From the NCBI GenBank assembly GCA_900316145.1, contig ONBQ01000043.1, positions 1 to 34,041 of the forward strand: a stretch of 34,041 bases of DNA, in the 5' to 3' direction. Of this stretch, positions 1 through 34,041 are shown piece by piece; within the stretch, counting starts at the first letter, position 1; each line of letters begins with the position of its first letter. A model generated the notes under the pieces. The model did no database searches, was not told where the DNA came from, and saw only the letters and a program-made list of their open reading frames with translations. This DNA comes from an uncultured Eubacteriales bacterium. Its GTDB lineage: Bacteria > Bacillota > Clostridia > Lachnospirales > Bianqueaceae. The position numbers and the translations under genes were made by a program.

Positions 1-908
1 GTAAACTCAGCCTCGGCGGTCAGGACCACCTCTGCCTCCTGCACTTTGTAGAGTTCTGCTTTGTAATGGGACTGCGTAGTCAGCGTTTCCGTTCCTTGAT
101 AATATCCATATTCATCGTCAGCAGGAGCAAACTCACTGACCTGCTCTTTTTCCGTGCGAAGGATCAACAGGTCTTTGGTTTCATCCTGGTCAAAATCCTG
201 GATCAAGGCTGCCAGGATCCCGTCTTCCGCAAAAGATGCCGGCTCCATTTTTAACGCGGAGACCGTCTGATATGCGGGCACTCTTCCATATTGAGGGATC
301 AGTGTCTGCGTCACATAATCAGAAAGCACTTTTTCCACATCGACATCCGGTTCGACGTCCGGATCCGAATCATCGGAATCGTTTTTGTCATCCGGTTCGG
401 ACTCGTCAGAGGAATCGTCGGAATCTTCGGAGTCATCTGAAGACTCGTCCGGGGGTTCAGGATCTTCGGAGTCATCTGACTTCTGCGATTCTTCCGAATC
501 CTCCTTTTTCTCAGAGTCATCCTTTTTCTCTGAGTCATCCTTTTTCTCTGAATCACCCTTCTTGTCAGAGTCATCCTTTTTCTCGGAATCTTCTTTTTTC
601 TCTGACTCTTCCGGCTCTTTTTCTTCGTGGGAGATCTCGCCTTCTTTTTTGTCTTCATCGATACCGTGAGACTTGCGTTCTTCTACATCCCCCGCTTCTC
701 CGGAACGCTCTTTCTTCTCGCTGCTTCCGGAGCCGGAATGATTCGGTGTTTTTTCCTCTTCTTCTTTTTCCTTTTCCTTATTTTCGGCATTCGAGGTTTC
801 ATTCTGCGCGTTCGATGTCGGATCGGTCACATCGATCCCTTGTTTTGCGCAGGCGCCTAATACCAGGATCAAGCTGAGCACGATCGTGATCATGGTAATA
901 TGTTTCAT
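1..908 (-). CDS. Acidic repeat-rich lipoprotein, 3' part outside window
   Basis: Function not recognised. The frame opens at ATG 908 behind an AAGGAGG site and runs off the left edge, giving 302 codons without a stop. Residues 1-20 form a lipoprotein signal peptide: a short Lys/His start, a hydrophobic core and a lipobox ending L-G-A-C with Cys20 as the predicted lipidation site, so the protein should be anchored to the outer face of the membrane. Residues about 30-190 are a disordered, highly charged linker of Glu, Lys, Asp and Ser, including six near-identical tandem copies of a six-residue S-E-K-K-D-D unit encoded by 18-bp DNA repeats. From about residue 190 normal globular sequence begins, with a D-x-D-x-D-E-like stretch (QDFDQDETKDL) that resembles the calcium- or repeat-type loops seen in other Clostridia lipoproteins. 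Inference: the linker lifts a C-terminal extracellular domain through the cell wall. Confidence 0.8.
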   Translation of the reverse strand, partial: MKHITMITIVLSLILVLGACAKQGIDVTDPTSNAQNETSNAENKEKEKEEEEKTPNHSGSGSSEKKERSGEAGDVEERKSHGIDEDKKEGEISHEEKEPEESEKKEDSEKKDDSDKKGDSEKKDDSEKKDDSEKKEDSEESQKSDDSEDPEPPDESSDDSEDSDDSSDESEPDDKNDSDDSDPDVEPDVDVEKVLSDYVTQTLIPQYGRVPAYQTVSALKMEPASFAEDGILAALIQDFDQDETKDLLILRTEKEQVSEFAPADDEYGYYQGTETLTTQSHYKAELYKVQEAEVVLTAEAEF

Positions 909-939
909 GTCCGGCTCCTCCTTTCCGAGCTTTTTCTTC

Positions 940-968
940 ATTCTAGCATAGGTAGTTCACGATTTCAA
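940..968 (-). promoter_or_regulatory. Promoter of the lipoprotein gene
   Basis: On the minus strand TTGAAA (963-968) and TAGAAT (940-945) are separated by 17 bp, and the -10 box has an extended TGC just upstream. It lies 32 bp from the lipoprotein start codon and immediately downstream of the glutathione peroxidase terminator, so the two genes are separate transcription units. Confidence 0.7.
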
Positions 969-990
969 TCGAAACAGATGTTCTGCAGTA

Positions 991-1027
991 CTAAAAAAGC
1001 TGCCGCGAACTATGGTCTGCGGCAGCT
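991..1027 (-). terminator. Intrinsic terminator of the glutathione peroxidase gene
   Basis: A GC-rich stem (arms 998-1006 and 1019-1027, core GCTGCCGC/GCGGCAGC) is followed on the minus strand by six T residues (993-998). It begins 20 bp past the stop codon. Confidence 0.9.
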
Positions 1028-1046
1028 CCATTTTGAATCCGATCGT

Positions 1047-1589
1047 TTAGATCAGTTTGGCGATAGCGGCTTCGACTGCTTTCATATTAGCGGTGGGCTC
1101 GAAACGCTCTACAAAGTTACCTTCACGGTCGATCAGGAACTTGGTGAAATTCCATTTGATCTTTCCGTTATTCTTATAGTCTTTGTCCATCTTCTTGGCG
1201 ATCCCGGACATCATCAGGCCAGCCGGAGACTTTCCAAAGCCTTTGAACGGACCAACTTCTTCCAGCCAGTTGTACAGCGGAATGGCATTCTCTCCATTGA
1301 CATCGATCTTAGCGAACTGTGGGAAGGTGATGCCGAAACGGCCGGTGCAGAATGTATGGATCTCTTCTTCCGTGCCGGGAGCCTGAGCGCCAAACTGATT
1401 GCAGGGGAAATCCAGGATCTCAAAACCCTGATCATGATACTTATCATAGATCTCCTGCAGCGGCTGATACTGCGGGGTGAAGCCACACTGGGTAGCTGTG
1501 TTGACGACCAGAGCTACCTTGCCCTTGTACTGCTCCAAAGAAACGTCGCTTCCGTCCTGCGCTTTTACTGTAAAATCGTAAAGGTTCAT
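1047..1589 (-). CDS. Glutathione peroxidase family peroxidase (Cys type)
   Basis: Thiol peroxidase of the GPx/BsaA family, 180 residues, the normal length for a monomeric bacterial GPx. It reduces H2O2 or organic hydroperoxides in the cytoplasm. Visible motifs are the peroxidatic Cys35 in TQCGFTPQY, the FPCNQFG motif with Gln69, and Trp146-Asn147 in KWNFTKF, which complete the Cys/Gln/Trp/Asn catalytic tetrad. Cys35 is encoded by a normal Cys codon, not TGA, so this is not a selenoprotein. Cys81 in the FCTGRFG segment matches the resolving Cys of thioredoxin-dependent GPx enzymes, so thioredoxin is the likelier reductant (inference). The start ATG follows TAAGGAGG. The gene is monocistronic, with a consensus promoter, a palindromic leader and its own terminator. 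Confidence 0.95.
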   Translation of the reverse strand: MNLYDFTVKAQDGSDVSLEQYKGKVALVVNTATQCGFTPQYQPLQEIYDKYHDQGFEILDFPCNQFGAQAPGTEEEIHTFCTGRFGITFPQFAKIDVNGENAIPLYNWLEEVGPFKGFGKSPAGLMMSGIAKKMDKDYKNNGKIKWNFTKFLIDREGNFVERFEPTANMKAVEAAIAKLI

Positions 1590-1605
1590 GTTGCATCCTC
1601 CTTAT

Positions 1606-1617
1606 ATTGTATACAAT
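1606..1617. promoter_or_regulatory. 12-bp palindrome, candidate operator
   Basis: ATTGTATACAAT is a perfect palindrome between the -10 box and the ribosome binding site of the peroxidase gene, about 18 bp downstream of the -10. The form resembles GntR-family operators (TTGTATACAA type). Position and symmetry fit a repressor site; the regulator is not in the window. Confidence 0.5.
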
Positions 1618-1634
1618 TTAATTATGTTAAATAT

Positions 1635-1663
1635 ATTATATCACATCTTCCTTACTTTGTCAA
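1635..1663 (-). promoter_or_regulatory. Consensus sigma-A promoter of the peroxidase gene
   Basis: Minus strand TTGACA (1658-1663), 17-bp spacer, TATAAT (1635-1640). Both boxes are perfect matches, so expression is expected to be strong unless repressed at the adjacent palindrome. Confidence 0.9.
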
Positions 1664-1685
1664 GATATTTATACTGCTTCCGACA

Positions 1686-1723
1686 ACAAAAACAGGCAGT
1701 CACGACACGAGATCATGACTGCC
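1686..1723 (-). terminator. Intrinsic terminator of fucI
   Basis: Arms GGCAGTCA (1695-1702) and TGACTGCC (1716-1723) form a hairpin; on the minus strand it is followed by TGTTTTTGTT. It lies about 30 bp past the fucI stop codon. Confidence 0.85.
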
Positions 1724-1754
1724 CATTCTGGAAACCAGATGTCATCCGGTTCGA

Positions 1755-3551
1755 TTATTTCTTGTACATAGGACCAAAGTTCTTGCAGGCTCTGTAGTCC
1801 GCGCCTTCCTTGTCCATGCCGAACGCGTTCCAGGCAGCCGGACGGAAGATGTCCTTCTCCGGTACATTGTGCATGCAGACCGGGATACGAAGGATGGAGC
1901 ACAGGGTGATGAGGTCGGCACCAATGTGGCCATAGGAGATAGCACCATGGTTGGCACCCCAGTTGTTCATAACACTGTAAGCATCCTTGAACGGACCTTC
2001 CTTACCATCGCAACGCGGCGCGAACCATGTGCAAGGCCAGGTGTAGTCAGTTCTCTTCCACAGCGTGTCAGAAACTTCTTCCGGCAGATTGACCGTCCAG
2101 CCTTCTGCGATCTGCAGGACCGGGCCCTGACCATGGATCAGGTTCAGACGGATCATGGTAGCCGGCATCTCAGCACGGGTCTCATAACGAGAGGAATATC
2201 CGCCGCCACGGAAGTAACCGAAGTCAGCCGGGCACCACTCGGTAGCAGCCATAATGGCATCCTGATCTTCCGGAGTGACTTCCCACCACTTCTTCATCTC
2301 AGGCTCGCCCTTCTCATTGATAGCACGGCCGTTCGCATCCAGGCAGGCAGCGCCGGAGTTGATCAGATGGATGAAACCATCTGCATCCTTGGCATGACCT
2401 TCGATGTCATAACCGGTTACGCGCTTGACCGCGTTGCCGCTCCAATAGGTACGGACATCCGCGAAGATCTGTGCGCGGTTGGTCAGAAGCTTCATGAACA
2501 GCATGCCCAGACCATTGAGGATATCATTCTCAGTGGCCAGGATGTACGGCTCACGAGCACCGTTCCAGTCGAAGGAAGTGTTCAGCAGAGCTTCCGGGAA
2601 GTCGCAGTTCGGATAGAAGTCTGTCCACTGACGCTGACCCTGGAAACCTGCGGCGATGGCATTGTGACCGACCATCTCTTCTTCGCAGCCTTCCGGCAGA
2701 TTCTTGTTGCCGTTCATGAGGTCTTTGATGATGCACATCATCTTGACGACGAAATCCCACTTATCTTTGACCATAGGACGGTCACGAAGCTCTTCCGGGT
2801 TCTTGTCAAAGCCCATTATGCACTTCTCTTTGACCCATACCATAGCCTTCTCATACTCGGCCTTGTCATAGATGCCCTCGGTCATGCGGCGGATGATCTC
2901 AACCTCGTCGATAGACTCAACACGCATACCCAGATATTCTTCGATGAAATCCTGATTCATGATAGAACCGCCGATACCCATGGTAACGGAACCGATCTGC
3001 AGATAGCTCTTACCACGCATGGTAGCGGCAGCAACAGCGGCACGGCCAAAGCGAAGAAGCTTCTCTTTGACATCTTCCGTGATCGGATAATCATCCATAT
3101 CCAGTACTTCATGACCATAGATGCCGAAAGCCGGCAGGCCTTTCTGCGCATGAGTAGCCAGAACGGAAGCAAGATATACAGCACCCGGACGCTCGGTACC
3201 ATTGAAGCCCCAAACGGCCTTAATGGTATTGCGGTCCATGTCCATCGTTTCAGAACCATAGCACCAGCAAGGAGTGACGGTAACGGTGATGTCAACGCCT
3301 TCCTTCTTGAACTTCTCGGCGCAGGCGGCGCTCTCTGCTACGCGGCCGATGGTGGTATCAGCGATGACGACCTTAACAGGCTCGCCATTGGAATAGCAAA
3401 GATTCTGCTCATAAAGCTCTTTGACCGCTTTCGCCATGCCCATGGTCTGGTCTTCCAAAGACTCGCGGACCTTCAAAGGACCACGACGACCATCGATGGT
3501 CGGACGGATACCGATGACCGGGTACTCGCCAACATATCTGTTTTCTGCCAT
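1755..3551 (-). CDS. fucI: L-fucose isomerase
   Basis: Cytoplasmic, Mn-dependent aldose-ketose isomerase that converts L-fucose to L-fuculose, the first step of fucose catabolism; the family also acts on D-arabinose. It has 598 residues against 591 in E. coli, and family blocks run from end to end: [10 protein letters not shown] near the N-terminus, [38 protein letters not shown], and the metal-site segments ATENDILNG (Glu), FADVRTYW (Asp) and NWGANHG (His). The C-terminus [14 protein letters not shown] is the typical ending. ATG 3551 follows GGAGG. It is preceded by a regulated promoter and palindrome, and followed by its own terminator. No fuculokinase or fuculose-phosphate aldolase gene is visible, so the rest of the pathway must lie elsewhere. 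Confident on family and reaction. Confidence 0.98.
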
Positions 3552-3571
3552 TGTATGACCTCCTTATTTTT

Positions 3572-3597
3572 GATACTATACCAATTGGTATAGTATC
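3572..3597. promoter_or_regulatory. Perfect 26-bp palindromic operator upstream of fucI
   Basis: A perfect dyad centred between 3584 and 3585, with core ATACCAATTGGTAT and half-site TTGGTATAGTAT. It lies just downstream of the expected transcription start, between the -10 box and the ribosome binding site, which is a classic repressor position. The half-site resembles GntR-family sugar regulators (inference). The same half-site recurs at 3705-3727. Confidence 0.8.
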
Positions 3598-3609
3598 TGT
3601 ATGCTTTGA

Positions 3610-3618
3610 ATTATAACA
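3610..3618 (-). promoter_or_regulatory. Extended -10 promoter of fucI
   Basis: Minus strand TGTTATAAT: a perfect TATAAT (3610-3615) with the TGn extension. No good -35 lies 17 bp upstream; a TTGACG at 3642-3647 is 26 bp away and too far. The extended -10 probably compensates. The predicted start is near 3603, immediately before the palindrome. Confidence 0.65.
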
Positions 3619-3704
3619 AGTTTACCATTCTGATTCTGGAACGTCAAGGGAAAACCAAGAAATGTCACAAAAAACAAAACGAAAAAGCAAATTCTATGCA
3701 AAGT

Positions 3705-3727
3705 TTGGTATAGTTTAGCTATACCAA
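3705..3727. promoter_or_regulatory. Second operator-like inverted repeat overlapping a stop codon
   Basis: Arms TTGGTATAG (3705-3713) and CTATACCAA (3719-3727) are perfect inverted copies separated by 5 bp. They match the half-site of the fucI palindrome. The right arm encodes the last residues (Trp-Tyr-Ser) of the glycosidase-like protein, and the TAA stop at 3715-3717 lies in the spacer. Confidence 0.7.
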
Positions 3728-5697
3728 TCCTCCTCATCCGCCTTCATCAGCAGCAAGGATGCCTCACACCAGCACCCCGTCTCGTATACGCCTCCGATCT
3801 TATCAAACCCCTCCCAATCGCACGTACTGACCCGTTCGCACATAAAACCAGGAGGAGAAGCCTTGCTGCGATCATAATTCCACAGCGGACGGTTGGCCCG
3901 TGAAAGATACTGGGGGATATTGCTTCTGGTGTCCTCACTGATCCTCAGGTAGATCGGATCATTCAAAGCCCGGCTGAGCCTGGCCATCGCGGACCCGGAA
4001 AACGTGCAGGGTCCCGGCGCGCCATGCTTATTCTGCACATTAGCCCATACCGCGCCGGTCGTGACCATTCCGGCCTCCTGAAACATGCTCCCCTCCGGGA
4101 AGGGATAATCATAGGGCATGCACCATGTGGTATAGATGGCGGCCGCGAATCGCGCTCTTTTCAGCCATGTCTCCTGCCCGGTCTTCTCATACAGCATCAT
4201 ATAGCTCTCCAGAAGGGCATACGCGCTTTCAGAATCCGGCGCGGACAAGATCTCTCCCGGACCGCCTCCGATCACCCCTGTCTGCAGCACTTTGCGGTCA
4301 AACATCTCCCCTATTTCTTCCGCCGCCTGTCTGTAATGATCCTCCTTGAAATACTCGGCCGCCAGAAGGAGCCCCGCCGGTACCAAGGCGCCGGCCGCTG
4401 ACCCTCCGACCAGGATCCGTCCGGTATCCACGTCAATGAACTGCCCCAGCTGTCTATAGGTCTGAAACAGTGTCACGAAAGCATCTGCCGCTTTTCTTGC
4501 TCCTTGGACCCACAAAGGATCCGGGATCTCCCGGCGCAGACGCATTCTGAGAAGGATCCGGAGGGAAAAATACAACGCGTCCGCGCTTTTGCGCACCATC
4601 GCGAAAGCCTTGTTGTCCTGATCGTAAAAATCATCCCCATAGATATTGCTGCCGTCGGAAATACCGTAGAAAAAACCGGTCGGAGCCTGCATATGACGGA
4701 ACATGAAATCCATCGTAGCCTTTGCTCTGCCTCTTGAGACCGGATTGCCGCTTCTGTACAAGGCATAAGCAGCATTGATCCCTCCGACCCAGCCTGTCTG
4801 CCAGATACTGAAGATATTCTGTCCCTCGCCGGTCTGATAGAAGGCCCCGTCCTTTTTCCAATTATACTGGTTGTACTTCTGTTCGACCAGCCGGAACCCT
4901 CCATTGATGGACGGCGTACCGTTTTCACCCGGTTCCCGCCTGGTCCTTGTGCCGGCCAATGGGTCCTCTTTGTGGGATAAGCGCAGAACGATCTGGAAAA
5001 ACACATCCAGTGAATCACAGGAAAAGGCATACTGCTCAACGATCAAAGAAGCCCTATCGCCCTTTTGCAGCACTCCCGCCTTATCCTCACAGGGAACTTT
5101 GCTGGAGATCGCTCCGAACCGGTACATGCCATCGTTCCTCACGATCGGATCCATGATCGTGATCGAAAGACCTTCTTCCGATTCCCGGAGCACGACCCCG
5201 TTTTCCCCCAGGGCACCATGTCTGGAGCGGCATTCATACAAAAAAGCAAGTCCCTTTCCGCTTGTCCGATGGTACAGAAACACAGCCGGAAGCGAACTGT
5301 CCCCGGCGCGCAGAGAGATCACGCTCTCCCCCTCCTGCTCAAAATGCGGAATATCTGTCACCGTTACCGGTGGATCCAGCTCATATTCCGAATGGTCGAA
5401 CATCGGCGGATAATTCTGCTTTTTGATCTTGAAGCGGTTGCCGTCATACACCGCGGCAGGGATCAGCAGATAATCCTCCCTCTTCCACTCCGGATCCTGA
5501 AAGGACAGGCACAGGCTCACATCTTCCAGTGTTTTTTCCGCCGCAAAGATCGCTTCATAGCGCTCCCCGCGGACCACTCCTTCCGGAAAACTCTCCTCTA
5601 TAGGCGCAGAACCCCATGAAAGCCTTCCGGCTTCATGAGGTTCTATTGTTTGTGGAGGATCGCTCCACAGTCGCATCTTACATTCAGGTCTCAGCAT
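3715..5697 (-). CDS. Unassigned protein resembling (alpha/alpha)6-barrel glycosidases
   Basis: No family could be assigned. The 660 residues divide into an N-terminal beta-rich part (about 1-255) and a C-terminal helical part (about 265-660) with spaced aromatic/Gly motifs such as FSIWQTGWVGG, APTGFFYGISDG, YDQDNKAFAM, MLYEKTGQETW, TTWCMPYDYPF and YETGCWCEASL. This layout is typical of six-hairpin glycosidases with a beta-sandwich in front. There is no signal peptide or membrane segment, so the protein is cytoplasmic and would act on imported oligosaccharides. The start ATG overlaps the kinase stop codon as ATGCTGA; the nearest purine-rich site is about 18 bp upstream, so translational coupling is likely. 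No terminator separates it from fucI, so read-through is possible. Context suggests a role in host-glycan use. Alternative: a glycan-binding or scaffold protein without catalysis. Confidence 0.6.
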   Translation of the reverse strand: MLRPECKMRLWSDPPQTIEPHEAGRLSWGSAPIEESFPEGVVRGERYEAIFAAEKTLEDVSLCLSFQDPEWKREDYLLIPAAVYDGNRFKIKKQNYPPMFDHSEYELDPPVTVTDIPHFEQEGESVISLRAGDSSLPAVFLYHRTSGKGLAFLYECRSRHGALGENGVVLRESEEGLSITIMDPIVRNDGMYRFGAISSKVPCEDKAGVLQKGDRASLIVEQYAFSCDSLDVFFQIVLRLSHKEDPLAGTRTRREPGENGTPSINGGFRLVEQKYNQYNWKKDGAFYQTGEGQNIFSIWQTGWVGGINAAYALYRSGNPVSRGRAKATMDFMFRHMQAPTGFFYGISDGSNIYGDDFYDQDNKAFAMVRKSADALYFSLRILLRMRLRREIPDPLWVQGARKAADAFVTLFQTYRQLGQFIDVDTGRILVGGSAAGALVPAGLLLAAEYFKEDHYRQAAEEIGEMFDRKVLQTGVIGGGPGEILSAPDSESAYALLESYMMLYEKTGQETWLKRARFAAAIYTTWCMPYDYPFPEGSMFQEAGMVTTGAVWANVQNKHGAPGPCTFSGSAMARLSRALNDPIYLRISEDTRSNIPQYLSRANRPLWNYDRSKASPPGFMCERVSTCDWEGFDKIGGVYETGCWCEASLLLMKADEEDWYS

Positions 5698-6776
5698 AAT
5701 TCATTTACGATGCCTTCCAGCAAGTCTCTTTTCTCTTCCATATCCCGCACCAGTTTGAACTGGGTTCTGGCTCGATCCAGATTGTGTCCTTCATGGGCGA
5801 TCTTGAAATACACGTCCCCATCCAGATGATCCGTCAAAAAGCGCATTCCGGTCTCAAATGTAATGACCATGGCTCCCGTAACAAGGAGGCTTTTCTCCTC
5901 GGCGGTGAGGCTGTCACCGGTAGTGGAAAGATAACCTTCCGTATACGCTTTGAACAGTTCGGGATCCACATCTACCTTGGACAGGTCGGTCTCATCCTCC
6001 AGGGCATGGGTCGCGCCAAAGCGGATGCTGTCTCCGAAATCATAGAGGCATGAGCCCGGCATGACCGTATCCAGGTCAACGATGCAGACGCTTTCTCCGG
6101 TCTCGCTGTCCATGAGGATATTGTTGATCTTGGTATCATTATGGGTAACTCTGAGCGGCAGGATGCCCTTCTCGATGCGGTCAACGATCTCATGGCAAAG
6201 AGCCTCATGGGACAGGACAAAATCGATCTCCTCCCGGCAGCTATCCGCCCGGCCCATGACATCTTTCTCAAGGGACTTGCGGAACGTCTCAAACCGCTTG
6301 ACCGTGTTATGGAAATTGGGGATCACTTCATGCAAGGTCTCCGCAGGGAAGTCATTCAGGTCCGCCATGAACTGGCCAAAAGCCTGACCGGAGGACCGGA
6401 ACATCTCCGCGTTCTCCGCCAGATCATAACTCATGGTACGCGGCACCAGTTTGGACATGCGCCAGAAACCGCCCTCTCCATCATCAAAGATCCAACGGCC
6501 ATCCTTGGTCGGAACGAAGGCAAGCGTTCCTCTTTCATAATCACGGTCTTCTTTTTTCAGCTTGTCCCGCAGGAAGTCCGTGACATGGACCGCGTTTTCC
6601 ATCAGACCATAAGGATCCGGGAAGATCGAAACATTGATCTTCTGCAGGACCATATCGGGGGTATCTCCGGAAAACCGGACTCGTAATGTATCATTGATGT
6701 GGCCGGATCCGAACGCCTCACAAGAAACGATCTCATCTTCCACCTGAAACTGACGGACGATATCTTCTATACGCAT
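5691..6776 (-). CDS. NahK-like sugar kinase (aminoglycoside phosphotransferase fold)
   Basis: Kinase of the APH superfamily, 361 residues, most like N-acetylhexosamine 1-kinase (NahK), which phosphorylates GlcNAc or GalNAc at C1 in the lacto-N-biose/galacto-N-biose pathway. Visible features are the N-terminal block GSGHINDT with LQKIN (nucleotide-binding lobe), the catalytic loop THNDTKINNIL at about residue 210, and the metal-binding DLDTVMPG that follows. The start is set at ATG 6776 (MRIEDIV) because it follows AGAGGA; the in-frame ATG at 6836 overlaps the -35 box, upstream of any transcript. The gene heads an operon with the glycosidase-like gene. The exact sugar substrate is inferred; a galactose- or other hexose-1-kinase activity is also possible. 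Confidence 0.8.
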   Translation of the reverse strand: MRIEDIVRQFQVEDEIVSCEAFGSGHINDTLRVRFSGDTPDMVLQKINVSIFPDPYGLMENAVHVTDFLRDKLKKEDRDYERGTLAFVPTKDGRWIFDDGEGGFWRMSKLVPRTMSYDLAENAEMFRSSGQAFGQFMADLNDFPAETLHEVIPNFHNTVKRFETFRKSLEKDVMGRADSCREEIDFVLSHEALCHEIVDRIEKGILPLRVTHNDTKINNILMDSETGESVCIVDLDTVMPGSCLYDFGDSIRFGATHALEDETDLSKVDVDPELFKAYTEGYLSTTGDSLTAEEKSLLVTGAMVITFETGMRFLTDHLDGDVYFKIAHEGHNLDRARTQFKLVRDMEEKRDLLEGIVNELC

Positions 6777-6807
6777 GTTTATTCCTCTTTTCATACAGGG
6801 TATATTG

Positions 6808-6836
6808 ATTGTAAGCGTGTTGAAAGGAATTGTCAA
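6808..6836 (-). promoter_or_regulatory. Promoter of the kinase operon
   Basis: Minus strand TTGACA (6831-6836), 17 bp, TACAAT (6808-6813). The -35 box overlaps the -35 of the divergent PHP gene promoter by five bases. Confidence 0.8.
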
Positions 6837-6858
6837 GTCTTCTTCCCTCTGCTATAAT
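6830..6858 (+). promoter_or_regulatory. Promoter of the PHP phosphatase gene
   Basis: Plus strand TTGTCA (6830-6835), 17 bp, TATAAT (6853-6858), with the ribosome binding site AAGGAGG at 6874-6880. Confidence 0.75.
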
Positions 6859-6888
6859 AAGCTTACTATCAACAAGGAGGCTCCATTC

Positions 6889-7704
6889 ATGATCTCCAAT
6901 ATCCACACCCATTCCACCTACTGTGACGGAAAAAACACGTTGGAGGAAATGGTACAGACCGCTATCGCAAACGGAATGGAAGCGCTCGGGTTTTCCGGGC
7001 ACAGTCATTCTCCTTTCGACCCTTATTGTCCCGGCATGGATCCTGACAAAGTCACTCGTTATCGCTCCGAGATCGGCCGGCTTTCTGAAAAATATGGCGA
7101 CCGGATCCGCCTGTACACCGGCATCGAGTGGGATCTGGATTCCAAACCGGACGGTCTGGACTGGGACTACCGCATCGGCAGCATCCATTTCATGCCCGGC
7201 AATGACAAATACTATCCCATCGACATGGATGGAGAGGGTCTTATGACCATGGTAAAGGAATTGTATCATGGTGACATTCTTTGCATGGTCGAAGACTATT
7301 TTCGTCGCGAATTGATCCTTTGGGATACCGTCCATCCGGATGTGATCGGTCATTTTGATCTTTACCGCAAATTCAATGATTCTCTGCATTATCTGGAGGA
7401 ACAGAACCCTAAGTATCTGTCCATGGCCAAAGACACGCTCCACACTCTGGTCACCCGCGGAGCCTTGTTTGAGCTGAATCTGGGCGCTGTTGCAAGGGGC
7501 AAGTGCAAAGAACCCTATCCTTCGGTCACCCTGCTCTCCTTCCTTCAGCAGGAAGGAGCAAGGCTCATCATCACGACCGATTGCCACGATGCCTCCCTGC
7601 TGACCCGTGGATACGAACAGGCCGTCGATCTTCTGAAGCGTCTTGGTTTCCCATCCATGACCGTCATGGGCAAGGACGGATTCGAAGAACGTCCATTTGT
7701 CTGA
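6889..7704 (+). CDS. PHP-domain phosphatase, histidinol-phosphatase-like
   Basis: Metal-dependent phosphoesterase of the PHP family, 271 residues, resembling HisK-type histidinol phosphatases. Metal-binding motifs are visible in order: HTHSTYCDG at the N-terminus, GHSHSP, GIEWDLD, GSIHF, VIGHFDLYRKF and, near the end, TTDCHD. The start is ATG 6889 because AAGGAGG lies 8 bp upstream; longer in-frame starts would begin upstream of the promoter. No other histidine biosynthesis genes are nearby, and the gene stands alone between divergent and convergent neighbours, so the substrate could be another phosphate monoester. Cytoplasmic. Family call is firm; the substrate is not. Confidence 0.88.
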   Translation: MISNIHTHSTYCDGKNTLEEMVQTAIANGMEALGFSGHSHSPFDPYCPGMDPDKVTRYRSEIGRLSEKYGDRIRLYTGIEWDLDSKPDGLDWDYRIGSIHFMPGNDKYYPIDMDGEGLMTMVKELYHGDILCMVEDYFRRELILWDTVHPDVIGHFDLYRKFNDSLHYLEEQNPKYLSMAKDTLHTLVTRGALFELNLGAVARGKCKEPYPSVTLLSFLQQEGARLIITTDCHDASLLTRGYEQAVDLLKRLGFPSMTVMGKDGFEERPFV

Positions 7705-7723
7705 ACTTTCCTGTATTAACGCT

Positions 7724-7763
7724 AAAAACAGGCGCTCTGAACCATATCAGAGAGCCTGTTTTC
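7724..7763. terminator. Bidirectional intrinsic terminator
   Basis: Imperfect stem AACAGGCGCTCTGA / TCAGAGAGCCTGTT flanked by A-rich (7724-7728) and T-rich (7759-7763) tracts. It lies between the convergent PHP gene and the LTA-synthase-family gene and can serve both strands. Confidence 0.88.
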
Positions 7764-7765
7764 AT

Positions 7766-9919
7766 TTATTCCTTTTCTTCTTCGGAGGATTCTTCCATAT
7801 CGAGGATATAGAATTCCTCTGTGGTGCTCAGGATCTCCTGATCCTGCGTCACCTGGGCGACCATGATCCGGTCTTCTTCTTCGACCTCTATATCCGGGAC
7901 CATCAGCATCTGCGGCATGATGAATTCCGTATGAGGCACCTGCTTATCATTGATATAGACCAGGCTTCTTTCCGTGAAATTCTCGCCCTTTACGATCAAG
8001 GTCTTGGTATCCATTTTGTAGATCGCGTCCGTGATCAGGATCTCCTCGGTGCCAAACTGAGTATCAGCCTTGGGGTACGGGTTTTTGCCGTTATAGATCA
8101 TACGGTTGCCGTACAGCATGTCATACTCCAACATTTTCAGGTCATCCTGATAGGTCTCGGCATTCGGTTCTTTTTCACGCTGCTGATGAAGCTTCGTAAG
8201 AACACCGTTATCCATACCGATGCGCTCCATGATATAGGCGGAGAGCTGATAAGCCTCCAGATCCTTATCCTGTTGCTGAAGCAGGAAGTTGCTCCACATG
8301 ACATATTCCGTCTGATACAGCGTATCATTGTCCATGTCTTCCGCGTTAAACGCGAAGTCAGGCAGATGATCTCCATACAGGACCAGAACGCAAGGCTCGT
8401 CGCGGTTGGAGAGAGCTGTTGTCAGGTCTCTTAAGAAGGTATCCATCTGCGAGATCTGATTCATGTAATATTCAAATCCCGTGATATCACTTTCTTCCCA
8501 GTCCTCGATGCCGCACTCTTTGATCGAATACTGCTTATAACCTTCCAGTTCTTCTTCCGGATACTTGCCGTGTCCCTGAACCGAGACCGTGTAGACCAGA
8601 TCTTGTCCTTCTGTGGAATCCAGCGCCATAAGGATCTGCTCCGTCAGGATCTTGTCTTTTGCCCATCCCAAGGGGTTGATCTCAACACCTTGCATGTATT
8701 CAATAGATGTGAAGGTATCGAATCCCAGGTTCGGATAAACCTGATTGCGGCGGTAGAAGCTTCCCTTATTATTGTGGATCAGATGACTGACATAGCCCTT
8801 TTCCCTGAGGTTATAGGCCATCGTTTCACAGGTATTGTCCAAAAGGATCGTACTGAAGGGATATTCACCCGGGCCAAAGTAGTCCAGATTCATCCCGGTC
8901 AGGATCTCAAACTCGGTATTGACCGTTCCGGCGCCAAAGGAAGGAACATTCAGATAGCCGCTGGTATAGTTTTCTTTCAGCTCCGTATAATAGGAAACGG
9001 GGTTGCCGGAAAAAGTGAAATTCTTCAGATGATTGGGATCAAAGAAAGATTCAAGCTGCAGGTAGATGATATTCGGTGTAGCCAGAGAGGCTTCCTGTAT
9101 CACTTCTTCCCGCTCTTCCTGCTGGGCCTTTTTCGACTTCTTTTTAGTAGACGTATCTTCGATCCCCAGCATCTTGGCGATATCCTTAACGTTACGAGCT
9201 GAATAGGTGTCCGGTTTTCCAACGCCGCGTACGAAAACGCTTTCCGAGAACATGATGACGAATCCCTGCTGCCGGTAGGCATCTACGATATTGTACACGT
9301 TTCTCAACAAGACTCCGTTCGAGGAAAACAGGAAGGTCAGATACGCCACCGCGCCGGCCAGCGTCACCAGACTGATCGCGCCTTTGACCGGCAGGCGTTT
9401 CCATTTGGGAGACCTGTGGTAACGATGGATCAGCAGCAATATGACCAGAGCGAAAAACGCAATGATCACGATCAGCTGCCAGACCTCCAGATATTGTGAA
9501 ATGATCGATTTCACAGAGCCCAGGACCATGATGTCCGTGAACGAAAACGGTGTGCTGCGGAAGAAAAGAACGATGAAGTTGATAAAGCCCAGCAGCAACC
9601 AGATGGTAGTGATGAGGATCGTTACGAATGTCCGCTTCCGGAAGAATAAAGCGATCGATAAGGTGGCCGCGATGATCAGCGCGTTATAGGCGAACAGGTG
9701 AGGCTTCGTAACCATGAAGGATAAAGCCTTCAGCAAAGAATGACGGCTCAGGATCTCGATCAGCAGATAGCTTACGAAAGCAATGAGCAGAATACCTCCA
9801 ACAGGCCGTTTTTCATACATGGCCGTGATCGGTCCGGTGATCTTCTGGATCTTGCTGCGGACCGGTCCCGGCTGTTTCGGAGTCTTCACCTTTTTAACTT
9901 TTTCTTTTTTATTTTTCAC
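7766..9919 (-). CDS. LTA synthase family membrane sulfatase with C-terminal Ig-like domain
   Basis: Membrane-bound phosphoglycerol transferase/sulfatase-fold enzyme of the LtaS type, 717 residues. The cytoplasmic N-terminus is Lys-rich; five membrane segments occupy about residues 40-215. The extracellular sulfatase domain (about 285-615) carries LQLESFFDP (metal-binding Glu), GAGTVNTEFEILTG (candidate nucleophile Thr) and LYGDHLPD (Asp-His). Residues about 630-700 are an extension with KTLIVKGENFTE and LVYINDK segments, like a TIG/IPT Ig-like domain, which classic LtaS lacks. The start is set at GTG 9919, preceded at 5 bp by GGAGG (9925-9929); the upstream TTG 9931 overlaps that site. It is the last gene of the operon that begins at tsaE. 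The product may polymerise lipoteichoic acid or decorate another glycopolymer; the sequence does not decide. Confidence 0.9.
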   Translation of the reverse strand: MKNKKEKVKKVKTPKQPGPVRSKIQKITGPITAMYEKRPVGGILLIAFVSYLLIEILSRHSLLKALSFMVTKPHLFAYNALIIAATLSIALFFRKRTFVTILITTIWLLLGFINFIVLFFRSTPFSFTDIMVLGSVKSIISQYLEVWQLIVIIAFFALVILLLIHRYHRSPKWKRLPVKGAISLVTLAGAVAYLTFLFSSNGVLLRNVYNIVDAYRQQGFVIMFSESVFVRGVGKPDTYSARNVKDIAKMLGIEDTSTKKKSKKAQQEEREEVIQEASLATPNIIYLQLESFFDPNHLKNFTFSGNPVSYYTELKENYTSGYLNVPSFGAGTVNTEFEILTGMNLDYFGPGEYPFSTILLDNTCETMAYNLREKGYVSHLIHNNKGSFYRRNQVYPNLGFDTFTSIEYMQGVEINPLGWAKDKILTEQILMALDSTEGQDLVYTVSVQGHGKYPEEELEGYKQYSIKECGIEDWEESDITGFEYYMNQISQMDTFLRDLTTALSNRDEPCVLVLYGDHLPDFAFNAEDMDNDTLYQTEYVMWSNFLLQQQDKDLEAYQLSAYIMERIGMDNGVLTKLHQQREKEPNAETYQDDLKMLEYDMLYGNRMIYNGKNPYPKADTQFGTEEILITDAIYKMDTKTLIVKGENFTERSLVYINDKQVPHTEFIMPQMLMVPDIEVEEEDRIMVAQVTQDQEILSTTEEFYILDMEESSEEEKE

Positions 9920-9943
9920 GTCAACCTCCAAAACTGATTTGAA

Positions 9944-12900
9944 TTATTCTATATAGATCGTTGGGCTCTTCAAAAAGCCCGTCCGATGCAGATGGTACTC
10001 GTAGGACCACGCGGTTCCCTCTGTACGCCAGGAATCCGGCCCGAACCAATCCATCGTTTCATCGCAATTATGGACCTGACCAAAGGTATTGATCCGGCTT
10101 CCATATACTTTCAGATGAAGGGTATGGCCTCCCTTTTCTGCCGGAAGAACGACCTGATAGGGAGCAAAGGGCTGATCCTGATACTCTCCATCATCCAGCG
10201 CCGCCGCCCACAAGGGGGCTCTGAACTGGGTCGCTTCAATAGAAAGCTGTCCATCCTGTTCGAGCTCGACCGGGATGTCATAGACCACATTTCCTCCATA
10301 GAACGGCAGTCCCTGATGGCAAAGATCACTGAAGGCAAGTTCTCGGACGGCTTGTCCCAGCACGCAGTGCTGCCCCTGCACCTGCACAGAAAAGTCTCCT
10401 AAAAGGAAGGCGTTTTCAGGGTTGGTCTTGGGCCCGTAGGGGTAAGAGATCAGGATCTTGTGCTGTCCTTTTTTCATCGGAGGAAGGCCGATGGTCTCGA
10501 TCGCCGGATCGACGTACCAGCCGGTCTGATCCATGGAAACAGGCTCTCCATCCACCTGGACCGATGAGTTCTTTCTGTTTTCCAAAGCCAGAGATAACCC
10601 CTCCAGGTCGGTATCGAGTTCGACCGTATAGCTTAGTTCCAGACGATGCTTGTACTCTGGTTCTTCTTCCATTGTCCAGGGCTGCGCGACTTCTTTCTTT
10701 CTGTGCGGATAGCCAAGGATGTCCCGCACCGCGTTATCGATACGCAGGATCTCTTCCTTTGGCATCCACGCACCCTGATCCAAACGGTACCGGGCCATAT
10801 CCAGCAGCAATACGTTGGGTTCCTCCAGCCGGGCCGGGACGATGTCTTCGATCGTCACAGACTGCTTGCGCAAGACTTCGGGATGAAGCGCCGTGATCGC
10901 AGGATCTGCCTGCCTCTCTGTCCCCGGTTCCAGCCGGATCAGCAGACTGTCATGCTCATATACAGAGAATCGTACGATGGTAAAGTCGTTCTCCGCCGCG
11001 TAAGGGATCTGCTGACGCGTTCCACGGATCGTATCATAAAAGACCGGTCTCCATGTTCCCTTGATGCGGATCTCGATAGCCTCTTCCTTGGGCTGGTCCG
11101 GGTCTTCCATCTTGGTACCCCTCGCGACAAACAGCCATCTGTCCCGGCCATCCTCTCGCATCTGATAGAGGAAATGATCCGTATGAACAGAGCGGGACAG
11201 AGAAAGGATCTCAACATCCCGCCAGGGCTCAAGCGCTTCCAGGATCCTGGTCTTGATGAAAGGCACCGTAAGGCACTGTTTTTGAAGAAGAACAGCGCGT
11301 TCCGAAGGGACAGCGTCGACCAGCTTAGGCGCTTCCTGCAGGAAGATCACCTTTCCGCCCGCCTGAACAAAGGCTTCCAGCCGTTCCAATGTGGCAGAAC
11401 GGATGGTCTTGAGCGGAGGAACGACGATGACTTCATACCGCATAGCCCCGGCCGTAAACAAAGCCTCTTCCTTTTGCGCCGGCAGACTGGTCAGCAACGA
11501 TTCGCTGATATAATCAAAGTCCAAAGTATCCAGCAAGAGCATCCGGTTCAGGGCCTGAAACTGTTCATCCATCTCTTCGCGGATCATGCCGGTCTTTTCA
11601 TTGGACCCGAAATACAGCCAATAACTTTCGATGGGATGGATCACGCCGATCCGGACCTTGGCGGTTCCGCGGGTCATCGCAGTGTTGACCCGGGCAAAGT
11701 GATCCTCCACTTTTTTATATTCTTTATACCAAGGAGACTGGAAACCGATGCAGGCGGGATAATCCCGCTTCGCCTCTCCTTCCATGCTCATCCAGGTCAA
11801 GTGGTGTACGCGGGTCGTGACTCCCAAGGCTGCCTGCCAGTCACCCTGCAGCTTATGGCCCCGGAAATCAAAATCCCAGTTCGTAACACCGTACAGTTCA
11901 CTCAGCACACCCGGACAGCCCAGCTGATGGGTGGCACTTTGCGCCTGCTTGGCCGTGGTGTACTCTCTTCTGTCACACAGCATATCGATGCCGGGCAGAC
12001 CAAACCCTCTGTAAGAGCGCATAGCCTCTCCCAGCATGCCCGTCTGGGATTCCAGGGTAGGTTCTTCCATCATGTGACCGGTCAGCATCAGACCATGCTC
12101 CCTGCACCAGGCGCCGATCGTATCCGCGAAACCGGAGGCGAAGCGCTCACACACATGATCATGGTAATGATAGCGGGTCACGCTGATATGACCGTCCTCC
12201 CACTCCCAGAACAGTTCCGGCAGGTGATCAAGGAGGCTCTGCCCATAGGCTTCGGTATAGGTCTCCTCCAGATCATCCGTAAAGGGAATGTTGACGCTTT
12301 GCTCCCGGGAAGGATCTTTTAAGGTCTCTTTACGGGCGAATTGCGGTTCATCAGTGAAGATGGCCGGGATGCTGGTCCCGAAATCATCCTGGAACCATTG
12401 CGCGTAGGTGTCATGCGTGATCCGAAGGAACTTCTCGATCGCACTCTTCTTTAATGTATCCACATAGCTCTTATTGTTATACCATGGTGAACAAGGCGTC
12501 AGATACAAGTAGGCGTACCAATCCGCCTCTTCCTGACCGGACACTCTCTTATAAGAGGAAAGAAAACCGTTTTTCAGCTCTACCTGATAGCGGCCCAGCT
12601 CATAATACTTTCCATACGAAAAATGCGTATCTTTCTGGAAAGGCACTGCCCCTTTTTCCGGGAAAGCCGTAAACATAAGCTTTTTCTGGGCCAGGTCCGG
12701 ATCCTCTGTCACAAGGCCGCCGGCAGCACCCGAAGGCCAGCGATCCTCATCATACAGCCAGTGCAAAAGCCCCTTGGATTTTGCTTCATCCAGCGCCGCC
12801 TGCATCATATGCATGAATTCTTCTCCCAGATAGGGAGTATCCAGACCGGTCCTAACATGGGCGTGATAGCCGCCCATTCCCATCTCCCGGAAGATCCCGA

Positions 12901-13030
12901 CCTGCTTGCGGATGGTCTCCTCCTCCAGATGATGATTCCAGGCCCAGAACGGCGCGCCGCGATAGACACTGGTCGGCTCTTTAAACAGGTCTTCTGAGAA
13001 TCGTTTTTTGCTTTCAGGGTAAAGATCCAT
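9944..13030 (-). CDS. GH106-like alpha-L-rhamnosidase
   Basis: Large glycoside hydrolase, 1028 residues, matching the GH106 alpha-L-rhamnosidase type. The N-terminal TIM-barrel region shows the family blocks PFWAWNHHL, MGGYHAHVRTGL, LYDEDRWPSGAAGG and, further on, FTDEPQF and TGHMMEEPTLESQ. The C-terminal third has beta-sandwich-like sequence (LELSYTVELDTDLEG, KVYGSRINTFGQ). There is no signal peptide, so a cytoplasmic enzyme acting on imported rhamnosides is likely. The start is ATG 13030, five bases after TGGAGGT; the longer frame from 13066 would overlap rimI. It lies 32 bp after rimI and 24 bp before the LTA-synthase-family gene, in the same operon. Family moderately sure; substrate and linkage not shown by sequence. 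Confidence 0.82.
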   Translation of the reverse strand: MDLYPESKKRFSEDLFKEPTSVYRGAPFWAWNHHLEEETIRKQVGIFREMGMGGYHAHVRTGLDTPYLGEEFMHMMQAALDEAKSKGLLHWLYDEDRWPSGAAGGLVTEDPDLAQKKLMFTAFPEKGAVPFQKDTHFSYGKYYELGRYQVELKNGFLSSYKRVSGQEEADWYAYLYLTPCSPWYNNKSYVDTLKKSAIEKFLRITHDTYAQWFQDDFGTSIPAIFTDEPQFARKETLKDPSREQSVNIPFTDDLEETYTEAYGQSLLDHLPELFWEWEDGHISVTRYHYHDHVCERFASGFADTIGAWCREHGLMLTGHMMEEPTLESQTGMLGEAMRSYRGFGLPGIDMLCDRREYTTAKQAQSATHQLGCPGVLSELYGVTNWDFDFRGHKLQGDWQAALGVTTRVHHLTWMSMEGEAKRDYPACIGFQSPWYKEYKKVEDHFARVNTAMTRGTAKVRIGVIHPIESYWLYFGSNEKTGMIREEMDEQFQALNRMLLLDTLDFDYISESLLTSLPAQKEEALFTAGAMRYEVIVVPPLKTIRSATLERLEAFVQAGGKVIFLQEAPKLVDAVPSERAVLLQKQCLTVPFIKTRILEALEPWRDVEILSLSRSVHTDHFLYQMREDGRDRWLFVARGTKMEDPDQPKEEAIEIRIKGTWRPVFYDTIRGTRQQIPYAAENDFTIVRFSVYEHDSLLIRLEPGTERQADPAITALHPEVLRKQSVTIEDIVPARLEEPNVLLLDMARYRLDQGAWMPKEEILRIDNAVRDILGYPHRKKEVAQPWTMEEEPEYKHRLELSYTVELDTDLEGLSLALENRKNSSVQVDGEPVSMDQTGWYVDPAIETIGLPPMKKGQHKILISYPYGPKTNPENAFLLGDFSVQVQGQHCVLGQAVRELAFSDLCHQGLPFYGGNVVYDIPVELEQDGQLSIEATQFRAPLWAAALDDGEYQDQPFAPYQVVLPAEKGGHTLHLKVYGSRINTFGQVHNCDETMDWFGPDSWRTEGTAWSYEYHLHRTGFLKSPTIYIE

Positions 13031-13062
13031 AATAACCTCCATTCCTGAGTGTGACGAAAGGT

Positions 13063-13518
13063 TCACACATGCACTTCTTTCCAGAGAATGTCCGCATCCT
13101 CTTTCGGTTTCTCATAATAACCGGGGCGGATCCCGGCGGAAACAAATCCCACCGACCGGTACAGGTCTCTGGCCGCCTCATTGGACACTCTAACTTCCAG
13201 TGTCTGATAAAGAATGCCCAGCTTGCGGCTTAACTCATCCATTTCCTTCATCATGGCACGGGCAATGCCCATTCGCCTGACATCCCGGCGCACCGCGACA
13301 TTGGTGATGTGCGCCTCGTCAAAGACCTGCCAGAATCCCGCGTAGCCCAGAACTTCCTCTCCCCGGGCGGCGATGATATAATGAGCGCCATGTCCTTCTT
13401 CCAATTCATGAAGCAAAGACTCTCTGGACCATGGCTGAGAAAAACAATCCTGTTCGATGGCCTCGACCTGGTCGATATCCTTTAGCTCCATAGAGCGGAA
13501 AATAATATCATTTTCCAT
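13063..13518 (-). CDS. rimI: Ribosomal-protein-alanine N-acetyltransferase (RimI-like GNAT)
   Basis: GNAT-fold N-acetyltransferase of 151 residues, the normal length of RimI, which acetylates the N-terminal Ala of ribosomal protein bS18. Visible are the N-terminal FRSMELKDIDQVEAIE strand-helix, the SQPWSRESL segment common to RimI, the acetyl-CoA pyrophosphate loop VRRDVRRMGIA and the C-terminal YRSVGFVSAGIRPGYY block. The start codon lies inside the end of tsaB (11-bp overlap), as is common in Bacillota, where rimI travels with the t6A genes. Other protein N-termini are possible substrates. Confidence 0.93.
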   Translation of the reverse strand: MENDIIFRSMELKDIDQVEAIEQDCFSQPWSRESLLHELEEGHGAHYIIAARGEEVLGYAGFWQVFDEAHITNVAVRRDVRRMGIARAMMKEMDELSRKLGILYQTLEVRVSNEAARDLYRSVGFVSAGIRPGYYEKPKEDADILWKEVHV

Positions 13519-14203
13519 GTGCGGCTTCTTTTTCCAGTCTTTCCCGCTCGGCCTGCGGGCGTCTCAAATATTCCACTGTGACCTGATCTGAAGGGACCGG
13601 GCTCACTCCGGAATCAAGCTTTCTTTCCGCGATCCAGCAAAGAGACGCTGCGCGCATCTCTCTCATATGGGCCGGCGCGTCCATGCGTCCTTCAAACGGT
13701 CCGACCGCCTCCTGATCTCCGAGGACCAGGACCTTTTCCTTCTGTTCTTCCAGGAAACTTACCAGGTCCTTAGCCGCGATGGCTCTTGCAGAAAGGACTT
13801 CCGTCAGCCCTCCCCCAACGCTTCTGTAGACGGCTGTATAGACCTGATGTCTGCGCGCGTCCATGACCGGTACGACCAGTCCTTCAAACTCCACCGCTCC
13901 GCAAGCCATCGCCTCCAGCGTAGGCAGCGGAAGGACCGGCTTGTTCCACCCCATGGCCAGGCCTTTCGCGGTGGCTGCTCCGATCCTGAGTCCGGTAAAA
14001 GATCCCGGTCCGTTGGTGAAAGCCACGACATCCAGATCTTCTCCCTTAAGCCCGGACGCTTCCATTACCTGTGCTACCATGGGCATTAAGGTCTGGGAAT
14101 GGGTCAGACCGTTGTTGATATTGTATTCCGCCAAAACGCGGCCCTCCGACATGACGCAGGCGCCGGCTGTCTTGGCAGAGGCTTCAATGGCCAGTATTTT
14201 CAT
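13508..14203 (-). CDS. tsaB: tRNA t6A synthesis protein TsaB
   Basis: Pseudo-enzyme of the ASKHA fold that pairs with TsaD and TsaE to attach threonylcarbamoyl to A37 of ANN-decoding tRNAs. It has 231 residues, the usual size. Family blocks are ILAIEASAKTAG at the N-terminus, NNGLTHSQTLMPM and TNGPGSFTGLRIG. It overlaps tsaE by 20 bp and rimI by 11 bp, so the three are co-translated. ATG 14203 follows AAGGAT. TsaD is not in the window. Confidence 0.96.
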   Translation of the reverse strand: MKILAIEASAKTAGACVMSEGRVLAEYNINNGLTHSQTLMPMVAQVMEASGLKGEDLDVVAFTNGPGSFTGLRIGAATAKGLAMGWNKPVLPLPTLEAMACGAVEFEGLVVPVMDARRHQVYTAVYRSVGGGLTEVLSARAIAAKDLVSFLEEQKEKVLVLGDQEAVGPFEGRMDAPAHMREMRAASLCWIAERKLDSGVSPVPSDQVTVEYLRRPQAERERLEKEAAHGK

Positions 14204-14630
14204 CGTTTCTATCCTTGATCGTTATTCTTCGGAAGTCAGGGCCTTGAGCCGGGATCTTCTCGATGGTGATCCAGACCGCTTCCTCCGGCATATCTTCCCG
14301 CAACTGATCCGCCCACTCGATCAGGCAGACCCCGCCTGCTTCAATGTACTCATCAAACCCGATATCATACAGACTGTCGCTGTCAGGAAGCCGGTAGATG
14401 TCGAAATGATACAGCTTCAACCGTCCGTCATATTCACGTACGATGGTAAAGGTAGGACTGACCACATCTTCCGTGATCGCAAGCCCCTCAGCGAAGCCTT
14501 TCGCAAAAGCTGTTTTGCCGACGCCGAGATCTCCGCAGAGACAAAACACATCTCCCGGGCGGGCGGCGCAGGCCAGCTCAAACGCCAAAGCTTTCGTTTC
14601 TTTTTCACAGCTTGTTTCCTGTATCTTCAC
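14184..14630 (-). CDS. tsaE: tRNA t6A synthesis ATPase TsaE
   Basis: Small P-loop ATPase of 148 residues, the motor of the TsaBDE complex. The Walker A motif GDLGVGKT is at residues 33-40, followed by SPTFTIVREYDG, the YHFDIYRL segment and the C-terminal LIEWADQL motif typical of YjeE/TsaE. The start is set at GTG 14630 because AAAGGAGG lies 7 bp upstream; the in-frame ATG at 14693 lies upstream of the promoter -35 and can be excluded. First gene of the tsaE-tsaB-rimI-rhamnosidase-LtaS-like operon. Confidence 0.95.
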   Translation of the reverse strand: MKIQETSCEKETKALAFELACAARPGDVFCLCGDLGVGKTAFAKGFAEGLAITEDVVSPTFTIVREYDGRLKLYHFDIYRLPDSDSLYDIGFDEYIEAGGVCLIEWADQLREDMPEEAVWITIEKIPAQGPDFRRITIKDRNDENTGH

Positions 14631-14658
14631 TCGCGAGCCTCCTTTCTTCCATCCCATG

Positions 14659-14687
14659 AGTGTATCACAAAGAGTCACAAAATTCAA
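14659..14687 (-). promoter_or_regulatory. Promoter of the tsaE operon
   Basis: Minus strand TTGAAT (14682-14687), 17 bp, TACACT (14659-14664) with a TGA extension before the -10. It lies 28 bp upstream of the GTG start of tsaE. Confidence 0.6.
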
Positions 14688-14735
14688 GGTCATGCCGTCT
14701 CAATTTCAATCTTGAAGTGACTGAACAACAGCCTC

Positions 14736-14764
14736 TTGACACTATCTAAAAAGAGTTATATAAT
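14736..14764 (+). promoter_or_regulatory. Promoter of the FMN riboswitch/ribU transcript
   Basis: TTGACA (14736-14741), 17 bp, TATAAT (14759-14764): both boxes perfect. The aptamer begins about 16 bp downstream. Confidence 0.9.
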
Positions 14765-14780
14765 TTTATAGTAAACGTTT

Positions 14781-14888
14781 CTTCAGGGCAGGGTGTGATC
14801 CCCGACCGGCGGTATAGTCCGCGAACCACCTTGGTGGCCGATCCGGTTAGATTCCGGTACCGACAGTTATAGTCTGGATGAGAGAAGA
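14781..14888 (+). ncRNA. FMN riboswitch (RFN element)
   Basis: The conserved RFN blocks appear in order: TTCAGGGCAGGGTG, CCCGACCGGCGGTATAGTCC, then a variable helix CCACC/GGTGG, ATTCCGGTACCGACAG and AGTCTGGATGAGAGAAG. It binds flavin mononucleotide and lowers expression of the riboflavin transporter gene when FMN is plentiful. Confidence 0.96.
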
Positions 14889-14922
14889 AAGCATTGTTTT
14901 AAGCTGCATTGTTTTTTCTCTG

Positions 14923-14953
14923 CCCGGAAGGATCTCTTCCGGGTCTTTTTATT
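14923..14953 (+). terminator. Riboswitch expression-platform terminator
   Basis: Hairpin CCCGGAAG / CTTCCGGG (arms 14923-14930 and 14936-14943) followed by TCTTTTTATTT. It lies between the aptamer and the ribU ribosome binding site, so FMN control is probably by premature termination. Confidence 0.88.
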
Positions 14954-14994
14954 TCCCTGGACCTACGAAATATTTCATTTTCAGGAGGTTCCTA

Positions 14995-15669
14995 ATGCAA
15001 AACGAAAACACAAAAAGAATGGTCACATTGGCTATGATGGCTGCTTTGGCCTATCTGTTGATGGCTGTCGTCCGTATTCCCATAACGCCGGCTCCCCTGG
15101 TGCTGAAATACGAACCCAAGGACATCATCATCACGATCGCGGGCTTCATCTATGGCCCTCTGTCTGCCTTTCTCGTCTCCTTTGTCGTAACTCTGATCGA
15201 AATGGTTACGGTCAGTGAAACGGGTTGGATCGGCGCGGTCATGAATCTTTTGTCCACTGTCAGCTTTGCCTGTCTGGCCGCTTTCGTTTACAAGAAAAAC
15301 CGCACCCTGAAAGGCGCGGTCATCGGTCTGCTTCTTGGTGTCGTGGCTATGGTCATCGTCATGCTGTTATGGAATTATCTGCTGACGCCCATCTATATGG
15401 GATATCCGCGTGAGGCGGTCGCTGCCATGCTGCCGACGGTTTTTCTTCCCTTTAACCTCATCAAAGGCGGTCTGAACGCAGCCATCACCATGATCCTTTA
15501 CAAGCCGCTTGTCATCACGCTGCGTAAAGCGCATCTGGTACCCGAGTCCTCTCATCTTCCGGAAGACAAGTCAGGCCTTCATCAGATCAGTCCCGGCGTC
15601 ATGATCACCGCTGTGATCTGCCTGATCACGCTGATCCTCTTCGCGCTGGTTCTGGCCGGTAAGCTTTGA
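14995..15669 (+). CDS. ribU: Riboflavin ECF transporter S component RibU
   Basis: Membrane substrate-binding subunit of an energy-coupling-factor transporter for riboflavin, 224 residues. Hydrophobic segments span most of the protein: about residues 12-30, 37-75, 80-100, 108-130, 145-165 and 195-220. The block LKYEPKDIIITIAGFIYGPL and the GxxxG-rich first helix are typical of RibU. The start is ATG 14995, 6 bp after AGGAGG; a longer in-frame start at 14878 lies inside the riboswitch and is excluded. The FMN riboswitch upstream confirms the substrate. The shared ECF ATPases are not in the window. Confidence 0.95.
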   Translation: MQNENTKRMVTLAMMAALAYLLMAVVRIPITPAPLVLKYEPKDIIITIAGFIYGPLSAFLVSFVVTLIEMVTVSETGWIGAVMNLLSTVSFACLAAFVYKKNRTLKGAVIGLLLGVVAMVIVMLLWNYLLTPIYMGYPREAVAAMLPTVFLPFNLIKGGLNAAITMILYKPLVITLRKAHLVPESSHLPEDKSGLHQISPGVMITAVICLITLILFALVLAGKL

Positions 15670-15690
15670 TCGTCTCATTTCTCTTATACA

Positions 15691-15738
15691 AAACAAAAGC
15701 CAGGAAAGAGCATGAACTGCTCTCCTGGCTATTTTGTT
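15691..15738. terminator. Bidirectional intrinsic terminator between ribU and ispH-S1
   Basis: Stem AGCCAGGA-AGAGCA / TGCTCT-CCTGGCT (outer arms 15698-15704 and 15724-15730) with T-rich flanks on both strands (ATTTTGTTT on plus, TTTTGTTTTG on minus). It serves the two convergent genes. Confidence 0.88.
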
Positions 15739-15749
15739 TGGTTTGGGAA

Positions 15750-17786
15750 TTATTCCTCTGTAGCGGGAGTTTCTTCGACAGCCTCAGTCGGCTCTTCGAC
15801 GACTTCTTCAATGACTTCTTCCACTACTTCATCACCCAGCTCGGCCTCATCGATGACTTCTTCGATGTACTCAGCCGGCTCTTCCGGTTCAAGCTCACGC
15901 AGAGACAGCGCGATGCGCTTCTGCTCGATGTTCAGGTCGATGACCTTGGCCTGGACGATATCGCCGATCTTTAAGACATCACCCGGGGTCTTGACGAACT
16001 TGCGGGAAATGTGAGAGATATGGATCAGAGCATCTACACCCTTCTTCAGCTCAACGAAAGCACCGAAATCAGCAAAACGCACGACCTTGCCTTCTACGAT
16101 AGAGCCAACGGCGAACTCTTCCTCAACACCATTCCACGGATTGGTTTCCGGGAAACGGGTGCTCAGGGAAATGCGGTTCTTCTCCAGGTTCATGTCCTTG
16201 ACCAGGACTTCGATCTCCTGACCTTCTTTCAGGACCTGGTTCGGATGACGGACCACGTTCCAGCCCATCTCAGAGATGTGCAGCATACCATCGATGCCAC
16301 CCAGATCTACGAACGCGCAGAAATTGGTGAGGGTCTTGACGGTACCCTTGACACGGGCTCCGACTTCCAGATTCTTAAGAGTTTCTTCTCTCTTGGCGGC
16401 ATTTTCCTCAGCAATGACACTGCGGCGGTCACCAAGGACGCGACGGCGGCGCAGCTGCAGACGGATGATACGGAAGGAGATCTCCTGACCGATCAGAGTC
16501 TTCAGATCATTGACGCGGCGAACATCGACCAGAGAGGCGGGGATGAAGACCTTAACGCCTTCATACAGCGCTACGATACCATTGTCGAAAGCTTCAGTAA
16601 CAACGCCCTTAAGGACGGTCTTGTTGTCCAGAGAATCCTGCAGATCAGCATAGGCCTTATTCTGAAGAAGACGGCGGCGGCTCAAGGTCACCTCACTGTC
16701 TCCGACCTTGACGACCAGAACATCCATTACATCGCCCTCGTGTACCTGCTCACTCAAAGGAGCATCCGTACCACCAAACTCATCCTTGGACATGGTCGCA
16801 TCGCACTTGTAACCAATATCAAATACGATCTCTGTTTCTCCAACCTGTACGACCGTACCCTTGACGATGTCCCGTGAATGGACCTCCCTGAAACTCTCGT
16901 TGAGCAATTCTTCAAAAGAATTAACGTTTTCGCTCATTTTACCTATTACCTCCTGCATGATATAATTCGGCGTGGATGCCCCTGCCGTAACGCCAACCGT
17001 AGAGGCTCCCTTCTCCAAGCAGATACGAATCTCTTCCAAAGGCAAGTGATCCGCATCCTCTATTAAATAAGTGTGAGGACATTGCTCCTTGCACAATTCA
17101 AAAAGCTTACGCGTATTGGAGCTGTGTTTCCCGCCGATGACGATCATTACCTGGGATTGCCGGGCCAGTTGCACCGCTTCTTCCTGGTGCTCACGCGTAG
17201 CCTGACATATCGTCGGAAACACATTAAGGTCATTATAACTCATCTTTTTTAATTTCTCAACCATTTTAAGAAATTTATATTGATTAAATGTTGTTTGTTC
17301 GACCAAAGAAAAGGCTTTTTCTCCCGGATCCGGCAGCTGATCCAGGTCATTCTCGTCTGAAATGATAAATCGGGGGTTTTTGCACCACCCATCGATCCCC
17401 TTGACCTCGGGATGATCGGGATCTCCGAAGATCAAGATGGTCCGTCCGGCCGCCTCTTCTCTTTGGACGATGCGATGGATGCTCTTGACCCGGGGGCAGG
17501 TCCCATCGATGACCTTAAGTCCCCTTTCTTCCATTTCCCGGTAGACCGCTTCTCCTACACCGTGAGCGCGGATGATGACCGTATCGCCCGGTTTCAGGTC
17601 ATCCAGCGAATCGACGCTGATGATCCCTTCTTCTTCCAGGCGCCTTACGACCGATTCATTATGGATGAGCGGTCCGTAGGTATAGACCGTGCCTTCTTTC
17701 TCCCTGGCCGTTTTGCGGGCGATATCGACCGCGTTGCGCACGCCGAAGCAGAATCCGGCCGTCTTAGCGACACGGATCTCAGGCAT
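15750..17786 (-). CDS. ispH: IspH-ribosomal protein S1 fusion
   Basis: Two-function protein of 678 residues. Residues 1-285 are 4-hydroxy-3-methylbut-2-enyl diphosphate reductase, the last step of the MEP isoprenoid pathway; the three [4Fe-4S] ligands are Cys13 (GFCFGV), Cys97 (DGTCPRV) and Cys194 (FPTICQ), with His42, His75 and Glu127 in the usual active-site positions. Residues about 305-620 hold four S1 RNA-binding repeats; the last two are the most canonical (GTVKTLTNFCAFVDLGG and GKVVRFADFGAFVELK). Residues about 628-678 are an acidic Glu-rich tail. This fusion is known in Clostridia. ATG 17786 overlaps the cmk stop codon by 8 bp and follows GGAGGAG. Last gene of the long operon, with a terminator just downstream. 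Confidence 0.96.
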   Translation of the reverse strand: MPEIRVAKTAGFCFGVRNAVDIARKTAREKEGTVYTYGPLIHNESVVRRLEEEGIISVDSLDDLKPGDTVIIRAHGVGEAVYREMEERGLKVIDGTCPRVKSIHRIVQREEAAGRTILIFGDPDHPEVKGIDGWCKNPRFIISDENDLDQLPDPGEKAFSLVEQTTFNQYKFLKMVEKLKKMSYNDLNVFPTICQATREHQEEAVQLARQSQVMIVIGGKHSSNTRKLFELCKEQCPHTYLIEDADHLPLEEIRICLEKGASTVGVTAGASTPNYIMQEVIGKMSENVNSFEELLNESFREVHSRDIVKGTVVQVGETEIVFDIGYKCDATMSKDEFGGTDAPLSEQVHEGDVMDVLVVKVGDSEVTLSRRRLLQNKAYADLQDSLDNKTVLKGVVTEAFDNGIVALYEGVKVFIPASLVDVRRVNDLKTLIGQEISFRIIRLQLRRRRVLGDRRSVIAEENAAKREETLKNLEVGARVKGTVKTLTNFCAFVDLGGIDGMLHISEMGWNVVRHPNQVLKEGQEIEVLVKDMNLEKNRISLSTRFPETNPWNGVEEEFAVGSIVEGKVVRFADFGAFVELKKGVDALIHISHISRKFVKTPGDVLKIGDIVQAKVIDLNIEQKRIALSLRELEPEEPAEYIEEVIDEAELGDEVVEEVIEEVVEEPTEAVEETPATEE

Positions 17787-18438
17787 GTTTTTTCTCCTCC
17801 GCCAGGCGGCAGACCTCCTGGACCACTTCTTCGATGGACAGATTGGTCGTGTCCAGAAGCACCGCGTCATCCGCCTGCTTCAAAGGCGCGATCTCTCGAT
17901 GGCTGTCACGATAGTCTCTCTCCCGGATCTCTGCCTCAATGGCCTGGACATTCTGCTTCTCTCCGGTCCGCATCTCCAGTTCCAGCGCGCGGCGTCTGGC
18001 CCGTTCCGCCGGATTAGCTGTGATAAAGATCTTGAGATCGGCGTCCGGCAGCACGACCGTTCCGATATCCCGGCCATCCATGATCACCTCATAGGTTTTG
18101 GCGATCTGGCGCTGCGTTTCCAGAAGTTTGGCGCGTACATAAGGCTTAGCCGAATAGCGGCTGGCCGCGTCGGAGATCTCCTGTGTCCGGATGAAGGGCA
18201 TCACATCCTCGCCCGCGACATAAACATGCTGCTCATCCTGCTCATACCGCACATCGATATCCATCTGTTCCACGACAGCTTCCGCATCTGCCTCCGAAGT
18301 GCCGCTTTTGACGATGCCGTACGCGATAGCGCGGTACATGGCGCCGGTATCTACATAATGCATGCCTAGAGCTTTTGCGGCTCTTCTGGCCACCGTACTC
18401 TTCCCGGCTCCCGCCGGTCCGTCCATAGCTATGATCAT
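17779..18438 (-). CDS. cmk: Cytidylate kinase
   Basis: Phosphorylates CMP and dCMP with ATP in the cytoplasm; 219 residues, normal length. Walker A GPAGAGKS is at residues 7-14, followed by YVDTGAMYRA and the DGRDIGTVVLPDADLKIF block that binds CMP. ATG 18438 follows AAGGAGGG. The cmk-ispH/S1 order is a common Clostridia arrangement. Confidence 0.97.
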   Translation of the reverse strand: MIIAMDGPAGAGKSTVARRAAKALGMHYVDTGAMYRAIAYGIVKSGTSEADAEAVVEQMDIDVRYEQDEQHVYVAGEDVMPFIRTQEISDAASRYSAKPYVRAKLLETQRQIAKTYEVIMDGRDIGTVVLPDADLKIFITANPAERARRRALELEMRTGEKQNVQAIEAEIRERDYRDSHREIAPLKQADDAVLLDTTNLSIEEVVQEVCRLAEEKKHA

Positions 18439-18451
18439 TGATGGTCCCTCC

Positions 18452-19720
18452 TTATTCCTCTTTCAAAGACGCCGCCGCGCTTAAGCCCGCGGCGCATCCG
18501 GTCGAAAAGGCGATCTGCAGATTGAATCCGCCTGTTAGAGCATCTATATCCAATAGTTCACCCGCAAAATAGAGACCGGGCACAAGTTTGGATTCCATGG
18601 TCTTGGGATCGACCTCTCGAACCTCCACCCCGCCTTGGGTGATGATGGCTTCATCCACGCTTCTGGTTCCGAGGATCGTCAGTTTCAGATCCTTCAGCGT
18701 GTTTCTGAGCGATCGCTTTGCTTCCGCGGACAGCGTGTCCGCCCGCAGGGTCTCTGACAATCCCGCCTCTTTGATCACGACCGGGATCAGTCGCTTGGGA
18801 AGCAAGTCTTCCATGGCATGGATCAGTTGTTTTTTATTATATTTTTCCAGATCCCGGCGCAGTCTCTCATCCATCATTTCTTCGTCAAGCGCTGGCTTCA
18901 GATCGATATGGAAAACGACCGATGCATTTTTCCAATCGGTCTTTTTTTTGCGAAGCCAGGCTCCTGTCCGGCTGGACGCGCTTAAGACGACCGGTCCGGA
19001 TATGCCAAAATGGGTGAAAAGCATTTCTCCGAAATCCGAAAACACGGTCTTCCCGTTTGATGTGACCTTGACCGCCACGTTCCGTAAAGAGAGTCCTTTT
19101 AAGTTTCTGGCCCAGTTCTCCTTTGTCACCAGCGGGACCAGGCCGCCATTGATGGGCGTTACCGAATGGCCGAAGCTCTTTGCGAGCGGATATCCGTCCC
19201 CGGTCGAACCGGTCGTCGGATAGCTGACACCTCCTGTGCAGAGAATGACCCTAGCGGCACGGAATGTTTCCTGATCTGTACGGACTTCAAAAGCATCTTC
19301 CTGCTTGGTTATTTCCCGCACATGACTGGAAAAGCGGAATGTCACATGGTTCTTACGGCAGCCTTTGACCAATGCATCGATAATATCAAAGGACCTGTCC
19401 GATACGGGAAACACCCGCTGTCCCCGTTCCACTTTCAAAGGGACCCCCAGTTCTTCGATCATCCGCATCGTGTCATGAGGCTGGAACCGGTGCACCGCGG
19501 AACGGACAAACCGCGGATTGGTGACCATGTTTTCTTCGATGGTCGTTTCATCGGAATCATTGGTCACATTGCATCGGCCCTTTCCGGTGATCGCGATCTT
19601 GCGGCCGGCTTTTTCATTCCGCTCCAGAAGCAGCACCCGGGCACCCATGCCAGCCGCTTTCTGCGCGGCCATAAGCCCTGCGGCCCCGGCTCCGATCACG
19701 ATAATATCATACTTAACCAT
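18452..19720 (-). CDS. BaiN/HI0933-type NAD(P)/FAD flavoprotein
   Basis: Flavoprotein of 422 residues from the HI0933/YhiN/BaiN family. The FAD-binding dinucleotide motif GAGAAGLMAAQKA is at residues 9-21, followed by the family block GRKIAITGKGRCNVTN; the C-terminal FAGELLDIDALTGGFNLQIAFSTG closes the FAD domain. Members act as flavin-dependent reductases, in one gut case on bile-acid intermediates, but most have no known substrate. The start codon overlaps the stop of the RpiR gene as TGATG. Function beyond FAD binding is not assigned. Confidence 0.9.
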   Translation of the reverse strand: MVKYDIIVIGAGAAGLMAAQKAAGMGARVLLLERNEKAGRKIAITGKGRCNVTNDSDETTIEENMVTNPRFVRSAVHRFQPHDTMRMIEELGVPLKVERGQRVFPVSDRSFDIIDALVKGCRKNHVTFRFSSHVREITKQEDAFEVRTDQETFRAARVILCTGGVSYPTTGSTGDGYPLAKSFGHSVTPINGGLVPLVTKENWARNLKGLSLRNVAVKVTSNGKTVFSDFGEMLFTHFGISGPVVLSASSRTGAWLRKKKTDWKNASVVFHIDLKPALDEEMMDERLRRDLEKYNKKQLIHAMEDLLPKRLIPVVIKEAGLSETLRADTLSAEAKRSLRNTLKDLKLTILGTRSVDEAIITQGGVEVREVDPKTMESKLVPGLYFAGELLDIDALTGGFNLQIAFSTGCAAGLSAAASLKEE

Positions 19721-20607
19721 CAGAGTCCGGATCCTCCCGTTCCCTGATCGCTGTTATAGACATCGTACTGCATCCAGATCGATTCCAGATCGGCCAGCGA
19801 CCCTTTGATCTCCTCCTGCTTTTCGAGACTCAGCGCCACGATCAGGGCATTGATCACGCTCAAAGGCGCTACCAGAGAATCCGCGAACGAGATCATATTG
19901 CTGCGGCCTAGCAAGGCATTGTCCGCCAAGGGAACCAAAGGTGACAGCTCCGAATCTGTGATCGCGATGCACTTGGCCCCTCGGGATCTCGCGAATTCCA
20001 TGACACGGGATGTTCTTTTGGAGTACCGCGGGAAGCTGATGCCGATGAACACGTCCTGGTCATTTACGTTCAGCACCTGTTCAAAAGTCTCACTCACACT
20101 GTTGGTGTGGATCAGCTTGACGTCATCACAGATAAAGTTCAGATAAAAGCCCAGAAAGCTGGCCAAGGCCGCGCAGCTGCGTACTCCAAGAATATAGACC
20201 CGGCGGGCTTGTTTGATCATGCTTACCGCCTTCGCAAACTGCTCTTCATCGACCTCATCCAGGGTATCCTTCAGGTTCTCGATATCTGCATGCAGGACCG
20301 AAGCCAGGACATGCTCATGATTGATATGCCCGGTAGAGACCTCCATGCGCTGTACCGATGTCAGACGGTTCTTGACCAGTTCTTCCAGCGCCGCTCCTAG
20401 CTCCGGATAGCCGTCATAGCCCAATTCGATCGCGAAACGCACGACGGTCGACTCGGAAACACTGGCTTCCTGCCCCAGCTTGGAAGCCGTCAGATAGACC
20501 GCTTTATCATAATGATTCAGAATATAATCCGCTAACCGTTTCTGGCCCTTGCTCAATCCTGCGTAACGCTCTTCAATGCGCTTGAGCACATCTTCCGTCA
20601 GATTCAT
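19720..20607 (-). CDS. MurR/RpiR family transcriptional regulator
   Basis: DNA-binding regulator of 295 residues. An N-terminal HTH_6 domain (about 1-77; LGQEASVSESTVVRFAIELGYDGYPEL contains the recognition helix) is joined to a C-terminal SIS domain (about 125-260; VYILGVRSCAALASF and FIGISFPRYSKRTSRV) that binds sugar phosphates. Regulators of this type control amino-sugar, sialate or glucose genes. Overlaps of 4 bp with rluB (ATGA) and 1 bp with the flavoprotein gene place it inside a housekeeping operon, so its targets are probably elsewhere. Confidence 0.92.
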   Translation of the reverse strand: MNLTEDVLKRIEERYAGLSKGQKRLADYILNHYDKAVYLTASKLGQEASVSESTVVRFAIELGYDGYPELGAALEELVKNRLTSVQRMEVSTGHINHEHVLASVLHADIENLKDTLDEVDEEQFAKAVSMIKQARRVYILGVRSCAALASFLGFYLNFICDDVKLIHTNSVSETFEQVLNVNDQDVFIGISFPRYSKRTSRVMEFARSRGAKCIAITDSELSPLVPLADNALLGRSNMISFADSLVAPLSVINALIVALSLEKQEEIKGSLADLESIWMQYDVYNSDQGTGGSGL

Positions 20608-21359
20608 TTTCTTTTCCCCTTCCGGTCTTTCTGTGAGTCTGTCTGAGCGGCAGCTTTCAATGATTGGATCTCTTTGGGAGTCAGTTTGCGCCAGGTACCC
20701 TCATTCAGATTTCCCAGTGTCAGATCCCCGACCCGCACTCGTTTCAGGCGCAGCACAGGATGACGGATAGCCTTGGCCATGCGGCGCACCTGATGGTTTT
20801 TCCCCTCATAGATCGTGATCTCGACCCGGCTGTTATGCCCGTTCAGTCCGATCAGGCGGGCTCCGGCCGGACGCGTCCGATAGCCATCATCCAGCACGAC
20901 GCCTTTTCGAAGCGTTTCCAGGTCCTGGCTTTTGACCTCTCCCTGCAGCAGCGCCTCGTACGTTTTCGGGAAATGATGTTTGGGATGGGTCAGGCTCTGG
21001 GTCAGCTCCCCATCATTGGTCAGGATCAGCAAGCCCGTGGTCTGGTAGTCCAGACGCCCTACAGGATAGAGTCTAACGCCAGGTATATCCACCAGGTCCA
21101 GGACCGATGGCCGACCGAACTGATCTTTAGCGGTGGTCACATATCCATCCGGCTTATTTAGCATGATGGTCGTTTTTTTCTCTTCCCCCTGGACCGGTTT
21201 GCCCTTGAAACAGATGGTATCTTTTTCCGGATCGATCTGAATGCCCATCTCGGTCACGATCTCGCCGTTTACGGTCACCTTGCCCTCCGCGATCCATCGT
21301 TCACAGGCGCGAAGGGAGCCGATCCCCGCGTGCGCAAGGTACTTCTGCAGACGGATCAT
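20604..21359 (-). CDS. rluB: Pseudouridine synthase RluB-type
   Basis: rRNA pseudouridine synthase of the RsuA/RluB family, 251 residues. An S4 RNA-binding domain covers residues 1-58; the catalytic Asp104 is in GRLDYQTTGLL, with NKPDGYVTT before and KTYEALLQGE after. In Bacillota this gene follows scpB and modifies 23S rRNA near position 2605. ATGA overlaps link it to scpB and to the regulator gene. Confidence 0.95.
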   Translation of the reverse strand: MIRLQKYLAHAGIGSLRACERWIAEGKVTVNGEIVTEMGIQIDPEKDTICFKGKPVQGEEKKTTIMLNKPDGYVTTAKDQFGRPSVLDLVDIPGVRLYPVGRLDYQTTGLLILTNDGELTQSLTHPKHHFPKTYEALLQGEVKSQDLETLRKGVVLDDGYRTRPAGARLIGLNGHNSRVEITIYEGKNHQVRRMAKAIRHPVLRLKRVRVGDLTLGNLNEGTWRKLTPKEIQSLKAAAQTDSQKDRKGKRK

Positions 21360-21928
21360 TGTTCCTTCTCCTCTTCTGTGTTCAACTGTTCCAGGCGAAG
21401 CTGCTCCAGCTGTTCCTGATTGGCCGGATCCAGATGCGGAAGATCTTTGATCGTTTCGATCCCGAAATTGCGCAGGAACTCATCCGTCGTACCGAACAGG
21501 ACCGGACGCCCCGGAGTTTTCTTGCGTCCCTTTTCCGTTATCAGATTGTATTCGACCAAACGGTTTACCACCGCGTCAGACTGAACGCCGCGGATATCCG
21601 CGATCTCCTGCTTGGTGACCGGCTGCTTATAAGCCACGATGGCCAGTGTTTCCAGCTGTGTTTCTGATAAAGTGATCCGCTGTCCGGAGCGGTACATTTT
21701 CTGAACATTCGGATAGTACTGCGGCCGTGTCGTCATCTGGTACGACTTTTCCAGTCGAAGGATCTGCATACCGCGATGTTCCCGGTCATAGACTTCTTTC
21801 AGGTGTTCAACGGTCTCGACCGCTTCCTGTGTTTCGACCTCCAGGACTTTGGCAATGTGCTCCGCGCTTACCGGTTCTCCCGCCGCGAAAAGCAATGCCT
21901 CCACGATACACTCATTCTGTCGTTCCAT
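21356..21928 (-). CDS. scpB: Segregation and condensation protein ScpB
   Basis: Winged-helix kleisin-interacting subunit of the SMC-ScpAB condensin, 190 residues. Typical blocks are IVEALLFAAGEPVS, SETQLETLAIVAYKQPVTKQEI and GRPVLFGTTDEFLRNFGI. The start is set at ATG 21928; a GTG seven codons upstream (21949) is possible, but the GAGGAG site fits the ATG better. It overlaps scpA by 17 bp, so the two subunits are co-translated. Confidence 0.96.
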   Translation of the reverse strand: MERQNECIVEALLFAAGEPVSAEHIAKVLEVETQEAVETVEHLKEVYDREHRGMQILRLEKSYQMTTRPQYYPNVQKMYRSGQRITLSETQLETLAIVAYKQPVTKQEIADIRGVQSDAVVNRLVEYNLITEKGRKKTPGRPVLFGTTDEFLRNFGIETIKDLPHLDPANQEQLEQLRLEQLNTEEEKEQ

Positions 21929-22685
21929 CTTCCTTATTCTCCTCGTCACCGCTCTTTTGCTTCATGATGATGTCTTGAAACAGCCCATCCTGAGATAAGG
22001 TCACCAGATTCATGCGTGCCAGTTCCAGCATCGCCTGGAAAAAGGTGATCGTCTCCGTTTTGGAATGGCTTTCATGACGCAGCTGATAAAAGCTGACTTT
22101 CTGCAGCAGATTCAGCATATGAAAGAGCGAGTCGATCTTCTCCTCTACCGTGTACTCCTCATGTTCTACTGTTTTGAAACCGGCGCGCACATCATCAAAG
22201 CTTTCTTCCTGGATCAGGATCGCGCGGCGGCACAATTCATATAATTCTTCGAGCTGGACCGGTTCCAGCAAGCTTTTGACCGAAGGGACCGGTCTTTCTC
22301 CCCGGATCGTTTCCGGTGTCCTTGTGATGATAAGCCGGTCCGGATCCGCAAGCATGCCTTTTAAGCGGCCGGCGGCCGTCTTGTAACGCTGAAATTCCAC
22401 GAGGCGGCGGACCAGAGCTTCTCTCGGATCCTCTTCCTCTTCGTCATCAGTCTTTTCTACAGGAAGGAGCATACGCGCCTTGATGTTGATCAAAGTCGCG
22501 GCCATAACGATGAACTCGCTGGCTATGTCCATGTTCATCTTTTCCATTTCCTGCAGATACTCAATATATTGCTGGGTGATCTCGAAGATCGGGATATCGT
22601 AAATATCCACCTTGTTCTTCTCGATCAGATACAGCAGCAGGTCCAACGGGCCTTCAAAGGCCTTCAGATGGATCTCCAGTGCCAA
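21912..22685 (-). CDS. scpA: Segregation and condensation protein ScpA
   Basis: Kleisin subunit of the SMC-ScpAB complex, 257 residues. The N-terminal SMC-neck-binding block FEGPLDLLLYLIEKNKVDIY and the ITQQYIEYL segment are diagnostic, followed by FIVMAATLINIKARMLLP. The start is a TTG at 22685, six bases after a GGGGG site; no better ATG exists. Rare start use may limit its level relative to neighbours. Confidence 0.96.
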   Translation of the reverse strand: MALEIHLKAFEGPLDLLLYLIEKNKVDIYDIPIFEITQQYIEYLQEMEKMNMDIASEFIVMAATLINIKARMLLPVEKTDDEEEEDPREALVRRLVEFQRYKTAAGRLKGMLADPDRLIITRTPETIRGERPVPSVKSLLEPVQLEELYELCRRAILIQEESFDDVRAGFKTVEHEEYTVEEKIDSLFHMLNLLQKVSFYQLRHESHSKTETITFFQAMLELARMNLVTLSQDGLFQDIIMKQKSGDEENKEDGTTE

Positions 22686-22716
22686 GGAATGACCCCCTTT
22701 ACCTTCTCTTAATAGC

Positions 22717-22761
22717 AGGAAGAGCGCCTTAAGCCAAAAGCTCCAGGCGCTTGAACTTCCT
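22717..22761 (-). other. Intra-operon stem-loop between aminotransferase and scpA
   Basis: Arms AGGAAG-AGCGCCTT (22717-22730) and AGGCGCT-TGAA-CTTCCT (22745-22761) can form a two-part hairpin. There is no clear T run after it on the minus strand, so it is a weak terminator at best; an RNA processing or stability site is as likely. Confidence 0.5.
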
Positions 22762-22766
22762 TTACA

Positions 22767-23960
22767 TCAGTCTTTTAAATGATATTTCTCAGCCAGCCGT
22801 TTAAAACCAGGCAGCGCGTTCTGCACCGTCTGACGGGATACGCAGAAGGCCAGACGGAAGTAGCCGGGACCGGCAAAGGTGGAACCCGGAACGACCAGGA
22901 TCCTCTCCTCCTTGGCCGCCTCACAGAAGGCCTTATCATCACCGCCGGGTGCTTTCGGGAACATGTAGAAGGCTCCCTGAGGCTCGACCATCTCATATCC
23001 GTAAGAGGTCAAGGCTTCATAAAGCTCCTTTTTGTTCTCCTGATAAATGGTCATATCAGAAGAGATATCTCCCAGGCGGGCCACTACACGCTGCATCAGG
23101 GAAGGCGCGTTGACAAAGCCCAGGATGCGGTTCGCGACAGACAGCGCCGCTACCGTGCCCTCAAAGTCCTCCAGGGAGTCCGGCGCGACGATATAGCCGA
23201 TCCGCTCACCCGGCAAAGACAGGGTCTTGCTGTAAGAATAGCCTACGAAGGCGTTTTCATAGTAACAGGGCAGATAGGGTACGTTCTGGCCTCCGAAGAC
23301 GATCTCACGATAGGGCTCATCCGAGATCAGATAGATCGCGTGACCATACTCCTTCTGCTTAGCGCGCAGGATATCGCAAAGGCGGATGATATCCTGTTCC
23401 GAATAAATGGCTCCCGTAGGATTGTTCGGCGTATTGAGGATCATTGCCTTAGTCTTCGGAGTGATCTTCTGCTCCAGCTCCGGGAAGTTGATGGAGAAAT
23501 TCGTATATTCCGGAGAAACGATAACGGCCTTTCCGTCGAAGTTAGAGATATAATTCAGATACTCTCCGAAAAACGGCGCCTGCAGCAGCACTTCATCCCC
23601 CGGCTCGATGATGGTCTTCATTACGACATTCAAGGCACCGGCCGCGCCGACCGTCATGATGATGTTGCGCGCGGTGTAGGACGTGCCCTGCTTCCGGTTG
23701 ATATTGTCTGCCATGGCCTTGCGTACATCTTCGTATCCGACATTGCTCATGTAGCCATGGACCATCATTTCCGGCTCGTTCTCCAGGATATCAAAGATCG
23801 CTTCTTTGACCGCGGCAGGAGGCGGCGTATTCGGATTTCCAAGGGAGAAATCATAGACATTTTCCGCACCGAATTTCTCGGCCATGATACGTCCTTCTTC
23901 AAACATAGCCCGGATGACAGAGCCACCGGCTACCAACTGCTTCATTTTCGGTGTGATCAT
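22767..23960 (-). CDS. PLP-dependent class I/II aminotransferase
   Basis: Fold-type I aminotransferase of 397 residues, the usual size for aspartate/aromatic aminotransferases. Visible are the substrate block NVYDFSLGNPNTPPP, the glycine-rich VGAAGALN, NTPNNPTGA, SDEPYREI, and the PLP lysine in SYSKTLSLPGERIGY. The start ATG 23960 follows GGAGGAG and overlaps the pullulanase stop as ATGA. The amino-acid substrate cannot be read from the sequence. Confidence 0.93.
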   Translation of the reverse strand: MITPKMKQLVAGGSVIRAMFEEGRIMAEKFGAENVYDFSLGNPNTPPPAAVKEAIFDILENEPEMMVHGYMSNVGYEDVRKAMADNINRKQGTSYTARNIIMTVGAAGALNVVMKTIIEPGDEVLLQAPFFGEYLNYISNFDGKAVIVSPEYTNFSINFPELEQKITPKTKAMILNTPNNPTGAIYSEQDIIRLCDILRAKQKEYGHAIYLISDEPYREIVFGGQNVPYLPCYYENAFVGYSYSKTLSLPGERIGYIVAPDSLEDFEGTVAALSVANRILGFVNAPSLMQRVVARLGDISSDMTIYQENKKELYEALTSYGYEMVEPQGAFYMFPKAPGGDDKAFCEAAKEERILVVPGSTFAGPGYFRLAFCVSRQTVQNALPGFKRLAEKYHLKD

Positions 23961-25930
23961 TGTGCTTTCTCCTCCGTATTTTCTTTTTCTGCGCCAAGGA
24001 CCCATACGGTCTTGGGCGGGATGATGATATGATTGGCCGGAACAAAGCGTTTCGGCCCTTGTGCGAGACCATCCATATCCAGAAGCACCTCCCATTGACG
24101 GGGCATTTCTATAGTGCTCCAGGTCTCGAGTTCTACATCTTTTGCCTCATGCGACGCGTTGATCAGGACAGCCAGAAGCCGTCTTGGATCGCCGGGAAGC
24201 GTGGGCAGCGTATAGGCGACAGCCCTGTGATGACCTATGGAAAAATAGATGCGGTTGGCACTGTATTCTGTGGGATCATGCAGCGCTTTATAGGACTTGC
24301 GCAGGCGGATCAGATCCTTGTAGAAGGCGACCAGCGGCGCGAACCTGATCTGTCTTGACCAGTCGATCTGATTGATCTCGATCTGGCTGCGATAGCTGTT
24401 TCCATCTCCATATTTTGTCCGGCCGAACTCTTCGCCGGCCTGCATGAAGGCTATACCCTGGGATGTCAGAACGATGGCGGCCGCCATTTTGTTGGCTTCC
24501 AGTCGTTCTTTGATCGGTTCGTCATAGTTCATCCACTCTGCATGAATGGTGCTGACCAGCTTATCCCAAAGGGTAAAATTATCATGCGCCGAGCAATATG
24601 TCACTGTTTGTGAAGGGACTCGTACTGTCATCTGCGGCCCGCTCCACGCCTTTATGGACTTTCGGATCTTCCAGGCCTGATCCTGCGCTCCGTTCACAAA
24701 ACCGGGCTCCTGTCTGTGGAAGGAACTGCCCTTGATCCCGTCACGGGTCTCATCATGGAAGATGCCGATGCGCGCATGCAGCTTTCTGGCGTGGAACTTA
24801 TCCGCCGGAACCCCTTCTTTTAAGGAAATGGCTCCGCCTGACCACGGTTCTCCATACATCAGGATGCTGCGTCCGTCCGGCATATTATCCAGCATTTCAC
24901 GGATCCGGTTCATAGTGGCCACATCAAGCGCTCCCATCAGGTCGAAACGAAAACCGTCGATATGATATTCCTCGACCCAATAACGGATAGAATCCATGAT
25001 ATACTGCCGGCACATCGGTTTTTCCGAAGCTACCTCATTGCCGCACCCGGACCCGTTGGAAAATTCTCCCCGGTCGTTCATGCGGTGGTAATAATACGGG
25101 ACCATTTTATGAAAAATAGAATCCTGGATATGGTAGGTGTGATTGTAGACCACATCCATGATAACGCCGATGCCCGCTTTATGAAGGGCCTGCACCATCT
25201 CTTTCAGCTCGCGGATACGCACCTCTCCCCGCCAGGGATCGGTGGAATAGGAACCCTCCGGAACGTTGAAATGAAGCGGATCATAGCCCCAGTTGTACTG
25301 TCCCTTGCTGGACTTTGCCTCCTCAACGGTCGCGAAATCGAAGATCGGCATCAGCTGCACGTGAGTAATGCCCAGCTCCTTTAAATACGCCACGCCCGTC
25401 GGCACCTCCGGATGCCCTTCAAGATGGGTATTCTCTTCGGTAAATGCCAGATACTGGCCCTTGTGCTTCATTCCGGAATTCTCCGCGCTGGAGAAATCAC
25501 GCACATGGATCTCCCAGATGATAGCATCGGTGGGGGCTTCCACGTGGATGCGATGGTCATTTTCCCAGCCTTCCGGGTTGGTCCGGGTCAGATCCGTGAT
25601 ACGGCTGCGCCGTCCATCCACACCGACCGCGCGGGAATACAGATCCGCCGTTTCGACCGTGCCGGACGGATGCTCTACGGAATAGGTATAGTAGATCCCT
25701 TCGTAATCGCCATCCATGCTGACGGACCAGATTCCTTTATCTTCCCGGCGCAGATCCAAAGCCCCGATGTATTCCGCACCTTCTTCTTCGTCACTACCGG
25801 TCGCGAACAGGTTCACCTTCACGGAAAGCGCCGTCGGCGCCCAGACTTTCCACGTTGTACGCTCTTTGGTATATACGGCGCCAAGGTCATGTCCGGTATA
25901 GGTATATTCCTGCCAGTTATTATCGTTCAT
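23957..25930 (-). CDS. pulA: Type I pullulanase
   Basis: GH13 (subfamily 14) debranching enzyme that cleaves alpha-1,6 bonds in pullulan, glycogen or imported limit dextrins. It has 657 residues: a CBM48-like N-terminal domain (about 15-110), then the barrel with the type I signature YNWGYDP, DVVYNHT, GFRFDLMGA (nucleophile Asp), YGEPWSGG (acid/base Glu) and YCSAHDNFTLWDK. There is no signal peptide, so it is cytoplasmic and acts on stored glycogen or imported dextrins. The start is ATG 25930 after GAGGA, two bases beyond the methyltransferase stop. A TTG two codons upstream is less likely. Confidence 0.96.
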   Translation of the reverse strand: MNDNNWQEYTYTGHDLGAVYTKERTTWKVWAPTALSVKVNLFATGSDEEEGAEYIGALDLRREDKGIWSVSMDGDYEGIYYTYSVEHPSGTVETADLYSRAVGVDGRRSRITDLTRTNPEGWENDHRIHVEAPTDAIIWEIHVRDFSSAENSGMKHKGQYLAFTEENTHLEGHPEVPTGVAYLKELGITHVQLMPIFDFATVEEAKSSKGQYNWGYDPLHFNVPEGSYSTDPWRGEVRIRELKEMVQALHKAGIGVIMDVVYNHTYHIQDSIFHKMVPYYYHRMNDRGEFSNGSGCGNEVASEKPMCRQYIMDSIRYWVEEYHIDGFRFDLMGALDVATMNRIREMLDNMPDGRSILMYGEPWSGGAISLKEGVPADKFHARKLHARIGIFHDETRDGIKGSSFHRQEPGFVNGAQDQAWKIRKSIKAWSGPQMTVRVPSQTVTYCSAHDNFTLWDKLVSTIHAEWMNYDEPIKERLEANKMAAAIVLTSQGIAFMQAGEEFGRTKYGDGNSYRSQIEINQIDWSRQIRFAPLVAFYKDLIRLRKSYKALHDPTEYSANRIYFSIGHHRAVAYTLPTLPGDPRRLLAVLINASHEAKDVELETWSTIEMPRQWEVLLDMDGLAQGPKRFVPANHIIIPPKTVWVLGAEKENTEEKAQ

Positions 25931-25932
25931 GA

Positions 25933-27078
25933 TCAATCCTCATTTTGCATCAGTTTATATAAAGTAGGCTGAATGTGCAGGCTGTTTATGATCTCCTCCA
26001 CATGTTCTCTCGCCTTCTCATTTGGCTTTCCGGTATAACGGGCCCGGATCAGGATATTCTTAGGCGAGTGCTCCATATCGATAAATTCCAGGACCTGCAC
26101 CTGATAACCGGCCGCTTTTAGTATGTCAGCCCGCAATCCATCCGTGACCAGGGCCGCCATCCGCTCCTTAATGATCCCGTAATCTGTAAGACCGGGGATC
26201 GCGTCATTGGACAGCTGGTGGCAGACTTCGTGCTGACAGCACGGCACGGAAAGGATCAGCCTGGACTTCCAGGAAATGGCATGATACAGCGCGAAATCCG
26301 TAGCGGTGTCACAGGCATGCAGGCTGATGACCATATCCATCGGATCATCCGATGAAAAATCCGCTATATCTCCATGCAGGAACTTAAGATGTTCATAGCC
26401 ATATTTCTCCGCGATCCCGGCGCATTGCCGGATCACATCCTCTTTCAGATCCAGCCCGGTCATCTCTACCTTTTGTCCGCGGATCTTGGTGAGATAGTAG
26501 TACAGGACGAAAGTCAGATAGGATTTGCCGCAGCCGAAATCCACGATATGCAGGACCCGGTCCTTAGGCTCATCCTTAATGGCATCCTCCACCATCTCCA
26601 CAAAACGCTCGATCTGACGGTATTTGTCTGTCATGGACTTGATGAGGCGGCCTTCCTTGCTGAACACTCCCAGGTCGATGAGCGGCTCTATGACCGTCCC
26701 CTCCGGCAGCAGATACTTCTTTTGCCGGTCATGGGAGGCTTCTGTCTTTAATTCCGTATCCAGCTTCCTTTGATTGGACAGGACCTTACCCTTTTTGGTG
26801 ATCCGAAAAGAGTACTGACGATCCTTGGTCCAAAGATCCGCCTGGCGGAAGTTCTGCATCCATTCCAAGGCCTTGGCGGCCGCTTCCTGAGGCTTCACAT
26901 TTTCATGAAAAGCCTGTTTCTGGGTGAGCCGCTCGAACTGATACATCGCCTCTCCCTGCACGAAAACAAGCCGGATATTGATCCGGCGGTCATCCACGCC
27001 AGGGACCGGAGCGCTTAACGTACCCTTGATCACTGACTGGCCAAATACCTGAGCAAGCTCATTTTGTAATGACTGCAT
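25933..27078 (-). CDS. SAM-dependent methyltransferase (PF13679-like)
   Basis: Class I methyltransferase of 381 residues, of the type with the motif VDFGCGKSYLTFVLYYYL (SAM site, about residues 190-210) followed by SLHACDTATDFAL and a VPCCQHEVCHQL block. These are hallmarks of the family that includes bacterial relatives of METTL25. N-terminal residues about 1-150 form a separate domain with no recognised motif. The substrate is unknown; RNA modification is a guess. ATG 27078 follows GAGGGAT; the longer in-frame start at 27120 lies inside the tRNA-Trp terminator and is rejected. First protein gene after tRNA-Trp. Confidence 0.85.
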   Translation of the reverse strand: MQSLQNELAQVFGQSVIKGTLSAPVPGVDDRRINIRLVFVQGEAMYQFERLTQKQAFHENVKPQEAAAKALEWMQNFRQADLWTKDRQYSFRITKKGKVLSNQRKLDTELKTEASHDRQKKYLLPEGTVIEPLIDLGVFSKEGRLIKSMTDKYRQIERFVEMVEDAIKDEPKDRVLHIVDFGCGKSYLTFVLYYYLTKIRGQKVEMTGLDLKEDVIRQCAGIAEKYGYEHLKFLHGDIADFSSDDPMDMVISLHACDTATDFALYHAISWKSRLILSVPCCQHEVCHQLSNDAIPGLTDYGIIKERMAALVTDGLRADILKAAGYQVQVLEFIDMEHSPKNILIRARYTGKPNEKAREHVEEIINSLHIQPTLYKLMQNED

Positions 27079-27103
27079 ACTGCATCCCTCTTTCGAGACG
27101 GGT

Positions 27104-27140
27104 AAAAAATAACCCGCCAAAGAGCCTTCTTTAGCGGGTT
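27104..27140 (-). terminator. Intrinsic terminator or attenuator after tRNA-Trp
   Basis: Arms AACCCGC (27111-27117) and GCGGGTT (27134-27140), extended by an AAAGA/TCTTT inner stem, are followed on the minus strand by ATTTTTTA. It lies 5 bp after the tRNA and 25 bp before the methyltransferase start codon. Confidence 0.85.
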
Positions 27141-27144
27141 TTCA

Positions 27145-27217
27145 CAGGGGCAAAAGGACTTGAACCCTTGACATCCGGTTTTGGAGACCGACGTTCTACC
27201 AACTGAACTATACCCCT
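27145..27217 (-). tRNA. tRNA-Trp (CCA anticodon)
   Basis: Cloverleaf with acceptor AGGGGTA/TGCCCCT, D-arm TTCAGTTGGTAGAA, anticodon loop CTCCAAA (anticodon CCA) and T-arm GGGTTCAAGTCC. Discriminator base G; the 3' CCA is not encoded. 73 nt. Confidence 0.97.
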
Positions 27218-27236
27218 TTGTCTTACAACGGAATAT

Positions 27237-27265
27237 ATTCTATCGTATCTTCATCGATTTGTCAA
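27237..27265 (-). promoter_or_regulatory. Promoter of tRNA-Trp and probably of the downstream operon
   Basis: Minus strand TTGACA (27260-27265), 17 bp, TAGAAT (27237-27242). No other promoter fits between the tRNA and the methyltransferase gene, so read-through from here may feed the operon. Confidence 0.8.
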
Positions 27266-27334
27266 CCGCTAACCTGTATTTTTTTGAGAATCTTATATTT
27301 CAGCTGCACACTGTACCGTGACCAGGCCGTAAAC

Positions 27335-28819
27335 TTATGCCGTACGCGGTCCTTTATAAGCCCGCGTCCACTTGCCGGAATAATACCGAATGCCGACAAG
27401 CAGCGACCGCAGGAACTGGTCACAGATCATGGCGACCCACGCGCCGATCAGGCCCATGTTCAGCACCTTGATGCAGAAGATCGCCGTAAGGGGACGCACC
27501 AGCAACACCGTAATAAATGTGATCATGGCCGTTGTGCGAGTATCGCCCGCTCCTCGCAAGGCACCTGCGAAGATGAACTGGGATGACTGCAACGGCTGCA
27601 GCAACGCGACCATGCGAAGGATGGTCGTACCCTGACGAATGACCTCCGGATCATCACTGTAAAGCGTCATCAGCCACCTGCCGCCAAAGATAAACAAGAT
27701 GACCAGGATGAACGAAACTGCCATACCCAGTTTTTGCGTACGGCTGGAATAGGCCCCAGCCATATCCGGTCTTCGTTTGCCCAGGCTCTGCCCCACCAGG
27801 GACGTAGCGGAAACTGCGAACGCCTGGCCATTCATAAATGAGAAGGCCTGGATATTCATGCAGACATTGTGCGTCGCGTAGGCGACCGTTCCCAGACTGG
27901 CGACCGTTTTGGCATAGATGACCATGCCGGCGCGCATGATCAGCTGCTCGATCATGGAAGGCAGGCCGATCGCCATGAACTCCCGGATCAGAGAGAAATC
28001 GGGACGGAAACCCTTCTTCAGTTCCAGCTTCAGATAACCCTTTCCCCGCAGAATAACGACCGACGCGATCACAAAAGCGATGCCCTGACCCAGGATCGTA
28101 GCCAGAGAGGCACCGGCCACGCCCATAGCCGGAGCGCCGAAATGGCCATAGATCAGGACATAATTCAAAGCGCAGTTCGAAACGTTCGCGATCAGGTTAT
28201 AGATCATGGCCGTACGCGAATCACCCACGCCACGCAGGACTGCGGTGATAGTCGAAGTCAGCGCCATGAAAGTAAAGCCGATCATCTGGATCTTCAGATA
28301 GGAGACGGCCCCGTCGATGACCTGCTTCTCCTGGCCGCCCATAAAAATGACCATGGGACGCGCCAGAATAAAGCCAATAATGGAGGCTGCCAGACCGAAC
28401 ACGAAATTCATCATCAGCGCCTGCCTGACGACGCGATTGGCTTTTTCCTGATCTCCCGCTCCCTTCGCCCGCGCCACCAGCGCGGTAGCGCCTACATTCA
28501 TGGCAATGAACATGGTCATCAGCAAAAACTTAGGCTGATTGGTCAGGCCGACAGCGGACAAGGCCCATGGCCCCAGCGCGCCGACCATCATCATATCCAC
28601 CATGGACACGAGCTGCGTCAGCATCAGTTCCACAAAAGAAGGCCAGGCGATCTGGACGATATCTTTCATGACCATGCCATTGTGGATCCCTTCCGGAAGC
28701 CGGCTGGTGATCCGCCCGGTCGATCGTTCTACAAACGCGTCATCTCCGGCAGAAAGGTCATCCAGCGCGATGTGCTGGATCCTGGCCCGGTCTGTTTGTT
28801 TTTTCGTTTTATCTTTCAT
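27335..28819 (-). CDS. MATE family efflux transporter
   Basis: Multidrug and toxin extrusion protein of 494 residues with the expected 12 membrane segments from about residue 55 on. The first 50 residues are a charged cytoplasmic extension. Family blocks are IAWPSFVELMLTQLVSMVDMMMVGALG and the matching repeat in the second half (IGLPSMIEQLIMRAGMVIYAKTVASLG), with AGDTRTTAM and GVGDSRTAMI in the paired loops. It is an Na+- or H+-driven exporter of drugs or flavin-like compounds; the substrate is unknown. ATG 28819 follows AGAGG. It has its own promoter; no clear terminator is seen before the tRNA-Trp promoter. Confidence 0.94.
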   Translation of the reverse strand: MKDKTKKQTDRARIQHIALDDLSAGDDAFVERSTGRITSRLPEGIHNGMVMKDIVQIAWPSFVELMLTQLVSMVDMMMVGALGPWALSAVGLTNQPKFLLMTMFIAMNVGATALVARAKGAGDQEKANRVVRQALMMNFVFGLAASIIGFILARPMVIFMGGQEKQVIDGAVSYLKIQMIGFTFMALTSTITAVLRGVGDSRTAMIYNLIANVSNCALNYVLIYGHFGAPAMGVAGASLATILGQGIAFVIASVVILRGKGYLKLELKKGFRPDFSLIREFMAIGLPSMIEQLIMRAGMVIYAKTVASLGTVAYATHNVCMNIQAFSFMNGQAFAVSATSLVGQSLGKRRPDMAGAYSSRTQKLGMAVSFILVILFIFGGRWLMTLYSDDPEVIRQGTTILRMVALLQPLQSSQFIFAGALRGAGDTRTTAMITFITVLLVRPLTAIFCIKVLNMGLIGAWVAMICDQFLRSLLVGIRYYSGKWTRAYKGPRTA

Positions 28820-28848
28820 AAAGGACCTCTATCATTTAAATCTTAATT

Positions 28849-28877
28849 ATTATAGAGGAAGGATCGCTTTTTGTCCA
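28849..28877 (-). promoter_or_regulatory. Promoter of the MATE gene
   Basis: Minus strand TGGACA (28872-28877), 17 bp, TATAAT (28849-28854), 29 bp before the start codon. Confidence 0.7.
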
Positions 28878-28946
28878 TGTATTTTTAATTTCTGCGTGTT
28901 TTGTACAAACGTGTCATGTTTCGTCATGATTTTCATTCTTTCTCTC

Positions 28947-28975
28947 TTGACAATCCCCCTTCTCTTCGATATAAT
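28947..28975 (+). promoter_or_regulatory. Promoter of the tRNA-Ser/Glu/Asp cluster
   Basis: TTGACA (28947-28952), 17 bp, TATAAT (28970-28975): both perfect. The tRNA-Ser begins 12 bp past the -10. Confidence 0.9.
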
Positions 28976-28986
28976 AATACTGCTTT

Positions 28987-29070
28987 GGAGAAGTGTCCGA
29001 GTGGCTTAAGGAGGCGGTCTTGAAAACCGTTGACCCAAAAGGTCCGTGGGTTCGAATCCTACCTTCTCCG
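28987..29070 (+). tRNA. tRNA-Ser (TGA anticodon)
   Basis: Acceptor GGAGAAG/CTTCTCC, anticodon loop CTTGAAA (TGA) and a variable arm typical of a type II tRNA. 84 nt, discriminator G, CCA not encoded. Confidence 0.96.
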
Positions 29071-29249
29071 TTTCGCGCGCCTCATGGCAGTCTCCAAGGC
29101 ACGCAGCACTTTATGCTTTTCATCATTCCAGACAATAAACTCTGGTGAAATGAATGCAGCATTTCTCTTTATCCATCGAAATTCTTGCGCAGCAAGAATT
29201 TGGAAAGCACCACTTTTATGTGGGCTCCGAATAAAGTGATGGTGCTTTA
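29071..29249. other. Structured spacer between tRNA-Ser and tRNA-Glu
   Basis: No gene is supported here. Three inverted repeats are visible: CCAGA/TCTGG (29128-29145), a perfect AAATTCTTGC/GCAAGAATTT with 3-bp loop (29179-29201), and AAAGCACCA/TGGTGCTTT (29204-29248) with further pairing inside. None is followed by a T run. The spacer is about five times longer than the 38-bp Glu-Asp spacer. Confidence 0.6.
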
Positions 29250-29321
29250 GGCCCGTTGGTCAAGCGGTTAAGACATCGCCCTTTCACGGCGGTAACGGGA
29301 GTTCGATTCTCCCACGGGTCA
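29250..29321 (+). tRNA. tRNA-Glu (TTC anticodon)
   Basis: Acceptor GGCCCGT/ACGGGTC, D-arm with GGTCAAGCGGTTAAGAC, anticodon loop CTTTCAC (TTC), T-arm GAGTTCGATTCTC. 72 nt, CCA not encoded. Confidence 0.96.
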
Positions 29322-29359
29322 CTCTTCCTTGATTCGATCAAGGATCTATCCATTTATCT

Positions 29360-29433
29360 GGCTCCGTGGTACAGCTGGTTAGTACGTCGGCCTGTCACGC
29401 CGAAGGTCACGGGTTCGAGCCCCGTCGGAGTCG
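29360..29433 (+). tRNA. tRNA-Asp (GTC anticodon)
   Basis: Acceptor GGCTCCG/CGGAGTC, anticodon loop CTGTCAC (GTC), T-arm CGGGTTCGAGCCCCG. 74 nt, discriminator G, CCA not encoded. Confidence 0.96.
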
Positions 29434-29437
29434 CTTC

Positions 29438-29474
29438 AAAAAAGTCGTCGCATCCATCGTGCGGCGACTTTTTT
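29438..29474. terminator. Bidirectional terminator of the tRNA cluster and flavoprotein gene
   Basis: Stem GTCGTCGC/GCGGCGAC with A6 before and T6 after. It ends the plus-strand tRNA transcript and, on the minus strand, the flavodoxin-fold reductase gene that stops at 29481. Confidence 0.92.
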
Positions 29475-29480
29475 GATAAC

Positions 29481-30017
29481 TCACATTCGTCTGCCTGCCT
29501 CATAGGCTTCTTGAAGCTTGCTCTCCCAGTTGGCACCGCTGGCTATGATCGGCTCTTCGATCACAAAGCCCCAGCCTTCAAATGGCTTGAGCAGGGCATT
29601 GCAGTGTTCCCGATAAAGGGGATTATCCGGCGCGCCTTGTGATACGATGGGGAAAAGCTTTTTGCCGGCTTCGATCCGGCACTCTCCTCCGACCATGCCC
29701 TTGTGCAGACAGTAATGGCGGTTCATAAAGGTCCATGCTTCTCCTTGCGGGTAGCCCATGTAGATGCCAAAGCCAAGAACAACGGCGCTTGCCTCGGGCA
29801 GCTCCGCAAAGTAGGCTGAAAGGATATCTTTCCTGACGCAGAATGTATCCGCGGTCTTACAGCTCTTGCATCCGGTGCATCCCAGCAGATCTTCATTGAT
29901 CTTGATGATCTTCGTCTCAAACCCGGCTTCCGCGGCTCCACGCATAAACTCTTCCATCAGTTTCAGCGAGACGCTTCGCTTCAGTCCGCTGCAGGCGATG
30001 CCTATGATCTTTTTCAT
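29481..30017 (-). CDS. Flavodoxin-fold NAD(P)H-dependent oxidoreductase
   Basis: FMN-binding protein of 178 residues of the NADPH-dependent FMN reductase/iron-sulfur-flavoprotein type. The N-terminal KKIIGIACSGLKRSVS is the phosphate-binding loop; a cysteine cluster GCTGCKSCK followed by FCVRKD is shared with multimeric flavodoxin-like reductases; GFGIYMGYPQG forms the flavin loop. The start is ATG 30017 because GGAGG lies 5 bp upstream; longer starts would overlap the neighbouring gene. It lies 19 bp after the ArsC-like gene, in one unit. Electron partner and substrate unknown. Confidence 0.85.
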   Translation of the reverse strand: MKKIIGIACSGLKRSVSLKLMEEFMRGAAEAGFETKIIKINEDLLGCTGCKSCKTADTFCVRKDILSAYFAELPEASAVVLGFGIYMGYPQGEAWTFMNRHYCLHKGMVGGECRIEAGKKLFPIVSQGAPDNPLYREHCNALLKPFEGWGFVIEEPIIASGANWESKLQEAYEAGRRM

Positions 30018-30036
30018 TTTATCCTCCATAATTGTT

Positions 30037-30378
30037 TTATTGCCAGTTTTTCCATATCTCCGGCTCATAGCCTACTGTAGCCTGACGTCCATTGCGTACG
30101 ATGGGCTGCCGGATCAGCTGCTGGTTTTCCAGCAGGAGTTCCATCTGCTGCGAGGGATCCGTATAGCGAAAACGGGCCAACATATCTTCATCTTTGCTTT
30201 GCGGGTCGATCAAGGCGCCGATCCCGCCCGCTGCCTGGGCGACCGATTGCAATTCACCTTTGCTCAGGCCCTTTTCTTTCATATCGATATATTGATACTT
30301 GATCCTGCGTTCCTTAAAATAACGTTCTGCTTTTCGGGTGTCCGCGCTTTTCTTGGTTCCAAAGATCTGGATGTTCAT
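30037..30378 (-). CDS. ArsC/Spx-like protein lacking the catalytic cysteine
   Basis: Small thioredoxin-fold protein of the arsenate reductase (ArsC)/Spx superfamily, 113 residues. Family features are the start IQIFGTKKSADTRKAERYF, the ERRIKYQYIDMKEKGLS segment, PIVRNGRQATVGY (the cis-Pro region) and a C-terminal EIWKNW. The position that normally carries the active Cys (as in G-x-K-x-C-D-T) is Ser, encoded AGC, and the whole protein contains no cysteine. It therefore cannot do ArsC redox chemistry. ATG 30378 has a 7-bp spacing from AGGAG; ATG 30381 is an alternative. Possible roles are binding RNA polymerase as Spx does, or a decayed reductase; neither is shown. Confidence 0.82.
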   Translation of the reverse strand: MNIQIFGTKKSADTRKAERYFKERRIKYQYIDMKEKGLSKGELQSVAQAAGGIGALIDPQSKDEDMLARFRYTDPSQQMELLLENQQLIRQPIVRNGRQATVGYEPEIWKNWQ

Positions 30379-30402
30379 CATTTTTCTCCTCTCCAAAGCC
30401 TC

Positions 30403-30432
30403 TTGACAAACCATTCCTTCATAAAGTATTCT
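30403..30432 (+). promoter_or_regulatory. Promoter of the aldo/keto reductase gene
   Basis: TTGACA (30403-30408), 18 bp, TATTCT (30427-30432), followed by AGGAGGT at 30448-30454. Confidence 0.7.
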
Positions 30433-30461
30433 CATGTCAAATGATTTAGGAGGTATCTTTG

Positions 30462-31379
30462 ATGCAGTATTTGACTTTCGGCTCTGCCGGCAGGCAGGCT
30501 TCTGTCATCGGCGCCGGTATGATGCGGATCGCCGGCATGGATTTTGCCCAGGCTGACACCTTTGTCCGCACAGCTATTGAGAACGGTGTAACGTTCTTCG
30601 ATCATGCCGATATATACGGTGGCGGGCAAAGCGAGCGGATCTTTGGTCAGGTGCTGGCGAATGATCCGAGTCTTCGCGATCAGGTCTTTCTTCAGTCCAA
30701 ATGCGGCATTCGTCCCGGACAGTTTGATTTCTCAAAAGAATATATATTGGAAGCTGTTGACGGTATCCTGTCCCGGCTGGAGACCGATCACCTGGATTCT
30801 CTGCTTCTGCATCGTCCGGATGCGCTGATGGAGCCGGAAGAAGTGGGTGAAGCGTTCGAGATCCTGCATGCGTCCGGCAAGGTTCTGGACTTTGGCGTAT
30901 CGAACATGAATCCGATGCAGATGCAGCTGCTTCAAAGCGGTCTGCCCTTCCCGATCGCCGCGGATCAGGTCCAGATGAGTATCGCCCATACGCCCATGCT
31001 CAACTTCGGATTCAACGTCAATATGACGAATGACCCTGCCATCGACCGCGATGGCGGCGTGCTGGAATACTGCCGTCTGCATCATATCATCGTGCAGACC
31101 TGGTCTCCTCTTCAGATCGGATTCTTTGGAGGACCATTCCTTGGCAATGAGCAGTATCCCGAACTCAACGCTCTGCTGAACGATCTGGCTGAGCAGTACA
31201 ATGTCGGCGCGGATACCATCGCTTATGCCTGGCTGCTGCGCTATCCTGCTTCCATGCAGGTCATTACGGGAACCACGAACCCCGAGCGCATCGCCTCCGC
31301 TGCCAAGGCCGGAGATATCACCCTGACCCGAAAGGAATGGTATCAGATCTACCTTGCTGCCGGCAACCGGCTTCCTTGA
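30462..31379 (+). CDS. Aldo/keto reductase (YdhF-like)
   Basis: NAD(P)H-dependent carbonyl reductase with an (alpha/beta)8 barrel, 305 residues. The catalytic tetrad is visible as Asp47 and Tyr52 in FFDHADIYGGG, Lys80 in QSKCGI and His117 in LLLHRPD; the coenzyme segment near the end reads VITGTTNPERI. Best similarity in motif layout is to the YdhF-type group. The start is ATG 30462 after AGGAGGT; a TTG one codon upstream is less likely. Monocistronic. Substrate not assigned. Confidence 0.93.
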   Translation: MQYLTFGSAGRQASVIGAGMMRIAGMDFAQADTFVRTAIENGVTFFDHADIYGGGQSERIFGQVLANDPSLRDQVFLQSKCGIRPGQFDFSKEYILEAVDGILSRLETDHLDSLLLHRPDALMEPEEVGEAFEILHASGKVLDFGVSNMNPMQMQLLQSGLPFPIAADQVQMSIAHTPMLNFGFNVNMTNDPAIDRDGGVLEYCRLHHIIVQTWSPLQIGFFGGPFLGNEQYPELNALLNDLAEQYNVGADTIAYAWLLRYPASMQVITGTTNPERIASAAKAGDITLTRKEWYQIYLAAGNRLP

Positions 31380-31390
31380 TCCCATCTTTT

Positions 31391-31430
31391 AAAAACGTCA
31401 GCCCCTTGCGGACTGACGTTTTTTTGTTTT
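31391..31430. terminator. Bidirectional terminator between aldo/keto reductase and pgmB
   Basis: Arms AAAAACGTCAG (31391-31401) and CTGACGTTTTT (31413-31423), with T runs on both strands. It touches the pgmB stop codon at 31429. Confidence 0.93.
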
Positions 31431-32070
31431 ACAGGATATTGAGCAGATCGCCGAAGCCCTTCAGATCGTAATCTTCCAGTCCGCAGTTCTCCGCGTCTCC
31501 GCCCAGCGCGAGGCCGATCATCTGACCGCCCTTTGCTGCCTGGATGCCGGCCAGCGCGTCTTCTACGACGGCGCAGTCCGCAGGCTCCATGCCCAGCTTC
31601 TTGGCCGCGCACAGGAAGACTTCCGGATCCGGTTTGGAATGGGTGATATCGTTGCCATCGGCAATGGCGTCAAAGTAAGTGCCCAGACCGATCTTTTCCA
31701 GGATCAGCTTGGTATTCTTACTGGAAGATCCGATCGCCAGCTTGTAGCCCTTTTCGCGCAGGGCATCCAGCGTGGTCTTGACCTCATCGGAAAGATCTGC
31801 CGGAGACATGGTCATGAGGTATTCGCGATAGTCATTGTTCTTCTCTTCCGCGAAGGCTTCTTTTTCTTCCTGCGTATACTCCTTTGTGGCCCGCTCCAGG
31901 ATGATCTCCAGGCTTGCCATGCGGGATACTCCACGCAGGCGGTTGTTGATCTTTTCATCGAAATAGATCCCTAAACGGTCCGCCAGCTTTTTCCATGCCA
32001 GATAATGATACTTGTCGGTAAAGCAGATGACGCCATCCAGATCGAAAATAACAGCTTTCACATTGAACAT
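31429..32070 (-). CDS. pgmB: Beta-phosphoglucomutase
   Basis: HAD-superfamily enzyme of 213 residues that interconverts beta-glucose 1-phosphate and glucose 6-phosphate in the cytoplasm. The nucleophile Asp10 and acid/base Asp12 are in FDLDGV; the cap has HYLAWKKLAD and the substrate loop LRGVSRMASLEIIL; motifs II and III are GSSSKNTKLIL and DGNDITHSKPDPEVFL, with VVEDALAGIQAAK closing. It lies 33 bp after the GH3 gene in the same operon. Its usual partners are maltose-, trehalose- or kojibiose-type phosphorylases, none of which is in the window. Confidence 0.95.
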   Translation of the reverse strand: MFNVKAVIFDLDGVICFTDKYHYLAWKKLADRLGIYFDEKINNRLRGVSRMASLEIILERATKEYTQEEKEAFAEEKNNDYREYLMTMSPADLSDEVKTTLDALREKGYKLAIGSSSKNTKLILEKIGLGTYFDAIADGNDITHSKPDPEVFLCAAKKLGMEPADCAVVEDALAGIQAAKGGQMIGLALGGDAENCGLEDYDLKGFGDLLNIL

Positions 32071-32103
32071 TGTTTCATTCCTCTTTCTTTTATAGTATCT
32101 TGT

Positions 32104-33822
32104 TCAGTTGATGCTCGTAAAACGGCCCTTCAGCGGATCGACCGGAGAGATTCCCTTGAACTCCGACTCGCCGCACAGCTTTTCGACCAGCGTCTCGACT
32201 ACGATCTCTTCAGAAGTATACGCATTGACATAGGTCTTGAACGCCGGCGCATCTGTCAGATGATAGGGGTTGTCGATGGAGACCATCATAGTGGGGATAT
32301 CCTGGATCAATGTGGGAATGGTATTGCGCACGCCCGGCCAGCTGATACGGGCCGCGGAATCTCCACCCGTCGTCTCGACATTGGCGAAATAGCAGATGAC
32401 ATCGATCTTCTTTTTGAGCTCCGCAATGGGGGTACCGTTCAGGCGGATCGGTTCGTTCGGATGCTCGTCATCATAGACCATCACATTGAAACCTCGCTCC
32501 TCCAGCAGCTGCTTGAACTGCTTGTGGAAATCATGCTTCCAGGTATGGTAACCCGGTTTGTCTCCCAGGACGATCATGTAGATATTCTTTTGCTTTTCCG
32601 GGTCCAGAGGAAGAACGCCTTCCAGGTTGCGGACCAGAGTAATGCCTTTATCCGCGATCTCTTTGGCCTGCGCTTTGCCTGCGGGATCTTTGAAGATGTC
32701 CATCGCCTCTTCCGGCGGGATCAAGGTTCCGTTCTCTTTCTTCTCATGCAGCTTGATGGAAGCCTTCAGAGCCAGAATGCGGGTGACCGCTTCGTCCAGA
32801 CGCTCCGGGGTAATGATACCATCTTCGTAACCCTTCTTCATGAATTCAAAATCTTCAGAAATGGAGCGGTTGAACAGGAACATGTCGGCTCCGTTGGCAA
32901 TGCTCAGAGGAACCGCCTTTGCCCGCGGCACACGCTCCGTAAAGCCGACCATGGAGGAAGCGTCCGTTACGATCAAGCCGTTAAAGCCGAGCTTGCCGCG
33001 CAGCAATTTATTATGAAGATCATAGTTCAGAGAACCGACCATGATATCCTCATCCTTGATATCCGGATCATAGTATTTGGAATAAGAAGGCAGCATGATA
33101 TGCGCCGTCATGATGGAACCGACTCCCTCTTCAATAAGACGGCCATAGATCATACCATAGGTGGCGTCCCATTCCTCAACGGAAAGATCATTGACAGAAG
33201 CCACGAAATGCTGGTCACGGAAATCACGCCCGTCACCCGGCCAATGTTTCGCGCAGGCGATCATGCCCCCGTCTTCCAGACCTTTCGCGAAACGGGAGGT
33301 GAATTCGGCTATCATTTCCGGCTGATCTCCATAAGAACGGACATTGACGATCGGGCTGTACGGGTTAAAATCGATATCGGTGACCGGGCCGAAATCCCAG
33401 TTCACGCCGATGGCCGTGGATTCTTTCGCGCACAGAAGGCCTGCTTTATAGGCAAGTTCCGGATCTCCCGTAGCTCCGATCAGCATTTGATGACCATTCG
33501 GCGTTCCTTCTTCGATCATGTTGGAAGAACCACGGTCAAAATCACCGCAGATCAACAGCGGGATCTCATACTTATCCTGGACCCGACGAATCTTTTCGCG
33601 AACGACAGCGGCCGGTCCGATGCGGAACAGAATGCCGCCGGGCTGCATGTCGATCTCATCCAGCTCTTTCAGCAGCGCTTCGTAATCTCCCATAGCGCCA
33701 AGGCAGAAGAGCTGAGCCAGTTTTTCATGCGTGCTCATTTTACCCAAGGTTTCTTCCACCCACTGCACGCCTTTCTCATCCAAATAAAACGGTTTTGCTT
33801 TCAGATCGACCCCTTTGCTCAT
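32104..33822 (-). CDS. Glycoside hydrolase family 3 protein, NagZ/hexosaminidase-like
   Basis: Cytoplasmic GH3 enzyme, 572 residues, with an N-terminal barrel (about 10-360) and a C-terminal alpha/beta domain (about 390-570, beginning KGITLVRNLEGVLPLD). The nucleophile is Asp in GLIVTDASSMVG; the substrate loop reads KHWPGDGRDFRDQHF in place of the KHFPGHG-D-S-H loop of NagZ beta-N-acetylglucosaminidases, with a His kept in DQH. The start is ATG 33822, nine bases after AAAGGAG; the in-frame ATG at 33873 lies upstream of the promoter start. Probably cleaves beta-linked N-acetylhexosamine or glucose; not settled. Confidence 0.85.
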   Translation of the reverse strand: MSKGVDLKAKPFYLDEKGVQWVEETLGKMSTHEKLAQLFCLGAMGDYEALLKELDEIDMQPGGILFRIGPAAVVREKIRRVQDKYEIPLLICGDFDRGSSNMIEEGTPNGHQMLIGATGDPELAYKAGLLCAKESTAIGVNWDFGPVTDIDFNPYSPIVNVRSYGDQPEMIAEFTSRFAKGLEDGGMIACAKHWPGDGRDFRDQHFVASVNDLSVEEWDATYGMIYGRLIEEGVGSIMTAHIMLPSYSKYYDPDIKDEDIMVGSLNYDLHNKLLRGKLGFNGLIVTDASSMVGFTERVPRAKAVPLSIANGADMFLFNRSISEDFEFMKKGYEDGIITPERLDEAVTRILALKASIKLHEKKENGTLIPPEEAMDIFKDPAGKAQAKEIADKGITLVRNLEGVLPLDPEKQKNIYMIVLGDKPGYHTWKHDFHKQFKQLLEERGFNVMVYDDEHPNEPIRLNGTPIAELKKKIDVICYFANVETTGGDSAARISWPGVRNTIPTLIQDIPTMMVSIDNPYHLTDAPAFKTYVNAYTSEEIVVETLVEKLCGESEFKGISPVDPLKGRFTSIN

Positions 33823-33864
33823 AGGACAGGTCTCCTTTCTGGAAAACATTTGTGAATTATTCAT

Positions 33865-33893
33865 AGTATACACGATAATCCGGCCTCTGTCGA
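33865..33893 (-). promoter_or_regulatory. Promoter of the GH3-pgmB operon
   Basis: Minus strand TCGACA (33888-33893), 17 bp, TATACT (33865-33870). It lies 43 bp upstream of the GH3 start. Confidence 0.65.
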
Positions 33894-33925
33894 TAGTTGT
33901 TTTTAATCAAATCCTCCATTTATCA

Positions 33926-33954
33926 TCAAAAAACTGCCTGAATCAACATTCAGG
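33926..33954 (-). terminator. Intrinsic terminator of a unit outside the window
   Basis: Arms CCTGAAT (33937-33943) and ATTCAGG (33948-33954) with a 4-bp loop; on the minus strand CAGTTTTTTG follows. It would end a minus-strand transcript entering from the right. Confidence 0.7.
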
Positions 33955-34041
33955 AGTAATGCCCATATAATGGTGTAAAAAGAAAAAGTGGAAGAGCCAC
34001 GATCTTTCCTGTATAATGTTTGTTACCACACAAATAATCTA
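33955..34041. other. Gene-free right edge
   Basis: These 87 bases hold no supported gene. TATAAT occurs on the plus strand at 33966-33971 and 34012-34017, but neither has a good -35 box at 17 bp. The stretch is A-rich and may be the edge of a mobile element or a leader; the window ends before this can be decided. Confidence 0.3.

Follow-up and report, generated by a model that had tools for sequence, protein, structure and literature searches.

The locus described here raises a simple question: which protein reads the two palindromes that lie on either side of the fucI promoter, and with what effect on the gene? Fucose is a main sugar of gut mucus, and fucI (1755-3551, minus strand, in the window, our term for the whole 34,041-nucleotide stretch of DNA analyzed) encodes a 598-aa L-fucose isomerase that scores above the cut-offs of two NCBIfam equivalogs (NF008220, 1022.6 against 775; TIGR01089, 959.7 against 850) and carries Pfam Fucose_iso domains. 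Its promoter reads TTGACG-17-TAAACT, with 17 bp between the -35 hexamer (3642-3647, minus strand) and the TG-extended -10 hexamer (3619-3624, minus strand), and is conserved in two genomes of the same genus, G003 and G001, where the aligned -35 is TTGACT in both and the -10 is TAAACT and TACAAT, respectively. The ribosome-binding site recognized by sequence reading, TAAGGAGG (3559-3566, minus strand), is invariant in the same two genomes. Upstream lies an ORF of 660 aa (3715-5697, minus strand) for which no Pfam or NCBIfam family was found.

Several features of the surroundings deserve mention in their own right. After fucI, G003 and G001 carry a glycerol-3-phosphate-dehydrogenase-like gene and a gene for a ribulokinase-like FGGY kinase, then a glutathione peroxidase gene (L134:3093-5503; L135:11029-13944); in the window, both of the former are missing between fucI and the glutathione peroxidase gene (1590-1754). 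Elsewhere in the window, an FMN riboswitch (14775-14893, plus strand) precedes a gene (14878-15669) for a membrane protein that resembles a subunit of an ECF riboflavin transporter. Another contig of the same genome, G000:C166, holds a cluster (L140:812-8054) that encodes a rhamnulokinase-like kinase and a class II aldolase together with aldehyde and alcohol dehydrogenases, a regulator of the DeoR family, and a small protein similar to microcompartment shell proteins; this is likely a downstream route for fucose or rhamnose.

Site 1, the candidate downstream operator in the fucI leader, is GATACTATACCAATTGGTATAGTATC (3572-3597, no strand assigned), the perfect 26-bp palindrome that an earlier note on this DNA had reported. 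Site 2, the candidate upstream operator, is TTGGTATAG-TTTAG-CTATACCAA (3705-3727, no strand assigned). The centers, at 3584.5 and 3716, are 131.5 bp apart, within the 131 to 132 bp given earlier, and the extended -10 promoter does lie between them, as had been claimed. The two sites were also thought to match. They share the TTGGTATAG half-site, but its orientation is opposite: half-sites are everted in site 1 (TATACC-N4-GGTATA) and inverted in site 2 (TTGGTATA-N7-TATACCAA, that is, GGTATA-N7-TATACC), and therefore the one is not a copy of the other. No gapless palindrome in the window is longer than site 1, the runner-up having 8-bp arms, and arms of 13 bp occur at a frequency of 5e-5 among simulated intergenic regions; the four exact TTGGTATAG half-sites of the whole window all fall within sites 1 and 2. 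A genome-wide search finds each site once in 2.56 Mb. No further copy of the N7 dyad is present in this genome, where matches with three mismatches are few and little above a reversed-pattern control, and matches to the everted dyad with one mismatch are at control level. The expectation of other copies near sugar genes thus failed in the window's genome, where fucI is the only target found, and held in five relatives that have such sites at their own fucI.

Comparison with relatives began with the 80 closest fucI loci in genome_contigs, from which both sites are absent, and then turned to whole genomes. Both dyads are kept in G003, and the absence of conservation that would have spoken against the earlier reading is thus not seen. 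There the counterpart of site 1, GAAATATACCAATTGGTATATTTC, lies ahead of the ribosome-binding site, and its arms have changed symmetrically relative to those in the window; the counterpart of site 2, TTGGTATAGTTAAAATATACC, has one degraded arm. Center spacing is again 131.5 bp, and the segment that separates the site cores measures exactly 114 bp in G003 as in the window (two genomes only). Ungapped identity over that segment is 30%, against 28% for shuffles, which is chance level; indels have therefore occurred, yet the total length has been kept. The same comparison bears on the partly coding nature of site 2. In the window, the upstream ORF runs into the site, with its stop codon (3715-3717) in the spacer and the right arm encoding its Trp-Tyr-Ser end, as the earlier note had it. 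We rejected this overlap as a functional feature: since the G003 site starts just past the stop codon of the upstream gene, the overlap is, by this comparison, incidental, a local accident in the window's genome.

The regulator was reached from the operator side, through the genomes that keep the sites, which is how a trans-encoded protein came into view. G019, a genome of the same order, has TTGGTATATAAAACATATACCAA ahead of its fucI; the gene that diverges from fucI there specifies a protein in which a GntR winged helix is fused to a LacI-type sugar-binding domain. A search with this protein returned orthologues divergent from fucI in G207, G065, G196, and G172, so that five order-level relatives share the arrangement, with N7 dyads in between. 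The window's own genome also encodes an orthologue, on another contig (G000:C130:27367-28410), and so does G003 (C231), whose copy is 72 to 74% identical to the first; neither gene is adjacent to fucI. The proteins of the window's genome and of G019 are reciprocal best hits by a wide margin, and all seven orthologues share a conserved recognition-helix region. In the window's genome, the N-terminus matches the GntR winged helix (PF00392, 61.6 bits, cut-off 27) and the AraR DNA-binding domain 4egy (9.2e-7), while the C-terminus matches GalR/LacI-like sugar-binding domains (PF13377, 109 bits; PF00532, 68 bits). Judged by its domains, the protein belongs to the AraR subfamily within the GntR family, the latter being what had been predicted, and we call it FucR. 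Four GntR genes of this genome exceed the family cut-off, and only the fucR product has a LacI-like sensor; the others are of the MocR, FadR, and YtrA types, with one further match below the cut-off.

FucR is rare. It occurs in 8 of 392 genomes of the order (E up to 1e-45); at the same threshold, 391 genomes of the class yield no additional orthologue except the window's own, and 24 genomes of the G019 family yield none beyond the five known. A distant match in G041 was not used as an orthologue, being 34% identical and not beside fucI. No orthologue was found in G001 or G002; the G002 fucI contig ends just upstream of the gene. Upstream of fucR itself, in G000 and G003, there is no clear autoregulatory site, merely weak GGTGTA/TATACT pieces near the promoter. 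On G000:C130 (L138:5368-10191), the genes after fucR encode a GH36 enzyme (melibiase) and an arylsulfatase, and the GH36 leader contains a small dyad, GGTATC-ACA-GATACC.

Among fucI upstream regions, the N7 dyad is present at zero to three mismatches in 7/7 from genomes with the regulator and in none of 96 others, where the best match in each has at least four mismatches; the direct search for regulator absence covered the whole genomes only, as distinct from the 80 genome_contigs loci. The seven genomes form two groups (two of genus g1, five of family f2) and therefore represent fewer than seven independent events. The 80 loci lacking the sites had been considered as a refutation; this was dropped, as the dyads occur among the whole genomes searched only in carriers of the regulator. 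Some other regulator, such as one whose gene lies in the portion absent from this genome, which is 91.9% complete, might bind the dyads instead: fucR is not beside fucI in G000 or G003, and its GH36 and arylsulfatase neighbors have no clear site. We consider this very unlikely. The joint presence of FucR and dyad at seven loci, with the dyad missing from the 96 others, is hard to reconcile with it, as is the position of the FucR gene next to both dyad and fucI in five genomes; with FucR so rare in the order, chance overlap with the dyad is improbable.

Within the genus, G001 offers a contrasting case. This genome, which lacks FucR, has another palindrome, TGAAACATGCCGCCCGGCACGTTTCA, in its fucI leader exactly at the position of the downstream operator (L083:1380-1500), unique among the four genus genomes, as well as CGAAACGTTTCG between -35 and -10; a GAAAC half-site is common to both. 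These look like replacement by another regulator, and the genus would then display regulatory turnover. The persistence of a palindrome with other arms also invites the idea that site 1 functions at the RNA level as a hairpin, instead of or in addition to being a DNA operator, influencing mRNA stability or translation. Immediately ahead of the ribosome-binding site, the leader RNA forms a hairpin of 11 bp (-18.4 kcal/mol, z -6.3), and hairpins occur at the same place in G003 and G001. Such folding is expected of any DNA palindrome, though, and here it leaves the ribosome-binding site free; a search for known RNA elements gave no Rfam family match at the site. Moreover, a site with the same half-site lies upstream of the promoter, and a hairpin accounts neither for that site nor for the co-occurrence with FucR, while the second G001 site, inside the promoter and sharing GAAAC, fits another DNA-binding protein better. 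A role confined to or including RNA is accordingly given little credence.

The reading we favor, with considerable confidence and in line with the interpretation in the earlier note, is that sites 1 and 2 are operators of a trans-encoded FucR repressor that would be released by sugar and perhaps acts by looping. What the comparison shows directly is the sequence, conservation, and spacing of the sites, the family of the regulator, and the co-occurrence of the two; that FucR binds the dyads, and represses rather than activates, we infer, drawing the mechanism at both dyads by analogy with AraR of Bacillus subtilis. With the usual promoter-to-start distance assumed, site 1 would lie at about +15 to +41. 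When inducer is absent, FucR would occupy the upstream and downstream sites and shut the promoter between them; occupied site 1 would by itself block early transcription, and a small DNA loop may join the two bound sites. Fucose or a related sugar would then release FucR and allow fucI expression. Because fucI is the common target and fucU, the L-fucose mutarotase gene, comes next after fucI in G019, the inducer is probably L-fucose or an intermediate of its pathway.

How far the two sites cooperate is a separate matter. An N7 dyad of the site 2 type lies upstream of fucI in G003, G019, G207, G065, G196, and G172, and a second site lies across the promoter region in 7/7 genomes with the regulator. 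This second site is an N7 dyad in G207, G065, G196, and G172, whereas G000 and G003 have the everted palindrome; in G019, where it is weakest, GGTATA elements are grouped more loosely. A direct repeat, TATACC-N5-TATACC, also occurs in G019. In G207 and G196 (L179:7980-8024; L181:7817-7861), two N7 dyads in tandem make up the operator on the upstream side of the fucI promoter, their centers separated by 22 bp, or about two turns of the helix. Center distances between the paired sites are 131.5 bp in G000 and G003, 153 in G207 and G065, 152 in G196, 141 in G172, and 165 in G019; these correspond to multiples of about 11 bp but to half-integers at 10.5, in too few independent cases to speak for or against helical phasing. 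The paired architecture and spacing suggest cooperation or looping. Spacing varies among families, however, from 131.5 to 165 bp, so looping stands on weak grounds. FucR might instead bind the sites independently, in which case site 1 would serve as a roadblock and site 2 would be auxiliary or a relic, a possibility to which we give somewhat under an even chance. This variation would suit it, as would the degraded arm of site 2 in G003, and AraR looping spans shorter distances than those seen here. Independent binding explains less readily why the promoter is flanked by two sites wherever the regulator occurs, and why G000 and G003 have identical spacing despite spacer indels.

What is new here is a very probable regulator of fucose use, together with its operators, in a clostridial-type lineage about which little is known; the kind of sugar switch itself is known. 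Its closest model, AraR of Bacillus subtilis, combines a GntR winged helix with a GalR/LacI-like sensor and counts a sugar-isomerase gene among its targets; at three promoters it occupies a pair of operators cooperatively, with formation of a small DNA loop, and control from single operators is weaker (PMC4218819). It differs in its ATTTGTACGTACAAAT-type operator, its spacing, and its arabinose genes, where the present system has TTGGTATA half-sites in two orientations and fucI as target. The ara box follows a 16-bp consensus, At(T/A)tGTaCGTAcaa(A/T)T (PMC4218819); sites 1 and 2, built from TTGGTATA with another spacing, would work alike but are not ara boxes. Two proteins that share the name FucR invite comparison as well. 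In Bacteroides thetaiotaomicron (BT1272), it likewise belongs to the GntR family and targets one fucose-catabolic operon only, a likeness of family and target, but it comes from another phylum and is encoded inside the fuc operon (PMC3878776). In Caldicellulosiruptor bescii, also a Firmicute, an inferred repressor has more than one site at a fucI operon, but these are in tandem, both in a long 5' leader, and the likeness is one of target gene and site number (PMC8579813).

NanR of Escherichia coli may be instructive for the opposite half-site orientations of the two dyads, which would not be accounted for by a single dimer with a single mode of binding. Like FucR, it belongs to the GntR family; it represses a mucin-sugar pathway and recognizes GGTATA elements, but it is of the FadR rather than the AraR type, its elements form three direct repeats, and its ligand is sialic acid (PMC8012715). 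Each GGTATA of the direct-repeat operator takes one dimer (PMC8012715). A tentative proposal by analogy, somewhat doubtful in our estimation, is that a single AraR-type repressor could read GGTATA as inverted repeats (7 bp between), everted repeats (4 bp), and the direct repeats of G019, with one dimer per element followed by assembly or looping, leaving operator orientation free. One dimer per element, as in NanR, would explain the mixed orientations, the G019 direct repeat included, and the opposed half-sites at fucI would thus be informative about how AraR-type repressors read DNA.
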